From Parvularculaceae bacterium (lineage in GTDB: Bacteria > Pseudomonadota > Alphaproteobacteria > Caulobacterales > Parvularculaceae): a stretch of 64,000 bases of DNA. Below, piece after piece: positions 1-64,000 of the stretch. The notes beneath the pieces were generated by a model, which was not told the origin of the DNA, did not search any database, and worked only from the letters and a program-made list of their open reading frames with translations. The stretch lies in contig JANQMJ010000017.1 in NCBI GenBank assembly GCA_028280115.1, forward strand, positions 186,001 to 250,000, in the 5' to 3' direction. Positions within the stretch are counted from its first letter, which is position 1. The number at the start of each line of letters is the position of its first letter. Both the position numbers and the translations under genes were made by a program.

Positions 1-231
1 CCGAAACTGCGCTGCGGCGACAAAGGCAAGCGCGGCGAGCAAGGCGTCCGCCCCGGCCGCGGTCCATTCCGACGGCGCGAAAGGCGCGCCGGCCGCCCGG
101 TAGACCAAGGAAACAGCGGCGCCGACCGCAAGCGTCAGCGCCGGGGCCCGCTCGGCGACGCTAATCCAGTTTGTCTTTGCGAGACTCCACAAAACGACGG
201 CAAGCGCCGCCGCAATCACCGCAAATATCAT
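1..231 (-). CDS. Partial membrane protein, N-terminal 77 codons
   Basis: An open frame on the minus strand starts with ATG at 231 and runs off the left edge without a stop, so only the first 77 residues are seen. The start is preceded by AAAGG about 8 nt upstream. The N-terminus is a hydrophobic helix (MIFAVIAAALAVVLWSLAK), followed by a second Ala/Leu/Val-rich stretch and a third near the window edge, which suggests an integral membrane protein. The frame stays open upstream of the ATG to a stop at 277-279, but no better start is seen there. I do not recognise the family. It is divergent from the holin-like gene at 626. Confidence 0.6.
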   Translation of the reverse strand, partial: MIFAVIAAALAVVLWSLAKTNWISVAERAPALTLAVGAAVSLVYRAAGAPFAPSEWTAAGADALLAALAFVAAAQFR

Positions 232-625
232 AAATCCGACCTTTGTCGCCGTTTCGCCCTTCTGGGGCGCGGCGAATCACCTGTGGAGAACGTGAATTGA
301 TCCGGCCCTATTGGCAAATTGAATTTTTTACAGGATTAGATCGCATACGGCCTGTTTTGCGGCGTTTCAGGCCTTTCCGGTGGATTCTTGAGATGTTGCG
401 CGCGGCGCAACACGGTTCAATCACCGGTTGTTTTAAGGTTTTGCTTTTCGCCTGAGGGCGAAATCGGCTTTGCCAGTAAATACAACGCCTTCTGAGCATT
501 GTTGATCCTGGCGCCGACATATTCGGACGTTTTCAAAGGCGCCGATGCGCCGTTTTATCCGCACCCGCATGCGCGGCGTTAGAATGCGATCCGAGAAAAT
601 TCTGAGACGGCTTTTCGGAGAGCTT
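232..625. other. Intergenic region between divergent genes, no gene seen
   Basis: This roughly 390-base gap separates the minus-strand membrane gene from the plus-strand holin-like gene. It is more AT-rich in the middle (about 310-345), where a TTGGCA at 311-316 could be a -35 element, but no convincing -10 follows at the right distance. The two short open frames inside (plus 243-455, minus 308-520) lack ribosome-binding sites and plausible composition, so I leave them out. The promoters of both flanking genes presumably lie here. Confidence 0.4.
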
Positions 626-1189
626 ATGGCCAGGACCAACCGCAGGGCGCGCGGCAAGATCAAGCGCGCCATCGCAGATACCGCGCCGGCGCTCGCCCAT
701 GCGCTGGGCGGACCGCTGGCCGGCGCGGCGGTGGCGCAGATTTCCCGTGCGATATTCGGCGCGCCGGACGCGGGCGAGGATGCGCTCGGCGATGCGCTGG
801 CAAGCGCGACGCCGGAACAGCTTGTGGCGCTCAAGAAAGCCGAACGCGAATTCGCGCTCGCCCTGCGCCAGGCGAGCGTTGAGGAACATCGCATCGCCGC
901 CGCCGACCGGGCGAGCGCGCGGGCGCGCCACATCGCCCTGCGCGATCGCACGCCGGCGGCGCTGGGCGCGCTGATTATTGTCGGATTTTTCGCCGTGCTC
1001 GCCGCCATGGTGTCGCGCCGGCTGCCCGCCGGGGCGGAGACCGAATTTTCGATCATGCTCGGCGCGCTCGCGACCATGACCGCGGCGGTGGTCAATTATT
1101 ATTTCGGCTCGTCCGCGGGTTCGAAGGACAAGACGCGCCTTATCGCCGGGCCGCCGCAGCAGGAAAGGGAAGGAAACCTGGAAACGTAA
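626..1189 (+). CDS. Putative holin of the three-TM / gene-transfer-agent type
   Basis: 187 residues from the ATG at 626, chosen because GGAG lies 5 nt upstream; the frame is open from an earlier ATG at 545 that has no ribosome-binding site. A basic N-terminus and a long charged helical region lead to two hydrophobic segments near residues 111-129 and 142-161, followed by YYFGSSAGSKDKT. An RT[PA]A motif before the first helix and this YFGSSxGSxxKT end are features I associate with the GTA/phage 3TM holin family. Such proteins make membrane lesions for endolysin or particle release. No tail, capsid or endolysin genes are adjacent, so it is an orphan here. The family call is from memory of the motif and is moderately certain. 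Confidence 0.6.
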   Translation: MARTNRRARGKIKRAIADTAPALAHALGGPLAGAAVAQISRAIFGAPDAGEDALGDALASATPEQLVALKKAEREFALALRQASVEEHRIAAADRASARARHIALRDRTPAALGALIIVGFFAVLAAMVSRRLPAGAETEFSIMLGALATMTAAVVNYYFGSSAGSKDKTRLIAGPPQQEREGNLET

Positions 1190-1200
1190 CGCATCTTTTC

Positions 1201-1237
1201 CGCTCATTCCCCTGGATCGACTCGGAGGGAATGAGCG
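1201..1237. repeat. Short palindrome with R1-type ends
   Basis: CGCTCATTCCC (1201-1211) and its exact reverse complement (1227-1237) enclose a 15-nt loop. The arms match the outer ends of the R1 repeats found at 20956, 48921 and 51943, but the central part is missing. It sits between the holin-like gene and thiO and has no T-run, so it is not an obvious terminator. Confidence 0.7.
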
Positions 1238-1323
1238 GGAGAGGGCGCTAGGCAAAGGCATGACCGAACTTGTTTTTGCTGAAACGGACCATCATGTTCC
1301 GATGCCAACGGTAAGGGAAAGGC

Positions 1324-2460
1324 GTGCGCAAAAGTTTCGACATCGCGATTATCGGCGGCGGCGTCATCGGCCTGGCGCTGGCGTGCGCGCTCAGGCGCGA
1401 AAAGGCGCGTGTCGCCGTCATCGACGCGGCGGCGGACATTCCTCCCGCGACCGATGCGGCGGCGGGCATGCTGGCCCCGTCCTTTGAAGTCAGGGACGGC
1501 AATATGGCCGATACGCTTTACGCCTTCGGCGCGCAGAACCTTGAGATGTGGCCCGCCTTCGCCGCCTCGGTCGAGGAAGAAGCGGGCGCGTCCATCGACT
1601 TTCGCGACGACGGCACGCTCGGCGTCGCCTTCGACGATGTGCAGGCGGGCGCGTTGCAAGCGAGCATCCCGCCGCTCGCCGCGCTGGGCGCGAGGGCTGA
1701 GATGATCTCGGGCGATGAGGCGCGGCGGCTGGAGCCGGCGCTGTCGCCATCCGTCGCCGCCGCGCTTCTGGCGCCGGACGACGCCCAGGTCGACCCGCGC
1801 AAATTGCTCGCCGCGCTGCGCCGGATCGTTGCGGAAACCGCCGGCCCGATAATCGCCGCGCGGCTTGAAAAGGCGGAAAAGCAAAACCGCGCCTATGGGC
1901 TCGTTCTTTCGAATGGCGAGCGCCTCGCGGCGGATACGCTGGTTCTCGCCAGCGGCGCGGCGGCGACGGCGGGCCTGATCGAGGACATCGAGCCGCCGCC
2001 GGTCGCGCCGGCCAAGGGCGAGGCCCTGGCGCTCGCCATGCCTTACGGCCTTATCCGCCGCGTGGTGCGTGCGCCGGGGGCGTATCTTTGCCCCAAGGCG
2101 GACGGCCGGCTGGTCATCGGCGCCACGGAATATCGCGGCCGCGACGACTTAACCGTAGACGACGCGGCGATCGCCGGGCTGCGGCGCGGCGCCGCCGCCG
2201 CCGCGCCGGCGACGGCTGAGTTGCCCGAAGGCGAACGCTGGGCCGGCCTTAGGCCGGCGACGCCTGACGCCGCGCCGATCCTCGGGCGCGTTCCCAGAGG
2301 GCCGGAAAACGTCTTTTTCGCCCTCGGCCATCATCGCAACGGCGTCCTGCTCGCGCCGGCGACGGCGCAGGCGCTGGCGCGCGAGATTACGGGCGGCGCG
2401 CCGGTAACGGATCTGAAACCATTTGCCCCGGATCGGTTTGATGGGGGCGGTCATGGTTAG
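1324..2460 (+). CDS. thiO: Glycine oxidase ThiO (FAD-dependent)
   Basis: 378 residues from a GTG start preceded by AAGGGAAAGG. ThiO oxidises glycine to dehydroglycine for the thiazole ring of thiamine in the cytoplasm. The N-terminal dinucleotide fold shows GGGVIG at residues 11-16, and the C-terminus has the D-amino-acid-oxidase family signature ending GHHRNGVLLAPATA. Length is typical for ThiO/D-amino-acid oxidases. The partner genes thiS and thiG lie 13 kb away at 15.7 kb rather than adjacent, so a related amino-acid oxidase cannot be fully excluded. The 3' end runs up to the ribosome-binding region of the transglycosylase at 2510. Confidence 0.82.
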   Translation: MRKSFDIAIIGGGVIGLALACALRREKARVAVIDAAADIPPATDAAAGMLAPSFEVRDGNMADTLYAFGAQNLEMWPAFAASVEEEAGASIDFRDDGTLGVAFDDVQAGALQASIPPLAALGARAEMISGDEARRLEPALSPSVAAALLAPDDAQVDPRKLLAALRRIVAETAGPIIAARLEKAEKQNRAYGLVLSNGERLAADTLVLASGAAATAGLIEDIEPPPVAPAKGEALALAMPYGLIRRVVRAPGAYLCPKADGRLVIGATEYRGRDDLTVDDAAIAGLRRGAAAAAPATAELPEGERWAGLRPATPDAAPILGRVPRGPENVFFALGHHRNGVLLAPATAQALAREITGGAPVTDLKPFAPDRFDGGGHG

Positions 2461-2509
2461 CGCTTTCTTGATCTTCCCGGGCCATGCTCGCTTGGCGCAA
2501 GGAGGGTTT

Positions 2510-3385
2510 ATGCCCAGCGACATCGCCGCATCCGCCGCGACAGCGTCGGTCACGGCCGCGATTAAGCGGGCCGGGACGGCGACCGGCGCGGGCTTTGATT
2601 TTCTGGTCAGGATGGCCCAGCGGGAATCGAGCCTTGATCCGAGCGCTAGGGCGAAAACCTCCAGCGCCGCCGGGCTGTTCCAGTTCATCGACCAGACCTG
2701 GCTCGGCGCCGTCAAGCAATACGGCGCCCGGCACGGGCTGGGCGATTACGCCGCCAACATCGCCCGCGGCGCCGACGGCAAGTTTCACGTCGCCGACGCC
2801 CAACGCCGGGCGGAAATTCTCAATCTGCGGTTCGACGCCGGCGCCTCCGCCGCGCTCGCCGGCGAGCTCGCCAATGAAAACCGCGCCATTCTGGAATCGC
2901 GTCTCGGACGCGCGGTCGGCGCCGCTGATCTTTATGCGGCGCATTTTCTCGGTCCGGCGGGCGCGGTGAAGCTCTTGTCCGCCGCAGCGAAAGCGAAAGC
3001 CGCCGACCTATTGCCTCAGGCCGCCGCCGCTAATCGCGCCGTGTTTTACGATGGCGCCCGGGCGAAAACCGTAGGCGAAGTGATCGCCTCGATCGCAGCG
3101 TCGATGGGCGAAGGGGCCGCGCCGGCCGCATCGGGCGGTCATGCGCCCGCAAGTGCGCCGCCAAGCGTTCTGGGCGCTGTCCGGTCAATGGCTGGATATA
3201 AGTCGTATACGGAAGAAACAACCGGCCCGGCGCCGGTAACATCTGCGCCCGTTAAACCGCCGCCGACGGGCGCGCCTTTTACAACGCCGCTTTCCCGGCT
3301 GTCCGCGCTGGCCATGAGCGTCCTGCAGGCGCTCGATCCGGCCGTGATTGCGTTCGGTCGCAATGATGAAAGCGGGCGGCGCTAG
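2510..3385 (+). CDS. Lytic transglycosylase, SLT domain
   Basis: 291 residues from the ATG at 2510, which has a strong AAGGAGGG ribosome-binding site at 2499-2506; the frame is also open into the end of thiO. The SLT fold is seen as MAQRESSLDP (catalytic Glu39) followed by AGLFQF (55-59) and W at the following helix. It should cleave the glycan strand of peptidoglycan to give 1,6-anhydromuramoyl ends. From this start there is no clear signal peptide; with the upstream in-frame Met at 2453 the leader MVSAFLIFPGHA would be hydrophobic, so export with an upstream start is possible. The C-terminal third (after residue 200) is Ala/Pro-rich and of unknown role. Confidence 0.78.
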   Translation: MPSDIAASAATASVTAAIKRAGTATGAGFDFLVRMAQRESSLDPSARAKTSSAAGLFQFIDQTWLGAVKQYGARHGLGDYAANIARGADGKFHVADAQRRAEILNLRFDAGASAALAGELANENRAILESRLGRAVGAADLYAAHFLGPAGAVKLLSAAAKAKAADLLPQAAAANRAVFYDGARAKTVGEVIASIAASMGEGAAPAASGGHAPASAPPSVLGAVRSMAGYKSYTEETTGPAPVTSAPVKPPPTGAPFTTPLSRLSALAMSVLQALDPAVIAFGRNDESGRR

Positions 3386-3420
3386 TGTGTTTGTACGCCA
3401 CATGAATTACAACGCCTAGG

Positions 3421-3453
3421 GCACGTTCACTTTAGTTGGAGTTATGAACGTGC
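3421..3453. repeat. Inverted repeat downstream of the transglycosylase
   Basis: GCACGTTCA (3421-3429) pairs perfectly with TGAACGTGC (3445-3453) around a 15-nt loop. There is no T-run after it, so it may be a weak transcription end or part of the structured repeat that follows at 3503. Confidence 0.5.
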
Positions 3454-3502
3454 TCCTGAAAACGCTCTTGAGCATCCTGAAGATCAGATGACTCACCGGT
3501 GC

Positions 3503-3595
3503 CTTCATCCTGAGGAGAAATTTTTCCTTCGTCCTTCGTGACGCCAGCCAAAGGGCTGGCTCCTCAGGATGAAGGAAAAATTTCGTCACGAAGGA
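3503..3595. repeat. Dispersed repeat R2, copy a
   Basis: The segment begins CTTCATCCTGAGGA, continues through GAAATTTTTCC and CCTTCGTGACG, has a central CCAGCC/GGCTGG hairpin, then TCCTCAGGATGAAG, GGAAAAATTTC and CGTCACGAAGGA. A second copy lies at 53238-53326 with the same arms and a different central hairpin. The complementary parts are in the order A-B-C-loop-A'-B'-C', so the A and C pairings cross. This copy lies between two convergent genes. Confidence 0.85.
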
Positions 3596-3629
3596 TAGAA
3601 GGCGTGAATCTTCAGTCGTTCAATTTGCT

Positions 3630-4478
3630 CTAACAGCGCGTCGCCGGCAGGCCGTCAGGAAGTTTCGTATCGCCATCGGCGCACGCCGCGCCGAGCTGTT
3701 CGGCGGTGGCGTTAAGCGCGCCGGAAAGATCGGCGCCGTGAATATTCGCGCCGGCGAATTTCGCCAGTTTGATGTCGGCGCCGGCGAAGGTGGCGCCTTT
3801 CAGATTGGCGCGCTCGAAGCGCACGCCGGTAAGGTCCGCGCCGGAAAAATCCGCGCCCGAAAGATCCGTTCCCACAAAGATCGCGCCGGCGCCGTAAACG
3901 TCCGTAAGAACGGCGTCCTGGAATGTCCCGCCTGAAAACGCGGCGAAGGATACGTTTCCGCCGGCGAAACTGGCGCCGCTGAAATCGCCCGCCCGCGCGA
4001 TCGCTTCGCGCAGTTCGGCGCCGGCGAAGTCGCCGCCGGCAAACGAGGCGGCCGTAAGATTGGCCTTGGCCATGCGCGCGCGATTGAAATTCGCATTGTC
4101 GCCGCCGGCGCCTTCCAGGCTCGCGCCGTCGAGCAGGGCTTCGTTGAATTGCACGGCGTTCAGGGTGGAACTGGCGAAATTCGCTCTGGGCAGATCCATA
4201 TTCGAAAAGACCGCGCCGGAATAATCCGCCAGCGTATGGTTCTCGCCGGTCTTTTCCTTTTTGGCGCCGGGGATCGGCAGTTTGACGTCGACTTTTTCGA
4301 GCGCCTGGGAAAGTTCGGCGCCGACCGTGTCGACGTTGGCGAGGGGTTTGACGATTTCCTTGCCCGCTTCGACGACCGGGTTTTTCTGTTTGAAGCCGCG
4401 CGAGCCCGGCGCAACGCTGGCCGCGACCATGAAAATCATGATCATGAACACGATGATCAGTCCGGTCATCTTCGCCAC
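3630..4478 (-). CDS. Membrane-anchored pentapeptide-repeat protein
   Basis: 282 residues from a GTG start with GGAG 8 nt upstream; an in-frame ATG three codons later is possible but too far from that site. Residues 4-24 are a hydrophobic helix, probably a signal anchor. From about residue 85 to 255 the protein is built of A(D/N)LxG(A)xF-like pentapeptides (for example ADFSGADLTGVRFERANLKG), which fold as a right-handed quadrilateral beta-helix. One Cys pair near the C-terminus (AACADG and ATRC) might be disulfide-bonded if exported. The function of such proteins is mostly unknown. It ends convergently with the transglycosylase. Confidence 0.8.
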   Translation of the reverse strand: MAKMTGLIIVFMIMIFMVAASVAPGSRGFKQKNPVVEAGKEIVKPLANVDTVGAELSQALEKVDVKLPIPGAKKEKTGENHTLADYSGAVFSNMDLPRANFASSTLNAVQFNEALLDGASLEGAGGDNANFNRARMAKANLTAASFAGGDFAGAELREAIARAGDFSGASFAGGNVSFAAFSGGTFQDAVLTDVYGAGAIFVGTDLSGADFSGADLTGVRFERANLKGATFAGADIKLAKFAGANIHGADLSGALNATAEQLGAACADGDTKLPDGLPATRC

Positions 4479-4610
4479 GGGACGTGCTCCGATTGTCGCC
4501 GCCCGCCAGTTTCCGAAAGGGACGTCAAGGATCGCTTAAGGATAAGCGGAGAATTTTCGCGCAATCGAAACAAACCCCGCGCGCGAACGGGAAAGACCGT
4601 CAACGAAGGA

Positions 4611-7600
4611 TTAAGAACAGCCGGTCGACGCGCCGCAGCTTTCGCATTTGAGACAGGCGCCGTTGCGCACCAGCGTAAACTGTCCGCATTCGGAACAGGC
4701 GTCGCCTTCATAGCCCTTGATGCGGGCTTCCTGACGGGCGCGGCCGGGCGAGGCGAGCACCCCGCGCGGCGCCTTTTGATTGACCGCGTCGGCGAGCTTG
4801 GCGATCTGCGCCTCGATCTCCGGCGGGGTTTCCGCTTTGGGTTGTTCCTCGACGGCGGAAACGTCCTCGGCCTCGACGATTGCTTCGTCCTCATTGGCGC
4901 TGTCGCGCAGCCGGTCGAAATCCCCGCCGCGCAGGACGACCAGATTGTCGGAGACCGTGGAGCGGGAAAACCCCTTGGAAATCAGCTTGGCCGCGTCGGC
5001 CTGGGTTTTCTCGCTGTCGACGCCGTGTCCGATGGCGTCGACGGCGCTTTCGTCCGGATTGACATGGGCAAGATCGGCGCGGCCGAGATAGGAGATCGCC
5101 AGCTCGCGGAAAATGTAATCGAGGATCGAGGTCGCATGCTTGATCTGATCGTTGCCCTGCACCGGGCCCGACGGATCGAACCGCGTGAAGACATAAGCGT
5201 CCACATATTCGTCCAGCGGCACGCCATATTGCAGGCCGAGGGAGACGGCGATGGCGAAATTATTCATCAGGGAGCGGAAGGCCGCGCCTTCCTTGTGCAT
5301 GTCGATAAAGACTTCGCCCAATTCGCCTTCGTCGAATTCGCCGGTGTGCAGATAAACCTTGTGGCCGCCGACAATGGCTTTTTGAATATAGCCCTTGCGC
5401 CGGTCGGGCAGGCGGCGCCGGCCGGGGGTGCGTTCGATGACCCGTTCGACAATGCGTTCGGCGACGATTTTCGATTTCTGCGCCGCCGGCGCCTCGGCGA
5501 TCTGCTCTTGAAAATCGTCTTCGTCCTCGTCTTCGTCGCCGGCGAGAAGCGCCGAAGCGAGTGGCTGGGAGAGTTTCGAACCGTCGCGGTAAAGCGCGAT
5601 GGATTTAAGCCCTAAGCACCAGGCGAGCATATAGGCGCGCGCGCAGTCGGCGATTTTGGCCCGCGCCGGCAGATTGGCGGTCTTGGAAATCGCGCCGGAA
5701 ATGAAGGGCTGGCAGGCGGCCATCATTTTCAGATGCGCTTCAAGCGACAACGAACGCTCGCCGATCCGACCGCAGGGCGTGGCGCAATCGAAGACGGCGT
5801 AGTGTTCGGGCTTTAGATGCGGCGCGCCCTCGACGGTCATCGCGCCGCAGCAGAAAAGATTGGCCTGGTGAATTTCCTCGTCGGAAAAGCCCAGATCGCG
5901 CAGAATTTCATAACCGGTCGAGGACAGCCGGGCTTGCGGCAGGCCGAGGACGTGAACGCAAAAATCCTCGCCCAAAGCCGCCGGCATAAACGCATAAGTC
6001 AGATCGAACGCTGTTTTCAGCCGCTCCTGCAGCGCCCTGATATGACGGTCCTCGAACCCTTCCCGGCGCAAGTCGGCAAGGCTCACGCCCGGGGCCTCCT
6101 CCAGCGTGCCGCGGCCAAGCGCATAGGCGATGATGTCGTCGATTTCCTGTTGCGCATATCCCAGCGCGGCGAGCGCGGCCGGCACGGCGCGGTTGATGAT
6201 CTTGAGATTGCCGCCGCCGGCGAGCTTTTTGAACTTCACCAGGGCGAAGTCCGGTTCGATCCCGGTGGTGTCGCAGTCCATGACCAGGCCGATCGTGCCG
6301 GTGGGCGCGACGACGGAGACCTGGGCGTTGCGAAAGCCGTTGATGGCGCCGAGTTCGTAGGTTTCGTTCCACACGGTCTTGGCCCGTTCGGCGAGCGCCG
6401 GCCAGGGACAGGCCGTATCGTCAAAGAGCGGCGGTGAAACCGCAAGGCCTTCGAACCCGCCGGCGAGCGCCGTGCCGACGGCGGCGCGCCGATGATTGCG
6501 CAAGACGCGCAACATGGCGTCGCGATTGTCCTTGAATTTGGCGAACGGACCGACCGCGGCGGCCATTTCCGCCGAGGCGCGATAGGCCGCGCCGCTCATC
6601 AGCGCGGTAACGCCTGCGGCGACGGCGCGCGCTTCATCGCCGTCATAGGCAAGGCCCGACGACATCACGAGCCCGCCGAGATTGGCGAAGCCGAGCCCCA
6701 GCGTGCGGTAGTCGTAGGAGCGCCGCGCGATCTCCGCCGACGGGAACTGCGCCATCATGACGGAGATTTCCAGCGTCAGCGTCCACAGCCGGCAGGCATG
6801 TTCGAACCCGTCGACGTCGAAGCCGTTTTCGGTCTTGAACTTGACGAGATTGAGCGAGGCGAGATTGCACGCCGTATCGTCGAGGAACATATATTCCGAG
6901 CACGGATTGGATGCGCGGATCGGTCCGGCCTCGGGACAGGTGTGCCAGGCGTTGACGGTGTCGTGATATTGCACGGCCGGATCGGCGCATGCCCAGGCGG
7001 TCGCGCAGATTGATTCCCAAAGTGCGCGCGCCTTGAGCGTCTTGACCGGCGCGTCGTCGATGCGCCGCTTAAGCGTCCAGTCGCCGTCCGCCGCGACCGC
7101 GTTCATGAACGCGTCCGTGACGCGCACGGAATTGTTGGAATTCTGACCGGAAACGGTGCGGTAGCCTTCCGCATCCCAGTCGAGATCGTAGACGTCGACC
7201 GTGATCGAGCGATAGCCTTCGCGGGCGTAGTCGATTACCCGCCGCGCGGACGCGTCGGGCACGAAGGCTTTCTTCGCCTCGCGCAGCGCGGCTTTCAGGG
7301 CGGCGTTCTTTTTCGGATCGAACCGCGTTTCGTCGTCTTCGCCGGCCCAGCAGGCGGCCATGATGCGGGGCAGCTGCCTGGCGAGCGTGCGCGAGCCGAC
7401 GGCGAGCGCGGCGACCTTTTCTTCTTCCCGCGCTTTCCAGCGCACGAAGTCTTCAATGTCGGGATGATCGGCGTCGACGATGACCATTTTCGCCGCGCGC
7501 CGCGTGGTGCCGCCGGACTTGACCGCGCCGGCCGCGGCGTCGCCGACTTTGAGAAAGCTCATCAGCCCGGAGCTTTTCCCGCCGCTCGAAAGCGGCTCGC

Positions 7601-8324
7601 CCGCGCCGCGAATGCCGGAAAAGTTCGTGCCCGTGCCCGAGCCGTATTTGAACAGCAGCGCCTCGCGCTTCCAAAGATCCATGACGCCGTTGTCGCCGGC
7701 GAGACTGTCGTCCACCGACTGGATGAAACAGGCATGGGGCTGCGGGCGCTCATAGGCGCTGTCGGACTCGGCGAGATGGCCGGTCTCGTGCTCCACATAG
7801 AAATGGCCCTGGCCGGCGCCGTCGATGCCGTAGGCCCAGTGAAGGCCGGTATTGAACCATTGCGGGGAATTGGGTGCGCCGATCTGAAGCGCCAGCATGG
7901 CGCGCATGTCGTCGAGATAGGCGCGCGCGGCGTCTTCGTCGGTGAAATAGCCGCCCTTCCAGCCCCAATAGGCCCAGGCCCCGGCCATGCGGTCGAACAC
8001 CTGCCTGGCGGAGGTTTCCGGTCCGTAGCGTTTGTCCGCCGGGAGTTTGGCGAGGGCGGCGACGTCGGGCATGGAGCGCTGGAGGAAAGCGGGCACGCCC
8101 TTTTCGCGAACCTTCTTGACGGCCGCCGGCACGCCGGCCTTGCGCAGATATTTCTGCGCCAGAATGTCGATCGCGGTCTGGCTCCAGGTCTTGGGAGCCT
8201 CGATGTCGCGCATCTCGAAGATGATGTCGCCGGCAATCGAGCGGATCTCCGAATCGGCGCGCCGGAACACGCTCGCGCCATAAGGCGCGCCCGCATCCTT
8301 TGAAAAGCGGCGTTCAATGCGCAT
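4611..8324 (-). CDS. nrdJ: Vitamin B12-dependent ribonucleotide reductase (class II)
   Basis: 1237 residues from the ATG at 8324; the frame is open 33 codons further upstream but without homology-like sequence. The enzyme reduces ribonucleotides with an adenosylcobalamin-derived thiyl radical. The active-site loop NPCSEY places Asn473, Cys475 and Glu477, and Cys199 (PHACF) and Cys486 (DDTAC) are further conserved cysteines. A glycine-rich stretch follows ([11 protein letters not shown]). The C-terminal 35 residues form a Cys cluster (CSECG...CLKCESCG) typical of the large NrdJ type, probably for metal binding and re-reduction. Length (about 1200) fits the family. It is divergent from the NDUFA12 gene; a possible NrdR box lies upstream. 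Confidence 0.95.
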
Positions 8325-8362
8325 AGGTCTGCCAGGCAGCCTGATTCGGCTGGTCCACGAAG

Positions 8363-8378
8363 ACCATAGATATAGTAG
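8363..8378 (-). promoter_or_regulatory. Possible NrdR-box-like site upstream of nrdJ
   Basis: Read on the minus strand the 16-mer is CTACTATATCTATGGT, which matches about 11 of 16 positions of the NrdR consensus (acaCwATATaTwGtgt), with the central CTATATCT part best. It lies about 40 bases before the nrdJ ATG. NrdR sites usually occur in pairs, and I see only one, so this is tentative. Confidence 0.3.
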
Positions 8379-8511
8379 GCGAGGGCTTTCGGCGCTACCA
8401 GGAAATCCACGTTGACCACGCAATCCGGGCTATTGCGGGCGTCAGCGGCGGGCGCCATATTCCCGCTGCCGGCAAGCGTTAAAATCCGGCGGTTCGGCGT
8501 ATCGGAGGCCC

Positions 8512-8922
8512 ATGTTCGCGCAGCTTTTCACCTGGTGGAACTCGACCACCTACGGCACGTCCTTCACCCTGTGGCGGCGCGGCGCGCGGCTCGTCGGCAA
8601 GGACGAGCAGGGCAACCGCTATTTTGAGGAAAAGGCCCGCAGCCTGCCCGGTTCGGACGGCAAGCGGCCCCGGCGCTGGGTGGTCTATCACGGTCTCGCC
8701 GAAGCCTCGCGCATTCCCGCCGACTGGCATGGGTGGCTGCATCACACCTTTCAGGACCCGCCGACCGAGGCGCCATTAACGCGTCGTTCGTTCGAGAAGG
8801 ATCATCTGCCTAACATGACCGGCACGCCGCTCGCCTATCATCCCGCAGGCAGTCTTTCGCGCGCCGACGGGCCGGCCAATGTCGACGACGACTATGAGCC
8901 CTGGACGCCGGAAAGCGCGTAA
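8512..8922 (+). CDS. NADH:ubiquinone oxidoreductase subunit NDUFA12
   Basis: 136 residues from the ATG at 8512, with GGAGG 4 nt upstream. The sequence has the signature of the NDUFA12/B17.2 accessory subunit of respiratory complex I: WWNSTTYGT near the start, GxDExGNRYFE around residue 50, RRWVVYHG (about 75-82) and the PADWHGWLHHTF block (about 90-101). The subunit is found in alphaproteobacteria and mitochondria, and binds the peripheral arm at the inner membrane. The mlaD gene follows after 18 bp in the same direction, a common arrangement in this class. Confidence 0.93.
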   Translation: MFAQLFTWWNSTTYGTSFTLWRRGARLVGKDEQGNRYFEEKARSLPGSDGKRPRRWVVYHGLAEASRIPADWHGWLHHTFQDPPTEAPLTRRSFEKDHLPNMTGTPLAYHPAGSLSRADGPANVDDDYEPWTPESA

Positions 8923-8940
8923 CGCGAGGGAGAATGCGTC

Positions 8941-9435
8941 ATGACCCGCGCCGGAGTCTTCGAAACCATCCTCGGCTTCATTGTGATTACCGTCGCCGCC
9001 GCGTTCCTGGTCTACGCCTATGGCCTCAGCGGCAAGACCATCGGCGCGGACAAATACAGCGTCGGCGCCGTGTTCGGCCGGGTCGACGGCATCACCATCG
9101 GATCGGAAGTGCGCATCGCCGGCGTCAAGGTCGGCGCCGTGTCGGCCAACCGGCTTAATCTTCAGACCTATGAGGCCGATCTTCAGTTCATCATCGACCG
9201 CAATGTTCCGATCCCGGAAGATTCCGTCGCCAAGATCGTCTCCGACGGCCTGATCGGCGGCGCCCATGTGGCGATCGAGCCGGGCGCGTCGGACGTCATG
9301 CTGCGCGAAGGCGAAAAGATCACCATCACGCAGGGCTCGGTCGACCTCCTCGGCCTCGCCGTGCGGTCCTTCACGAGCCAGGATGGCGATGACGGCGCTG
9401 GGGAAGACGCGTCCGATCAGCCGGGAGAATTGTAA
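8941..9435 (+). CDS. mlaD: MlaD-type MCE-domain phospholipid transport protein
   Basis: 164 residues. One N-terminal transmembrane helix (about 11-27) is followed by a single MCE domain (about 38-118) with the motifs VDGITIGSEVRIAGVKVG and SDGLIGGAHVAIEPG. MlaD hexamers sit in the inner membrane as the substrate-binding ring of the MlaFEDB transporter that keeps outer-membrane lipid asymmetry. The other mla genes are not in the window, which is usual for alphaproteobacteria where mlaD can be linked to NDUFA12. Its TAA stop overlaps the ATG of the next gene (TAATG), so the two are probably translationally coupled. Confidence 0.9.
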   Translation: MTRAGVFETILGFIVITVAAAFLVYAYGLSGKTIGADKYSVGAVFGRVDGITIGSEVRIAGVKVGAVSANRLNLQTYEADLQFIIDRNVPIPEDSVAKIVSDGLIGGAHVAIEPGASDVMLREGEKITITQGSVDLLGLAVRSFTSQDGDDGAGEDASDQPGEL

Positions 9436-10106
9436 TGCGTTTCATGCTTGCGCTGACCGCATCAGGCGCGCTTTTGGCGACCGCGCATGCTCAGCAGGAC
9501 GCTGTTGCCCCGGAAGGCTCCGGAATGGAACAACCCGAAGAAGAACTCAGCGAGCTTGAGCGCCTGTCGCGCACCGCGGACGATCCTTACGCCGGCGTGG
9601 TTGAGACGAGATCGCGCGAACCGGTGTCGGTCACGCTGCGCGCGCTCGACAAGATCACCGCGCGCTATACGGATCTGGAAATCCAGATGAACCAGATCGC
9701 CCGTTTCGGTTCGCTCGAAATCATCCCGCGCACCTGCGACAAGCGCCCGCCGGAGGAGTTTCCCGAGACCACGGCTTTTCTTGAAGTCTTCGACACCGAA
9801 TTCGGCCATCGCGAAAGCGATCTGAAAATTGTCGAACCGGTTGCGATCGAAGAGGAGATCGAGGCGACCGAGCTCGAGGTTCTGCCGGTGGAGCCGGTCG
9901 CCGGTCTGCCGACGCAGACAGAGGAAAGACTGCCGCCGCCGCGCGAAATGCCGCCGGCGCCGGAAGTCCTCGAAGGCCCCCAGGCCGAAGGGGTCAACAT
10001 TTTCCGCGGCTGGATGTTCGCGTCGTCCCCGGCGCTCAACGCGCTGGAGCACCCTGTCTATGACGTCTGGGTGATCGACTGCACGACCCGCGCGACCGGC
10101 GAGTGA
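9435..10106 (+). CDS. DUF2155 domain protein, exported
   Basis: 223 residues. Residues 1-20 (MRFMLALTASGALLATAHAQ) are a signal peptide with a likely AHA-Q cleavage site. A Glu/Pro-rich linker fills the middle, and the conserved DUF2155 part contains LDKITARYTDLEIQMN (about 57-75), TCDKRPPEEFPETTAFLEVFD (about 97-118) and a C-terminal FRGWMFASSPALNALEHP block that ends in VWVIDC. The domain is split by about 70 residues of acidic insert. The function is unknown; it is regularly linked to mlaD and aat in alphaproteobacteria. Its last 49 bases overlap the 3' end of aat on the other strand. Confidence 0.88.
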   Translation: MRFMLALTASGALLATAHAQQDAVAPEGSGMEQPEEELSELERLSRTADDPYAGVVETRSREPVSVTLRALDKITARYTDLEIQMNQIARFGSLEIIPRTCDKRPPEEFPETTAFLEVFDTEFGHRESDLKIVEPVAIEEEIEATELEVLPVEPVAGLPTQTEERLPPPREMPPAPEVLEGPQAEGVNIFRGWMFASSPALNALEHPVYDVWVIDCTTRATGE

Positions 10107-10723
10107 TCGGGCGCGGCGAAGAATGACGCCTCTCGCGCCAGGGCGCGCGCCAGCATGGGCTGATAATCATCGTTGCTCATGCCGATCAGGCCGAATTGCG
10201 CCAGATGCTCGTTGGTGAACTGCGCGTCGATGAAATCATAACCGCCGATCCTGAGCCGCGCGATAAGATGCAGGAACGCAATCTTGCTAGCGTTGGTCTC
10301 GCGCGAAAACATGCTTTCGCCGCAAAACGCCGCGCCCAGGGCGACGCCGTAAAGCCCGCCGACGAGCGCGCCGTTGCGCCAGCATTCGACCGAATGGGCG
10401 AGCCCGCGATAGTGCAGTTCCGTATAGGCCTCGATGATGGCGTCGTTGATCCAGGTGTCGGGCCGGTTCGGGGTTTCCTCCGCGCAGGCGGCGATGACCG
10501 CGGCGAAGGCCGTGTCGATGCGGATCTCGAACGGCTCGGCCTTTAAGGCGCGCAGCAGCCGGCGCGGCGCGCGCGCTTTATCGAGCGGCAGGACGCCGCG
10601 CTCCTCGGGCAGGACCCAGACGACGCCGGCGTCCTCGCGCGAGCGCGCCATGGGAAAATAGCCGAGCGAATAGGCCTTGATCAGCTCGTCGATCGCAATC
10701 GCGTTGGCCGAATCCCGGGGCAT
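10058..10723 (-). CDS. aat: Leucyl/phenylalanyl-tRNA--protein transferase
   Basis: 221 residues from the ATG at 10723. This start puts the family motif LIKAYSLGYFPMA near residue 15, as expected; an upstream in-frame ATG at 10777 adds an Arg-rich leader and is less likely. The enzyme adds Leu or Phe to N-terminal Lys/Arg of proteins, which creates N-degrons for ClpS/ClpAP. Family blocks seen are WVLPEERGVLP, SVECWRNGALVGGLYGVALG and FCGESMFSRETNASKIAF, then FIDAQFTNEHLAQFG. It overlaps the end of the DUF2155 gene convergently by 49 bp. Confidence 0.95.
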   Translation of the reverse strand: MPRDSANAIAIDELIKAYSLGYFPMARSREDAGVVWVLPEERGVLPLDKARAPRRLLRALKAEPFEIRIDTAFAAVIAACAEETPNRPDTWINDAIIEAYTELHYRGLAHSVECWRNGALVGGLYGVALGAAFCGESMFSRETNASKIAFLHLIARLRIGGYDFIDAQFTNEHLAQFGLIGMSNDDYQPMLARALAREASFFAAPDHSPVARVVQSITQTS

Positions 10724-10792
10724 GGGGGTAGTATGACGATATTTGCGGGACCGGCGCAATCTGAGAAGCCGGCGCATGGGAGCCGGGGCGGT

Positions 10793-12685
10793 CTATTGCG
10801 CTATGACGACGACCGCCGCCGGGGGCGTTTCATAGATGAAATCGACGATCTGACGGGCGAGAAACACGGGCCGTTCGGCGTGAGCGGAATGGCCGGTCTC
10901 GGCAAGATCGATGGTCCGGCCGTAATTGCGGGTCATCGCGCCGCCCAGCCGGACGGCGTTGTCATAAAGATATTCAGGCTTTGCATTGTCGTCTTCCCCG
11001 ACGATGAGCAATAATTTCGGGTATGAACGATGACGTTGCATCAACGGCCGCGGAGCATCCCACTGCGAAAAGACCAGCTGTTCGTTGACGATCCTCCAAT
11101 GCCACGGCGAATAACCTTCGCTGAAATATTCGCCCGTCAGCCACTTGCCATCTTCGATATAGGCGTCCTTGCAGGCAAAGCCGTCTCGGTACCATTTGCC
11201 GGCGATGGAAAACTGAGAATCGCGCTGAGTCTTCATGCCTGAATAAAAATTGCGGCGCTTGCCCTCGTGGAAACGATCGCTAACGTTGTCATGCGTCGTT
11301 GCGACGGCAAGTTTTCGCTGCGCGTAATCCGCTACGAGGCCTGCGGTAAAACAGCCGTCGGTTCCCAAACGGTCGTCGCAATCATCGGCGAATGACGGCC
11401 ATACGCTGGCGGGGGACCAGGAGACAATGTTGCGATTCCAGGGATAGCTCAGGCCGCCGGGATCGCGGCCGGCCAGCCGCAGTCCGAGATTGCCGCCCAG
11501 GCTGCCGCCGATGACGCCGACGATTCTTTCTTTAAAACCGGGCTGTTCCCGATCGAGCGCCATGACAAGGCCGTCCAGCGCCGCTTCGAGCAGGCCCAGC
11601 CCTTCATAGGTGTTGGGGACCGTATCGAGCGGCAGATTGGTAAATCGGCTTGTGTCCAACGTCGTCCCGTAGCCGTAACCCGGCAGGTCGAGGGACAACA
11701 CCGTCAATTCCCGCCCGCGACGGTTTGCTTCCTCGAAGATGCGCGGCGCGAGGCTTGACGCTTCTTCGGCCGAGGAGGCGTTGCCGTGCAGAAAGATAAC
11801 GACGTCGCCGGTCAATTGCGGGATCGGCTGGGGCTCAGGCAGCCGGCTTCGGTCGACCCGAACCGACCAATCGCCATCCACGAGCCGAGGATTCATGAAG
11901 ACAACGCGCAGCACCATGTCATGGCCGTTCACAGAGACGGCGACGTCACGCTGCGGAAAGTCGGCCGAGGCGACATTGACAGGACGGTGCGGCCGGTCGT
12001 CCTCGCCGGAAACGGCGATCCAGCCCAGACGATTTCGCGCGTTGCGCCGGGTCAGCACAGGACCGCGCAACGCCCAGGCGACGTTGAAGGCTCTACGCAC
12101 GACATTGGAAATCGCCTGTTCGGCCCTGGCGGCGTTGACATCGGACTCATCGCGCGCGTCCATGAAGGCGTCGAACCGATCGGCAAGGCGCGTGCGGAGC
12201 TGAATCTGCGTCAGGCCCATCGATTGCAGCGCTTCAAACGAGCTGCGCCCCGTGACGGAAAGATCGGCGAACGCTTTGGCCCGATCGGCGTAGTGCGCGG
12301 GCGCTTCCCAGCGGCTGTTTCTAAAGCCCGGCGTTAAACGGGCGTATTCATAGGCGGCGGCGTGAAGCAGGGTTTCCATCGGATCTGCGTTTTGGGCCGC
12401 GTCTCGGAGGTCTGGCCGCAAGCGTCCATAAGTTTGCGTGGCAGTGGCGACATAGGCGGCTTCCGCCGGCCCTAGGGTTCGGGCCGCCTGTCGGGCGACT
12501 TCCTGCGGCTGCGCGTAAGGTCCGTCGGCAACGGCATAGGCAGGATTGGGCGCCGGATGCGCCTGGCACGCGGCCTCCGGGGGAAGATCGGACGCCTCCA
12601 GCCTTACGACCTCGCCGGCATGGGCGTTCAGGGCGCAGAAATAGGCGGAAGCCAGGCAAAAAAAGCCGACGCATTTGTGTTTCAT
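10793..12685 (-). CDS. Large secreted alpha/beta-hydrolase
   Basis: 630 residues with a signal peptide (about 1-23, ...CALNAHA-G). The first roughly 260 residues are helical and have no recognisable domain. From about residue 290 an alpha/beta-hydrolase fold begins, with VVIFLHGNASS (oxyanion region), LDLPGYGYG, a nucleophile elbow GGSLGG (Ser in VIGGSLGGNLGLRLAG), and a late His in LAETGHSAHAE. Two cysteine pairs (DDCDD/GCF and FACKD) fit a periplasmic or secreted protein. Substrate unknown: an esterase or peptidase is possible. It follows the small exported protein gene after about 50 bp and probably shares its transcript. Confidence 0.72.
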   Translation of the reverse strand: MKHKCVGFFCLASAYFCALNAHAGEVVRLEASDLPPEAACQAHPAPNPAYAVADGPYAQPQEVARQAARTLGPAEAAYVATATQTYGRLRPDLRDAAQNADPMETLLHAAAYEYARLTPGFRNSRWEAPAHYADRAKAFADLSVTGRSSFEALQSMGLTQIQLRTRLADRFDAFMDARDESDVNAARAEQAISNVVRRAFNVAWALRGPVLTRRNARNRLGWIAVSGEDDRPHRPVNVASADFPQRDVAVSVNGHDMVLRVVFMNPRLVDGDWSVRVDRSRLPEPQPIPQLTGDVVIFLHGNASSAEEASSLAPRIFEEANRRGRELTVLSLDLPGYGYGTTLDTSRFTNLPLDTVPNTYEGLGLLEAALDGLVMALDREQPGFKERIVGVIGGSLGGNLGLRLAGRDPGGLSYPWNRNIVSWSPASVWPSFADDCDDRLGTDGCFTAGLVADYAQRKLAVATTHDNVSDRFHEGKRRNFYSGMKTQRDSQFSIAGKWYRDGFACKDAYIEDGKWLTGEYFSEGYSPWHWRIVNEQLVFSQWDAPRPLMQRHRSYPKLLLIVGEDDNAKPEYLYDNAVRLGGAMTRNYGRTIDLAETGHSAHAERPVFLARQIVDFIYETPPAAVVVIAQ

Positions 12686-12734
12686 GGCCGCCTCAATAAG
12701 CTTTGGAAGAAATGAGAACCGCCGTCATCGGGCG

Positions 12735-13121
12735 CTATTTGGCGAGCCGAATGCCCAATAAGCGACCGTCTGAAGCGTCAAACACGATAAGCATGCGGCT
12801 TCGCGTAACAAGGGCGGAAACCAACAGCGTCTGGACCCTGTTGACGCCTTCAACGCCGAATTCCGTTTCCCGCACGGAGATCCAGCTGTCCTCGCCGGCG
12901 GACAGACCGCCGACGCTTTGGGTCCAGCGAACATTGAAGAAAATCGCGTTTGTGCGGTTGGCTTCGCCCACGGACACGGCCTCGATTTCGCCCCAGCCCT
13001 GAAGCCGCTCGGCCGATGCGAGGCCCGGCGCAATCAGCGCGACAAGCCATGCGGCCGCGCAAATGCGCAGTCTTGCGTAGATGTTCATGCCATTGTTTCC
13101 CCGTCCGATGTTTCCCCGCAT
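12735..13121 (-). CDS. Small exported protein of unknown function
   Basis: 128 residues from the ATG at 13121, which has GGGGAG 5 nt upstream; an alternative ATG at 13088 gives a more compact signal peptide (MNIYARLRICAAAWLVALIA...ASA). The mature part of about 90 residues is predicted beta-rich (RLQGWGEIEAVSVGEANRTNAIFFNVRWTQSV) with no Cys and no motif I know. The gene precedes the secreted hydrolase in the same direction, and both products look exported, so a joint function is possible. Confidence 0.6.
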   Translation of the reverse strand: MRGNIGRGNNGMNIYARLRICAAAWLVALIAPGLASAERLQGWGEIEAVSVGEANRTNAIFFNVRWTQSVGGLSAGEDSWISVRETEFGVEGVNRVQTLLVSALVTRSRMLIVFDASDGRLLGIRLAK

Positions 13122-13283
13122 AATGTCTCCCCACCTATTTGGCGCAAAGAAAGCGCAACAATGGTGCAGCGTGTGCGCCTAACGTTTACAACAAGAAACG
13201 ATCATAGAAGCGCGCGCGCCAAATGTCGATTGACGGCGCAATGATGCGCGCGTCTCGACTGGGGCCCAGCTTCGCCCGACGTT

Positions 13284-14627
13284 CTACCCCTCCCGGGCGA
13301 GCCAGTTCTCCAGCCAGTGGATGTTGTAATCGCCGGCCTGAAATTCCGGATCGTCGACGAGGTCCATAAAGAGGGGCACCGTGGTGTCGACCCCGATGAT
13401 GGCGATTTCCTCCAGCGCGCGTCTTAACCGCGCGATGCAGTGCGGCCGGTCGTCGGCGTAAACGATCAGCTTACCGATCATCGAATCGTAATAGGGCGGA
13501 ATTTTATACCCTGAATAGACCGCCGAATCGAACCGAATGCCCGGCCCGCCCGGCGCGTGGAAAAAGTCGATGGCGCCGGGGGAGGGGCGGAAGGTCCTGG
13601 GGTGTTCCGCATTGATGCGGCACTCGATGGCGTGACCGCGAAAAACGACGTCTTCCTGGCGGAAGGTCAGGCGGTTGCCCGCGGCGACGGAAATCTGCTC
13701 GCGCACGATGTCGGTGCGCGTGACCTGTTCGGTGATCGGATGTTCCACCTGCAGGCGGGTGTTCATCTCGATGAAATAAAATTCACCGTTCTCGTAAAGA
13801 AATTCCACCGTTCCGGCGCCGAGATAGCCGAGCCGGTCGATGGCCTTGCTGACGGTTTTGCCGATCGCGGCGCGTTCCTTTTCCGTAAGCGCCGGGGACA
13901 GCGCTTCTTCGAGCACTTTCTGGTGGCGGCGCTGGAGCGAACAGTCGCGCTCGCCGAGCTGGACCACATTGCCGTGACTGTCGGCGATAATCTGCAATTC
14001 GATATGGCGCGGCAGTTCGAGATATTTTTCCAGATAAACCGCATCGTCGCCGAAGGCGGCCTTGGCCTCGGCCTTGGCGGTCGACAGCGCTTCGGCGAGG
14101 CCGGCCTGATTGTGCGCGACTTTCATGCCCCGCCCGCCGCCGCCCGCCGCCGCCTTGACCAGCACCGGATAGCCGATCTTTTGCGCTTCGGCGTCGGCCT
14201 GGGCGAGGGTGTCGACCGCGCCGGTCGAGCCGGGCACCAGGGGAATGCCGGCCCGGCCGATGGCGTCCTTGGCGGCGATCTTGTCGCCCATGACGCGGAT
14301 ATGCTCCGGCTTGGGACCGATAAACGTAATGTTGTGCGCGCCGACGATTTCCGCAAAGCGCGCATTTTCCGACAGAAAGCCGTAGCCGGGATGGATCGCG
14401 TCGGCGCCGGTGATTTCCGCCGCCGAGATGATCGCCGGAATGTTGAGATAGCTGTCCTTGGGCGCGGGCGGGCCGACGCACACGCTTTCGTCCGCGAGGC
14501 GCACATGCATGGCGCTTTCGTCCGCGGTCGAATGGACCGCGACCGTGGCGATGCCTAATTCCTTGCACGCCCGGTGGATGCGCAGGGCGATTTCCCCGCG
14601 ATTGGCGATCAGGACTTTATCAAACAT
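13284..14627 (-). CDS. accC: Acetyl-CoA carboxylase, biotin carboxylase subunit
   Basis: 447 residues. AccC carboxylates the biotin on AccB with bicarbonate and ATP, the first half of malonyl-CoA formation for fatty acid synthesis. The start [22 protein letters not shown], the ATP-grasp glycine loop [13 protein letters not shown] (about 160-172), [29 protein letters not shown] and the catalytic [14 protein letters not shown] (about 288-301) are all present. Length is standard. It lies 32 bp after accB and belongs to an aroQ-accB-accC operon. Confidence 0.98.
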
Positions 14628-14659
14628 GGTTCATCCGGTTCGGGCTGTCGCGACAAGGT

Positions 14660-15133
14660 CTATTCAATAATCAGCAGGGGATCGTCGAATTCCACCGGCT
14701 GGGAGTCGCTGACCAAAATTTTTAAAACCTTGCCGCTGCGCGGCGCGGGAATGGCGTTCATGGTTTTCATCGCCTCGACGATCATGACGGTCTGGCCTTC
14801 GCTGACCTGGGCGCCTTCCTGGGTGAAGGGGTCCGCGCCCGGCGACGGCGAGAGATAGACCGTGCCGACCATGGGCGAACGCACCGCGCCGGGATGATCG
14901 CTGTCGGATGGCGGCGGGGCCGCCGGCGCCGGCGTTGGCGCTGCGGGCGCCGTCGGAGCGGGCGCGGCCGGGACGGCGGCGAGCGTCGCTGCGCCCTGGC
15001 GCGAGACCCTGAGGCGCAAGCCGTCTTTTTCGATTTCGATTTCCGTCAGCCCGGTTTCTTCGAGGATCCCGGCCAGTTCGCGGATGCGGGCGGCTTCCCG
15101 GCCGAGGGTTTGTTTTTCGTTCTTGTCGGACAT
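14660..15133 (-). CDS. accB: Acetyl-CoA carboxylase biotin carboxyl carrier protein
   Basis: 157 residues. The N-terminal helical part ([24 protein letters not shown]) is followed by a Pro/Ala-rich flexible linker (about 57-85) and the biotinyl domain in the last 75 residues. The biotinylated lysine is in [10 protein letters not shown]. It carries biotin between AccC and the AccAD carboxyltransferase. It is preceded by aroQ (40 bp gap) and followed by accC. Confidence 0.97.
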
Positions 15134-15173
15134 TCACGCCCCGTTTTTATCGTCCGTTCGTGCTGCGGCGGGA

Positions 15174-15623
15174 TCAGGCCGCGCGGGTTTCCATAAGGCT
15201 TTTAAGGGCTTTAAGCGCCAAACGATAGCCTGGCGCGCCAAGCCCCATGATGATCCCGTCAGCGGCGGCGGCGGTCAGCGACCGCTGTCGAAACGCCTCG
15301 CGCGCATGAATGTTGGAAAGATGCAATTCGATCTTGGGCAGGGATGCGGCCGAGAGCGCATCCAGCAGCGCCACGGAGGTGTGCGTATAACCGCCCGGAT
15401 TGATGATCAGCCCCTCGGCCTTGGCGTCGGCTTCCTGCACCCAGTCGACCAGGACGCCCTCATGGTTCGACTGGCGAAATTCAAGCGCAAAGCCCAGTTC
15501 CTTGGCGGTTTTTTGGGCCGCGGCCTCGATATCGGCGAGCGCGGTCGCGCCGTAGATTTCCGGCTCGCGTGCGCCCAGGAGGTTGAGATTGGGCCCGTTG
15601 AGAAGATAGACCGCCGCCGCCAT
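15174..15623 (-). CDS. aroQ: Type II 3-dehydroquinate dehydratase
   Basis: 149 residues from the ATG at 15623, chosen because it places [19 protein letters not shown] at residues 6-24 as in the family; an in-frame ATG 12 codons upstream is possible. The enzyme catalyses the third shikimate pathway step. The active-site Tyr is in EIYG, RQSNHEG carries the Asn/His region, and [13 protein letters not shown] and [14 protein letters not shown] complete the active site. It is the first gene of the aroQ-accB-accC operon and is divergent from thiS. Confidence 0.95.
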
Positions 15624-15719
15624 AAAGTTCCGTCCTGCCGCTTTCTTGCCAGCCCTCAAGCGCCTACATATACGAGGCGTTCAAGACCCCCGGCAATAAG
15701 GGAAGAGTTTGAATTTCCA

Positions 15720-15920
15720 ATGAATATCACCGTCAATGGGGAACAAAAGCGGCTCGCGCCCCCGATCAGCGTCGCCGGGCTGCTCGCTGCGCTTGCGCTT
15801 GAGCCGAAGAAAATCGCCGTCGAGCGCAACCGCGAGATCGTGCCGCGCTCGCTCTATGGCGAGACCGCGCTTGCGGACGGCGACACGATCGAGATCGTGC
15901 AGTTCGTCGGCGGAGGGTGA
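15720..15920 (+). CDS. thiS: Sulfur carrier protein ThiS
   Basis: 66 residues, a ubiquitin-fold protein starting MNITVNGEQKRL and ending in the required Gly-Gly (QFVGGG). The C-terminal Gly is adenylated and thiocarboxylated to deliver sulfur to ThiG for thiazole formation. The ATG at 15720 is the only sensible start for a protein of this length. The GGAGG coding for its last residues doubles as the ribosome-binding site of thiG, 3 bp downstream. Confidence 0.95.
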   Translation: MNITVNGEQKRLAPPISVAGLLAALALEPKKIAVERNREIVPRSLYGETALADGDTIEIVQFVGGG

Positions 15921-15923
15921 TCG

Positions 15924-16694
15924 ATGAGCGAGGTTCTGGAAATCGCCGGGCGCAAATTTTCTTCCCGCCTGATCATCGGCACGGGCAAATACGAGACCTA
16001 TGAGCAAAACGCCCGCGCCGCCGAGGCCGCCGGCGCGGAGATGGTCACGGTCGCGGTGCGCCGGGTGAACCTCACCGATAAGGACCAGCCGATGCTGGTG
16101 GATTATCTCGACCCGGAAAAATTCGTTTATCTGCCCAATACCGCGGGCTGCTTTACCGGCGAGGATGCGATCCGCACGCTGCGCCTGGCGCGCGAGGCGG
16201 GCGGCTGGGACCTCGTCAAACTTGAAGTCCTGTCCGACCAGAAAACCCTTTATCCGGATATGGAAGAAACCCTGCGCGCGGCGAAACTCCTGATCAAGGA
16301 CGGCTTTGACGTCATGGTCTATTGTTCGGACGATCCGGTTTACGCCAAAAAGCTCGAAGATGTCGGCTGCTGCGCAATCATGCCACTGGGTTCGCTGATC
16401 GGTTCGGGGCTGGGCATTTTAAATCCCGTTAACATCCGCCTTATCGTCGAGCAATCCTCCGTACCCGTTATAGTCGATGCCGGCGTCGGCACGGCCTCGG
16501 ACGCGGCGGTGGCCATGGAGCTCGGCTGCGACGGCGTGTTGATGAACACGGCGATCGCGGAAGCCAAGGATCCGATCCGCATGGCGACCGCGATGAAGCA
16601 TGCGGTCATCGCCGGCCGCGAAGCTTATCGCGCCGGCCGCATGGGCAAGAAACGCTATGCCGATCCGTCCTCGCCCCTGGCGGGACTGATTTAG
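15924..16694 (+). CDS. thiG: Thiazole synthase ThiG
   Basis: 256 residues, TIM barrel that condenses dehydroglycine, deoxyxylulose phosphate and ThiS-thiocarboxylate to the thiazole phosphate. Family blocks: [49 protein letters not shown], the Schiff-base Lys in [21 protein letters not shown], and [20 protein letters not shown]. The start ATG is 3 bp after thiS. The oxidase ThiO is present 13 kb upstream. I see no TPP riboswitch before thiS. Confidence 0.97.
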
Positions 16695-16711
16695 GCGGGG
16701 CGAGCCCCGCC
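16694..16711 (+). terminator. GC-rich hairpin at the thiG stop codon
   Basis: GGCGGGG (16694-16700) pairs with CCCCGCC (16705-16711) around a CGAG loop directly after the stop codon. There is no T-run behind it, so it may act only weakly or with Rho. Confidence 0.35.
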
Positions 16712-16945
16712 CTGCGCCACGACCGTAACAGGCCGCGCCGGCCTCGGCTCATCGCATGGAACGCTCGGCTGGTCGCTTTGGCTGCGGTAGAGGCCCGCTC
16801 GTCCAGCAATTACAATTGATTATAAGCTTAACGGCATTTAACCAAACACCCGATGACGCGCAGTGCGGCGCATGCTTGATAGGGGTCAGCGCGCGGCGGC
16901 TTGTTGCGCGCGTCAGATCAACGACAAACCAAGAGGTTTATCATC

Positions 16946-17284
16946 ATGAAAAAATCGACCATCGCCCTCATCGCCGGCGCCAGCGCGCTTGCTGCTGCAT
17001 CCGCTTTCGCCTCCGGTCACGGAAAGAAGGAAGGCGACTACGACTGGGAAGCCAAAGTCGAAGAGCATTTCAATGCGGTTGACGCCAATAACGACGGCCA
17101 GGTCAGCGGCGAAGAGTACCTTGCCTATAAGCGCGCCAAAGCCGAAGAGTCATGGGAGAAAATGGCCGACGCCATGGGCGACGACGGCATGCTGTCGCTG
17201 GAAGAAGCCAAAGCCCATCACAAGGCGAAGAAAGAAAAAATGAAAGCGAAGATGAAAGAGAAAATGGACAAGGGCGAGGAGTAA
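16946..17284 (+). CDS. Small secreted EF-hand protein
   Basis: 112 residues from the ATG at 16946, preceded by AAGAGG. The leader MKKSTIALIAGASALAAASAFA-S is a clear signal peptide. The mature protein has one good EF-hand calcium loop, DANNDGQVSGEEY (about residues 49-61), a degenerate second one near MGDDGMLSLEEAK, and a Lys/Glu/Met-rich charged helix at the C-terminus. It is probably a periplasmic calcium-binding protein of unknown role. Upstream (16828-16841) two TTAA tetramers are spaced 6 bp apart, one base short of a CtrA box. A strong terminator follows. Confidence 0.8.
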   Translation: MKKSTIALIAGASALAAASAFASGHGKKEGDYDWEAKVEEHFNAVDANNDGQVSGEEYLAYKRAKAEESWEKMADAMGDDGMLSLEEAKAHHKAKKEKMKAKMKEKMDKGEE

Positions 17285-17322
17285 TCCGCCCGACCGACGC
17301 TTTCTTCGAAAAGGTTAACAGA

Positions 17323-17353
17323 CCCGGCGGGACACGCTCCCGCCGGGTTTTTT
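17323..17353 (+). terminator. Rho-independent terminator after the EF-hand gene
   Basis: CCCGGCGGGA (17323-17332) and TCCCGCCGGG (17338-17347) form a perfect 10-bp stem with a 5-nt loop, followed by six T residues. Confidence 0.93.
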
Positions 17354-17531
17354 GCGCGCGCCGTTATGTAGGTTGATGGCGAAACGTTATTGTCATGCCA
17401 GGACTTGTTCCACTGTTGTCCGGTTTAGATTTCCGTCTTTAAAGCACTGCCGGCTTTTCATTGGATCTGTCTCGATTATCGCCCTTTGGGACATGGAAGC
17501 CGACGGGTCTGTGCTTGCCGATCGGCCCAAT

Positions 17532-17656
17532 ACCCCCTTCGGCCCTTCGGGCCACTTCCCCCGCAAGCGGGGGAAGAACCCCTTGCGGCAATCGCCGCTC
17601 CTCCCCCGCTTGCGGGGGAGGCAGCCCCCGGACCTGATCCGGGGGACGGAGGGGGT
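17532..17656. repeat. Dispersed repeat R3, copy a (modules X then Y)
   Basis: Module X contains ACCCCCTTCGG, a CCCTTCGGG hairpin and a TTCCCCC/GGGGGAA hairpin. Module Y contains a CTCCCCC/GGGGGAG hairpin, a CCCCCGG/CCGGGGG hairpin and GGAGGGGGT. The outer ends ACCCCC and GGGGGT are complementary. A second copy with the modules in the opposite order is at 43575-43700, and a partial one is at 20913-20938. Confidence 0.85.
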
Positions 17657-17776
17657 CGGCTTTCAACATGATAGGAGCGATCATCAACTATTCATTTCGC
17701 TAAACCGGATAGCAGTGGCGGCAAGGCCGGCAATGACAAGGCAGAACAATGCAGGGCGGGGAGAGGGGGCATGCGC

Positions 17777-17804
17777 CTTGCCATTTACCGATCCGACCCC
17801 ATCT
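17777..17804 (+). promoter_or_regulatory. Sigma-32 (RpoH)-type heat-shock promoter of clpB
   Basis: CTTGCCA (17777-17783), a 13-bp spacer and CCCCATCT (17797-17804) match the sigma-32 consensus CTTGAAA-N13-CCCCATnT closely, with the -10 part exact. It would give a leader of roughly 60 nt before the clpB ATG. Confidence 0.72.
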
Positions 17805-17870
17805 AAAGACCGAATGTCGCGCCGCCTTATTGGGGCGCGCCCGTCCTTTTGACGCTCAATTGAGGTCGAG

Positions 17871-20534
17871 ATGCAATTTGAGAACTATACGGACCGCGCC
17901 CGCGGTCTCATCCAGGCCGCGCAGACCATCGCGCTGCGGGAAAATCACCAGCAGTTCACCCCCGAGCACCTGTTAAAGGCGCTTCTGGACGACCAGGAGG
18001 GCCTTGCGGCCAATCTTATCCGCGCCGCCGGGGGCCGGCCCGACGTGGCGCTGCAACTGACCGACGAGGCGCTCGCCAAGCTGCCCCAGGTCGAGGGCGG
18101 CGGCGGTCAGATCTATATGGCCGCGCCCACCGCCAAGGTCTTCGCCGCGGCCGAGGAGATCGGCAAAAAGGCCGGCGACAAATTCGTCACCGCCGAGCGG
18201 CTGTTGACCGCGCTCGCCGTGGAGGCCCAGGCGGGAACCGCAAGCATTCTGAAACAAGCAGGCGTCACCGCGGTCAAACTCAACGAAGCCATCAACGACA
18301 TCCGCAAGGGCCGCACGGCGGACACCGCGTCCGCCGAGCAGGCCTATGACGCCCTCAAGCGCTACGCCCGCGATTTCACTGAGGCCGCGCGCGACGGCAA
18401 ACTCGATCCCGTGATCGGCCGCGACGAGGAAATCCGCCGCGCCATGCAGGTGCTTTCCCGCCGCACCAAGAACAATCCCGTGCTGATCGGCGAGCCCGGC
18501 GTCGGCAAGACCGCGATCGCGGAAGGCCTGGCGTTGCGCATCGTCAATGGCGACGTGCCCGAAAGCCTCAAGGACAAAAGCCTTCTCGCCCTCGACATGG
18601 GCGCGCTCATCGCCGGGGCGAAATATCGCGGCGAATTCGAAGAGCGTCTGAAAGCGGTCCTGCAGGAGGTGACCGATGCAGACGGACAGATTGTGCTTTT
18701 TATCGACGAAATGCACACGCTTGTGGGCGCGGGCAAGGCCGACGGCGCGATGGACGCTTCGAACCTTTTAAAACCGGCGCTCGCCCGCGGCGAACTTCAT
18801 TGCATCGGCGCGACCACCCTCGACGAATATAAAAAACATGTCGAAAAAGACGCCGCCCTGGCGCGGCGTTTTCAGGCGGTGTTCATCGACGAGCCTACGG
18901 TCGAGGACACGGTCTCTATTCTGCGCGGCCTCAAGGAAAAATACGAACTCCATCACGGCGTCCGCATTTCCGACAGCGCGATTGTCGCGGCCGCCACGCT
19001 TTCGCACCGTTACATCACCGATCGCTTTTTGCCCGACAAGGCCATTGATCTTGTGGACGAGGCGGCCTCGCGCCTCCGCATGGAAGTCGATTCCAAACCC
19101 GAAGAACTCGACGAACTCGATCGCCGCATCATTCAGATGAAGATCGAGCGCGAGGCCCTGAAAAAAGAAGACGACAAGGCGTCCAGGGACCGGCTCCAAA
19201 AGCTTGAAAAGGAACTTGCCGATCTCGAACAGAAATCCGCGGACCTGACCGCGTTATGGCGCGCGGAAAAGGAAAGCCTTGCCTCGGCGACCAAGATCAA
19301 GGAACAGCTCGACCACGCCCGTCAGCAACTTGCCGACGCGGAACGCCGCGGCGATCTCGCCCGCGCGTCGGAGCTTAAATACGGTCAGATTCCGGCGCTG
19401 GAAAAACAACTCGCCGACGCTGAAGCCGCGCAGGACGAATCCGCCGCGCGCCAGTCGCTGGTCAAGGAGGTGGTCGACGACGAAGCCATCGCCGGCGTCG
19501 TGGCGCGCTGGACCGGCGTGCCGGTGGAAAAAATGCTCGAAGGCGAGCGCGAGAAACTGTTGAAAATGGAAGACGCGCTGGGAAGGCGCGTCGTCGGCCA
19601 GCGCGAGGCGGTCGAAGCGGTGTCGAGCGCCGTGCGCCGCGCCCGGGCGGGCCTGAAAGATCCCAACCGGCCCATGGGCTCGTTCCTGTTTCTGGGGCCC
19701 ACCGGCGTCGGCAAGACCGAACTCACCAAGGCGCTCGCCGAATTCCTGTTCGACGACGAAACCGCGATCGCGCGCATCGACATGTCCGAATTCATGGAAA
19801 AACATTCCGTCGCGCGGCTCATCGGCGCGCCGCCGGGCTATGTGGGCTATGAGGAAGGCGGCGTCCTGACCGAGCGCGTGCGCCGGCGGCCTTATCAGGT
19901 CGTCCTGTTCGACGAGGTCGAAAAGGCGCACCCGGACGTTTTCAACGTGCTCCTCCAGGTGCTCGACGACGGCCGGCTCACCGACGGGCAGGGCCATACG
20001 GTCGATTTCAAGAACACGCTGATCATCATGACGTCTAATCTCGGTGCGGAATATCTCGCCGCCCAGCCCGAAGGCGAGGATTCCGATGCGGTGCGGGGGC
20101 AGGTCATGGCGGCGGTGCGGGGAAAATTCCGGCCGGAATTCTTAAACCGGCTGGATGAGATCATCCTGTTCCACCGCCTCACCCGCGGCAATATGGACGC
20201 CATTGTCGACATTCAGATGGCGCGGCTCACCCGGCTGCTCGCCGACCGCAAGATCACGCTCGATCTCGACGACAAGGCCAAGACCTGGCTCGGCGATCAC
20301 GGTTACGATCCGGTCTATGGGGCCCGGCCGCTGCGCCGCGTCATCCAGAAGGCGCTTGCCGATCCGCTTGCGGAGCTTCTTCTCGCCGGCAAGGTCGGCG
20401 ACGGCGAGGTCCTTGATATTTCCGCCGCCGGCGACGCGCTGACCATCAATGGCGATCCCGTGGAAAGCCGCAATATGTTTTCCGTCAGCGGCGATGCGCC
20501 CGCCGCGCCGCCGCCGGGGGCGTTGTTGAACTGA
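17871..20534 (+). CDS. clpB: ATP-dependent disaggregase ClpB (Hsp100)
   Basis: 887 residues. ClpB hexamers pull proteins out of aggregates together with DnaK in the cytoplasm. The N-terminal Clp repeat domain starts [18 protein letters not shown]; the first AAA+ module has Walker [10 protein letters not shown] at about 207 and [12 protein letters not shown]; a coiled-coil middle domain spans about 410-525; the second AAA+ module has GPTGVGKTE at about 608 and the ClpB signature [13 protein letters not shown]. Length is normal (E. coli 857). Regulation is probably by RpoH from the promoter at 17777. An Ala/Pro-rich tail ends the protein. Confidence 0.98.
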
Positions 20535-20544
20535 CGGCGTTGCC

Positions 20545-20700
20545 GTCATCCCGCACGGTGAGGCGGACCGTTTGCGAAGCAAACGCAGCCGCCGAACGCA
20601 TCATCTTTGATGTTGCATTGCAGATGCGGGATCGAGCAGGGGATTTATGGATCCCGGATCAGCATTGCATCACTTCGTGCTGCAAAGCATCCGGGATGAC
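20545..20700. repeat. Dispersed repeat R4, copy a
   Basis: The element begins GTCATCCCGC and ends CCGGGATGAC, so its termini are inverted repeats, and it contains several hairpins (for example TTTGCGAAGCAAA). Related elements with GTCATCCCGG or GTCATTCCGG ends occur at 21410, 43224 and 52990. It fills the gap between clpB and the next small gene. Confidence 0.7.
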
Positions 20701-20717
20701 CAAGTAAGGGAGCTTTA

Positions 20718-20909
20718 ATGACCTGGAAACCCGACGACGAAGAAGCCCTCAAGGCGCTTATTCGCGAGACCATCAAGGCCGCCGGCCCGGCCGATCCCGC
20801 CGCGTTGCCGTCAAAGATCAGGGAACGGATTAAAGCCCGCGCGACCGGCGATCTCGACGTCGACGCCTATATCAGGCAAGTCCTCGCCGAGACGAAGAAG
20901 AAGGGGTGA
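20718..20909 (+). CDS. Small conserved-looking protein, 63 residues
   Basis: The ATG at 20718 has AAGGGAG 6 nt upstream. The product is charged and predicted helical (MTWKPDDEEALKALIRETIK...), with a short DLDVDAYIRQVLAE helix near the end and no Cys or membrane segment. I do not recognise the family. The good ribosome-binding site and codon use like the neighbours support a real gene. An inverted repeat begins 4 nt after its stop. Confidence 0.65.
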   Translation: MTWKPDDEEALKALIRETIKAAGPADPAALPSKIRERIKARATGDLDVDAYIRQVLAETKKKG

Positions 20910-20912
20910 GAA

Positions 20913-20938
20913 TTCTTCCCCCGTAAACGGGGGAGGAA
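20913..20938. repeat. Partial R3 repeat hairpin
   Basis: TTCTTCCCCCGTAAACGGGGGAGGAA forms a hairpin of 7-9 bp with a GTAAAC loop, identical to the hairpins in R3 copy b at 43575-43700. It directly follows the stop codon of the 63-residue protein and may help to end its transcript. Confidence 0.75.
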
Positions 20939-20955
20939 TTGGTGCGGCCTTTCCT

Positions 20956-21059
20956 CCCGCTCATCCCCGCGAAGGCGGGGATCCAGTAAAAGAAAAAAAG
21001 ACGGGCTTTGCCCGACATTATTATGTGCGCTGGATTCCCGCTTTCGCGGGAATGAGCGG
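20956..21059. repeat. Dispersed repeat R1, copy a
   Basis: The ends CCCGCTCATCCCC and GGGAATGAGCGG are imperfect inverted repeats. Each arm holds its own hairpin (CCCCGC/GCGGGG and CCCGC/GCGGG) followed by ATCCAG or CTGGAT, and the core has an A-rich tract followed by a CGGGC/GCCCG hairpin. Full copies occur at 48921-49023 (opposite orientation) and 51943-52115, with fragments at 1201 and 43748. It lies between convergent genes. Confidence 0.9.
20988..21014 (-). terminator. Intrinsic terminator in the R1-a core
   Basis: Read on the minus strand, a CGGGC-AAA-GCCCG hairpin (21014-21002) is followed by a T-rich run (complement of 21000-20988). This is the correct orientation to end transcripts of the M23 peptidase gene coming from the right. 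Confidence 0.6.
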
Positions 21060-21120
21060 TGTTGGGGTCGGAAAGACCGCGTAAAATCCGTACCCGAATA
21101 AAGCGAACCGGCGATGAAAG

Positions 21121-21200
21121 ATACAACCGCAGGAGGGTATTCGGCCTTGAAACCCGCATTGCGTCGATAGATATCGAACACCTTCCGGAAGGCCGTATAC
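21121..21200. repeat. 80-bp repeat RA, copy a
   Basis: From ATACAACCGCAGGAGG to AAGGCCGTATAC this 80-bp stretch is identical at 79 of 80 positions to the reverse complement of 43448-43527. It includes the palindrome CCTTCCGGAAGG, which is the only place where the copies differ. One frame on each strand is free of stops, but there is no start signal. Confidence 0.95.
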
Positions 21201-21409
21201 TTCACCCTAGCGTCGATGAAGGCTGAGGCCATGGCGACGGGTTCCCATGACATGGAACGTCGCAAACACCGCAAAGGCCTTATGCGGCGCTCATGTGCAG
21301 GGCGAAAAAGTGCGCGCCTCGCGCGGGCTCTTTGACATTGTGAACATCGCTTCCGAACGGCGCGGCGCATCCGGCTGCGCTGAACGGGAAGGCTGTCCAT
21401 ACCGAAGCC

Positions 21410-21631
21410 GTCATCCCGGATGCATTGCAGCATCTTTGATGATGCAATGCTGCCTGCCCTCGACCTGATCGGGGGATCCGGGACCGCCATCCGCATGCAT
21501 CAGCCTTTTGTCAAGCGGTCCGCCCCGACAATTGTCGGAGCCTGCGGCGCATCATCGAAGATGCTGCGCCGACCGCGAAGGCGGTCAAATTATGATTTGC
21601 GCGCATTCGCGCGCGGGGCGCACGGGATGAC
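21410..21631. repeat. Dispersed repeat R4, copy b
   Basis: The element starts GTCATCCCGGATGCA and ends ACGGGATGAC. Inside are a GCATTGCA/TGCAATGC hairpin, a GACCGC/GCGGTC hairpin with AAATTATGATTTGCG behind it, and a CGCGCATTCGCGCG hairpin. The last two form a module that is also present near 53092-53140 and 53383-53427. Confidence 0.7.
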
Positions 21632-21692
21632 GGTGGAAGGCGTGGGGAACAAAGCGGGCGGCGCGTGAAACATTCCGTGAAACGTCGCATGA

Positions 21693-21770
21693 ATGGCGCC
21701 CCACATTTCGGCTTTTTTGGCTTGAAATCGGGAAAGTCTCCAAACGCGAAGAGCGCAAATGGCGCCCCGC
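21693..21770. repeat. Repeat R5, copy a, bounded by direct repeats
   Basis: This 78-bp segment is bounded by ATGGCGCCCC on both sides. Its core GGCTTGAAATCGGG AAAGTC and the following CCAAACGCGA match the reverse complement of 43131-43207 with few changes. It ends about 45 bases from the 3' end of the M23 gene. Confidence 0.88.
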
Positions 21771-21816
21771 ATCGTTGCGCGAAGACGCGCTTCGCCCCGA
21801 ATGCCCGTACCCGCGC

Positions 21817-23565
21817 CTAAAGCGCGCTTTTCGCCGCGGCGTCGTCGTTTGCGTAGAGCGGAACGGTCCCGGCGGGCGGGGCGCGCATGGCGTCGATCAG
21901 CGCGCGCTGGGCCTGGAAACGGTCGAGCGCCGCGCCGGTCAGCTTCTTGCCGGTGGCGGCGATCTTGAGGCGCATGGGATTGACCGCCGTGCCGTTGAGG
22001 TGGACTTCATAGTGCAGATGCGGGCCGGTCGAGCGTCCCGTGGTGCCCACATAGCCGATAATGTCGCCCTGGCGGACCCGCTTGCCGGCGCGCATGCCGC
22101 GGGCAAAGCCGTTAAGATGGGCGTAAGCCGTCTTGTAACCGTTGGCGTGGCGGATGCGGACATAATTGCCGAAGCCGCCATAGCGGTTGGCCCGTTCGAT
22201 CACGCCGTCGCCGGCGGCCTTGATCGGCGTGCCGCGCGGGGCGGCGAAGTCGACCCCCTTATGGGCGCGGCGATAGCCCAGAATCGGATGCCGGCGATTG
22301 CCGAAGCCGGAAGACAGCCGGGCCCCGTCGATCGGCGTTTTCATGAGCAGGCGCCGGGCGCTCTGGCCGGTCGCGTCGAAAAAGTCGGCGCGCCCATCGT
22401 CATTGTCGTCGAAGCGGTAATAGCCTTTTTCCTTCTTGCGGCCGCGCCAGTTCAGCCGCGCATAAACGATGTCGCCGGTGGAAACGAGATTTCCCTGATC
22501 GTCATAGCGCGCCTCGAAGATCGCCTCGAATTCGTCGCCGCCGAAGATTTCGCGCTGAAAGTCGACATCGTAGGAAAACGCGTCCGCAAGGTCGGCGATG
22601 ATCTGGTCCGGCGCGCCGGCCGCCTTGGCGGAGGTGTAAAGACTGCCGTTGATGCGCCCGGAAAAGGACAGCATCCGCGTGGTCTGCGCCACCGCGGACT
22701 TTTCGCCGACGAACCCGCCCGTGTCGTCGCGGCGCACATAGACCCGGGTCTCAGGGTCGGCGCGAAATTCAAGGCTGATGAGGCGCGCTTCGGGCGCATC
22801 GCCGTCCGCGGCGGCCTGAAACAGCGTCTGGTTAGGCCAGCCAAGCGTCAGGCGGAACTCCTGTCCCGGCCGCAGCCGGCGCAAATTGTAAAGCTTGCCG
22901 AAGGCGTAGGCGGCGTCGTTGCGGTCCGCGGCGGCGACCCGCGCGCGTTTAAGAGCGTCGACGAAATTTTCGCCCCTTGTGATGCGAATGCGCATCTCCC
23001 CGAATTGCCGGTCGAGATCGCCGGCGTAGATGAGGGCCGGCGCGCCGCGTCGCCTTTCCGTATACTGAATATCGCTTTCGAAAAAGAACGGCGCCGGGCG
23101 GTCCTCGGCGGAAGCCAGAAACGCGCCGCCAAGACGCATCGGACGATTGGCGATCACCGGCGCCGTCGCCGCCTTGGCGGCGTCGGGCTTAAGCCGCGGG
23201 AAAAGCGTTGGATCGACCGCCTCGGTTGCTTCGCCCAGAATCATTTTGGGTTTGACGCTCGGCCCGTCGGCGACAGTGCGGGCGGGCGCGGGCGGTTCGC
23301 TCTCCGCTTGCGCTGGGATTGTTTGCGTCGGCGACGACTCGAATGCGATGGCGGCAAGCGCGCCGGCGTCTGTTTTGCCGGCCGAAGTCGGGACAGCCGG
23401 CTGCGGGCTCGAAAACATCGCATAGGCCAGCAAACCGGCGCCCGCGATCAGCACGATCAGCGCGGCGGCCAGGCCCGCCGGACCGCGCCGGCGCCGCTCG
23501 ATCGGGCAATAAGGATCCCCGGCGGTGGTAAATGTCTGTCCCGTTTCAACAAACTCTTTGGACAT
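21817..23565 (-). CDS. M23 family metallopeptidase, membrane-anchored
   Basis: 582 residues. A cytoplasmic N-terminus ending in an Arg cluster (IERRRRG) precedes one transmembrane helix at about 30-50. A long periplasmic region with OapA/LysM-like character (SFYNLRRLRPGQEF) follows. The LytM/M23 zinc domain lies at about 440-545: GYRRAHKGVDFAAPRG supplies the first His and Asp, and STGPHLHYEVHLNG the HxH pair. Such proteins are peptidoglycan DD-endopeptidases. It stands alone; an R1 element with a terminator in the right orientation lies downstream. Confidence 0.9.
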   Translation of the reverse strand: MSKEFVETGQTFTTAGDPYCPIERRRRGPAGLAAALIVLIAGAGLLAYAMFSSPQPAVPTSAGKTDAGALAAIAFESSPTQTIPAQAESEPPAPARTVADGPSVKPKMILGEATEAVDPTLFPRLKPDAAKAATAPVIANRPMRLGGAFLASAEDRPAPFFFESDIQYTERRRGAPALIYAGDLDRQFGEMRIRITRGENFVDALKRARVAAADRNDAAYAFGKLYNLRRLRPGQEFRLTLGWPNQTLFQAAADGDAPEARLISLEFRADPETRVYVRRDDTGGFVGEKSAVAQTTRMLSFSGRINGSLYTSAKAAGAPDQIIADLADAFSYDVDFQREIFGGDEFEAIFEARYDDQGNLVSTGDIVYARLNWRGRKKEKGYYRFDDNDDGRADFFDATGQSARRLLMKTPIDGARLSSGFGNRRHPILGYRRAHKGVDFAAPRGTPIKAAGDGVIERANRYGGFGNYVRIRHANGYKTAYAHLNGFARGMRAGKRVRQGDIIGYVGTTGRSTGPHLHYEVHLNGTAVNPMRLKIAATGKKLTGAALDRFQAQRALIDAMRAPPAGTVPLYANDDAAAKSAL

Positions 23566-23772
23566 AGAACTTCGTGCCGCACCCGAAACTGTGGAAAATC
23601 TGCTTTTATTCAGTCATTTGGGCGAAATTTCGCCCGCGCCCCGCCGATACATGACACGGCTCGCCAAATCCCGCAATTTTCGGCATGCTGGCGAGGCCGC
23701 TGGGGGTATTAGACGCCATCGCCATTAATCAATAGCGAAGCGCGGCGGTCGTGTTTGAGGGATGCAAGTAAC

Positions 23773-26595
23773 ATGCGCGCGACACGGATCCTGATCGGAT
23801 TGCTTGTCCTTGTCTTGTTGATTGCCGGGGGCGTTTACCTTTTCCGTTTGCCGCTGGCGGGCATGGCGGTGCGCGCCGGCATGGGCGCGATGGGGCTCGA
23901 CAATCCGCGCGCGCGCGTCACCGAACTCTCGCTCGAGCATATCGCCCTGGCCGACCTTGCGGCGGGCCCGAAGGGTCGCGAAGGCTTTGTCTTCGATGCG
24001 GCGGAAGCCACTTTTGACTGGTCGACGCTGCTGTTTGAACGCCGGGTCGAAACCGTGCGCGCCGGACCGGGCAGGGCGCGGCTCGTGCTCTCGCCTGGGG
24101 GCGCCTTCTCACTGCCCGGCTATACGCCCGCCCCGCAAGAAGGCGGACCGCTGCCGTTTTCGACCCTGGGGCTCGCCGATATCACGCTTGCGGTCGATAC
24201 GCCCGAAGGGCGCGCGAGCGGCGCGGTCAGCGCCGATTACGATGTCGCAAAAGGCGGCGCGGCGGCGTTTCGCATGCAGGCCGAACGGGCCGGTCTTGAA
24301 GCTCTCGCTGTCGAAAGCGCCGCAGCGGACTTTTCGGTTGCGTTTTCCGAGGACGGATCGGTCGCGCTCGACGGCGATCTGACCGGCGACGTGATTTCGG
24401 CGCAGGGATCGCTGCGCGACGTCAATGTCGCGATTACCGGCGCCGGCGGGTCCTGGAAAGACGTCGCCGCGGGCGACCGCGACGCCTTCGCAGGGGAAGC
24501 GACGGTGGCGTTGCGCTCGGCGACCGCGCCGGTTGCAGAAATCCCGGCGCTCGCCAATCTCGGCGACGGGCGCGCCGCCTTGATCTTTGGCGCGCCGGTG
24601 TCCGCGCTTGCCGCGTCGGGCCGGCTCAAGCTCGCCCGGACCGGGGACAGCGTATCGGTTTTCCTTGACGGCGCGCCGCTTGCGCTCGCCGCCGACAGCG
24701 GCGCGACGCTGACGGTCGAAGGGCTCTATGACGATGCCCTGTTCGAGCGCGATGCGGCCGGCGGCAAGGTTGGCTTCGCCTATTCGGTCCAGGGCGCGCT
24801 GGTGTCGGTGACTGGCACGCTCAACGCCGAGACGACCGAAGACGGCTGGTTCGTCCTGACGCCGGTCCAGGTCGGCGAATATCGCTCAGAGGCGGTGTCG
24901 ATCGACGATTCCTCCGCCATTTTCCGCATCAATAGCCGTCCCGGCGGCCTCAGCGCGGACATCACCACCTCGACCACTCTGCGCGATCTATCGATCGGCC
25001 GGTTCAATATTCAGGGCGCGCCCTTCTCAACGCGCTTTCTCGCCGATGCCGACTTGGTCGCCAATCGCGCTTCTATCGAGTTGCCCGAGGGGGACTGCAT
25101 GAAGCTGGAAAGCGGCCGCTTTACGCTCGCCCAGCAGGACATTGCAGCGGCGCTCAACGACGCGAACCTATGCGCCGCCGACGCGCCGCTGGCGGTTATC
25201 GACTGGAGCAGTGATCTTTATACGGAATTTTCCGCCGCGCTGGCGGCGGCGGGCGCGCGTTTTTCCATGGGCGAGACGCATTTTCACGGACGCCCGCCAA
25301 CGCTCACACTCGCCGGGACCTATCGGCCGGCGCTCAACCGGACGGCGGTTTCCGGCGAAGTCGCAGGCGGATCGGTCGAGATGAACGAGGCGTTCGCGCT
25401 CTCCTCCGCGGACGGGCGCTTTGACGTCGTGCTGGACCGGGAAGACCTTTCGGGGACGGCCCGCTTCATCGACCTTCAAGTCGCCCAGACGGGCGACGCG
25501 CCGCTCATCGCGCCGCTGCATTTTGGCGGCGGCGCTGCGCTCAAGGACGGCAAGGCGACGTTTTCCTACACGCTCAGAACGCCTAGCGGGGAACGCCTCG
25601 GCAGCGGCGAAGGGATCCACGATACGGCGACGGCGACCGGCCAGTCGACATTTGCGCTGGAGCCGCTGCAGTTCACGACCTACGGTCTGCAGCCGAACAA
25701 AATCGCCCCGGTGCTCAAGGGATTGATCGGCGCCACATCCGGCGGCGCCACGGGGTCTGCCGACATCGCCTGGGGGCCGTCGGGACTGACGTCGAGCGCC
25801 GACATCGCATTGATGGACATCACCTTCGTCGGTCCCACGCGCATCGTCACGCAGACCAAGGGCGTCAACGGCGCGGTGCGGTTTTCAAGTCTTCTTCCCC
25901 TCGCGACGGACGGAGCGCAGACCATTACGGTTGACGGCGTCAACCTGGACGCGCTTCAACTCGATCAGGGTTCCATCACATTCGCCATGCCGGGCGATGA
26001 GACTGTCCGTATCGAGACGGCCAAACTCAATTGGTTCGGCGGCGAGATCGGCGTTTCAGACGCTACCATCTCGATGGCCGGGGGCGAGTCGCGCGCGCTT
26101 TTGCAGGTCGAGAACATCGATCTCAAACAGGTCTTCATCTACGCCGCCGTCAAAGGGCTGTCGGGCGAAGGCCTGCTCAGCGGCGCCTTGCCGCTGGTGA
26201 TCGAAGAGGGCCGTGCGAAAATCGTCAATGGCGAGCTTCACTCGGTCGGTCCCGGCAAGATCAGCTATGTCGGCGATTCTGCGGACGCCGCCGCCGAGGC
26301 CGCCGTGAGGCAAGGGGGTGAAGCTGCTCGGATCCCGTTCGATTTTCTACGCGACCTTCGCTACAAAACCGTTGAAATCACGATAACCGGCGCGCTCGAC
26401 GGCCAGCTCGATTTCGGCCTCACTTTCGAGGGGTCCGGCGATGTGACCCTTGGCGAACAGAGCGTTGAGGACGTGCCTGTTCTTTATCGCATCTCTTTAT
26501 CGGTGGAGGACATGGACCTGATCAGACAGGTCAGCCGTCTTCGCCTTCAGGCGATCAAGCAGGAGATCGAAAATATGTTGTCCGGCGCCAGATAA
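23773..26595 (+). CDS. ydbH: YdbH-type intermembrane phospholipid transport protein
   Basis: 940 residues from the ATG at 23773; GAGGG is 11 nt upstream, and an in-frame TTG 6 codons earlier is less likely. One N-terminal transmembrane helix (about 4-22) anchors a very long, beta-rich periplasmic part, as in AsmA-like bridge proteins. The C-terminal part (FDFLRDLRYKTVEITITGALDGQLDFGLTFEG, near 850-890) resembles the conserved end of YdbH. The family call is supported by the two following genes, which look like ynbE and ydbL, the known partners. In E. coli, YdbH, TamB and YhdP carry phospholipid to the outer membrane. Confidence 0.85.
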   Translation: MRATRILIGLLVLVLLIAGGVYLFRLPLAGMAVRAGMGAMGLDNPRARVTELSLEHIALADLAAGPKGREGFVFDAAEATFDWSTLLFERRVETVRAGPGRARLVLSPGGAFSLPGYTPAPQEGGPLPFSTLGLADITLAVDTPEGRASGAVSADYDVAKGGAAAFRMQAERAGLEALAVESAAADFSVAFSEDGSVALDGDLTGDVISAQGSLRDVNVAITGAGGSWKDVAAGDRDAFAGEATVALRSATAPVAEIPALANLGDGRAALIFGAPVSALAASGRLKLARTGDSVSVFLDGAPLALAADSGATLTVEGLYDDALFERDAAGGKVGFAYSVQGALVSVTGTLNAETTEDGWFVLTPVQVGEYRSEAVSIDDSSAIFRINSRPGGLSADITTSTTLRDLSIGRFNIQGAPFSTRFLADADLVANRASIELPEGDCMKLESGRFTLAQQDIAAALNDANLCAADAPLAVIDWSSDLYTEFSAALAAAGARFSMGETHFHGRPPTLTLAGTYRPALNRTAVSGEVAGGSVEMNEAFALSSADGRFDVVLDREDLSGTARFIDLQVAQTGDAPLIAPLHFGGGAALKDGKATFSYTLRTPSGERLGSGEGIHDTATATGQSTFALEPLQFTTYGLQPNKIAPVLKGLIGATSGGATGSADIAWGPSGLTSSADIALMDITFVGPTRIVTQTKGVNGAVRFSSLLPLATDGAQTITVDGVNLDALQLDQGSITFAMPGDETVRIETAKLNWFGGEIGVSDATISMAGGESRALLQVENIDLKQVFIYAAVKGLSGEGLLSGALPLVIEEGRAKIVNGELHSVGPGKISYVGDSADAAAEAAVRQGGEAARIPFDFLRDLRYKTVEITITGALDGQLDFGLTFEGSGDVTLGEQSVEDVPVLYRISLSVEDMDLIRQVSRLRLQAIKQEIENMLSGAR

Positions 26596-26739
26596 ATGCA
26601 GCCAAATCATGGCGGGGCGGGGATACGCCGGCTCAATTCCGCCTGTTTTTCGCCAGATGACTGGAGTAGAATGACGGCCGCGGCGATAGTGTAGAGCGTA
26701 AGGAAATCGGCGACAGCTAAAAGCGGAGGGCGATCTTTG

Positions 26740-26937
26740 ATGATAAGAGCAGAACTTTTGAAACCGGCGATCCTGGCGCCACTCGCGGCGGCTATGATCG
26801 CCTGTTCGAGCTTCAAAGTCGAAGGCGGCGAGAAGCCGATTGTCGTGGACTTGAACGTCAACGTATCGGGCGAAGTGCTTGTCAAACTTCAGCAGGAAAT
26901 TGACAGCGCAATCGTGGCAAATCCTGATATCTTCTAA
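26740..26937 (+). CDS. ynbE: YnbE-type small outer-membrane lipoprotein
   Basis: 65 residues from the ATG at 26740, with GGAGG about 10 nt upstream. The leader ends in a lipobox MIAC, giving an N-terminal lipidated Cys at residue 21. The remaining KPIVVDLNVNVSGEVLVKLQQEIDSAIVANPDIF contains the NVxxxVxVKL strand pattern of YnbE. In E. coli YnbE is a lipoprotein that stacks with YdbH to complete the lipid bridge. It lies 144 bp after ydbH and 13 bp before ydbL. Confidence 0.85.
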   Translation: MIRAELLKPAILAPLAAAMIACSSFKVEGGEKPIVVDLNVNVSGEVLVKLQQEIDSAIVANPDIF

Positions 26938-26950
26938 GCGGAGTGGAGCA

Positions 26951-27310
26951 ATGAAACAGTCGATCAAGAAACAACTGCTTTGCGCCGCCGCCGCGGCGTT
27001 CATGCTGACTGCAGCGGCGACGCCGGCGAGCGCGGGAGGTCCGGCCATCGAGCAAGCCAAGGACGAGTGCCTGATCGGCGAGCAGGCCGACGGCTATCTC
27101 GGCATCGTGCCGGGCGCGGATGTCAGCGACGCCTTGCGGCGCGAGGTGCGCGACATCAATCAGCAACGCAAACAGGTCTATGCCGACATCGCCGATCGCA
27201 ATGACGTCGCGGTTGACGTGGCGGCGGCCCTGACCGCGCAAAGGCTGATCTCGCAGGCCCGGCCGGGCCAGTGCGTGCGCGGCGCCGACGGGGCGTGGGT
27301 CGAGCTTTAA
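26951..27310 (+). CDS. ydbL: YdbL family (DUF1318) periplasmic protein
   Basis: 119 residues. Signal peptide about 1-28 (ending ATPASA-G). The mature part has the DUF1318 pattern: AKDECLIGEQADGYLGIV, then REVRDINQQRKQVYADIADRN and ALTAQRLISQARPGQCVR. In E. coli YdbL is a periplasmic partner that controls YnbE multimer formation on YdbH. The ribosome-binding site GGAGTGGAGC lies just upstream. The three genes ydbH-ynbE-ydbL clearly form one operon. Confidence 0.9.
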   Translation: MKQSIKKQLLCAAAAAFMLTAAATPASAGGPAIEQAKDECLIGEQADGYLGIVPGADVSDALRREVRDINQQRKQVYADIADRNDVAVDVAAALTAQRLISQARPGQCVRGADGAWVEL

Positions 27311-27383
27311 ACTCGCGGTCACGGGCGCTTTTTGCCGGCGAATCAGCGATAAGGAACGCTTCAGTCATGAGGGGTTCCGCGCC

Positions 27384-28043
27384 ATGTCGGAAGCGCGCGA
27401 TATCGATAACGGCGAAAACGACGGCGTGAGCGCGCTGTCGCTGTCGGCCTTCCTGTCTTCGCGGGTCTGCCACGACCTGATCAATCCGGTCGGCGCCATC
27501 GGTTCGGGGCTCGATGTGCTCGACGATCCCGACATGGAAGGCACGATGCGCGAGGCTGCGCTCGATCTTATTCGCACCGGCGCGCGCAAGGCGATCGCGC
27601 TGTTGTCTTACGCCCGGCTCGCTTATGGCGCCGCCGGGGCGCATGGGGCCGAGATCGGCCTGAAAGACGCGCGCGACGCGCTTGAGGGCGTGTTCGATAC
27701 GGTCAAGGCCGATCTCGACTGGCGGCTCGGCGAGGACGGCGCCGCGCCGAAGGACAAGATCAAGGTCGCGCTCATTCTTGCTTATGCGGCGGCGGATTGC
27801 GTCCCGCGCGGCGGGACGGTGGTCGTGGCGGGCGATATGGACGCGATTGAGATCACGGCGACCGGCAGAAAGGCGCTGTTGCAGGACGATTTGCTCAAAG
27901 CGCTCGGCGGCGACGCGCGGGGTCTGGCGCCGAAATTCACCCCGGCCCTTATCGCCTCCCAGATCGCCGCGGCGGCGGGCGGCGCAATCACGGCGGCGAT
28001 TGCCGACGAAACCGTGTCGATTAAGGCTGCATTTTCACGCTGA
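27384..28043 (+). CDS. chpT: Histidine phosphotransferase ChpT
   Basis: 219 residues. The helical phosphotransfer segment SRVCHDLINPVGAIGSGLDVL carries His30, which receives phosphate from the hybrid kinase CckA and passes it to CtrA and CpdR. The C-terminal part is the degenerate ATPase-like domain of ChpT (VALILAYAAADCVPRGGTV). Length is near the Caulobacter protein. It is a marker of the alphaproteobacterial cell-cycle phosphorelay; cckA and ctrA are not in the window. A receiver protein gene follows. Confidence 0.93.
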   Translation: MSEARDIDNGENDGVSALSLSAFLSSRVCHDLINPVGAIGSGLDVLDDPDMEGTMREAALDLIRTGARKAIALLSYARLAYGAAGAHGAEIGLKDARDALEGVFDTVKADLDWRLGEDGAAPKDKIKVALILAYAAADCVPRGGTVVVAGDMDAIEITATGRKALLQDDLLKALGGDARGLAPKFTPALIASQIAAAAGGAITAAIADETVSIKAAFSR

Positions 28044-28068
28044 CGCGGCGCGCACGTCGTGCCAGGCG

Positions 28069-28083
28069 TTAACGCAAGAATAA
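28069..28083 (+). promoter_or_regulatory. CtrA-box-like sequence before the receiver gene
   Basis: TTAA-N7-ATAA at 28069-28083 matches seven of eight positions of the CtrA consensus TTAA-N7-TTAA. It lies 60-75 bases upstream of the receiver gene and just after chpT, which makes it plausible but unproven. Confidence 0.35.
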
Positions 28084-28144
28084 CGTGCTGGGGGCAGACT
28101 GACCCTATGGCGTCGCGCGCGCCGGCTGAGACGGGATGCAAATT

Positions 28145-28558
28145 ATGAGCGCGAACAAACTCTGCCTTATCGTCGATGATTCCGATATCATTCGCGAGAT
28201 TGCGGTGCGCATTGTCGCCGATCTCGGTTTTGAGGCGGCGCAAGCCGAAAACGCAGCCCACGCGGTCGATTTCTGCCGGGAAAACAAACCCGGCGTCGTG
28301 TTGCTCGACTGGGATTTGCCGGCCATGGGCGCGCTTGATTTTCTGCGCGGCGCAGCCGAACTGGCGGCGCAGGACAGGCCGGCCATCATACTGTGCGCGA
28401 CCGAAAACGATCCGCAGCAATTCACCCTGGCCAAGGCCGCCGGGGCGGCGCATCACCTCTTAAAGCCGTTCGACAAAGCGTCGATCGAAGAGAAATTTCG
28501 GGAAATCGGTGTGGTTGACGGTGAAGCGCCTCGCCCGGACGCGGCCGCGAACGAATAG
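28145..28558 (+). CDS. Single-domain response regulator (CheY/CpdR-like receiver)
   Basis: 137 residues from the ATG at 28145; an in-frame ATG three codons upstream is also possible. The receiver fold is complete: acidic pair Asp11-Asp12, phosphoacceptor Asp55 in VVLLDWDLP, and Lys in LLKPFDK. There is no output domain, but a short acidic tail. In many alphaproteobacteria a receiver gene of this kind sits next to chpT. It may take phosphate from ChpT, but this is inference from position. A CtrA-box-like site lies upstream. Confidence 0.87.
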   Translation: MSANKLCLIVDDSDIIREIAVRIVADLGFEAAQAENAAHAVDFCRENKPGVVLLDWDLPAMGALDFLRGAAELAAQDRPAIILCATENDPQQFTLAKAAGAAHHLLKPFDKASIEEKFREIGVVDGEAPRPDAAANE

Positions 28559-28662
28559 CTGACGCGCCGACGATCAAATCACGTCGACTTACTTCCGCCG
28601 AAGTCGCAGCGCATAATCTGCGCGGATGGCGTTTTACGCGCAAACCGGAGTAGACAGCGTTC

Positions 28663-29478
28663 GTGCCGCTCATACAGCTCATCGTTCTTGCGCTCATTCA
28701 GGGGATAACGGAGTTTTTGCCGATCTCCTCGTCGGCGCATCTCATTCTGGCGCCGCTAGTCGTAGACAACTGGCGCGATCAGGGTCCGCTGATCGATGTT
28801 GCGGCGCATGTGGGCTCCCTGGTCGCGGTGCTCATGTATTTCAAAAACGAAACCGCCATGTTGTGTCGCGGCGTCGTCGATGTGTTGCGTTGGCGATCAA
28901 GCGGTGATCGAAAACTGTTTCTTCTGATTGGGGCGGCGACCATTCCGACGCTGGCGGCCGCGGCGATCATCGTAGCCCTCGACATCGTCTCGGTGCTGCG
29001 CACGCCGGAGGTTATCGGCGTAGCGAGCATTCTCTTCGGACTGTTGCTGTGGCACGGCGACCGGGCCCCCGTCGCCAAGGAAGGACTTAGCCGCATCGGT
29101 TGGCGCGAGGCGATGACCATCGGCGTCGTGCAGGCGCTGGCGCTGATCCCCGGGGCGTCGCGCTCGGGCGTGACGATAACGGCGGCGCGCTATCTTGGCT
29201 GGACGCGGCCGGAAGCGGCGCGCTTTTCCATGTTGCTGGCGATCCCGACCATCCTGGCGCTCGGCGCGTTCGCCGGTCTTGATCTTGTTCGAACCGGGGC
29301 CGGCGCCACTGCGAGCCAGGCGGCGATCGTCGCCGTCTTGTCCTTTGTGTCCGCATACGCCGCCATCGCCGTTCTCATGCGCCTGACCCAGCGCATGAGC
29401 TTTACGCCTTTCGTCGTATACCGGCTTGTCATGGGCGTCGGGGTTCTGTGGTACGCTGGCGCGCTGGGATCGGGATGA
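28663..29478 (+). CDS. uppP: Undecaprenyl-diphosphatase UppP (BacA)
   Basis: 271 residues from a GTG start. This polytopic inner-membrane enzyme removes a phosphate from undecaprenyl diphosphate so that the carrier lipid can be reused for peptidoglycan. The two family signatures are present: LALIQGITEFLPISSSAHLIL (active-site Glu and Ser, about 8-28) and ALIPGASRSGVTITAARYLGW (about 162-182). Six to eight hydrophobic helices can be seen. Known consequence of the family: intrinsic bacitracin tolerance. Confidence 0.96.
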   Translation: MPLIQLIVLALIQGITEFLPISSSAHLILAPLVVDNWRDQGPLIDVAAHVGSLVAVLMYFKNETAMLCRGVVDVLRWRSSGDRKLFLLIGAATIPTLAAAAIIVALDIVSVLRTPEVIGVASILFGLLLWHGDRAPVAKEGLSRIGWREAMTIGVVQALALIPGASRSGVTITAARYLGWTRPEAARFSMLLAIPTILALGAFAGLDLVRTGAGATASQAAIVAVLSFVSAYAAIAVLMRLTQRMSFTPFVVYRLVMGVGVLWYAGALGSG

Positions 29479-29608
29479 TCCGCGCCGGCGGCGCAAACCC
29501 ATGCAACGACAAAAAGCCGCCGGCGAATGGACTTCGCAGGGCCCGGATTTGCCTTTAAGCAGGCGCTGTTCGTCTTGCGCGCATTGAGGAGAGGGAAGGG
29601 TGACGCAA

Positions 29609-30601
29609 ATGGCTGACCCGGATCGGACGATCACCGCCGAGGGCGTTCGCGCCGCAGCGAAACGGCTTGCCGGCCAGGCGATCCGCACGCCGCTGATCGA
29701 AAACGAATTCCTCAATGAGGCGGCCGGCGGGCGCGTTCTGGTGAAGGCCGAAGTTCTGCAATATGGCGGCTCGTTCAAGATTCGCGGCGCGTTCAATCTC
29801 GTCTCGAAACTGTCGCCCGAAATGCGCGCGCAGGGGATCGTCGCCTGGTCGTCGGGCAATCACGCACAGGGCGTCGCCTTGGCCGCGCGTCATTTCGGGG
29901 TTCCGGCGACCATCGTGATGCCGGCCGACGCGCCGGCGCTGAAGACAAAAAACGTCCGCGCCTATGGCGCGGAAATCGTTTCCTACGATCGTTATTCAGA
30001 GGATCGGGAGAAAATCGCTCGCCGCATCGCGCGCGAACGCGACATGGCGCTGGCGCCGTCTTACGATCATCCCGACATTATCGAAGGGCAGGGCACGCTC
30101 GGACTGGAAGTGATCGAGGACGCCCGCGCCCTCGACGCCGACCTTGACGCTTTTGTCATTTGCTGCGGCGGTGGCGGGCTGACCTCAGGCTGCGCGCTGA
30201 TCGCCGAAGCCATGTCCCCGGCGACGCAAATCTGGGTCGCCGAGCCGGAGGGCTATGACGAGGCCTGGGCGTCGATCGAAGCCGGCGAGCGCCTGACGGC
30301 GGATATCACCCAGCGCACCATCTGCGACGCCATCGCTACGCCGTCCTTGGGGCGGCTGACCTTTCCGATCATGCAGCGGCTGGTGCGTGGGGGCCTCGCC
30401 GTCACCGAGAAAGAGGTCGGCGCGGCGATGATCTTCGCCTTCAAGCATCTCAAATTGGTGATCGAGCCGGGGGGCGCGGTCGCTCTGGCGGCGGTGCTGT
30501 CGGGGAAATTTAACGCCCGGGGCAAGACCACGGCGCTCACCCTGTCGGGCGGCAATGTGGACCCGGCGCTGTTCGCCTTGATCTTGGCTGGCGATCAATA
30601 A
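29609..30601 (+). CDS. PLP-dependent threonine/serine dehydratase
   Basis: 330 residues from the ATG at 29609 (ribosome-binding GGGAAGGG 8 nt upstream); a GTG three codons earlier is also possible. The PLP lysine is in GGSFKIRGAFN, followed by SSGNHAQGVALAAR and the phosphate-binding CCGGGGLTSGC. The protein lacks the C-terminal ACT regulatory domain of biosynthetic IlvA, so it is of the catabolic threonine ammonia-lyase or serine racemase type. It should convert threonine or serine to the keto acid and ammonia. A terminal ALTLSGGNVD motif is typical. Confidence 0.88.
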   Translation: MADPDRTITAEGVRAAAKRLAGQAIRTPLIENEFLNEAAGGRVLVKAEVLQYGGSFKIRGAFNLVSKLSPEMRAQGIVAWSSGNHAQGVALAARHFGVPATIVMPADAPALKTKNVRAYGAEIVSYDRYSEDREKIARRIARERDMALAPSYDHPDIIEGQGTLGLEVIEDARALDADLDAFVICCGGGGLTSGCALIAEAMSPATQIWVAEPEGYDEAWASIEAGERLTADITQRTICDAIATPSLGRLTFPIMQRLVRGGLAVTEKEVGAAMIFAFKHLKLVIEPGGAVALAAVLSGKFNARGKTTALTLSGGNVDPALFALILAGDQ

Positions 30602-30623
30602 CCTTTTTAATTTCAATGCATTA

Positions 30624-30660
30624 GCACTTTTTGCGGAAAGCCGCGCGCCGCAAAATGTGC
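30624..30660. repeat. Inverted repeat downstream of the dehydratase gene
   Basis: GCACTTTTTGCGG (30624-30636) pairs with CCGCAAAATGTGC (30648-30660) with a single T-T mismatch around an 11-nt loop. No T-run follows on either strand, so it is not a classical terminator; a TATAAT hexamer lies 22 bases further on, at 30682-30687. Confidence 0.6.
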
Positions 30661-30856
30661 AAAAAATGGTCATTGAAGTGTTATAATATATTCTTACATC
30701 CTCATTACTCGGTAGCAGACAGAGGCCTAAGGCGGCGTGATCGCCGCAAAACAGAAGAAGAAACGTTAAGCATGCGCCCGGCCGCATTCACGCTTTGATA
30801 GCCAATATCGGGCAGTCTGAAGACGGCGCAGGTCAATCGAGGAACCCATAGTCGAC

Positions 30857-31153
30857 ATGACGGCACCCAAAGACATAGCGGCGTTTAATCAAGCGGAAAA
30901 AGAAGAGATTTCCGTGCGCGAACTCGCCGCGCTGGGCGGACGCAAACTCGTCTATATCCGGGCCGTTGCAGCGCGCGACGTGCTTGATCGCTTTTCGCAG
31001 GAATTTGCCGATATCGACATCGATATTGAGGAAGACGCCACGCTTTATTCGGTTCATTCCGCCGACGGCGAACGCATTGCTTTGGTCGGCGATCGGGAAC
31101 TGGCTTTCGCTGCGGCCCGCCAGCATGAGATGAATCCGGTCAGCGTTCACTGA
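30857..31153 (+). CDS. DUF1150 family protein
   Basis: 98 residues from the ATG at 30857. The conserved core is VRELAALGGRKLVYIRAVAARDVL followed by a short acidic helix and LYSVHSADGERIALVGDRELAFAAARQHEMNPVSVH, which matches the alphaproteobacterial DUF1150 pattern. The function is unknown. In other species it is often beside a small heat-shock protein gene; none is seen here. Upstream (30602-30856) is an AT-rich stretch with a TATAAT hexamer that may be its promoter. It is convergent with ptsN. Confidence 0.85.
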   Translation: MTAPKDIAAFNQAEKEEISVRELAALGGRKLVYIRAVAARDVLDRFSQEFADIDIDIEEDATLYSVHSADGERIALVGDRELAFAAARQHEMNPVSVH

Positions 31154-31199
31154 CGCCGCCGGATTTTTCAACAATCGTTATTGAAATCTAGCGACTGAA

Positions 31200-31664
31200 T
31201 TACGCCGCATGGTGTTTTTGGTCCGCGACGGCGATGGCGAACAGCGCTTCGGCGGACTCGGCGCCGCGCAACGCTGCGCGCGCTTCGCGGTCGCGCAAGA
31301 GGCGCGAAACTTTCGCAAGCGCCTTGAGATGCGCCGCGGTGGCGTTCGCCGGCGCGAGCAGCATGAACACGAGATCGACCGGCTGGTCGTCGAGCGAATC
31401 GAAACTGACCGGTTTTTCGAGCAAGGCGAGCAGGCCGGCGATTTGCGAAAGGCCGTCGATTTTTCCGTGCGGAATAGCCGCGCCGTCGCCGACGCCAGTC
31501 GATCCAAGCTGCTCGCGTTCGAGCAGGGTGGCGATAATTTCATCGGCCGGGCGAGCCACAAGTCGCGACGCGTGCGCCGCCATCGCTTCAAGCGTTTCGC
31601 GTTTGCATCGCGCCTTCAGATTGTAGATGACGCCTTCGGGTTTTAGGAGATCATCAAGTCCCAT
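31200..31664 (-). CDS. ptsN: Nitrogen phosphotransferase EIIA (PtsN)
   Basis: 154 residues from the ATG at 31664 (an in-frame GTG at 31673 is an alternative). The phosphorylated His66 is in GAAIPHGKID, and the family blocks LLEREQLGSTGVG and VDLVFMLLAP are present. PtsN is the end point of the PTS-Ntr relay and regulates potassium, carbon and nitrogen functions. It lies downstream of rpoN and hpf, the usual arrangement in proteobacteria. Confidence 0.95.
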   Translation of the reverse strand: MGLDDLLKPEGVIYNLKARCKRETLEAMAAHASRLVARPADEIIATLLEREQLGSTGVGDGAAIPHGKIDGLSQIAGLLALLEKPVSFDSLDDQPVDLVFMLLAPANATAAHLKALAKVSRLLRDREARAALRGAESAEALFAIAVADQKHHAA

Positions 31665-31796
31665 AACGCTCACTTAACACTTCACGCGTTCATATGGTTG
31701 CGACCGCCGCATTCGATCGGACCGTAACGCCGCCCGCTTGCATATATCTTACCACTGCCGCCAATTCCCGGCTTGGGACTGTGGCGGCCGTTCCCG

Positions 31797-32372
31797 CTAG
31801 GCACCGGGGTCGATCCAGCCAATATTGCCGTCGCGGCGACGATATACAACATTTAATCCGCCATGCGCCGCGTTCTTGAAGATGATCGCCGGCTGTTCGG
31901 ACAGGTCGAGCTGCATGACGGCGGCGCCGACGGTCATTTCCCTTAGATCGGTGCGGCTTTCGGCCACGACGACCGGGCTGGGATCGCCCTCCACGGGTGC
32001 GTTTTCTTCCTCCTCTTTGAGCGGCTCGAGAAGGTAGAAGGACGCCGGTTCCGCCGGCATGGGCTCCTTGTCGCTGGCGTGGTGATTCTTCAGGCGACGC
32101 TTGTAGCGCCGGATCCGCTTTTCCAGCTTATCCAGGCTCTCATCAAACGCGCTATAGGCGTCCCCGCCTTGCCCGTGGGCGGCGAGAAAGACGCCCGAGG
32201 CGAGATGGGCCGTCACATCGCACTCGACAAAACGGCGGCCTTGGGAAAACGTCACGACCGCCTCCGCGCCCCGGTCGAAATATTTTCGCACGCCGTCAGT
32301 AAGCTTTTCCGAGACATGCGTTTGCAACGCGCCGCCCAATTCCATGTTCTTACCGGTGACCTGAATGTCCAT
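31797..32372 (-). CDS. hpf: Ribosome hibernation-promoting factor, long form
   Basis: 191 residues with GGAGG just before the ATG. Residues 1-100 are the ribosome-binding S30AE domain (MDIQVTGKNMELGGALQTHV...; basic helix KLEKRIRRYKRRLKNHH). After a linker, the C-terminal domain (EMTVGAAVMQLDLSEQPAIIFKNAAHGGLNVVYRRRDGNIGWIDP) mediates dimerisation of 70S ribosomes into 100S particles. It is located between rpoN and ptsN as in most alphaproteobacteria. Confidence 0.96.
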   Translation of the reverse strand: MDIQVTGKNMELGGALQTHVSEKLTDGVRKYFDRGAEAVVTFSQGRRFVECDVTAHLASGVFLAAHGQGGDAYSAFDESLDKLEKRIRRYKRRLKNHHASDKEPMPAEPASFYLLEPLKEEEENAPVEGDPSPVVVAESRTDLREMTVGAAVMQLDLSEQPAIIFKNAAHGGLNVVYRRRDGNIGWIDPGA

Positions 32373-32446
32373 CGGACCTCCTTGATGCGCCGCCGCCGGG
32401 GCGCAACGCCATGCGGGATTCGGCGACAGGCGGGCGGATTAACGCG

Positions 32447-33958
32447 TTAAATCGCGGTTTGCAACATCATCCGCCGGCGTTGCACGGAGGACGGGATATT
32501 CAAGGTCTCCCGGTACTTGGCGACCGTCCGCCGGGCGATGGCGACGCCCTCCGCCTGCAAAATCTCGACAATTTTGTCGTCCGAAAGCACGCAGTCCTTG
32601 GTCTCCGCGTCGATCAGCTCGCGAATGCGATGGCGGACCGCTTCGGCCGAATGGGCCTCGCCGCCGCTCGCCGAGGCGATGGACGCGGTGAAGAAATATT
32701 TCAGTTCGAACAAGCCGCGCGGCGTCGCCATGTATTTATTCGACGTTACGCGCGAGACCGTGGATTCGTGCATCTCAATCGCGTCCGCGACGATTTTCAG
32801 ATTGAGCGGGCGCAGATGCTTGATGCCGTGGACCAGGAACGCGTCCTGCTGGCGAACGATCTCGCTGGCGACTTTCAAGATCGTCCGCGCGCGCTGATCG
32901 AGGCTTTTCGCAAGCCAGTTGGCGTTGGCGAACTGTTCGAGCACGAAGCTTTTATCTTTGTCGCTGGCGCTCGCCGCGGAAATCTCGGCGTAATAGCGTT
33001 GATTGACCAGGACGCGCGGCAGCGTGTCGGAGTTAAGCTCGACTTTCCATCCGCCGTCCGGCGACTGGCGCACGAAGACATCCGGCGCGATCGCCTGCAC
33101 CGCGCCGCCGCCATAGGCGTAGCCGGGCTTGGGGGTTAAGGCGCGCACTTCCGCGATCATCTCGCGCACGTCTTCCTCGTCGGCGGCGGTTGCGCGGATC
33201 AGGCCTTTAAGATCGCCCTTGGCCAGCATCTCGATATTTTCAATGAACGCCTGCATCGCCGGATCGAAACGGTCCGCGTCGATCAGCTGCAGTTTGAGGC
33301 ATTCCTTAAGATCGCGTGCGCCGACGCCGCAGGGATCGAACGACGTAATCAGGGTGTGGGTTTGTTCAACCTCGACAAGTTCAGCACCGAGACGCTCGGC
33401 GATGACCGGCAGGGATTCGCGCAAATAGCCGGCTTCGTCGATCAGATCGATTAGATAAGCGCCGATGAAAAGTTGTGCCGGGTCGCGCGTGGCCACATGA
33501 AGTTGTTCTGTCAGGTGTTCGGCGAGGGATTTTTCCTTGCTCAACCTTTCGTCGAAAGCGCGGTCGTCGCTGTCGAAACCCCGGCCCGAAGTCGCTGACG
33601 CCCAGTCGTTGGTGCGGTAATCGGCCGCCGCCGCGTCGCTTCCCGATGCGCCGGGATCGACGTCTTCATATTCCGCATCGAGCGACTCGCGCGCGTCTTT
33701 GAGCGACTTATCGTCGGAAAGATCGACTTCGGCCTGGGGCGTTTCCTTGGCTTCGCTTTGCGCCTCGCCGCGGCGTTCGTCCGGTGCCTCGGGCGGCGAC
33801 TCGTCGCGCTCCAGGAATGGATTTTCCTCAAGCTGCGAGGCGACGAAATCGACCAGTTCAAGATTGGAAAGCTGCAGCAGCTTGATCGCCTGCTGCAGCT
33901 GCGGCGTCATGACGAGCTGCTGGGACTGCCGAAATTCGAGTTTTGGAGCTAACGCCAC
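32447..33958 (-). CDS. rpoN: RNA polymerase sigma-54 factor RpoN
   Basis: 503 residues. Region I is the Gln/Leu-rich N-terminus (FRQSQQLVMTPQLQQAIKLLQLSNLEL) that contacts enhancer-binding proteins; an acidic region II spans about 55-125; the core-binding and HTH parts follow. The C-terminal RpoN box is ARRTVAKYRE, just before the end. It directs transcription from -24/-12 promoters with AAA+ activators. It starts 17 bp after lptB, so it may be cotranscribed with the lpt genes. The palindrome TTAACGCGTTAA overlaps its stop codon. Confidence 0.97.
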   Translation of the reverse strand: MALAPKLEFRQSQQLVMTPQLQQAIKLLQLSNLELVDFVASQLEENPFLERDESPPEAPDERRGEAQSEAKETPQAEVDLSDDKSLKDARESLDAEYEDVDPGASGSDAAAADYRTNDWASATSGRGFDSDDRAFDERLSKEKSLAEHLTEQLHVATRDPAQLFIGAYLIDLIDEAGYLRESLPVIAERLGAELVEVEQTHTLITSFDPCGVGARDLKECLKLQLIDADRFDPAMQAFIENIEMLAKGDLKGLIRATAADEEDVREMIAEVRALTPKPGYAYGGGAVQAIAPDVFVRQSPDGGWKVELNSDTLPRVLVNQRYYAEISAASASDKDKSFVLEQFANANWLAKSLDQRARTILKVASEIVRQQDAFLVHGIKHLRPLNLKIVADAIEMHESTVSRVTSNKYMATPRGLFELKYFFTASIASASGGEAHSAEAVRHRIRELIDAETKDCVLSDDKIVEILQAEGVAIARRTVAKYRETLNIPSSVQRRRMMLQTAI

Positions 33959-33975
33959 AATGCCCCGCCATTCCT

Positions 33976-34791
33976 TTACATTCGAAAACGGTCGCCGAGA
34001 TAAACGCGGCGCACGTCCTTGTCTCCGACAATGTCCCCCGGCGCGCCTTCGAGCAGAACCTCGCCCTCGTGAATGATATAGGCGCGGTCGATGATATCGA
34101 GCGTTTCGCGGACATTGTGATCGGTGATCAACACGCCGAGCCCGCGTTCGCGAAGATGCGTAACGAGCTCGCGAATTTCGGCGATCGCCAGCGGATCGAT
34201 GCCGGCGAAAGGCTCGTCCAGGAGCATGTAGGATGGCGCCGTCGCCAGCGCCCGCGCGATCTCCACTCGGCGGCGTTCGCCGCCGGAAAGCGCCAGCGCG
34301 GGCGCGCCGCGCAGATGGGTGATATGAAACTCGTTCAAGAGATCGTCGATAATCCGCTGCTGGCGGGTCTTGTTTTTCTCCACCAGTTCGACGACCGCGC
34401 GTAAATTCTGCTCAACCGACAGGCCGCGAAAAATCGACGCTTCCTGCGGCAGATAGCCGAGCCCGAGCCGGGCGCGCTGGTACATCGGAAGATGGGTGAC
34501 GTCATGGCCGTCAATCGTGATCGCACCGCGATCGGCGGGGATGAGCCCGGTGATCATGTAAAAACAGGTCGTCTTGCCGGCGCCGTTCGGTCCCAGGAGG
34601 CCGACGACTTCGCCACGCTTGACGCTCATCGACACGCCGCGCACCACGGGACGGCGCTTGAAGGTTTTGCCGAGCCCTTCGGCTTCGAGCACGCCCCCGC
34701 CCTCGACCACGACAGGTCGGGGCCGTTGGGTCTCGGCGGGCGCGGCGGTCGGCGCAGTATCGTAAACAGGGGCTTCCATTTCGCTACTCAT
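33976..34791 (-). CDS. lptB: LPS export ABC transporter ATPase LptB
   Basis: 271 residues. The Walker A is GPNGAGKTT, the signature LSGGERRRVEIARAL and Walker B MLLDEPFAGIDP; the switch His is in LITDHNVRETL. LptB powers extraction of lipopolysaccharide from the inner membrane by LptFG and its transfer over LptC and LptA. The N-terminal 30 residues (up to about VVEGGG) extend beyond the E. coli protein and are Pro/Thr-rich. The gene order lptC-lptA-lptB-rpoN is conserved in alphaproteobacteria. Confidence 0.97.
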   Translation of the reverse strand: MSSEMEAPVYDTAPTAAPAETQRPRPVVVEGGGVLEAEGLGKTFKRRPVVRGVSMSVKRGEVVGLLGPNGAGKTTCFYMITGLIPADRGAITIDGHDVTHLPMYQRARLGLGYLPQEASIFRGLSVEQNLRAVVELVEKNKTRQQRIIDDLLNEFHITHLRGAPALALSGGERRRVEIARALATAPSYMLLDEPFAGIDPLAIAEIRELVTHLRERGLGVLITDHNVRETLDIIDRAYIIHEGEVLLEGAPGDIVGDKDVRRVYLGDRFRM

Positions 34792-34837
34792 TAAGGACGC
34801 CTCTCTTTAACTTTCGGTGAAGTTTGAATTTTAACCA

Positions 34838-35314
34838 TTATGTCCGCGCGTCCGAGTCCGTGTAGAAAATGCCGCGAATGCGCTTTCCGGGCTCGGGCGT
34901 GAATTTAACCTTTCCGGTATCGATCCAATAGACGACGGCGCCCGCCGACATGACCTGTTTTCCCTGCGTGACGATGACATTTTCAAGGACCGTAATGGTC
35001 CGCGCCTCGTCATCATATAGGGCGCGTTCGCCGGTAATGGCTTCCTTGCCGTTGGAATAGCGCACCGCGCCGCTTGCCTTGAACGATTGAAGCGCGCCGT
35101 CCTCGGAAAGCGTCGCTTCGATCCGCTCGGCGGTGAGAAAAGCCTCGTCCTGCACCACGCGCACTTGACCCGTCCAGACCGCGACATTGTCCTCGAATTC
35201 CGCGCTGTCGCTGGTGATGTCGATGGGCTCGTCGGATTCCGCGACAAGCTGCGCGCCAGCGGGACCGGCGAAAAAGATCGCCGCCAGCGTTAAAAATGTC
35301 GAGCGGGCGCCCAT
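34838..35314 (-). CDS. lptA: LPS transport periplasmic protein LptA
   Basis: 158 residues from the ATG at 35314, whose A is the last base of the lptC TGA stop (TGATG overlap). Signal peptide about 1-21 (ending AGPAGA-Q). The OstA-like beta-jellyroll is seen in DEPIDITSDSAEFEDNVAVWTGQVRVVQD and KASGAVRYSNGKEAITGERALYDDEART. LptA forms the periplasmic bridge that carries LPS from LptC to LptD. Confidence 0.94.
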   Translation of the reverse strand: MGARSTFLTLAAIFFAGPAGAQLVAESDEPIDITSDSAEFEDNVAVWTGQVRVVQDEAFLTAERIEATLSEDGALQSFKASGAVRYSNGKEAITGERALYDDEARTITVLENVIVTQGKQVMSAGAVVYWIDTGKVKFTPEPGKRIRGIFYTDSDART

Positions 35315-36069
35315 CAAAGCTCGCCCGTTCGCAGGTTGTCGGGCGACGCGGCTTCTTCATCGGCGGCGCGCCGTCTTTCTTGCGCTGACTTCGGATAAAT
35401 GCGCATGCTGACATTTCCTTCGAATACGACGCGTCCTTCCGCGCGATAGGCGGTCATGCGTTCGGCCTTGAGCGCGGCGCCGTCGGGTCCCTGGCCGGCG
35501 ACGCCGGCGTCGCTGACGACGACTTCGTCCTTGATGGAAACCGTAGCCTTAGGCGCGCGCAGAACATAGGTATCGGCGCCGATGTCATGTTCGAGCATGA
35601 CGCCGTCTTCTAGTTCGAGAATGCTCTCGTTGGACTGGAACAGACCCTTTTCGGCGATGACGATGGTCTCTTCATTCTCGCCGCCCTGCACCGCGCGCGG
35701 GTTGACGAGTTCGACGAGATTGTTCGGACCGGGGCGCTGTTTGGCCGACGTAGCGGTGATCTCAAATGGCCGACCCCTGTCGTCAACGCCGGTAAAGCGC
35801 GGGGCGGTCATGCGCAATTCTTCGGTGGTGGCGGACAGATCCTTGAACTCTTCGAGGAAAGCGGGATCGGGCGTGTTCGTGCGGGTGTTGAGAATGAGGG
35901 CCGCGATCAGCGCGATTGCGACCGCCGGCAGGGCGATGCGCAGCCGGCGAATGATGCGGGACCGTGCGGCGGCCTCTTCGCCGGTGATGCGGGCGCGGGT
36001 CGGCAGGCTGTCGAGCCGGCCCCGGCCTTGACCGGGCATCTCCGGGCTGTTTGCGACCGCAGCGCTCAT
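35314..36069 (-). CDS. lptC: LPS export protein LptC
   Basis: 251 residues. A cytoplasmic N-terminus is followed by one transmembrane helix (about 43-60, LRIALPAVAIALIAALIL). The periplasmic part contains the LptC beta-fold (APRFTGVDDRGRPFEITATSAKQ, GLFQSNESILELEDGVMLEH). Its stop overlaps the start of lptA. The C-terminus is acidic and Arg-rich and looks disordered. The protein is longer than the E. coli LptC (191), which is usual in this class. Confidence 0.93.
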   Translation of the reverse strand: MSAAVANSPEMPGQGRGRLDSLPTRARITGEEAAARSRIIRRLRIALPAVAIALIAALILNTRTNTPDPAFLEEFKDLSATTEELRMTAPRFTGVDDRGRPFEITATSAKQRPGPNNLVELVNPRAVQGGENEETIVIAEKGLFQSNESILELEDGVMLEHDIGADTYVLRAPKATVSIKDEVVVSDAGVAGQGPDGAALKAERMTAYRAEGRVVFEGNVSMRIYPKSAQERRRAADEEAASPDNLRTGEL

Positions 36070-36216
36070 TTGGCGATTATCCTCAAATACAGCGTCAACT
36101 CAGCGCCTTGGACTTGTCAATCACGATGTCAGTTGCCCCGTTGGGAATATAATGGCCCGACCGCCGAACGGAAGCGATTTGGAAGAAAATTATCGGCGCG
36201 GGCGGCGTTAAAACCC

Positions 36217-36831
36217 TCAAGAATGGGCGAAAATGTCGATCTCGGACCAGCCTTCCAAGTCAAGCGCGGCGCGAGCGGGCAGGAAGTCAAAACAGGCCTG
36301 CGCCAATGTCTTGCGACCTTCCCGGGCGAGCATGTCATCAAGCTTTTCGCGAATGGCGTGCAAGTAAAGGACGTCCGCAGCGGCGTATTCAACCTGCGCG
36401 TCGGTAAGGGTCGCCGCGCCCCAGTCCGATAATTGCTGCTGTTTTGATATCTCAATGCCTAACAGCTCCTTGACGAGGTCTTTCAGCCCATGCCGGTCGG
36501 CATAGGTGCGGCACAGTTTCGATGCGATCTTGGTGCAATAGATCGGACGCGTATCGACCTTGAGCCAATGTTTGAACGCGGCGATGTCGAAGCGGGCGAA
36601 GTGAAAGATCTTCAGAACGCGCTCGTCGGCGAGGAGCGCTTTAAGGCGCGGCGCGTCATAGGAATCGCGGTCGAGTTGAACCACATGCGCATCGCCGTCG
36701 CCGGCCGAAAGCTGCACCACGCAAAGCGCATCGCGATGGGTGACAAGGCCCATCGTTTCGCTGTCGACAGCAACGACGGTTCCAAGATCGAGCCCTTCGG
36801 GCAGATCGCCCTGATGCAGATGGTTGGTCAT
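36217..36831 (-). CDS. RNase D-like 3'-5' exonuclease
   Basis: 204 residues containing only the DEDDy nuclease domain, without the HRDC domains of full RNase D. The catalytic residues are visible: Asp and Glu in AVDSETMGL, Asp in IFHFARFDIAAF, and Tyr/Asp in VEYAAADVLYL. It probably trims RNA 3' ends. Location upstream of lptC is the standard arrangement in alphaproteobacteria. A Met replaces the more usual Thr in the DTETTGL-like motif. Confidence 0.9.
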   Translation of the reverse strand: MTNHLHQGDLPEGLDLGTVVAVDSETMGLVTHRDALCVVQLSAGDGDAHVVQLDRDSYDAPRLKALLADERVLKIFHFARFDIAAFKHWLKVDTRPIYCTKIASKLCRTYADRHGLKDLVKELLGIEISKQQQLSDWGAATLTDAQVEYAAADVLYLHAIREKLDDMLAREGRKTLAQACFDFLPARAALDLEGWSEIDIFAHS

Positions 36832-36918
36832 TCAAATCGCCTATGCGCCGTCCGGCTTACCGATTGTCGGCGAATTTGTGAAGGTTCGGTTAGCGACGGT
36901 CGAAAAGTCCCGCATGCA

Positions 36919-38079
36919 TTACGCCGCCTTGCGAACAATCACCGATCCGGCCGAATAGCCCGCGCCGAAGCCGCAGATAACGCCGATATCGCCGATGGAA
37001 AGATCGGCGCGATGCCTGTGAAAGGCGATGATCGAACCCGCCGAGGACGTATTGGCGTAATTGTCGAGCACCACCGGCGCCTGATCTTGATCCGCATCGC
37101 GGCCGAGCACCCGTCTGGCGATGAATTCGTTCATCGCCAGATTGGCCTGATGCAGCCAGAAGCGCCTGACATCGCCAGCCGCCACGCCGACATCTTCGAG
37201 ATGGTTTGCGATCAAATCGCCGACCAGGGGAACGACTTCCTTAAAGACCTTGCGGCCTTCCTGTTTAAAGAGCTTGTCCGTGAAAGGATCGTCCTGGGCG
37301 TCGGCGGCTGCGCCGGTATCGCGTTCGCAATGATTCATGAAGCCGAAATTGTTGCGGATGTTGTTGGAGAATTTCGTCTTCATGCGCGTGCCAAGGATGT
37401 CCCAGGCTTCGCCGCGCGGGGCGCCGTCGGCGCGTTCGAGAATAACCGCGGTCGCTACGTCGCCGAAAATGAAATGACTGTCGCGGTCGCGGAAATTCAA
37501 ATGCGCCGAGCAGATTTCCGGATTGACCATCAGGATGCGGCGCGCGCCGGTGCGGATCAGGCCGAGCCCGGTTTCTATGCCGAACGCCGCTGACGCGCAG
37601 GCGACATTCATGTCGAAAGCGAAACCCTCGACGCCGAGGGCGTCTTGAATTTCGACCGCCATCGCAGGATAGGCGCGCTGCATGTTCGACGCGGCGCAAA
37701 TAACGCCGTCAAGGTCGTCGCCGGAAAGATCGGCGGTCCGCATCGCCTCGCGGGCGGCGATGACGGCGATTTCCGCGAGCAGGGAAAGCTCGTCATCGGC
37801 GCGCGCCGGGATCCGCGGCGCCATGCGTTCGATATCGAGAATGCCGGCCTTGTCGACGACGAAGCGCGATTTGATGCCGGAGGCTTTTTCGATGAATTCG
37901 GTCGACGACGGCTGCAGCGGCTCCAGCGCGCCGGCGGCGATGTCGTCCGCATGCGCGGCGTTGAACCGGTCCACATAGGCGTTGAAGGCCGCAACGAGTT
38001 CATCGTTCGAAATAGAATGGGGCGGCGTATAGAGCCCGGTGGCGATGATGCGCGCGTCGGCGGCGTTAGACTCAGGCAT
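36919..38079 (-). CDS. Beta-ketoacyl-ACP synthase III-like (thiolase fold) enzyme
   Basis: 386 residues from the ATG at 38079; the frame is open further upstream but that part overlaps tag antisense-in-frame and is not homologous. The catalytic triad is Cys161 (NVACASAAFG), His in FWLHQANLAMNEFI and Asn in LDNYANTSSAG. It is longer than E. coli FabH (317), with an insertion between residues 40 and 65, and belongs to the long FabH-like group. It should start fatty acid or related ketoacyl synthesis by decarboxylative condensation; the true primer is unknown. It stands as a single gene after tag. Confidence 0.85.
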   Translation of the reverse strand: MPESNAADARIIATGLYTPPHSISNDELVAAFNAYVDRFNAAHADDIAAGALEPLQPSSTEFIEKASGIKSRFVVDKAGILDIERMAPRIPARADDELSLLAEIAVIAAREAMRTADLSGDDLDGVICAASNMQRAYPAMAVEIQDALGVEGFAFDMNVACASAAFGIETGLGLIRTGARRILMVNPEICSAHLNFRDRDSHFIFGDVATAVILERADGAPRGEAWDILGTRMKTKFSNNIRNNFGFMNHCERDTGAAADAQDDPFTDKLFKQEGRKVFKEVVPLVGDLIANHLEDVGVAAGDVRRFWLHQANLAMNEFIARRVLGRDADQDQAPVVLDNYANTSSAGSIIAFHRHRADLSIGDIGVICGFGAGYSAGSVIVRKAA

Positions 38080-38146
38080 AGAACTTTCCGAAAGAGGGCG
38101 TTTGGGAATCGGCACTTTGCGACGAACGGGGCGAACCTGCAACCGC

Positions 38147-38734
38147 CTAGCGCGCCGGCTTTTGCACGGCTTTCCAGCGCGGACAGGCGATCTCGTGGTC
38201 GTTGACCATGCCGGTCGCCTGCATGAAGGCATAAACGATGACCGGCCCGCAAAACTTGAAACCGCGCGCTTTGAGTTCCTTCGCCATGGCCTCGCTTTCC
38301 TTTGATTTGGTCGGCGCCTTCTTGTGATCTTTGAGCTTGTTGACCTTGGGCGCGCCGCCGACAAAATCCCATAACAGACCGGAAAACCCGCCCGGCTCGG
38401 TTTCCATGATGTTGAGAAAAGCGCGCGCATTGCCGATCGTTGCGACGATTTTTGATTTCGACCGGATGATGCCTTCATCCTTCAACAGCCGGTCGATTTT
38501 TCGCGTATTGTAGCGGGCGATTATTTCCGGATCGAAATGATCGAACGCCTTGCGGAAATTTTCCCGCTTGTAAAGAATCGTGCGCCAGGAAAGGCCCGCC
38601 TGGAACCCGTCCAGCGCCAGTTTCTCAAACAGCGCTCGGTCGTCGAATTCGGGAACGCCCCATTCCTCGTCATGATACTGACGATAAAGGGCGTCGTCTT
38701 CGGGCGCCCAGAGGCAATGGAGCGTTTTCGCCAT
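38147..38734 (-). CDS. tag: DNA-3-methyladenine glycosylase I
   Basis: 195 residues. Tag removes 3-methyladenine from alkylated DNA. Family features are the N-terminal Cys in LHCLWAP, YHDEEWGVPEFDDRALFEKLALDGFQAGLSW, the catalytic Glu in that block, and the zinc ligands near the end (MVNDHEIACPRW). Full length and close to the E. coli protein (187). Confidence 0.95.
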   Translation of the reverse strand: MAKTLHCLWAPEDDALYRQYHDEEWGVPEFDDRALFEKLALDGFQAGLSWRTILYKRENFRKAFDHFDPEIIARYNTRKIDRLLKDEGIIRSKSKIVATIGNARAFLNIMETEPGGFSGLLWDFVGGAPKVNKLKDHKKAPTKSKESEAMAKELKARGFKFCGPVIVYAFMQATGMVNDHEIACPRWKAVQKPAR

Positions 38735-38737
38735 AGG

Positions 38738-39148
38738 TCAGATCGTGCCGAACAAAAGCAGCAGCCAGTAGACAAGAATGGCGATCTGAACCACGAAAAA
38801 GAAAAATCGGATACGCACGAACATATTGCCGGTCGAGATCAGATGCGCGACCGACTGCGCAATCCGCGCGCCCAGAAGGGCAAGGGCGAGCCTATCCGTC
38901 GCCCATGTCTGGTTGACGGCGATGGCGTACAGCAAGACAGCACCGGCGATCGGCAGGTTCTCATAGCAATTGGCGTGCGCCCGCGTCAGCCGCTGGGCGA
39001 AGCCGCCCATGTCGTCGCCGGACGGGCTGAACGCATTCGGCGCTTTCTTGCCGGCAAGGACGGCGCCGGTTCGAAGGGTTCCAAGACTGATCACCAAGAG
39101 CAGCGTCCAGGCGACATATCCCAATAGGGCGGTTGCGGTCGGAGTCAT
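38738..39148 (-). CDS. MAPEG family membrane protein
   Basis: 136 residues with four hydrophobic helices. The MAPEG (membrane-associated eicosanoid/glutathione metabolism) pattern is seen in RLTRAHANCYENLPIAGAVLLYA (about 53-75), which is the conserved RAxxNxxEN motif, and in ARIAQSVAHLISTGNMFVR. Bacterial members are glutathione transferase-like or unknown. It lies 3 bp upstream of tag in the same direction and is probably cotranscribed. Confidence 0.88.
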   Translation of the reverse strand: MTPTATALLGYVAWTLLLVISLGTLRTGAVLAGKKAPNAFSPSGDDMGGFAQRLTRAHANCYENLPIAGAVLLYAIAVNQTWATDRLALALLGARIAQSVAHLISTGNMFVRIRFFFFVVQIAILVYWLLLLFGTI

Positions 39149-39177
39149 CTCTTTCCTCGCTTTCTAACGGTGCAACG

Positions 39178-39984
39178 CTAGTCCTGCTTGAGATAATCGG
39201 GAACGATCAGTTGCAGCGCGCGCCCGTCGCATGCGGGCGCGGCGCCGGCTTTTTGCGCCTTTTCCCAGCGGTCGCGCCGGATCAGCGCCAGGGCGCGATC
39301 GCCGGCGGCGGTGAGAATTTCGCCCAGGGTCGACTCGCCGGCCGTGACGGCCGCGCCTTTGGCCGGCGCCGGACCGTCGAAGGCGGCGATCAGCGTGCGG
39401 CGGCGGGCCTCGCTTTTGCGCTTCATGCGGCTTGAGACTTCCTGGCCGACGAAACAGCCTTTCCCATAGCTCACGCCGTTGAGCGCGTCGTAATTGACGT
39501 CGAGCAGGAACATATCGTCCGACCCGAAGTCCGAGCCGAATTCAGGAACGCCAAGCGCGATGCGTCGGGCGTCGTAATCGGTTGCGTCCGGCGCCGCTGC
39601 ATCGCCGATGGTGCGCCAGCCGAGCGCTTCCAGCCGCGGATCCTGATAGGCGAGCCCGTTTGCGATTTCCGTTTGAGAGACCGCAACGCGCAGCGTCTCA
39701 TCGATCTCGATCGCGATTTTCGCACGCAGCTTGTACAGCGTCAGCCGCTTGGCCAGCGCCTCGGCGGCGTTTTTGTCGCAGTCGATCAGGAAATCCTCGC
39801 CCGTATCGGCGATAAGAAAATCGAACAGGATTTTTCCCTGGGGCGTTAACAGGGCGGTGAAAATCGCGCCGCCCGGCGTCAGGCGCTCCATGTCCTGCGT
39901 GACGACGCCCTGCAGGAAATCGCGCCGGTCTTCGCCTGAAAGGCGGATGACGCTTCGATTGGCTAAAACTATCAGTTTGCTCAT
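39178..39984 (-). CDS. ygfZ: Folate-binding protein YgfZ (Fe-S cluster assembly/repair)
   Basis: 268 residues from the ATG at 39984; the frame is open far upstream only because it runs antisense to the dihydroorotase gene. The YgfZ signature KGCFVGQE (GKGCFVGQEVSSRMKRK, about 186-202) is exact, and the GcvT-like N-terminus is VIRLSGEDRRDFLQGVVTQDM. YgfZ uses folate to help mature or repair certain Fe-S proteins such as MiaB. It is divergent from the dihydroorotase gene (87 bp gap). Confidence 0.93.
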   Translation of the reverse strand: MSKLIVLANRSVIRLSGEDRRDFLQGVVTQDMERLTPGGAIFTALLTPQGKILFDFLIADTGEDFLIDCDKNAAEALAKRLTLYKLRAKIAIEIDETLRVAVSQTEIANGLAYQDPRLEALGWRTIGDAAAPDATDYDARRIALGVPEFGSDFGSDDMFLLDVNYDALNGVSYGKGCFVGQEVSSRMKRKSEARRRTLIAAFDGPAPAKGAAVTAGESTLGEILTAAGDRALALIRRDRWEKAQKAGAAPACDGRALQLIVPDYLKQD

Positions 39985-40071
39985 GGCGCGGATGTAGGGG
40001 TCTTGTGCAGATTTGAAAAGACGTCGTCCCATGCTGGACGGTGGCGCGTTTTGCAGCGTAGAAGATGAGCC

Positions 40072-41415
40072 ATGGCAAAAACCTTTGATCTTATTGTGCG
40101 CGGCGGCACGGTCGTCAATCATGACGGCGCAGGCTTGCGCGATATCGGCGTTAAGGACGGCAAGATCGCGGAAATCGGGATTTCGGCCAAGGCGAGCGCC
40201 GGGGAAGTCATTGATTGCACCGGGCTGCATGTTCTGCCGGGCGTCATCGACACCCAGGTGCATTTCCGCGAGCCGGGCGCGCCGGAGAAGGAAACCCTGG
40301 AAACCGGCAGCCGGTCGGCGGTGCTCGGCGGCGTGACGGCGGTGTTTGAAATGCCCAACACCAATCCGCTCACGACCACGGCCGAGGCGATTGCGGACAA
40401 GCTCGACCGCGCAGCCGGCAAGGTCGATCACGGCGGCATGTTCTGCGATCACGCCTTTTATGTCGGCGCGACGCATGACAACGCCCGGGAACTTGCTGCG
40501 CTTGAATTGCTGCCGGGCGTGTGCGGCGTCAAAATCTTTATGGGCGCGTCCACCGGCGATCTTTTGGTGCATGACGACGAGGGCGTGCGCGAAGTGCTTG
40601 CGCACGGTCGGCGCCGCGTCGCGGTGCATTCCGAGGACGAATATCTCCTGCGCCAGGGCAAGGCGCGCGTCAGGGAAGGGGACTGGACCTCCCATCCGGA
40701 AGTACGCAGCGTTGAAGCCGCTGTGCGCTGTACGGAGCGGGTGCTGGCGCTGGCGCGGGAGACCGGTCGGCGGGTTCATGTGCTGCACATTTCGACGGCG
40801 GACGAAATTCCCATCCTCGCCGCGGCGAAGGACATCGCCACGGCTGAAGCGACGCCGCAGCACCTGACGCTGGCGGCGCCGAAATGTTATGAGCGCCTCA
40901 AGGGTCTTGCGCAGATGAACCCGCCGGTTCGCGACGCGGCCCATCGCGCGGGGCTGCAAAACGCTATCGCGCAAGGCGTGATCGACGTGATCGGCTCGGA
41001 CCACGCGCCGCATACGCTGGAAGAAAAAGCAAAACCTTATCCCGCGTCGCCCGCCGGCATGCCCGGCGTGCAGACGCTGGTGCCGGTGATGCTCAATCAT
41101 GTCGCGGAAGGCCGGCTCACCCTGGCGCGCTTTGTCGATCTTGTCTGTCACGGGCCCAACCGGATTTTCAATATTGCCGGCAAGGGCCGCATCGCCGTCG
41201 GATATGATGCGGATTTCACCGTCGTCGATCTGAAAAAGAAACGAAAGATCACCCATGACTGGTCGGCCTCGCAATGCGGCTGGACGCCGTTCGACGGCAT
41301 GAAAGTAAAGGGCTGGCCCATGGGAACGATCATTCGCGGCCGGCGCGTTATGTGGAACGGCGAAATCATCGGCGATGCGCAAGGTCGTCCGGTGCGGTTT
41401 CAGGAAACGCTTTAA
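40072..41415 (+). CDS. Dihydroorotase-type amidohydrolase (class I)
   Basis: 447 residues, amidohydrolase TIM barrel. Family blocks are LPGVIDTQVHFREPG, NPLTTT, the carboxylated Lys154 in GVKIFMGAS, HISTADEI, and the metal-site Asp in VIGSDHAPHT. In normal dihydroorotase the first block is D-x-H-x-H; here Gln62 takes the place of the first His, while His64 is kept. This variant is known to me from other alphaproteobacteria, but activity should not be assumed. It would act in pyrimidine synthesis or as a related hydrolase. It is followed by a convergent TIGR02301 gene. Confidence 0.85.
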   Translation: MAKTFDLIVRGGTVVNHDGAGLRDIGVKDGKIAEIGISAKASAGEVIDCTGLHVLPGVIDTQVHFREPGAPEKETLETGSRSAVLGGVTAVFEMPNTNPLTTTAEAIADKLDRAAGKVDHGGMFCDHAFYVGATHDNARELAALELLPGVCGVKIFMGASTGDLLVHDDEGVREVLAHGRRRVAVHSEDEYLLRQGKARVREGDWTSHPEVRSVEAAVRCTERVLALARETGRRVHVLHISTADEIPILAAAKDIATAEATPQHLTLAAPKCYERLKGLAQMNPPVRDAAHRAGLQNAIAQGVIDVIGSDHAPHTLEEKAKPYPASPAGMPGVQTLVPVMLNHVAEGRLTLARFVDLVCHGPNRIFNIAGKGRIAVGYDADFTVVDLKKKRKITHDWSASQCGWTPFDGMKVKGWPMGTIIRGRRVMWNGEIIGDAQGRPVRFQETL

Positions 41416-41867
41416 TCCGTATCAGGATTATCTGTCCTGTCTTCTTCGGGCTCGACCCAAATGAACGGCGCGTCTTCCTCTGCGGCGGCGTAAAGCGGCG
41501 CCATGAGCCGGTCGACGATCGTCTCGCCCCGGGCCGCGCGCGCCGCGGCGTAATCGCGCGCCCTGCGGGTGCATTGCGAAAAACGCTGCTGCGCCTGCCG
41601 ATAGCCGCGATTGAAGCCCGCGATCATCTCCTCTTCCAGGGCGGGCTGGGGCTGTTCCAGCTCCAGAAGTTTCTTCATGCGCTCGCGCCAGACATCGCCC
41701 TCAAAGCGCGGCTCGCAGCCCCGGCGGATGGCGTGCAGTTCGCCGAACACCGTCGACAGCGTCGCCAGATCCTTATGGCGCTGCTGGTATTGCTCAAGGC
41801 TCTGCGCCGACGCGGCGCCGGCAAAGCCGGCGAACAAAAATGCGGCGATGACAAACAGGCGTTTCAT
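41412..41867 (-). CDS. TIGR02301 family exported protein
   Basis: 151 residues from the ATG at 41867. Signal peptide about 1-21 (AASA-Q). The conserved helical core is LGELHAIRRGC-like (FGELHAIRRGCEPRFEGDVWRERMKKLLELE) and EEEMIAGFNRGYRQAQQRFSQCTRRARDYAA, which fits the alphaproteobacterial TIGR02301 proteins of unknown function. Two Cys (GCE and QCT) probably form a disulfide. Its 3' end overlaps the end of the dihydroorotase gene by 4 bp; the NUDIX gene precedes it on the same strand, 32 bp upstream. Confidence 0.85.
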   Translation of the reverse strand: MKRLFVIAAFLFAGFAGAASAQSLEQYQQRHKDLATLSTVFGELHAIRRGCEPRFEGDVWRERMKKLLELEQPQPALEEEMIAGFNRGYRQAQQRFSQCTRRARDYAAARAARGETIVDRLMAPLYAAAEEDAPFIWVEPEEDRTDNPDTD

Positions 41868-41899
41868 AAAACCATCCAGACCAGCGAAATATAGCCGCA

Positions 41900-42328
41900 T
41901 TATGACCGCGCTCCAGCGCTGCGCCGGATTTCCGCGGCCCGGCGTATGGCCTGGCGCGTCGTATCCCAGGCGACCCGGGCCATCGCGGTCTTGATGTCCA
42001 CGAACGCCGCCTCCGCCGCGTCGTCGCCGGCGACCGGTTCGCCGCCGGTCCATTCCGCGACATAATCGACGATCACCATATGGCCGCCCTCTTGCGATTG
42101 CGGGGTTTCGAAGACGTCGAGCAGCGAGACGATCTCGATCTCGACGCCGGTTTCCTCGCGCACTTCCCGGCGCACGGCGTCCTTTAGCGCTTCGCCATAT
42201 TCGAGCCGGCCGCCGGGGATCGACCACTGGCCTTCAAGGGGCGGCTTGGCGCGCCGCACCAGCAGCACGTCTTCGCCCCGGAACACCGCGGCGCCGACGC
42301 CGACCAATATGTGCTCGCCTTGGGCCAT
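41900..42328 (-). CDS. NUDIX hydrolase
   Basis: 142 residues from the ATG at 42328, which has AAAGGCG upstream; an ATG 8 codons earlier is possible. The NUDIX box is GRLEYGEALKDAVRREVREETG with all catalytic Glu. The N-terminal ILVGVGAAVFRGEDVLLVRRA is typical of the ADP-ribose pyrophosphatase or MutT-like group. The substrate cannot be told from sequence. Its start lies only 22 bp from the divergent SRAP gene start, so the two must have overlapping promoters. Confidence 0.92.
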   Translation of the reverse strand: MAQGEHILVGVGAAVFRGEDVLLVRRAKPPLEGQWSIPGGRLEYGEALKDAVRREVREETGVEIEIVSLLDVFETPQSQEGGHMVIVDYVAEWTGGEPVAGDDAAEAAFVDIKTAMARVAWDTTRQAIRRAAEIRRSAGARS

Positions 42329-42350
42329 GAATCGCCTTTCACTTCCCGCC

Positions 42351-43085
42351 ATGTGCGGACGTTACTATCTTCATTCGCCGCCGGCGGACGTCGCCGCCCG
42401 GTTCGGCGCCGATCTGCGCGACAATTTCCCGCCGCGATACAATATTTCCCCGACCCAGCCCATCGCCCTCATTCGCCGCGGCGAGCGTATCGCGCGCGAA
42501 TATGCGCTGGCGCGCTGGGGCTTTATTCCCGGCTGGGCCAGGGGCGATCATCTTGAGCGGCTCGCCGCGCGGCCGCTGATCAACGCCCGCGGGGAAACCG
42601 TCGCGGAAAAACCCACCTTTCGTTCCGCCTTTATGCGCCGTCGCTGTCTTGTGCCCGCCAACGGCTTTTACGAATGGCAAAAACCGCCCGTGCGCGAGTT
42701 CGCCGGACGGGAACCGGCGGACGCGCAAACCAAAACGCCCGCCGGCAAACAGCCTTTCGTCGTTTCCAGAGCGGACGCGCCCCTCTTCGCCTTCGCCGGT
42801 CTTTGGGAAACGGCGACCGGCCCCGACGGCGGGGAAATCGACACCGCCGCGATCATCACGGTCGCGGCCGGGCCCGACCTTCGGGACATTCACGCCCGCG
42901 AGCCCGCCATCATCGCGCCGGGCGATTATGCCCGCTGGCTTGAAACCGACGAACGCGACGCGGCGGGTCTTGCCGATCTCCTCGTCTCGCCGCCCAAGGG
43001 CGCCTGGCGGGCCTTTCCGGTTTCCCGCGCGGTCAACAGCCCGCGCAATGACGGACCGGAGCTGATCGCGCCGCTCGCGGCTTAA
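42351..43085 (+). CDS. SRAP/HMCES (YedK) abasic-site crosslinking protein
   Basis: 244 residues. After removal of Met1, Cys2 (MCGRYYL) becomes the N-terminal nucleophile that forms a stable thiazolidine crosslink with abasic sites in single-stranded DNA. Other active-site residues are Asn78 (INARGET), Glu108 (NGFYEW) and His in DIHAREP. The last differs from the usual HxRMP by Glu for Met. The family protects abasic sites at replication forks. It is convergent with the gamma carbonic anhydrase gene over a repeat-filled gap. Confidence 0.93.
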   Translation: MCGRYYLHSPPADVAARFGADLRDNFPPRYNISPTQPIALIRRGERIAREYALARWGFIPGWARGDHLERLAARPLINARGETVAEKPTFRSAFMRRRCLVPANGFYEWQKPPVREFAGREPADAQTKTPAGKQPFVVSRADAPLFAFAGLWETATGPDGGEIDTAAIITVAAGPDLRDIHAREPAIIAPGDYARWLETDERDAAGLADLLVSPPKGAWRAFPVSRAVNSPRNDGPELIAPLAA

Positions 43086-43130
43086 GGGACCCCCGCCCAG
43101 TGCGGTTTTGTCTTTCCCTCTCCTGAAAAG

Positions 43131-43207
43131 CGGGGCGCCATTTGAACGCGTCGCGTTTGGAGACTTTCCCGGTTTCAAGCCGAAAATTCCCGAATGTGGG
43201 GCGCCAT
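43131..43207. repeat. Repeat R5, copy b
   Basis: Reverse complement of 21693-21770 with roughly 85% identity, bounded by ATGGCGCCCC direct repeats. The conserved core is CCAAACGCGA plus the preceding GGGAAAGTCT. Confidence 0.88.
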
Positions 43208-43223
43208 TGCGCGACTGTTTCGC

Positions 43224-43410
43224 GTCATCCCGGATGCAATGCAGCATGGAATGCTGCTTTGCTGATCCGGGATCGCCATCCACCTGCGCCGGCGTTGTTT
43301 CAACCGATCCCGTGTCTGCAGCGCGGCATTTCATGCCGCGCAGCGCACGGGATGACGGCCATAATATGCGGCAGGCGCAGCCTTTGCGGTCGGCCGGCCC
43401 CGGAATGACG
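43224..43410. repeat. Dispersed repeat R4, copy c
   Basis: It starts GTCATCCCGGATGCAATGC and has an internal GGGATGAC at 43350-43357 and a final CCCCGGAATGACG at 43398-43410. A GCGGCATT/CATGCCGC-type hairpin is inside. This copy looks like one full and one truncated element back to back. Confidence 0.65.
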
Positions 43411-43447
43411 TTGGTTATTCTTGCACGCAAATTCATCATGGCCGGCA

Positions 43448-43527
43448 GTATACGGCCTCCCGGAAGGTGTTCGATATCTATCGACGCAATGCGGGTTTCA
43501 AGGCCGAATACCCTCCTGCGGTTGTAT
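43448..43527. repeat. 80-bp repeat RA, copy b
   Basis: Inverted copy of 21121-21200 with one difference in 80 bases (CCGGGAGG in place of CCGGAAGG when read on the minus strand). Confidence 0.95.
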
Positions 43528-43574
43528 TTCGAGACCATCGATCAACGTATTGATGCGCTGGATTTTGGGTTTTT

Positions 43575-43700
43575 CCTCCCCCGTTTACGGGGGAGGTGTC
43601 GACCCCGGATTAAATCCGGGGGAGACGGAGGGGGTTGCAGTTTGCGCCGACACCCCCTTCGGCCCTTCGGGCCACTTCCCCCGTAAACGGGGGAAGAAGG
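43575..43700. repeat. Dispersed repeat R3, copy b (modules Y then X)
   Basis: Contains the CCTCCCCCG...CGGGGGAGG hairpin, a CCCCGGATT/AATCCGGGG hairpin, GGAGGGGGT, then ACCCCCTTCGG, the CCCTTCGGG hairpin and a TTCCCCCG/CGGGGGAA hairpin. The two modules are in the opposite order from copy a at 17532. Confidence 0.85.
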
Positions 43701-43747
43701 CTCTGCGTGATTTATCCGTATACAGTGTTTCAGAGATGTTTCCCAGC

Positions 43748-43776
43748 CTATCCCCGTTTTCGCGGGGATGAGCGGG
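43748..43776. repeat. R1 fragment at the end of the gamma carbonic anhydrase gene
   Basis: A single R1 arm, CTATCCCCG-TTTT-CGCGGGGATGAGCGGG, with a CCCCG/CGGGG stem. The core and second arm of R1 are missing. It is 13 bp from the stop codon of the minus-strand gene. Confidence 0.75.
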
Positions 43777-43789
43777 AAGAGAGAAAAGC

Positions 43790-44329
43790 TTAAAGCGCTT
43801 TGAGCGCGGCGACGTGGCGCCGCGCTTCCTCGACATAGTGCACGGCCGCCATCAGCGCGTGTTTGTCCTCGCCTTCCCTAAGGTCGCGGAATTTGCGCGC
43901 GGGCACGCCCGCCCACATTTCGCCGGGGGGCACGATCTTTTTCGGACTTAAAAACGCGCCGGCGGCGAGCATGGCGCCGGTGCTGACCACCGAGCCGTCG
44001 AGCATGGTCGCTTTCATGCCGACAAAGCCGCCCTCTTCGACGGTCGCGCCGTGCAGCATGCAACGATGGCCGATCAGCGCGTTCTCGCCGATCACCGTCG
44101 GCACGCCGCCCATCTCGGGTTCGTCTGCATGGATGACCGTGCCGTCCTGAACGTTGACGTTTTTGCCGATGACGATCTTGTTGGAATCGCCGCGCAACAC
44201 GCAGCCATACCAAATCGATGCGTTTTCATGCACCTCGACATTCCCGCACACCACTGCGCCGGGCGCGATGAAGGCGGTTTCGTGGATCTTCGGTTCCTTG
44301 CCGGCGACGGCGAAGATGAGCGGTTTCAT
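43790..44329 (-). CDS. Gamma carbonic anhydrase-like hexapeptide-repeat protein
   Basis: 179 residues from the ATG at 44329, which overlaps the upstream stop as ATGA. Left-handed beta-helix repeats run over residues 20-140 (VHENASIWYGCVLRGD, NVQDGTVIHAD, IGHRCMLHGATVEEGG). Zinc ligand His residues are in VIHAD and IGHRCMLHGA. Members of this family are gamma carbonic anhydrases or close relatives without proven activity (YrdA, PaaY). It is the last gene of a three-gene overlapping operon after maiA. Confidence 0.9.
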   Translation of the reverse strand: MKPLIFAVAGKEPKIHETAFIAPGAVVCGNVEVHENASIWYGCVLRGDSNKIVIGKNVNVQDGTVIHADEPEMGGVPTVIGENALIGHRCMLHGATVEEGGFVGMKATMLDGSVVSTGAMLAAGAFLSPKKIVPPGEMWAGVPARKFRDLREGEDKHALMAAVHYVEEARRHVAALKAL

Positions 44330-44634
44330 AGTTTTTGACTGTTCCAAGCTTTCCAAATTTCCTGCGCAATTCCTCGGTATTTTTCTTTTGGGCCAGCTAT
44401 TACAGGATCAAACCATTTTGAGAATTCCTGATGCACAATATCCAGAACAATATCTTCACTCAACACGCCTTTAAGGCGAGGCAAAATCGTGCCAACTTCC
44501 GGTTCATATTCGTCGGTGTTTGCGCCAAAGTTTATGCCGATAGGGTCGTGACGGAATAGTATTTCACTAATTTCGCGATAGAGTTCTCGATATTGCGCCC
44601 TCAACAATCGTCGATTTTCGCGTTCGGTTGTCAC
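44326..44634 (-). CDS. AT-rich inserted gene, hypothetical 102-residue protein
   Basis: The GTG start at 44634 overlaps the maiA TGA stop (GTGA), and the TGA stop overlaps the next ATG (ATGA), so it is translationally coupled on both sides. Its GC content (by eye about 45%) is far below the 64% around it, which suggests recent transfer. The product is a soluble helical protein: LLRAQYRELYREISEILFRHDPIGINFG, NTDEYEPEVGTILPRLKG, LDIVHQEFSKWFDP and YRGIAQEIWKAW. I recall similar small stand-alone proteins with DPxGxxF and EYxPExxTILPRL motifs in unrelated bacteria, without known function. Confidence 0.8.
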   Translation of the reverse strand: MTTERENRRLLRAQYRELYREISEILFRHDPIGINFGANTDEYEPEVGTILPRLKGVLSEDIVLDIVHQEFSKWFDPVIAGPKEKYRGIAQEIWKAWNSQKL

Positions 44635-45275
44635 GATCCGCCCGCCGCGTCCGGCTGGATTTCGGGGCGGGCTTTTGCAAAGGCGGGATGGGTCTGACAG
44701 CGCTCGTAGATTTCGTTCATGCGTTTGAGCCCTGAAACATCTATGCCGAAGCGCATGGCGCCGTACATCTGCGGCACGAGGCAACAGTCGGCCATGGTCG
44801 GCGTATCGCCGATGCAATAATCGCCGGCGGTCTTAGCGATCATTTTTTCGACTGCGGCCATGGCGCCGCCGGGAAACCGGTTGAGCCAGGCCTTCATGGC
44901 CTCGTCGTCGAAACCCCCGTCGGTTTTCAAAAAAAGCTGCACCCGGCGGTTCATGAAGGGCTGGGCCTCGCAGGCAAGGGTTGCGGCGACGGCGCGGGCG
45001 TTTGCGCAGGCGACCGGATCGTCCGGCAGGATCGGCGGCGCCGGGAACGCCTCTTCGAGATATTCCATGATCGCCAGGGACTGGGTCAGCACCGCGCCGT
45101 CATCGGTTTCGAGCGCCGGCACAAGCCCATGGGGATTGCGCGCAAGATAGGCCTTACTCGTCTGTTCGCCTTCCAGCAGGTTCACCGGCGCATAGTCGTA
45201 ATCGAGCCCTTTAAGCGCCAGGGCGATGCGCACGCGATAGGTCGCGCTCGACCGCCAGTATCCGTATAGTTTCAT
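44631..45275 (-). CDS. maiA: Maleylacetoacetate isomerase
   Basis: 214 residues from the ATG at 45275, which gives the usual zeta-class GST start MKLYGYWRSSATYRVRIALALKG with the SSxxYRVRIAL motif. Others are NPHGLVPALE, ILTQSLAIMEYLEE and IGDTPTMADCCLVPQMYGA. It isomerises maleylacetoacetate to fumarylacetoacetate in tyrosine breakdown, which fits hppD located 1 kb away. The other genes of the pathway (hmgA, fahA) are not in the window. Confidence 0.94.
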   Translation of the reverse strand: MKLYGYWRSSATYRVRIALALKGLDYDYAPVNLLEGEQTSKAYLARNPHGLVPALETDDGAVLTQSLAIMEYLEEAFPAPPILPDDPVACANARAVAATLACEAQPFMNRRVQLFLKTDGGFDDEAMKAWLNRFPGGAMAAVEKMIAKTAGDYCIGDTPTMADCCLVPQMYGAMRFGIDVSGLKRMNEIYERCQTHPAFAKARPEIQPDAAGGS

Positions 45276-45414
45276 GGTTTTGCCTGCACCGATAAAATTT
45301 GCTTCAAACTTATCGCGCATTCTTCTCGGTTTTTCCAATCTCTCACGCGACAAAATCGATGCGGGACTTATTCCCGGCGATTTGGCGAATGTTTAGAATG
45401 GGGCGATCAGCAAA

Positions 45415-46071
45415 ATGGCAATGCGCTTTCGTAAACAGGACGGGCCCAGCCCTTCGGAATTAGCCTCGCCGCGTCTGGCCAAGATGATGGCCAAAAAAGC
45501 AGCGCCCGCGCCGAAACTGGCGCCGCCCCAGCCGGTCGCCGAAGCGGTCCAAGCGCCCGCGCCGGCAGCTGAAACATTCGAGCAAGCGGTCGAGACCATC
45601 GAAGAGGTCGAAGACATCGCCGCTATAGAAGCGGTGGAAGAAGAGGCCGTCGCGGCGGAAACAGTCGTTCCCGAAGAAGAACCCGCGCCGGCGGCGCAAG
45701 CGCAAGAGCCGATCCCCCAGGCTACGCCCCAACCGGCGCCCCAAGCCGCGCCTATCCCCGTGCCGTCGCGCGCCGGCGATCCGACCGACGATGAACGCTG
45801 GGCCCGTGAAAATCTGCGCTGGAACGGCGACAAGCCTTTTCTCGACCTCGCCAATGTGATCCGCGTTTTGGAGCGTCACCCGGATTTCAACAGCCGCTTT
45901 CGCTATAACGATACGATCAGCAAGGTGCTCGACCGCGGCTCGGTGATGCCCGACTGGCGCATGATGGATGTCTGCGCCACGGTTCAGGAACGGTTCCTGC
46001 CCGAGGTCCCCGAAGAGACCTTCCTGCGGGCGCTCGCCGCCCACGCCAACCGCGCGACCGCCAAAAAATAA
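45415..46071 (+). CDS. Hypothetical protein with disordered linker and VirE-like C-terminal module
   Basis: 218 residues. Residues 1-125 are low complexity, rich in Pro, Ala, Glu and Val, with no membrane segment. The last 85 residues are folded: ENLRWNGDKPFLDLANVIRVLERHP, then FRYNDTISKVLDRG, DWRMMDVCATVQERFLPEVPEETFLRALAAHANR. The combination (gKP..LaNV...L..hP, ..f.yN.....v, D...v...vQe.fl.evs.etf..Al...A..nr) resembles the N-terminal helper region of VirE/phage primase-helicases. No P-loop is present, so this would be a domesticated or regulatory remnant. This is an inference from memory. Confidence 0.6.
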   Translation: MAMRFRKQDGPSPSELASPRLAKMMAKKAAPAPKLAPPQPVAEAVQAPAPAAETFEQAVETIEEVEDIAAIEAVEEEAVAAETVVPEEEPAPAAQAQEPIPQATPQPAPQAAPIPVPSRAGDPTDDERWARENLRWNGDKPFLDLANVIRVLERHPDFNSRFRYNDTISKVLDRGSVMPDWRMMDVCATVQERFLPEVPEETFLRALAAHANRATAKK

Positions 46072-46139
46072 GACGATCAGCCTTCCTCGCCGCAGGCGGC
46101 GGTTTGCATTTCGTCATTTCCCATCGGCATGGCATTGCT

Positions 46140-46237
46140 CCCCTCTCCCTTGAGGGAGAGGGGCCGGGGGTGAGGGTGCGCACTCATCCCTCACGCTCAT
46201 TCCCTCACCCCTAACCCCTCTCCCAAGGGGAGAGGGG
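46140..46237. repeat. Structured repeat R6
   Basis: Two hairpins flank an inverted repeat: CCCCTCTCCC/GGGAGAGGGG at 46140-46163 and CCCCTCTCCC/GGGGAGAGGGG at 46215-46237, with GGGGGTGAGGG (46167-46176 region) complementary to CCCTCACCCC (46203-46212 region). Similar CCCCTCTCCC elements are common in many proteobacteria. Only one copy is seen here. Confidence 0.8.
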
Positions 46238-46262
46238 AATGGCGTCGTCATGGAGTCGACAG

Positions 46263-46286
46263 AATTAGTAACATATGTTACTAATT
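46263..46286. promoter_or_regulatory. Perfect 24-bp palindrome, putative MarR operator
   Basis: AATTAGTAACAT is followed directly by its reverse complement ATGTTACTAATT. It lies 50 bases before the hppD start, and a MarR-type regulator gene lies right behind hppD. A palindrome of this size with TTAGTAAC half-sites is a good operator candidate for that regulator. Confidence 0.7.
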
Positions 46287-46334
46287 GGCCCATGCAAAGC
46301 GTGCGCTATGGCGCACCGGCAGGGAGAGCATTCC

Positions 46335-47402
46335 ATGGCCGACCTTTTTGAAAATCCTATCGGCACCGATGGCTTTGAATTCGTCGAATATACCGGCGGC
46401 GATCCAGACGCGCTCGCCGCGCTGTTCGACCAGCTTGGGTTCACGGCGGTCGGCCGGCACCGGTCGAAGGACGTCATTCATTACCGGCAGGGCGATATCA
46501 ATTTCCTCTTGAATCGCGAAGAGACCGGCCAGCCGGAAATCTTCCGCAACCAGCACGGCGCCGGCGCCAACGCCATGGCGTTCCGCGTCAGGGACGCCCA
46601 GCACGCCTTCAACGAAGCGGTCAAACGCGGCGCCAGGCCGATCGAAGCCAAGGCCGGTCCCATGGAACTCAACATTCCGGGCATTGAGGGCATCGGCGGG
46701 CTCAACGTCTATCTCGTCGACCGCTACGGCGCGCGGACGATCTATGATGTGGATTTCGAACCCATCAAGGGCACCGATCCGGCGAAAAATTCCGCCGGCC
46801 TGACCTATATCGACCACCTGACCCACAATCTGCACCGCGGCAATATGGATAAGTGGGCGGCCTATTACGAAGACATCTTCAACTTCCGGGAAATCCGCTA
46901 TTTCGACATCGAAGGCAAACTGACCGGTCTTGTGTCGAAGGCGATGACCTCGCCCTGCGGCAAGATCCGCATCCCGCTTAATGAAAGCCAGGACGACAAA
47001 TCGCAGATCGAGGAGTTCCTCAAGCGCTATAAAGGCGAAGGCATTCAGCATATCGCGCTGGGCACGGACGATATCTACGCGTCCGTCGAAGATCTGCGCG
47101 GCCGCGGCGTGCCGTTTCAGGATACGCCCGATACCTATTACGACAAGGCGGACGAACGCGTTCCCGGCCATGGCGAGGATCTGGAGCGGCTTCGAAAGAA
47201 CAGCATCCTGATCGACGGCGCGCCGACGCAGGGCCAGGGCCTTTTGTTGCAGATCTTCACCCAGGATGCGATCGGGCCGATCTTTTATGAAATCATCCAG
47301 CGCAAGGGCAATGAAGGCTTCGGCGAGGGCAATTTCAAGGCGCTTTTCGAATCGATCGAGGAAGATCAGATCCGCCGCGGCGTCCTGAAAGAAACCGCGT
47401 AG
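46335..47402 (+). CDS. hppD: 4-hydroxyphenylpyruvate dioxygenase
   Basis: 355 residues from the ATG at 46335, with AGGGAGAG 8 nt upstream. The iron-dependent enzyme converts 4-hydroxyphenylpyruvate to homogentisate. Metal ligands are His in YIDHLTHN (about 157), His in GIQHIALGT and Glu in IFYEIIQRKG. Both vicinal-oxygen-chelate halves are complete. It is the second tyrosine-catabolic gene here (with maiA), probably controlled by the MarR protein encoded downstream. Confidence 0.97.
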   Translation: MADLFENPIGTDGFEFVEYTGGDPDALAALFDQLGFTAVGRHRSKDVIHYRQGDINFLLNREETGQPEIFRNQHGAGANAMAFRVRDAQHAFNEAVKRGARPIEAKAGPMELNIPGIEGIGGLNVYLVDRYGARTIYDVDFEPIKGTDPAKNSAGLTYIDHLTHNLHRGNMDKWAAYYEDIFNFREIRYFDIEGKLTGLVSKAMTSPCGKIRIPLNESQDDKSQIEEFLKRYKGEGIQHIALGTDDIYASVEDLRGRGVPFQDTPDTYYDKADERVPGHGEDLERLRKNSILIDGAPTQGQGLLLQIFTQDAIGPIFYEIIQRKGNEGFGEGNFKALFESIEEDQIRRGVLKETA

Positions 47403-47411
47403 GCGCGCGCG

Positions 47412-47897
47412 GTGCCTGTTGCGTCAAAAAAAGCTGCGCCGACACAGCGTCAAAAGTCTCGCACGCTCGTCCTTGAGCGCTTTGCGCCCTATCGCCTTGT
47501 CGCGCTGGGCCATGCGATCAGCGGCCGGCTCGCCCGCGCCTATGCCGATGAGAATCTCACCGTGCCGGAATGGCGCGTGCTCGCCGTGATCGCCCAGGCC
47601 GACCGGGTCGCCGCGCGCGACGTGGTGCGCAAGACGCCGATGGACAAGATGATGGTCTCCCGTGCGGTGGCGAGCCTTGAAGAAAACGGTTTTGTCCGCC
47701 GGGAGACCAACGCCAGGGATCGCCGCGTCAACATGCTTTCGCTGTCGCGCGACGGCCGCGCCCTGTTCGAGCGCGTCGCCGCGCTGGCGCTTGATTACGA
47801 AGAAAACCTGCTTGCGGCATTGTCGCCTGCCGAACGGGCCGCCTTCGACAATGCACTGGCGAAACTGGAGCAGCGGGCGTGCGAAAACGACGCCTGA
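47412..47897 (+). CDS. MarR family transcriptional regulator
   Basis: 161 residues from a GTG start. Winged helix: ENLTVPEWRVLAVIAQADRVAARDVVRKTPMDKMMVSRAVASLEENGFVRRETNARDRRVNMLSLSRDGRAL with the DxR wing (ARDRR) and recognition helix. It starts 10 bp after hppD, so it is in the same operon and probably autoregulates through the palindrome at 46263. MarR regulators of tyrosine catabolism are known. The coupled lipase gene follows with a 19-bp overlap. Confidence 0.92.
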   Translation: MPVASKKAAPTQRQKSRTLVLERFAPYRLVALGHAISGRLARAYADENLTVPEWRVLAVIAQADRVAARDVVRKTPMDKMMVSRAVASLEENGFVRRETNARDRRVNMLSLSRDGRALFERVAALALDYEENLLAALSPAERAAFDNALAKLEQRACENDA

Positions 47898-48883
47898 GTC
47901 TTTTCCGTCGCCTGAAAGCTTGGCGGCGCAACTTAACGCGCACGCCTTTGCTTGCCATCGGCGCCGGCCTTTTCCTTTCCGGATGCGTTTCCTTTCCCGA
48001 TGCGCCGGCGCCGGTCGCCCCGCCGGTGCTTGCGGGCAATGCGGTTCAGAGTGTCGACGGCGCGCTTTTGGGCGTTCAATCCTGGCCGGCGGAAAACCCG
48101 CGCGCGGTTATTCTCGCCGTGCACGGCATGAACGATTATTCCAACGCTTTCGCCCTGCCGGGCGCCTGGTGGGCGGCCCATGCGGAGATTACGACCTATG
48201 CGATCGATCAGCGCGGCTTCGGCCGATCGCCGGGTTTTGGCCGCTGGCCGGGGACGAAAACCCTGACCGCCGATCTGCGCGCCGCGCTTGAAGCGGTGCG
48301 CGCCGCCCATCCGGATCTGCCGATCTATGTGCTCGGCCATTCCATGGGCGCGGCGGTGGTCATCGCGGCCGAGGCGGAAAGCCCGCTTGCGGCCGACGGG
48401 TTTATGCTCGCCGCGCCCGGCGTGTGGGGCGGCAAGGCGCTGCCGCTGGCTTATCGCATGGCGCTTAATATCGCCGCCGGCCTTGCGCCGGGCAAAACGC
48501 TGACCGGTGAGCGCGCCCGCCGTCAGGCCACGGACAATATTGATGTCCTGCGCGCCATGGGCCGCGACCCGCTGGTGATCAAGGAGACCCGGCTCGATGC
48601 GGTGCTCGGCGTCGTCCGCGTCATGGGCAAGGCCTATGGCCGCGCCGGCGCGGTCGACGGCGACGTCCTGTTCCTCGTCGGCGCCAGGGACGAAATCATT
48701 CCGGTCAAGAAGATGATGAAAACCGCCGGAAAGTTCGAGGGCGACGTCACGCTGCGGCGCTATCCGCAAGGCTGGCATCTTCTGTTTCGCGATTTGCAGG
48801 CGCAAACCGTGTGGCGCGACGCGGCGCAATGGATCGACGAACGCACGCAAGCGGCGCGGCAAGCGCGCGAAGACAGGCGTTAG
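47879..48883 (+). CDS. Lipoprotein alpha/beta-hydrolase, monoacylglycerol lipase type
   Basis: 334 residues from a GTG that overlaps the MarR gene by 19 bp. The leader has the lipobox LFLSGC, so Cys36 is lipidated. The hydrolase fold shows AVHGMNDYSNAF (HGxxxxS), DQRGFGRSPG, nucleophile Ser in GHSMGAAVV, Asp in GARDEIIPV and His in GWHLLFRD. This is the monoacylglycerol lipase/lysophospholipase pattern. The substrate is unknown. It probably shares the hppD-marR transcript, which ends at R1-b. Confidence 0.87.
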   Translation: MRKRRLSLFRRLKAWRRNLTRTPLLAIGAGLFLSGCVSFPDAPAPVAPPVLAGNAVQSVDGALLGVQSWPAENPRAVILAVHGMNDYSNAFALPGAWWAAHAEITTYAIDQRGFGRSPGFGRWPGTKTLTADLRAALEAVRAAHPDLPIYVLGHSMGAAVVIAAEAESPLAADGFMLAAPGVWGGKALPLAYRMALNIAAGLAPGKTLTGERARRQATDNIDVLRAMGRDPLVIKETRLDAVLGVVRVMGKAYGRAGAVDGDVLFLVGARDEIIPVKKMMKTAGKFEGDVTLRRYPQGWHLLFRDLQAQTVWRDAAQWIDERTQAARQAREDRR

Positions 48884-48920
48884 CGTTTCGCGCAATATCA
48901 CTGCATGTCCCGTCCTCTCC

Positions 48921-49023
48921 CCGTGCATTCCCGCGCAGGCGGGAATCCAGCGAACAGATAATGTCGGGCGAAGCCCGTCTTTTTTCTTTTACTGGATCCC
49001 CGCCTGCGCGGGGATGAGCGGGG
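48921..49023. repeat. Dispersed repeat R1, copy b (reverse orientation)
   Basis: Same structure as 20956-21059 read on the other strand: arms with CCCGC...GCGGG hairpins and ATCCAG/CTGGAT ends around an A/T-rich core. It lies between the convergent lipase and msrA genes. The sequence between the hairpins is the best conserved part of the family. Confidence 0.9.
48965..48990 (+). terminator. Intrinsic terminator in the R1-b core
   Basis: CGGGC-GAA-GCCCG is followed by TCTTTTTTCTTTT, a plausible Rho-independent terminator for the hppD-marR-lipase transcript. Confidence 0.65.
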
Positions 49024-49090
49024 ATATGGATTACGCGATCCGCAACCGACCCTAGGGGCGGGCCTGAAGCGCGCTGCGAAAGAAAGGGAA

Positions 49091-49169
49091 GTGCGGCGCT
49101 GCATCCCGGGCAAGCGTGGCGAGGGAAGCAGAACCCGGCTGCGTGTAGGAGCGCCGCGCAGCGCCGCAC
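49091..49169. other. Long stem structure, possible small RNA
   Basis: GTGCGGCGCTGC (49091-49102) pairs perfectly with GCAGCGCCGCAC (49158-49169), and inside it CCGGG (49106-49110) can pair with a CCCGG near 49134-49138. The right arm carries a tandem GCGCCGC that allows a second register. Nothing known was recognised. It is the rest of the 346-base gap between the lipase and msrA genes, after R1-b. Confidence 0.35.
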
Positions 49170-49194
49170 GCCGCCGTTATAGGCGTCTAGTCTT

Positions 49195-49229
49195 AAAATA
49201 AAGTTGAGTATTCTTTTAAATACAACTTT
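49195..49229 (-). terminator. Likely terminator of msrA
   Basis: Directly after the stop codon, AAAGTTG and CAACTTT (49200-49229) form a stem with an AU-rich inner part, and on the minus strand ATTTTAAG follows. The stem is AT-rich, so strength is uncertain. Confidence 0.4.
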
Positions 49230-49721
49230 TCAGTGTTCTTGACGTGCATCAATAGCGCAGATCCCGCCGCCGTTCTTTTCAAAATATTGCTGGTGATAGT
49301 CTTCGGCTTTCCACCATTCGCCGGCGGGTTCGATCACGGTGGCGACGGGCCGCCCATGACGTCCGGACGCGTCTTCGGCGGCTTTTGACGCTTTTGCGGC
49401 GGCGGCCTGTTCGTCCGAATGGGTGAAAATCCCCGTGCGGTATTGATCGCCCACATCGGGACCTTGCCGGTTGACCTGGGTCGGATCGTGGATCGCCCAG
49501 AATTTCTCAAGCAGCGTTTCGTAGGAAACGACGGTCGGATCGAACGTTATCCGCACCGCTTCGGCATGGCCCGTGCCCTTGCGGCATACCTCTTCATAAG
49601 TCGGCTCAGACTTGTGTCCGCCGGTATAGCCGACTTCCGTGGCGATGACGCCGCCCGTTTCCCGGAAAGCCTGTTCAACGCCCCAGAAACAGCCGGCGGC
49701 GAAAGTGGCGATGTCGGTCAT
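49230..49721 (-). CDS. msrA: Peptide-methionine (S)-S-oxide reductase
   Basis: 163 residues. The catalytic motif [10 protein letters not shown] is at residues 10-19 with the nucleophilic Cys11. Other blocks are [34 protein letters not shown] and [23 protein letters not shown]. It repairs oxidised methionine in proteins. The usual C-terminal resolving Cys is replaced by a single Cys near the end (GGGICAID). It starts a short minus-strand group after cutA (60-bp gap). Confidence 0.96.
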
Positions 49722-49781
49722 AAAAAGCGCTCCGTTTCTAAATCATCATAAGGGTCGGGATAAGGCGACTTGCAAGCCTCA

Positions 49782-50108
49782 TCACGCTTTCGTGGCCCGG
49801 GCGATCCAGTCGAGAAAGGACGCGCTCGACCCCGCACGCTGAACCGGCAGCGCGGCGATGCAAGGCTCGTCATAAGGATGCAGCGCCATGATCCGGTCGC
49901 GCGCCCGGTCGGCCGCCGCCGCCGTCGTTTTGACCAGCATCGGCGTTTCGGCCTCTGTTTCGAGCTTGCCGTCCCATTCGTAGACCGAGCGCATTTCGCC
50001 ATGGATGTTGACGCAGGCCGCCAGCTTTTCCTCGACCAGCGCCTGCGCGATGCGCCCGGCGGTCTCGGCGTCCGGCGCGGTGACGTAAAGAAACACGATG
50101 TCGGTCAT
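49782..50108 (-). CDS. cutA: Divalent-cation tolerance protein CutA
   Basis: 108 residues. The CutA1 ferredoxin-like trimer pattern is complete: [51 protein letters not shown] and [17 protein letters not shown]. The role is still debated (copper tolerance or other). It is divergent from queC. Confidence 0.95.
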
Positions 50109-50179
50109 GTTGCGGGCGCTCCCTGCGGGGCCTAAGGATGGATGCGTTTTACGAGTCTAACTTGAGCGGCAATCAGGCG

Positions 50180-50890
50180 ATGCGCAAGCTCGATCAGAAA
50201 AAGGCGCTGGCGCTGTTTTCGGGCGGACAGGATTCGTCCATCGCGCTCGCCTGGGCGCTCGACCGGTTCGACCATGTGGAAACGGTCGGCTTCGACTACG
50301 GCCAGCGCCACGCCATCGAACTGGGCGCCCGGCTCGCCGTGCGCCGGGAACTCGCCGCTTCCTTTCCCCACTGGGCGGGCAAGCTCGGCGACGATAGCGT
50401 GATCGGGGCCGCCGGCCTGAAAGAGATCGGCGAGACCGCCATGACCCATGACGCCGAAATCAGGATCGCCGATGACGGCCTGCCGACGACCTTCGTGCCC
50501 GGCCGCAATCTCGTCTTTCTCGCGCTCGCTGCGGGACTAGCCTATCGCCGCGATCTGGGCGTCCTGGTCGCCGGGATGTGCGAGACGGATTATTCCGGCT
50601 ATCCCGACTGTCGCCAGGCGACGCTCGACATGCAGATGGAAGCGCTGCGGCTCGGCACGGAATCCGATCTGCGCCTGGCGACGCCGCTGATGGCCGTCAC
50701 CAAAGCCGACAGCTGGCGGCTGGCGGAACGGCTCGGCGGCGAGGCGCTGGTCGCGCTGATCAACGAACACAGCCATTCATGCTATCGCGGGGTGCGCGCG
50801 GTGCGCCATGACTGGGGCTATGGTTGCGGCGAGTGTCCGGCCTGCGTCTTGCGCGCCAGGGGTTGGGCGGGATATCGCGCGAGCCAATAA
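50180..50890 (+). CDS. queC: 7-cyano-7-deazaguanine synthase QueC
   Basis: 236 residues from the ATG at 50180; an ATG 14 codons upstream (50138) is also possible and cannot be excluded. QueC converts carboxydeazaguanine to preQ0 with ATP and ammonia. The PP-loop SGGQDS is at residues 14-19, then [26 protein letters not shown] and, at the C-terminus, the zinc cysteines [30 protein letters not shown]. The order queC-queE-queD is a queuosine precursor operon; the overlaps and gaps are short. Confidence 0.95.
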
Positions 50891-50891
50891 G

Positions 50892-51521
50892 ATGACCTAC
50901 GCCGTCAAGGAAATTTATTTCTCGTTCCAGGGCGAGGGGGCGCAGACCGGCCGTCCGGCTGTGTTCCTGCGCTTTGCCGGCTGCAATCTTTGGTCCGGCC
51001 TTGAGCGCGACCGCGCCGATGCGATCTGTAATTTCTGCGACACCGATTTCGTCGGGGTCGACGGGCCCGGCGGCGGAAAGTTTGAAAACGCCGCTGCGCT
51101 CGCCGGGGCGGCGGCGAAGACCTGGCCCGGCGGCGGGCGCCCCTTCGTGATCTGCACCGGCGGCGAACCGCTGTTGCAGCTTGACGATGGGTTGATCGAC
51201 GCGCTGCATGGGGCAGGCTTTGAAATCGCGATCGAAACCAACGGCACGCTCAAAGCGCCCGAAGGCGTCGACTGGCTTTGCGTCAGTCCCAAGGCCGACG
51301 CGCCGCTGGTCCAGCGTTCCGGCGACGAGTTAAAGCTGGTTTACCGCCAGGAAAAAGCCCCGCCCGAAGCCTTCGCCGATCTCGCATTTGACTTTTTCTT
51401 TCTGCAGCCTATGGACGGCCCTTCGCGCGCCGACCACACGGCGGCGGCGATCGAATATTGCAAACAGCATCCGCAATGGCGCCTCAGCATCCAGACCCAC
51501 AAGATCGTGGGCATCCCCTGA
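50892..51521 (+). CDS. queE: 7-carboxy-7-deazaguanine synthase QueE
   Basis: 209 residues. QueE is a radical-SAM enzyme of the queuosine pathway. The FxSFQGEG start (EIYFSFQGEGAQTGRPAVFLRFAGCNLWSG) is exact. The cluster cysteines are in the longer spacing CNL-(14 residues)-CNFC, as in other alphaproteobacterial and QueE2-type proteins. CTGGEPLLQ and SPKAD follow. It begins 1 bp after queC. Confidence 0.95.
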   Translation: MTYAVKEIYFSFQGEGAQTGRPAVFLRFAGCNLWSGLERDRADAICNFCDTDFVGVDGPGGGKFENAAALAGAAAKTWPGGGRPFVICTGGEPLLQLDDGLIDALHGAGFEIAIETNGTLKAPEGVDWLCVSPKADAPLVQRSGDELKLVYRQEKAPPEAFADLAFDFFFLQPMDGPSRADHTAAAIEYCKQHPQWRLSIQTHKIVGIP

Positions 51522-51551
51522 GGCCGCGGCGGCAAAAAGCACGGAGCTCCT

Positions 51552-51917
51552 ATGCGCATCGTCAAGTCGATTACCTTCGACGCCGCGCATTATCTCGAAT
51601 GCGATCCCGAGACGCGGCCCTATTCGCGGCTGCACGGGCATTCCTTCGTTATGGACGTGGAGATCGCGGGCGAGCCCGATCCTGAAACCGAATGGGTCGT
51701 CGATTTCGCCGAGGTCGCCGCGGCGCTCGACGACATCCGCGCGGCGCTCGATCATCGGCTGCTGAACGAGGTCGAGGGCCTTGAGCGGCCGACGCTTGAA
51801 AATATCTGCCGCTGGGCGGCGGGCCGGCTCAAGCCGAAATTTCCAGGGTTGCGTCAGGTCCGGGTCTCGCGGCCGTCAAACGGCGAGACCTGCATTTACG
51901 ATGTTGCGGGCGGTTAG
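51552..51917 (+). CDS. queD: 6-carboxytetrahydropterin synthase QueD (catalytic Cys replaced)
   Basis: 121 residues, tunnelling-fold enzyme for CPH4 formation from dihydroneopterin triphosphate. Zinc ligands are His13 (DAAHYL) and His28/His30 (LHGHSF). In E. coli QueD the catalytic Cys is four residues before the first His of HGH; here this is Tyr24 (PYSRLHGH), and Cys17 is the nearest Cys. C-terminal NEVEGLERPTLENIC (Glu pair) and SRPSNGETCIYD match the family. The queC-queE context supports QueD; activity needs confirmation. Confidence 0.88.
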   Translation: MRIVKSITFDAAHYLECDPETRPYSRLHGHSFVMDVEIAGEPDPETEWVVDFAEVAAALDDIRAALDHRLLNEVEGLERPTLENICRWAAGRLKPKFPGLRQVRVSRPSNGETCIYDVAGG

Positions 51918-51942
51918 AACCGGTTGCGGATCGGATAGATCA

Positions 51943-52115
51943 CCCGCTCATCCCGGACGCGCTGCAGCGCCCCGGATCATCATCCGGGGTGATGCTGCGC
52001 AGGTTCGAAGCATGCTTCGAACGGATCCAGTAAAAGAAAAAAGACGGGCTATGCCCGACATTATAGGTGTGCTGGATTCCCGCTTTCCCCCGATCAGGTC
52101 GGGGGGAATGAGCGG
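51943..52115. repeat. Dispersed repeat R1, copy c (longest)
   Basis: Ends CCCGCTCATCCC and GGGAATGAGCGG with the conserved core ATCCAGTAAAAG, A-run, CGGGC hairpin and CGACATTAT. The left arm is lengthened by extra hairpins (CCGGATCATCATCCGG and TTCGAAGCATGCTTCGAA), and the right arm by CCCCCGATC/GGTCGGGGGG. It lies between convergent queD and the minus-strand gene ending at 52154. Confidence 0.88.
52032..52057 (-). terminator. Intrinsic terminator in the R1-c core
   Basis: On the minus strand CGGGC-ATA-GCCCG is followed by a T-rich run (complement of 52042-52032). It is oriented to end the transcript of the gene at 52154-52837. Confidence 0.6.
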
Positions 52116-52153
52116 TGGGGAAGGGCTGCGATATGGAATAGAAGCCCGAAGCC

Positions 52154-52837
52154 CTAGCCGTCCGGCGCGCCGTCCATCCGTGTAATGAGATATTGCGCGT
52201 CGCGGCAATAGCCGGCGGCGGCGCGGTCGGCCCGGCCCAGCGCGCTGTCGAGTTCTTCGAGCACGGCGTCGATTTCCTCGAATGTCGCAAAGGCGTCCGC
52301 CGGCGGCGAAATGTTGAGGCCTTTTTCGCTGACATCAAGGCGGGTGGGCGAAACCGAATAGCGCGTCTTGCCGCCGAGCATGACGTCAAGATGGCGCTGA
52401 TCCTTGCCGATCAAAACGCTGGCGCGCGTATCGACGTTTTCGATAATCGCGTTGATTGAAAGGCGCCATTCGTCGAAACGCTCGGCCAAGAGCGCCCGGC
52501 CGCCGACGTCTTCGACGTCTTTCGCCGAAAGCGCCACTTCGCAGGCCTGTTCGAGCGCGTCGCGAATGCGGTCGATGGCGTAAAGCGCCGCTTCGATCGC
52601 GGCGAGGGCGTCGCGAGCCGGATTGGGCTTTTTTTTCTCCGTCGGCGGCTCGGCGGTTTTCGCGCTGCGCAGCGCGCGGTTCAGCCCCGCCGCGACGTCG
52701 ATGACCGGCATGTCGCCGTCCTTGTCGCTGTCGAGCTTCTTGCCGAGCCAGCCGGCGAGCGGGCTTCGTTTCGCGGTCTTGCGTTCTTCCGACGGTTTAT
52801 TTGCTGCAAACGCCACGGCCTTTGCTCCTGTATCCAT
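52154..52837 (-). CDS. Hypothetical protein with flagellin-like helical pattern
   Basis: 227 residues, no signal peptide or membrane helix, Cys-poor. After a Lys-rich N-terminus, residues 75-145 have the pattern of the flagellin D1 N-terminal helices (ALAAIEAALYAIDRIRDALEQACEVALSAK, then LLAERFDEWRLSINAIIENVDTRASVLIG). The last 40 residues (ATFEEIDAVLEELDSALGRADRAAAGYCRDAQYLITRMD) resemble the flagellin C-terminal helix (sequence of the kind LxxIDxAL...R). There is no flagellin N-terminal start. So it may be a divergent flagellin-like or filament-related protein; this is inference. Confidence 0.5.
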   Translation of the reverse strand: MDTGAKAVAFAANKPSEERKTAKRSPLAGWLGKKLDSDKDGDMPVIDVAAGLNRALRSAKTAEPPTEKKKPNPARDALAAIEAALYAIDRIRDALEQACEVALSAKDVEDVGGRALLAERFDEWRLSINAIIENVDTRASVLIGKDQRHLDVMLGGKTRYSVSPTRLDVSEKGLNISPPADAFATFEEIDAVLEELDSALGRADRAAAGYCRDAQYLITRMDGAPDG

Positions 52838-52989
52838 GATTAACAGGAAAGTTACCCTGCGAATTTTGAGGCGCCGTTAAATAAATGCTTAAATTTGACT
52901 GGCTGTTCCTAGGTGGCGGGCGCTTCATCGGCGCTGGAAAACCTTTCAACCCGCTCTTTCCGGCGCTTGCCGTCAAAACACATCCCGCC

Positions 52990-53155
52990 GTCATTCCGGA
53001 CGGCCTGAAAAGGCCGATCCGGAATCCATGGCGCCGCCTTTCAGGTGTTTGAGCGGTTGCAGCGCCGGTCCCTGGATTCCGGGTTCCGGCCCCGCGCGCG
53101 AATGCGCGCAAATCATAACTTGACCGCCTTCGCGGTCGGCCGGCCCCGGAATGAC
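52990..53155. repeat. Dispersed repeat R4, copy d
   Basis: Starts GTCATTCCGGACGGCC and ends CCCCGGAATGAC, with the module CGCGCGAATGCGCGCA and TTGACCGCCTTCGCGGTC inside. Confidence 0.68.
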
Positions 53156-53237
53156 GATGGAGGGTTTGCCGGAATCCCGCAAATGCAAAAAGTCGAGTCA
53201 AACCCGTCTTAGTGCTTCGGTCGAAAAACAGGAATCG

Positions 53238-53326
53238 CTTCATCCTGAGGAGAAATTTTTCCTTCGTCCTTCGTGACGTCGGCTTCGCCGACCCTCAGGA
53301 TGAAGGAAAAATTTCGTCACGAAGGA
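53238..53326. repeat. Dispersed repeat R2, copy b
   Basis: Same arms as 3503-3595 (CTTCATCCTGAGGA, GAAATTTTTCC, CCTTCGTGACG, then CCTCAGGATGAAGG, AAAAATTTCG, TCACGAAGGA) with a different central hairpin (TCGGC-TTC-GCCGA). Confidence 0.88.
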
Positions 53327-53473
53327 CGAAGCGATGCACATTAATCGCCCGAAGGTTTAATCCGCTTGCTGGACCCCGACCCGACCGCGAATGCGGTCAT
53401 ATGATAATTCGCGCGCCTTCGCGCGGGGGCGTCGGGTGAGGGATGTTCTGATTCAAATTACACGCTCGAAGCA

Positions 53474-55579
53474 CTACAGTCCGGACGTTGGAGCATCCGC
53501 CCCGCTGCGTCTCGCCGAGAGCCGGCCGCCCTCGATCAGCCACGCCGCAAGCAGCCCCGCGCCGATCAGGGCGAGCCACGCCCAGGGCGGGGCGAACGGC
53601 TGCTCGCGGACGGCTTCGATGCGCGCGGCGTTTCGTTCAACGAGGCCGGCCCAGTCCGCGCCGGACTGCGCCGAGGCGTTCGCGCCGATGCGCCGAAAGG
53701 CGGGGGGGGCTGCGGCCGCGCCCTGGCGGACGCGAAAGACTCCGCCGCCGGTCTCCTCGGCCAGGGGCGAGAGCTTTTTGCCGGTCGAGACCACGTTTTC
53801 AAATTCCGGCGCGGCGGCCAGGCCCACAGCGCCGATGGCGAAGAGTTCGCCGGAAACCGCGCGGTAAAGACCGCGCGGCGCGTCTTCAATCCGCGTTTCG
53901 AACAGTCCCGGCGAGATTTGCGTCAATTCGTATTCTGACGATGTCCCGTCCGGCGCCGTCACCGTCACGGGCGGCGGCGCGTCGCCGATGGTCCGGCGGC
54001 GGACGACCAGCGCGCCGGCCTCGCCGGCGATGGAAAGGGCCTCTTCTTCGAGTTCGGGCTCCTTCATCAGCCAGTGGGCGATGCGGCGCAGAAGTTCGGC
54101 GTGGGGCCCGCCGCCGTCAAAGCCGCGCGCCCAGAGCCAGACATGATCGGACAGCAACAGGCCGACGCGGCCGTCGCCCACCCGGTCGAGGATCAACAGC
54201 GGCGCGCCGGCCGGATCGGCCATTAGCGTTTCGCCGCTGCGGCTTTCGACCGGCATGATGCGCAGCCAGCGGCCCCAGAACCCTTCCTCGGGCAGGTCGG
54301 CGGTCACCGGATGGCGCATGCCCCGTTCGGCGATCATTGGACGGAAAGCCTGATCGATCGCGCCGCCGGCGGGCAGCGCCGGCAGGATGTAGGAAAGGTT
54401 GCGGCGCGAGGCGAGACTTTGCGCGCCGTTATATTCCGGTCCGGCCGCGATCAGCACGGCGCCGCCCTGTTCCACGTAGCGGGCGATATTGTCGAAATGA
54501 AACGCGCTCAGCACCGCGCGGTAGGTGTAGCGGTCGAAAATCAGAAGATTGAACTCGCTGAGCTTTTCGATGAACAACTCGTCCTGGGGAAACTGGATGA
54601 GCGCGAGTTGATCGACCGGCGTGTTGTCGTTCTTTTCGATCGGCCGCAGGATGGTGAAATGAACAAGATCGACCGCCGGATCGGATTTTAACAGATTGCG
54701 CCAGACCCGTTCGCCGGGATGCGGCTCGCCGGAAATCAGCAAGACGCGCAGGCGGTCGCGGATCGCGGAAATCGGCAGCACAACGATATTGTTGCGCGTG
54801 GTGAGTTCGCCGGCGCGTTCTTCGACCTCAAGCTCGATCACCATGCGCCCCGGCCGGTTGAGCGGCGCGTCGAAACCGGCCTCGACCCCGAACGGCACGC
54901 GCTGGCGAAGGATCTCCTCGCCGTCGACCCGCAGCGTCACGTTCGCCGATCCCTGGTTTTCGACCGGCGTTTCATCGGGACCGAAATCATCGATGCGAAA
55001 GGAAACCCGCACCGGCTGACCGACAATGCCGTAGCGCGGCGCGTTGACGAGCGTGATTTTGCGGTCGCGTTCGGCGTCGTCGCCGGTGAGCATGACATGG
55101 ACCGGCGCGTCGAGGCCTAAAGACCGGGCCGCGTCGGCGTCCGTCGCCTGGCCGTCGGTGACCATAATGACGCCGGCAAGGCGGGTGCGTGGCGCGTCGG
55201 CAAGCGCGGCGCGAAGCGCTTCGATGGCGCGGGACTCTTCCTCGCCGTCAAATTCTGCGGCGCGCAGTTCGACGCCGTCGAAACGTTCGATTGCGTCCGC
55301 GATTTTTTGCCGGGCGTCTTCGGCGACCGCGTCGCGGCCGTCAAGGCGCTGGCTGGCGGTTTTGTCCGTCAGCAAAAGGACGATGTCGTCAAGCGCGGTG
55401 CGTTCGTCTTCGCGCGTGAGCGGATTAAAAAGAAGGCCGAGAAGCGCGGCGAGCGCTATCGTGCGAAAGATCCCGCTGCGCCAATTGCGCCACAGGCTCA
55501 ACAGGGCAAGCGCCGCACATAAAATTGCGATCGACGCCAGCGCCCAAAGCGGCAGAAACGGTTCGAACAAGACCGTCAT
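53474..55579 (-). CDS. Membrane protein with vWA-like and GATase-like domains
   Basis: 701 residues. Two N-terminal helices (about 10-50), then a vWA-like domain without a full MIDAS (IVLLLTDKTASQ, GVIMVTDGQATDADAARSLG), beta-rich domain, and a glutamine-amidotransferase-like Rossmann part (about 330-430: IFDRYTYRAVLSAFHFDNIARYVEQGGAVLIAAGPEY) without visible catalytic Cys. A last helix at about 665-685 anchors the C-terminus. This fits the large membrane proteins found behind moxR/DUF58 genes. Its start overlaps the upstream stop by 4 bp. Confidence 0.8.
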   Translation of the reverse strand: MTVLFEPFLPLWALASIAILCAALALLSLWRNWRSGIFRTIALAALLGLLFNPLTREDERTALDDIVLLLTDKTASQRLDGRDAVAEDARQKIADAIERFDGVELRAAEFDGEEESRAIEALRAALADAPRTRLAGVIMVTDGQATDADAARSLGLDAPVHVMLTGDDAERDRKITLVNAPRYGIVGQPVRVSFRIDDFGPDETPVENQGSANVTLRVDGEEILRQRVPFGVEAGFDAPLNRPGRMVIELEVEERAGELTTRNNIVVLPISAIRDRLRVLLISGEPHPGERVWRNLLKSDPAVDLVHFTILRPIEKNDNTPVDQLALIQFPQDELFIEKLSEFNLLIFDRYTYRAVLSAFHFDNIARYVEQGGAVLIAAGPEYNGAQSLASRRNLSYILPALPAGGAIDQAFRPMIAERGMRHPVTADLPEEGFWGRWLRIMPVESRSGETLMADPAGAPLLILDRVGDGRVGLLLSDHVWLWARGFDGGGPHAELLRRIAHWLMKEPELEEEALSIAGEAGALVVRRRTIGDAPPPVTVTAPDGTSSEYELTQISPGLFETRIEDAPRGLYRAVSGELFAIGAVGLAAAPEFENVVSTGKKLSPLAEETGGGVFRVRQGAAAAPPAFRRIGANASAQSGADWAGLVERNAARIEAVREQPFAPPWAWLALIGAGLLAAWLIEGGRLSARRSGADAPTSGL

Positions 55580-58335
55580 CGCCCGAGCCGCTCCAACAGA
55601 ATGGGCGCGTGCACCTGATCGGATTTATAATTGCCGGTGAAGGCCACCATCACGATATTGATCGCGGCGCGATAGGCGCATTCGCGCGGATAGACTCGTT
55701 GGGCGTGGCATCGCGCCGCACTCATCGGCTTGACCGGCATGCCGAGCTCATCGCGCGCCCAGGCGCCGGCCCAGTCGCGCCCGCCGATGATCACCGGCGT
55801 GACCCCGTCATTGACGCCGCCGGTCCCGGCCTGCACCCACACGGCGTTGTTGTTCACCCGTCCTGGAATGTCGCTTAAGAGATAGAACGAACGCATCAGC
55901 ACATGGTCTTCGCTGATCGGCGTCAAAGGCGGGATGTTGATCTGCGATAAAATGCGTTGCAGGGCCTGGGCCTCCGCCGTCGAACCTACAGCGACGGCGC
56001 GTTCGTCGTCGCGGGTGTCGAACAGGATCAGCCCGCCGAACCGCATGAAGTTTTCGATATTGGCCAGCGCTGTGTCCGACGGCGTTTCCGCGCCGGGCGT
56101 GATCGGCCAGTAAAGAAACGGAAACACCGACAGATCGTCCGTCTCCAGATCGACGCCGGCGGGCGGGCCCGGTTCGAGCGCCGTGCGGCGGACGAGTTCG
56201 CGGCTGACGGTCGCCAGCCCCTGTTGCGACAGCCGGTCCATCGCCGGATCGCCGGTTTTCACATAGGCAAGACGCGTCGTCAGCGCTGCGTCGACCGTCT
56301 CCTGTTCGATGTCGGCGTCCAGCGGTTGGGCAAGGCTTGTCTGGGGCGGGACGGCCACGAAGACGAGCGCCAAGGCGGCGCCGGCGCCCGCCGCTCGAGC
56401 CGATCGGGCGCCAAAGCGCAGCCGGCCGCCGATGAGCAGCGTTACCAGCCCGTCGATCAGCAACAGGATAAGCGCGGCGGCGAACAGCGGCGGGCTCAGG
56501 CGGCGCGGCGGTTCGGCCGCGTAAGGAAGAGTGAGAACGCCGGAAACGCTTATCGGCTCATAAGGCGCTTGCGCGCGCACGGCGTTGAGCGTGAGCGGCG
56601 CGTCGCCGGAACCGTAAAGTCCCGGCCGGCGATCCGGTCCGGGCGTTTCGCCAAGTTGCGCAGCGGTCAGTGCCGGCTCTTCTTCGGCGGGGCGGGAAAG
56701 ACGGCCGAACCCGTCCATCAGGCGCAGCGGCGCAAAACGGGTTTCGCCCAATTCGCCGGCGCTTTCCGGGCCCAGCGCCGACAGAAAGATCAGTCGGCGC
56801 AGCATGTCGATAAAAACGCCGGATATGGGCAGGTCCGACCAGTCCGGCGTCGCCGTGACATGAAAGAGCGCGATCACGCCGGCGCCGCGGCGCACGCCGG
56901 TCACCAGCGGCGTGCCGTCTTCAAGCCGGGCCCAACTGCGCTCGGTGGTCTCGCCGCCGGGCTGGGCGAGCACCTGCCGGCGCACCAGCGCGTCATTGGG
57001 CGCGATCAGGCCGGCGAACGGGCTTTGGTCGGCAAAGGCGTCAAGTCTTTGCGGCGTTTCCCAGGTCAGCGCGCCGCCGAAAGCGCGCCCGCCGCCGCGC
57101 AGGGCGACCGGCAAGAGCGGCGGATTGGCGTCCTGCGCGGTTTCGGCCAGCACCGGTCCGGCGAACCGGATCAACGCCCCGCCCTTATCGACCCATGCGC
57201 CAAGAGCCTCGATTTCGCGCGCCCGCAGCGCCGCGATATCGTCGAGAATGATCACCGATGCGTCGGACGCAAGAACGGCTTCCAGCGGTCCTTCTAAAAT
57301 CTCCGCATAAGGATCAAGCGCTTCGCGCAGATAGTGAACGCCGGACAGAAGATTGTTGCGCACGGGCGCGGCTTCCGCAACCAGGCCCGCCAGCGCGCGC
57401 CGGTCGCGCGCGTCGATCAACTGGATCGCGCCCGCGGACGCAACCCCTTCGATCCGCACCGACGAAAGTTCGTTGCGCAGCGCCAGCGGCAATTCGATTC
57501 CGACCTCCGCGGCGCGTTCGCCCTCGCCGAGTTCCGCATCGACGCGGGTAAGTTCGCGTCCGTCGCGGGCGAAGGCGACGACGGCGCCTTCCCATGCGCT
57601 TTCGCCGCCGAGCCGTTCGAGACGGTAAAGCGGACCGTTTCGGTCTTCTCCCATGGGACGCAGGATGGGTTTCGTCCTTTGCGCGTCGCTTAGCACCGTC
57701 ACGTCGCCCCGCTCGCGCAGCGCGTTGACGAAGGCTTGGTCGTCCTCGCCCGCTGTCCCGTCGGAAAGCCAGCGAATTTCAAATCCGTCCCCTGCGGCGT
57801 AGCGGTCGAGCGCTTGCAGGCGTTCGATCGCCCCGTTGCGGTCCGCCGCGAAGGGCTGCGGGACAAGGCTGTCGGCGAGCGATCGCGCCGCTTCGGCGCC
57901 TAGGGGTTCGATGTCGGCGGGCGCGCGCTGGGGCGCTGTCGTCAGGATAAAGAGCGCGCGGGTGGACTGGCTGGCCTCGGCCGCGGCTTCGCGGATGGCG
58001 TCGCGCCTTGCGCGCCAGTTCGCCGCCGCGGCCCACGTATCGTCGATAACCAGCGCCAACGGGCCGGCGCCGGGCGCTGGCGCCGGCGCGTTGAGCACCG
58101 GGCCGCTGAGCCCGATAATGATCAGCGCGGCCAGCGCTAGACGCAAAAGCAAAAGCGGCCAGGGCGTGCGCGCCGGCGTTTCCTCTTCGCTGGATAATTG
58201 GCGCAAGATCACGAAGGCCGGAAACCGCGTCTCTTTCGGGCTCGGCGGCGTGGCGCGCAAAAGCAGCCAGACGACCGGCAGCGCAGCGAGCGCGGCCAGG
58301 ATCAGGGGCGCGGTGAAGGAAAGCGCGCCGAACAT
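55576..58335 (-). CDS. BatA-like/DUF4159 membrane protein
   Basis: 919 residues. The N-terminus is the BatA-type two-helix module (SFTAPLILAALAALPVVWLLLRATPPSPKETRFPAFVILRQL), followed by a vWA-like domain (LALVIDDTWAAAANW, with a partial MIDAS), an amidotransferase-like part (about 340-450), helices near 620-670, and a C-terminal DUF4159 domain (about 690-915; FMRFGGLILFDTRDD, DVPILxxDHVLMRSFYLL-like LMRSFYLLSDIPGRV). Part of the MoxR-DUF58 operon. The function is unknown; similar operons are linked to envelope integrity. Confidence 0.85.
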   Translation of the reverse strand: MFGALSFTAPLILAALAALPVVWLLLRATPPSPKETRFPAFVILRQLSSEEETPARTPWPLLLLRLALAALIIIGLSGPVLNAPAPAPGAGPLALVIDDTWAAAANWRARRDAIREAAAEASQSTRALFILTTAPQRAPADIEPLGAEAARSLADSLVPQPFAADRNGAIERLQALDRYAAGDGFEIRWLSDGTAGEDDQAFVNALRERGDVTVLSDAQRTKPILRPMGEDRNGPLYRLERLGGESAWEGAVVAFARDGRELTRVDAELGEGERAAEVGIELPLALRNELSSVRIEGVASAGAIQLIDARDRRALAGLVAEAAPVRNNLLSGVHYLREALDPYAEILEGPLEAVLASDASVIILDDIAALRAREIEALGAWVDKGGALIRFAGPVLAETAQDANPPLLPVALRGGGRAFGGALTWETPQRLDAFADQSPFAGLIAPNDALVRRQVLAQPGGETTERSWARLEDGTPLVTGVRRGAGVIALFHVTATPDWSDLPISGVFIDMLRRLIFLSALGPESAGELGETRFAPLRLMDGFGRLSRPAEEEPALTAAQLGETPGPDRRPGLYGSGDAPLTLNAVRAQAPYEPISVSGVLTLPYAAEPPRRLSPPLFAAALILLLIDGLVTLLIGGRLRFGARSARAAGAGAALALVFVAVPPQTSLAQPLDADIEQETVDAALTTRLAYVKTGDPAMDRLSQQGLATVSRELVRRTALEPGPPAGVDLETDDLSVFPFLYWPITPGAETPSDTALANIENFMRFGGLILFDTRDDERAVAVGSTAEAQALQRILSQINIPPLTPISEDHVLMRSFYLLSDIPGRVNNNAVWVQAGTGGVNDGVTPVIIGGRDWAGAWARDELGMPVKPMSAARCHAQRVYPRECAYRAAINIVMVAFTGNYKSDQVHAPILLERLGR

Positions 58336-59235
58336 CTATTTCGCCCAAACGCGCATGTCGCCGAGGGCGGTGAAAAGCGCCAGGAGTGCGGTCTGCGCCG
58401 GCCGGTCGGTGCGATGGGCGATGAACGTCCAGCCGGCCTTGCGCGCCAAACTTTCAAGGTGTTCGCGATGGGCGGCGAATTTGACTTTGTATGCGCGGCC
58501 GAGCTTGACGGTCTCGCCGAAGATCAACCGGTCGCGGCTTTCCGGATCGGTGAAGGCGACGCGGCCCTCGAACGGAAACTCCTCCTCGGCGGGATCGCAG
58601 ATTTGCACCAGCGCGCCTTTGGCGCCGTCGCGGGCAAGCGCGCCCACGGCCTCGGCGACGGCTTCCGGTTCGGTGAAAAAATCGCTCAGCATGACAACGC
58701 GCGCCCCAGGCTGCGGATGCGCGCCCGGCGGCGTTGACGCCGCATCGTCGAATTGCGCTACATGCAGCGCTTCAAGCACCCGCGCCGGCGCGCCGCGGCC
58801 GTGAAACGGACGGCGGTGTTCGCCAAGAAGACCAATGCGCTCGCCGGCCTGGGAAAGAAGAATGCTCAGCGCCACGGCCAAGATGTCCGCGCGGCGCCGC
58901 TTGGTCGGCGCAGACGCCAGCGATGCGTAATCGAGCGAGCGCGATGCATCGCGCCAGATATAGACCGCCGCTGCGGCCTCCCATTCGTTCTCGCGCACAT
59001 AGAGCCGGTCGGCGGTGCGCGCCGATTGGCGCCAGTCGATGGTCGAGACCGGGTCGCCGAAGGCGTAGGCGCGATGTTGCCAATAAGTTTCGCCGGGACC
59101 GGCCCGGCGCCGGCCATGCAGTCCCGCCGCCACCGTCTGCGCAATGCGTTCGGCTTCAATCAGCAGCGCCGGGAATAGCGCGGCGGCTTCTTCGGCGTCG
59201 CGCCGGACGGCGAGGGCGGACGGCTCTTCTTTCAT
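58336..59235 (-). CDS. DUF58 family protein
   Basis: 299 residues. The DUF58 core GLHGRRRAGPGETYWQHRAYAFGDPVSTIDWRQSARTADRLYVRENEWE and a vWA-like second half (AAAVYIWRDASRSL, VVMLSDFFTEPEAVAEAVG) are present. The DxSxS MIDAS is incomplete (RDASRS). It is expected at the inner membrane as the partner of MoxR. It directly precedes the DUF4159 gene (stop and start are adjacent). Confidence 0.9.
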   Translation of the reverse strand: MKEEPSALAVRRDAEEAAALFPALLIEAERIAQTVAAGLHGRRRAGPGETYWQHRAYAFGDPVSTIDWRQSARTADRLYVRENEWEAAAAVYIWRDASRSLDYASLASAPTKRRRADILAVALSILLSQAGERIGLLGEHRRPFHGRGAPARVLEALHVAQFDDAASTPPGAHPQPGARVVMLSDFFTEPEAVAEAVGALARDGAKGALVQICDPAEEEFPFEGRVAFTDPESRDRLIFGETVKLGRAYKVKFAAHREHLESLARKAGWTFIAHRTDRPAQTALLALFTALGDMRVWAK

Positions 59236-59279
59236 AGGCGCTTGGCTTTCCTACGCGACGTTTACAAACCGCCCCAAAC

Positions 59280-60272
59280 TTACAGCCCGCCCAAAAGTTC
59301 GTCTACAAACTGATCGGTGTCGATCCCTTCCGACCGCGCCGCGAAATTCAGCGCCATGCGATGGCGCAGCACCGGTTTTGCGAGGCGGCGCACGTCATCG
59401 AGCGACGGTGCATGTCGCTGATCGATCAGCGCAAGCGCCCGGGCGGCGAGGGAAAAGGCTTGGCTGGCGCGCGGTCCCGGACCCCATGCAACGAGGGATC
59501 TGACGCGCTCGCTCGCGGTTTCATCGGGCCGCGCCGCGCGCACCAGTTTCAAAATCATGTCGACGACCTGTTCGCCGATGGGCATTTCGCGCACCAGGCT
59601 TTGCGCCTCGATCAGATCGGCGCTGGCCATGACCGGGGCGACACTGTTTTCCGTCGCGCCTGTGGTTTCGGCGAGCATGCGCCGTTCCGATTCGAGATCG
59701 GGATAGCTGACATTGATCTGCAACAGGAAACGGTCGAGCTGGGCTTCCGGCAACGGATAGGTGCCTTCCTGTTCGATCGGGTTCTGGGTCGCCAGGACAT
59801 GGAACGGCGCGGGCAGATCGTGGCGCGCGCCGGCGACGGTGACATGATGTTCCTGCATCGCCTGCAGCAGCGCCGATTGGGTGCGCGGGCTGGCGCGGTT
59901 GATCTCGTCGGCGAGCAATAGCTGACAGAACACCGGGCCGGGAATGAACCGGAACGCGCGCTTGCCGTCTGCGGTCTCTTCGAGCACCTCGGAGCCGAGG
60001 ACGTCGCCGGGCATCAGGTCGGGCGTGAACTGCACGCGTTTTTCCGACAGGCCCATGAGATCTGCGACAGTTGTGACAAGCAGCGTTTTCGCCAAACCCG
60101 GCGCGCCGACCAGCAGTCCGTGCCCGCCGGCGGCGAGCGTGGTCAGCGTCAGGTCGATAACCTCACCCTGGCCGAACACGACTTTGCCGAGCGCTTCGCG
60201 CGCTTTGGCCAGTTTTGCGGAAACCGCCTCAAAGCGGGCCATCAGGTCATTTTCGGGGGCGGCGACGGTCAT
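59280..60272 (-). CDS. MoxR family AAA+ ATPase
   Basis: 330 residues. Walker A GAPGLAKTLL (variant GxPGxAKT), Walker B LLADEINRA, sensor 1 TQNPIEQEGTYPLPEAQLDRFLLQI, and arginine fingers around RTQSALLQAMQEHHVT. MoxR proteins act as chaperones for vWA or DUF58 partner proteins. It is the first gene of the operon; 265 bp separate it from divergent sppA, where its promoter should be. Confidence 0.95.
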   Translation of the reverse strand: MTVAAPENDLMARFEAVSAKLAKAREALGKVVFGQGEVIDLTLTTLAAGGHGLLVGAPGLAKTLLVTTVADLMGLSEKRVQFTPDLMPGDVLGSEVLEETADGKRAFRFIPGPVFCQLLLADEINRASPRTQSALLQAMQEHHVTVAGARHDLPAPFHVLATQNPIEQEGTYPLPEAQLDRFLLQINVSYPDLESERRMLAETTGATENSVAPVMASADLIEAQSLVREMPIGEQVVDMILKLVRAARPDETASERVRSLVAWGPGPRASQAFSLAARALALIDQRHAPSLDDVRRLAKPVLRHRMALNFAARSEGIDTDQFVDELLGGL

Positions 60273-60537
60273 AGGTGCTCAACTGTTTCTTTTTTCGCGG
60301 GAATTTCCATTATCATGGCTCAATGCAGGTTAAAAAACAGCTTGGCAAGCAAACCGCTCGGATTGTCGCAAAACGCTTGCCCCTTGCAGGCGAGCCGCCA
60401 TTTTCTTTACGATACCGTTAGGGTTCCGGGGCAGGATTTCTCCGCGCCGGGCCCAGAACGCGGGGTTCATGAAAAGCGCCGTCCAATGGGGCCGCACGAT
60501 TAAGGCGGCCGCTCGCCGGCAGGAAAAGGGGCAGTAG

Positions 60538-62436
60538 GTGTCTGACAAAGAAACGCATTTCACGGTTTGGGGCTTCATCAAAGGTTTCGCCAAGCTGATC
60601 ATCGGCGTGTTGCTGCTGATCCAGGGGCTGGTCGGCCTTGTGGTCTTGCTGCTGTTCGTCGGTGTCCTGGTGAGCGTCACCAACGGCCTCGCCGGCAAAG
60701 AAGACAAGGTGACGGTCGGCATTCCCGACGACTCGGCGCTTGTGCTCAATCCCAACGGCGTGCTCGTCGAGCAGGCCGAAGACGTCGATCCGTTCGAGGT
60801 CTTCATTGAGGAAGCTTACGGCGTCGACGAACCCAGACAGATCGAAGTGCATGACATCGTTCGCGTCCTGCGCAAGGCGAAAGACGACAAACGCATCAAA
60901 GGCCTGGTGCTTGATCTCGGTCAGCTTCAAGTTCCGTCCAGCAGCGCCAGCAAGGCCCATTACATCGCCGCCGAAATCGCCAAGTTCAAGGAAAGCGGCA
61001 AAAAAGTTATCGCCGTCGGCGACTATTACTCCCAGGATCAGTATCTGCTCGCGGCCCATGCCGATGAGATTTATATGAACGATCTGGGCAGTATCGTGCT
61101 TTACGGTTACGGCCGCTATAAGACCTATCTCAAGTCGTTTCTCGAAAAGCTGAAAGTCACGTCCCACGTCTTCCGGGTGGGCGCCTACAAGACGGCCGTC
61201 GAACCGTTCATTCGCGACGACATGTCGCCGGAAGCGAAAGAAGCCAACCTCGGCTATCTCAACGTGTTGTGGCGCGAATATGCGCTGGCCGTCGAAAAAG
61301 CGCGCGGGCTCGAACCCGGCGCCATCGAGAATTACGCCAACAATCTCGACTCTATTTTGCGGGCGGCCGATGGCGACTTCGGCAAGGCGGCGCTGAACAA
61401 TAAGCTGGTCGACGGTCTGAAATCCCGGGCCGAGATCAACCAGCTCCTGATCGACGCCTTTGGCGCGCGCCGCGACGGCAAGTCGTTCAAGCATGTTCCC
61501 TATCGGCGTTATCTCGCCGATGTCGGCCGCGACGCCGACGACAACGATCCCAATATTGCGGTGGTCACGGCGGCCGGCGCCATCGTTGACGGCGAAGCGC
61601 CCGCGGGCAGCGCCGCCGGCGGCGACACCATCGCCGAGCTTCTGAAAAAAGCCCGCCTTGACGACAAGGTCAAAGCGGTCGTCCTGCGCGTCGACAGTCC
61701 TGGCGGATCGGTCTTCGCCTCCGACGTCATCCGCGATGAGATCCTGGCCATCAAGGCGGCGGGCAAGCCGGTCGTCGCGTCGATTGGCTCGCTTGGCGCG
61801 TCCGGCGGTTACTGGATCGCCGTCTCCGCCGACGAGATCTGGGCCGCGCCGACGACCATTACCGGATCGATCGGCATTTTCGGCTACTTCACGACATTTG
61901 AAAATTCGGCCGACGCGATCGGGGTTCATGTCGACGGCGTCGGCACGACCAGCCTGTCGCCGGTCCTGGGGACCGGCATCGGCCCGCTGCCGGACACGCT
62001 CGCCGACATCATCCAGCAGTCGGTGGAAAACGGCTATGATCGCTTTTTGACGGTTGTCGGCGAAGGCCGCGGCCTTGACAAGGCCTATGTCGACTCCGTC
62101 GGCCAGGGACGCGTCTGGATCGGCGAACGCGCGCAGGAGCTTCGCCTTGTCGACCAGATAGGCGATATCGACGCCGCCATCGCGTCAGCCGCCCAGCGCG
62201 CCAATCTTGAAAAATACGATGTCGTCGAAATGATAGAAGACAAAACGCCGTTCGAACGCATTCTCAGCAACATGTCGTCGCGTGTCCTGGCGATGACGGG
62301 CGCTGACGAAAGTACGAAACTGCGCCAGTCGAGCGCGCTGCGCAAGCTGGTCCGCGCCGCCGACGAGCAGGTTGAATTCTTCAGCGCGTTCAACGATCCC
62401 AACGCCGCTTACGCAAGGTGTTTGGCTTGTGAATAA
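60538..62436 (+). CDS. sppA: Signal peptide peptidase SppA, 67-kDa type
   Basis: 632 residues from a GTG with AGGAAAAGGGG about 8 nt upstream. One N-terminal membrane helix (about 14-48). Two Clp-like serine protease halves: the first around KGLVLDLGQLQVPSS, the second with AVVLRVDSPGGSVFASD and the nucleophile Ser in GSLGASGGYWIA. The catalytic Lys lies in the first half (ARVGAYKTAVEPF-like RVGAYKTAVEPFIRD). It degrades cleaved signal peptides in the inner membrane. A strong terminator follows. Confidence 0.94.
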   Translation: MSDKETHFTVWGFIKGFAKLIIGVLLLIQGLVGLVVLLLFVGVLVSVTNGLAGKEDKVTVGIPDDSALVLNPNGVLVEQAEDVDPFEVFIEEAYGVDEPRQIEVHDIVRVLRKAKDDKRIKGLVLDLGQLQVPSSSASKAHYIAAEIAKFKESGKKVIAVGDYYSQDQYLLAAHADEIYMNDLGSIVLYGYGRYKTYLKSFLEKLKVTSHVFRVGAYKTAVEPFIRDDMSPEAKEANLGYLNVLWREYALAVEKARGLEPGAIENYANNLDSILRAADGDFGKAALNNKLVDGLKSRAEINQLLIDAFGARRDGKSFKHVPYRRYLADVGRDADDNDPNIAVVTAAGAIVDGEAPAGSAAGGDTIAELLKKARLDDKVKAVVLRVDSPGGSVFASDVIRDEILAIKAAGKPVVASIGSLGASGGYWIAVSADEIWAAPTTITGSIGIFGYFTTFENSADAIGVHVDGVGTTSLSPVLGTGIGPLPDTLADIIQQSVENGYDRFLTVVGEGRGLDKAYVDSVGQGRVWIGERAQELRLVDQIGDIDAAIASAAQRANLEKYDVVEMIEDKTPFERILSNMSSRVLAMTGADESTKLRQSSALRKLVRAADEQVEFFSAFNDPNAAYARCLACE

Positions 62437-62473
62437 CGCGTCGGCGTAAAAGCGCCCCGCGAAACAACAAGGG

Positions 62474-62504
62474 CCGGCGCTGCCGTAACGCAGCGCCGGT
62501 TTTT
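62474..62504 (+). terminator. Rho-independent terminator after sppA
   Basis: CCGGCGCTGC (62474-62483) and GCAGCGCCGG (62490-62499) make a perfect 10-bp stem with a 6-nt loop, followed by TTTTT. The T-run ends 4 nt before the start codon of the DUF1285 gene. Confidence 0.93.
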
Positions 62505-62508
62505 CCTT

Positions 62509-63081
62509 ATGCCGGACTTGATGCGATACGCGGCGGAACTTGAAGGCGCGGGCCAGACGCCGCTGCCGCCGGTCGACAAATGGAGCCCGGCCTATGGCGG
62601 CGACATCGATCTCGCCATCAAGCGCGACGGCGCGTGGGTTTATCAGGGAACGCCGATCCGGCGCGCGCGCCTGGTGCGGCTGCTTTCCACCGTGCTCAAG
62701 CGCGAGGGCGAGCGGCATTATCTGGTCACGCCAATGGAAAAACTCGGCGTCGCCGTGGAGGACGCCCCGTTTCTGGCGGTGCTGATGCGGATCGAAGGGA
62801 CCGGCGCGGAAAACCGCCGGATCGTCTTTACCACCAATGTGGGCGATGAAGTCGCCGCAGGGCGCGATCATCCGCTGGTCTTTCGCAAAGACCCTGAAAC
62901 CGGCGTCGCCGCGCCCTATATTGAAGTGCGTGCGGGCCTTGAAGCGCGTATCGTCCGGGCGGTGTTTTACGATCTTGTGGCGCTGGGCGAAGCGCGGGAC
63001 ATAGAAGGTAAAAAGATGTTCGGCGTCCGCTCGAATGGCGAATTTTTTCCGTTCGCGCCCGCCAGCGAGGTGTTTGGATAG
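62509..63081 (+). CDS. DUF1285 family protein
   Basis: 190 residues from the ATG at 62509; an ATG at 62521 is an alternative. The family pattern PVDKWSPAYGGDIDLAIKRDGAWVYQGTPIRRARLVRLLSTVLKREGERHYLVTPMEKLGVAVEDAPF is clear. The fold is two beta domains; the function is unknown. The sppA terminator lies right before the start, so the gene has almost no leader or depends on read-through. It begins a DUF1285-NUDIX-CCA group typical of alphaproteobacteria. Confidence 0.9.
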   Translation: MPDLMRYAAELEGAGQTPLPPVDKWSPAYGGDIDLAIKRDGAWVYQGTPIRRARLVRLLSTVLKREGERHYLVTPMEKLGVAVEDAPFLAVLMRIEGTGAENRRIVFTTNVGDEVAAGRDHPLVFRKDPETGVAAPYIEVRAGLEARIVRAVFYDLVALGEARDIEGKKMFGVRSNGEFFPFAPASEVFG

Positions 63082-63089
63082 TTTTGCAT

Positions 63090-63764
63090 ATGACCGCCGG
63101 CCTCAGCAACAAACCCATCGCGGAACTCGACTGGCGCGCGCGCATCGAGGCCAACCTTTCGCGCGCATCGGCGCAGCGGGTGCGTCAGTTGTTCAGCGAT
63201 ATCAATCCGCATCTGGTGGGCGAAAAACTGTTCGAAGATCGCTGGAGCGATATTCGCATGGACGCTGCGGTGCTGGCGCCGATCATCAACCGGCCTGAAG
63301 GCGCCTCCCTCCTGTTGACCGTGCGCTCGTCCGACATGCCGTCTCATGCGGGACAGATTTCCTTTCCCGGCGGCAAGGTCGATCCGGCCGATGACAATTT
63401 GATCGCAACCGCGCTGCGCGAGGCGCATGAAGAGGTGAATATTCCCCCCGAGGCGGTCGACGTGATCGGCGCGCTGGGCGTGCATAAGGGCGGGCTGGGC
63501 TTTTCGGTGACGCCGGTGGTCGGCGTGATCGATCCGGACGCCGCGGACATAAGGCCATGCCCGCGCGAGGTGGACGAGGTCTTCGAGGTGCCGCTCGGTT
63601 TTGTCGCCGATCTTTCCAACCACATCACCGAGCAACGCGAATTCAAGGGCGTTCAATTCAACATGTTCGCCGCGCCCTATGGCCGTTATCATATTTGGGG
63701 TCTGACGGCGGGCATTTTGCGCACGCTCGCCGAGACCTTGCAGGACGATGAGCGCGAAAGATGA
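63090..63764 (+). CDS. NUDIX hydrolase, CoA pyrophosphatase type
   Basis: 224 residues from the ATG at 63090 (an in-frame TTG two codons earlier is possible). The NUDIX box is GGKVDPADDNLIATALREAHEEVN, preceded by the CoA-type LLTVRSSDMPSHAGQISFPGG, which is the NudL/UPF0035 signature. It should split CoA or acyl-CoA. Its stop overlaps the next start (ATGA). Confidence 0.92.
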   Translation: MTAGLSNKPIAELDWRARIEANLSRASAQRVRQLFSDINPHLVGEKLFEDRWSDIRMDAAVLAPIINRPEGASLLLTVRSSDMPSHAGQISFPGGKVDPADDNLIATALREAHEEVNIPPEAVDVIGALGVHKGGLGFSVTPVVGVIDPDAADIRPCPREVDEVFEVPLGFVADLSNHITEQREFKGVQFNMFAAPYGRYHIWGLTAGILRTLAETLQDDERER

Positions 63765-64000
63765 CCGCCGACGCCAGGCTAACGCCGCTCACGGCGGCGC
63801 AGCGCGCCCATTTTGACTGGCTCGACGCGCCGGGACTGCGCAAAGTCGTCGCCGCCCTTGAAAAATCCAAAGCTGAAAGCGCCCGCTTTGTCGGCGGCTG
63901 CGTGCGCGACAGCCTGTTCGGCGAAAAGCCCAAGGATTTCGATCTCGCCACGACCCTTGAACCCCAGGCGGTGATCGACGCGCTCCATGCGGCGCGCCTC
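63761..64000 (+). CDS. CCA-adding tRNA nucleotidyltransferase or poly(A) polymerase, partial
   Basis: The first 80 codons are seen, from the ATG at 63761, which overlaps the NUDIX stop (ATGA), to the window end. The nucleotidyltransferase head signature ARFVGGCVRDSLFGEKPKDFDLATT shows the GG and the DxD catalytic aspartates. In alphaproteobacteria the gene after DUF1285 and NUDIX is usually the class II CCA-adding enzyme. The rest of the protein lies outside the window. Confidence 0.9.
   Translation, partial: MTADARLTPLTAAQRAHFDWLDAPGLRKVVAALEKSKAESARFVGGCVRDSLFGEKPKDFDLATTLEPQAVIDALHAARL

Follow-up and report, generated by a model that had tools for sequence, protein, structure and literature searches.

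A conserved palindrome as the predicted operator of a MarR-family regulator of tyrosine and homogentisate breakdown in a Parvularculaceae bacterium

In Pseudomonas putida the homogentisate pathway is under a local repressor of the IclR family, HmgR, for which homogentisate acts as the anti-repressor, and in the Alteromonadales/Pseudoalteromonadales a MarR-family protein, HmgS, is the predicted regulator of hmgAB, with 6 sites in 3 genomes (PMC5343134). The MarR-like protein Saro_0803 of Novosphingobium is described as occupying an A/T-rich site of 22 bp that covers the -10 box, from which an aromatic ligand, resveratrol, releases it (PMC10046596). For the alphaproteobacterial regulator and operator analysed here, no description was found in the open-access literature, subscription journals being mostly outside the scope of the search. 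The locus lies in a 64-kb stretch of a Parvularculaceae genome, referred to below as the window, and its features are listed in Table 1. A sequence-only reading had proposed that a palindrome before hppD is the operator of the MarR protein encoded by the next gene, and on the sequence evidence this proposal is supported in its main point. We consider it highly likely that the MarR protein, encoded two genes on from the palindrome, binds it, represses hppD-marR together with a distant hmgA-like gene, and is freed by a compound of the pathway. Computation yielded the site itself, a two-gene regulon, the conservation and exclusive placement of the site, and covariation of its half-sites with residue 80 of the protein.

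Table 1. Features around the palindrome (positions in the window).
Feature	Position	Strand	Evidence or remarks
maiA, maleylacetoacetate isomerase	44631-45275	-	TIGR01262 257.8 bits, cut-off 171
218-aa open frame between maiA and the predicted operator	45415-46071	+	zero NCBIfam or Pfam matches
Candidate weak promoter	46256-46284	+	TCGACA 46256-46261, 17-base spacer, TACTAA 46279-46284; overlaps the predicted operator
Predicted operator	46263-46286	none	core 20-mer TTAGTAACATATGTTACTAA at 46265-46284, half-sites GTAAC
hppD, 4-hydroxyphenylpyruvate dioxygenase, predicted target	46335-47402	+	TIGR01263 416 bits, cut-off 277
marR, predicted regulator, second gene of the hppD operon	47412-47897	+	PF12802 47.2 bits, PF01047 42.5 bits, both over cut-off
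Alpha/beta hydrolase (serine aminopeptidase S33/lipase-like)	47879-48883	+	PF12146 163 bits

The palindrome, AATTAGTAACATATGTTACTAATT, is 24 bp long; its arms, AATTAGTAACAT and ATGTTACTAATT, are 100% complementary with no spacer between them. It is present and uninterrupted where the earlier reading had placed it, with 48 bases between it and the hppD ATG, and its surroundings are GC-rich as claimed (63% G+C across the window). No other perfect palindrome with arms of at least 11 occurs in the 64-kb window, and 100 order-1 Markov simulations gave an expectation of 0.06 per 64 kb for perfect palindromes with arms of 12; for arms of at least 10, two were observed against 0.39 expected. A second long perfect palindrome, GTTCGAAGCATGCTTCGAAC, with arms of 10, is found at 52003-52022. 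Since a single perfect 24-mer is unremarkable in a 3-Mb genome, it is position and conservation that decide. The window also contains G+C-rich inverted repeats of the dispersed intergenic kind at 46140-46224 and 48918-49024 (CCCCTCTCCC.. and GGGGATCC/CGCGCAGGCGGG..), and the repeat at 46140-46224 sits immediately upstream of the predicted operator.

The spacing of hppD, marR and the hydrolase gene is operon-like: marR, the next gene after hppD as claimed, begins 9 bases past its stop, and the hydrolase start overlaps the end of marR. By its position, the hydrolase gene would be co-transcribed with marR in the window genome. In relatives the hydrolase match is located anywhere from an overlap with marR to about 1.2 kb downstream (often at 0.1-1.2 kb), and some of the loci viewed have no hydrolase in view. 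The lipase had been counted as a member of the marR-controlled unit; because of this variable spacing and its absence from some viewed loci it was rejected as a core member, and it appears to be tied to the regulon only loosely. maiA is separated from the predicted operator by 987 bp, with the 218-aa frame in between, and the best 20-mer in 45201-45420 has 9 mismatches in 20, in agreement, for this genome, with the statement that no second copy is seen before maiA. Among same-genus relatives maiA is in view in 21, and in 10 of them (nine loci with hppD, and genome G008) its start lies 47-60 bases from the site on the opposite side, so that one operator can serve both hppD and maiA.

Other tyrosine genes had been named as the place to look for further copies, and one was found there. 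Allowing up to 3 mismatches, the 24-mer has two matches in the whole 2.99-Mb genome: the palindrome itself and a site at G000:C18:10556-10579, which precedes the start of an hmgA-like gene on the minus strand by 24 bases. This copy, ATGGTAACAAATGTTACTAA, is slightly asymmetric. The reversed control of the full 20-/24-mer gave 0 places in the same genome; a gapped 16-position pattern with 3 mismatches found the same 2 places against 8 for its reversed control, and the argument therefore rests on the full 20-/24-mer.

The hmgA-like gene encodes a protein of 374 aa (L002:355-1476, minus strand), which matches PF20510 (HgmA_N) with 62.9 bits, the gathering score being 20.2; the Pfam search reported no match to HgmA_C. 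Its top PDB matches are three homogentisate 1,2-dioxygenases (E 1e-13 to 1e-8), and alignment with 1ey2 places His, Glu and His in the three columns that we take to be the iron-ligand positions of that enzyme. By its HgmA_N domain and these H/E/H ligands the protein belongs to the homogentisate 1,2-dioxygenase fold family. It was rejected as a TIGR01015 equivalog (76.6 bits, cut-off 510.75); nothing else in the genome matches TIGR01015, which makes this protein the leading candidate for the ring-cleaving step that links HppD to MaiA. Relatives of the protein, 60-72% identical, adjoin MarR genes in Acetobacteraceae, Sphingomonadales and some Gammaproteobacteria. For fumarylacetoacetase, no match over the TIGR01266 cut-off (375.3 bits) was found in the own genome, the best reaching 38 bits at C11:8014-8262; as there is also no third site within 3 mismatches, fahA was rejected as a further target. 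The last step of the pathway may be handled by another hydrolase.

Comparison with related genomes shows where the site is kept. With up to 3 mismatches, the 20-mer has 42 sites in 25 of 28 same-genus genomes (Marinicaulis group), 23 of them at hppD (counting one in G008, where the locus is reduced to maiA and marR), 19 before the hmgA-like gene and 0 elsewhere; the reversed control in the 28 genomes found 1 place. Order-wide, with up to 2 mismatches, there are 32 sites in 29 of 398 genomes (28 at hppD and 4 at hmgA), with 0 for the reversed control. The mean pairwise identity of the hppD sites is 0.94 (21 of 22 rows; L063 was left out for too little upstream sequence and G008 is not included) versus 0.36 and 0.31 in the 40-base flanks before and behind; for the hmgA sites it is 0.99 (19 rows) versus 0.44 and 0.34, and the variant ATGGTAACAAATGTTACTAA is identical in 18 of the 19. 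Conservation in relatives, which the sequence-only reading had made a touchstone of its proposal, thus holds: the palindrome is kept upstream of hppD at 22 of 22 genus loci of the ~86-91% hppD type. It is likewise found at all 19 starts of the hmgA-like gene seen in the genus. In two genomes of another family (G214 and G329), hppD and a divergent marR, 32-35% identical, have the identical 20-mer between them. Conserved at hppD and recurring at hmgA, the palindrome very probably serves the linked MarR protein as its operator.

The association between the site and this protein can be followed across the genus. Of the 25 genomes with the site, 22 also have a close MarR relative (E below 1e-30), and none of the 3 genomes without it (G003, G017 and G020) has one; in G009, G021 and G023, assemblies that are 86-89% complete, the site is present and the MarR gene was not found. 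In G008 hppD is gone from the operon, and the site still lies between maiA and marR; as this is a metagenome contig, an assembly error is possible. The bases past the site in G008 (L122/L041) still resemble the first hppD codons. G003 and G020 have instead a 55-57% identical hppD, adjoined by a divergent gene for a more distant MarR protein, and their inverted repeats are different ones; G008 and G021 carry this alternative hppD-MarR module as a second set. In the alternative module (L081-L084, from these four genomes) the MarR proteins are 35-39% identical for the matches seen, and the repeats are partly tandem, for example ATAGTTGTAAATAAAACTAG followed by TTGCAATAGAAACTAT.

The hmgA target is less uniform. 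In G014, G018 and G022, which have both the MarR protein and the site at hppD, hmgA is of the canonical type and no 20-mer upstream of it comes closer than 8-9 mismatches; hmgA of either type was not found in G008, G012, G019 and G027 though MarR is present (G019 is listed as 100% complete). Control of hmgA is therefore not universal: what stays constant is the predicted control of hppD together with marR, hmgA being a frequent second target. Taken together, the co-occurrence, the retention of site and marR without hppD in G008 and the covariation of a residue with the half-sites, described below, support the link between the site and the MarR protein.

The protein contains a winged helix-turn-helix domain (PF12802 and PF01047 over gathering score), and, as judged by sequence, it has the palindromic putative operator near its own operon that is expected of the MarR family. 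An AlphaFold2 model (mean pLDDT 76.7) consists in this region of a helix at 68-74, a helix at 79-91 (pLDDT of the block about 95) and a two-stranded wing at 95-111. Residue 80 starts the helix at 79-91, and the model suggests that the recognition helix spans about residues 79-91, with Met80 as the covarying residue; by comparison with SlyA, residue 80 is presumably a DNA-contacting position.

A genome scan gave 70 MarR relatives, and 249 of 296 sampled Sphingomonadales genomes hold one at E 1e-22. Searching 13 distant genomes with RGTWWCANNTGWWACY found 12 places in 10 of them, all 12 at marR-hppD, marR-hmgA or hmgA; the reversed pattern found 6 places in 4 of the 13. Half-sites are GTAAC in Parvularculaceae and GTTTC/GTTAC in Acetobacteraceae, other Rhodospirillales and Gammaproteobacteria. 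In the first alignment, residue 80 (in the motif DKM) is Met with GTAAC in 10 of 10 cases, and Val or Ala with other half-sites in 8 of 8. Further loci were then read: 130 from Sphingomonadales (30 fetched and 100 more in list order, G402 and later rows being out) and 79 from the own order. A generic site pattern, written after the motif had been seen, found a site in 108 of the 124 loci, among the 209 read, with hppD or hmgA in view; the 16 siteless loci (15 Val, 1 Ala) were dropped. The Sphingomonadales set has 4 Met and 126 Val at residue 80. GTAAC occurs twice in the 3 Met loci that have a site and in 0 of 83 Val sites (Fisher p 1e-5, ignoring relatedness); the remaining Met locus, L277, lacks a site, and neither hppD nor hmgA is in view there. 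The own-order loci have 57 Val, 21 Pro, 1 Ala and 0 Met, and GTAAC occurs twice in none. At least one GTTGC half is present in all 15 Pro loci; it is not confined to Pro, since 20 of the 90 sites with Val contain one too. The Pro80 loci L372-L407 (motif DKP) have a third type of operator, ATAGTTGCATTTGCAACTAA or ATAGTTTCATTTGCAACTAA, between the hppD and MarR genes.

Combining the 108 loci with 8 of the 21 rows of alignment A1 and 12 distant loci gave 128 proteins, for which a tree was built without the residue-80 column. All 18 proteins with Met80 are paired with GTAAC/GTAAC, as against 0 of the 110 with another residue. On this tree each of the two traits requires 5 changes, and there are 5 independent contrasts, of which 2 are well supported and both of these concordant; with so few independent changes a sign test cannot reach 0.05. 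It is quite conceivable, though we would not yet rely on it, that residue 80 alone sets the half-site across a widespread alpha- and gammaproteobacterial family (Met with GTAAC, Val or Ala with GTTTC/GTTAC, Pro with at least one GTTGC half), the pair having switched together several times, so that a single substitution could swap operator specificity.

In the mechanism that we propose, a MarR dimer would sit on the palindrome, each subunit on one GTAAC half-site, and would so cover the likely hppD-marR promoter and keep both hppD and its own gene from being transcribed. The second copy, ATGGTAACAAATGTTACTAA, would give the same control at the distant hmgA-like homogentisate dioxygenase gene, and in related species one shared copy may also serve the divergent maiA. 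A pathway compound would release the protein, the best candidates being 4-hydroxyphenylpyruvate and homogentisate. Binding, autoregulation and the inducer are thus what we infer, as is repression rather than activation. A scan for consensus promoters found zero promoter-like sites. In relatives a TTG precedes the 20-mer at a constant spacing, 10 bases in the hppD set and 19 in the hmgA set; the window has GTC in its place. Judged by this spacing, the predicted operator would cover the -10 region and the spacer before it, where a repressor site is expected.

The direction of action is the point on which sequence is silent, and some MarR proteins act as activators. The MarR protein might accordingly bind the palindrome and yet work as an activator or dual regulator, which we think unlikely: the site spans 7-36 bases past the conserved TTG, the stretch expected to hold the spacer and -10 element, and it is over these that repressors usually have their sites. 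Slightly less probable in our judgement is that some other transcription factor, one that happens to control the homogentisate pathway, has the palindrome as its operator. Conservation and regulon content would look identical if this were so, and the three genomes that hold the site with no detected MarR gene would be explained by it. What speaks for the linked protein instead is that sites are absent exactly from the genus genomes that lack it, though two of these (G003 and G020) have an hppD of the other type, that G008 keeps site and marR without hppD, and that the half-sites follow residue 80 of this very protein.

An RNA hairpin, acting as attenuator or terminator, or a mere chance feature is the least credible of the explanations, and we regard it as very improbable. 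A 24-base palindrome could indeed fold, and one perfect 24-mer within 3 Mb is nothing improbable, but a loop and a T-run are absent and no terminator-like match overlaps the palindrome. Site variants in relatives (TTGGTAAC..GTTACTAA and AAAGTAAC..) break the outer symmetry without compensation while GTAAC/GTTAC stays unchanged, and the conservation and exclusive placement of the site led us to reject both hairpin and chance. We therefore retain the palindrome as the putative operator of the linked MarR protein.

An anonymous MarR gene thus becomes a named, testable predicted regulator of tyrosine and homogentisate breakdown in a group of marine Alphaproteobacteria that has been little studied, and its predicted regulon gains the hmgA-like gene and, in relatives, maiA. 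The result also supports placing a short, divergent HmgA-like enzyme at the missing ring-cleavage step. Across this family of regulators, nature supplies a set of cases where letters of the operator have changed along with a residue of the recognition helix, which is useful for a MarR recognition code; such a code reportedly lags behind those of the GntR and IclR families, for which there are co-evolution studies (PMC4494728 and PMC8222616).

Among solved structures, the best relative of the profile is PDB 2fa5 (MarR/EmrR family, E 2.8e-34), which we take to be XC1739 of Xanthomonas campestris. Its recognition motif is DKV; as it has Val, not Met, at residue 80, an operator of the GTTTC/GTTAC type is predicted for it. 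HpaR is a MarR-type repressor of an aromatic-acid pathway, the homoprotocatechuate operon, with distant similarity and a different pathway, and the regulator was rejected as HpaR (TIGR02337, 43.4 bits, cut-off 121.2). It was also rejected as a member of the Saro_0803 family (NF053777, 44.4 bits, cut-off 200). Saro_0803 shares the MarR-like type and the A/T-rich site over the -10 box but differs in its GCAATA..TATTGC repeat and its target, the nov1 promoter (PMC10046596). HmgR has the role proposed here, that of local repressor of the homogentisate pathway, whereas its protein family is unrelated to the MarR protein here (PMC5343134). The regulator is analogous to HmgS: both are MarR-family proteins predicted from comparative genomics as local regulators of homogentisate-pathway genes; HmgS is confined to one gammaproteobacterial group and to hmgAB, whereas the regulator presented here is alphaproteobacterial, with hppD-marR, the hmgA-like gene and maiA as its predicted targets (PMC5343134).
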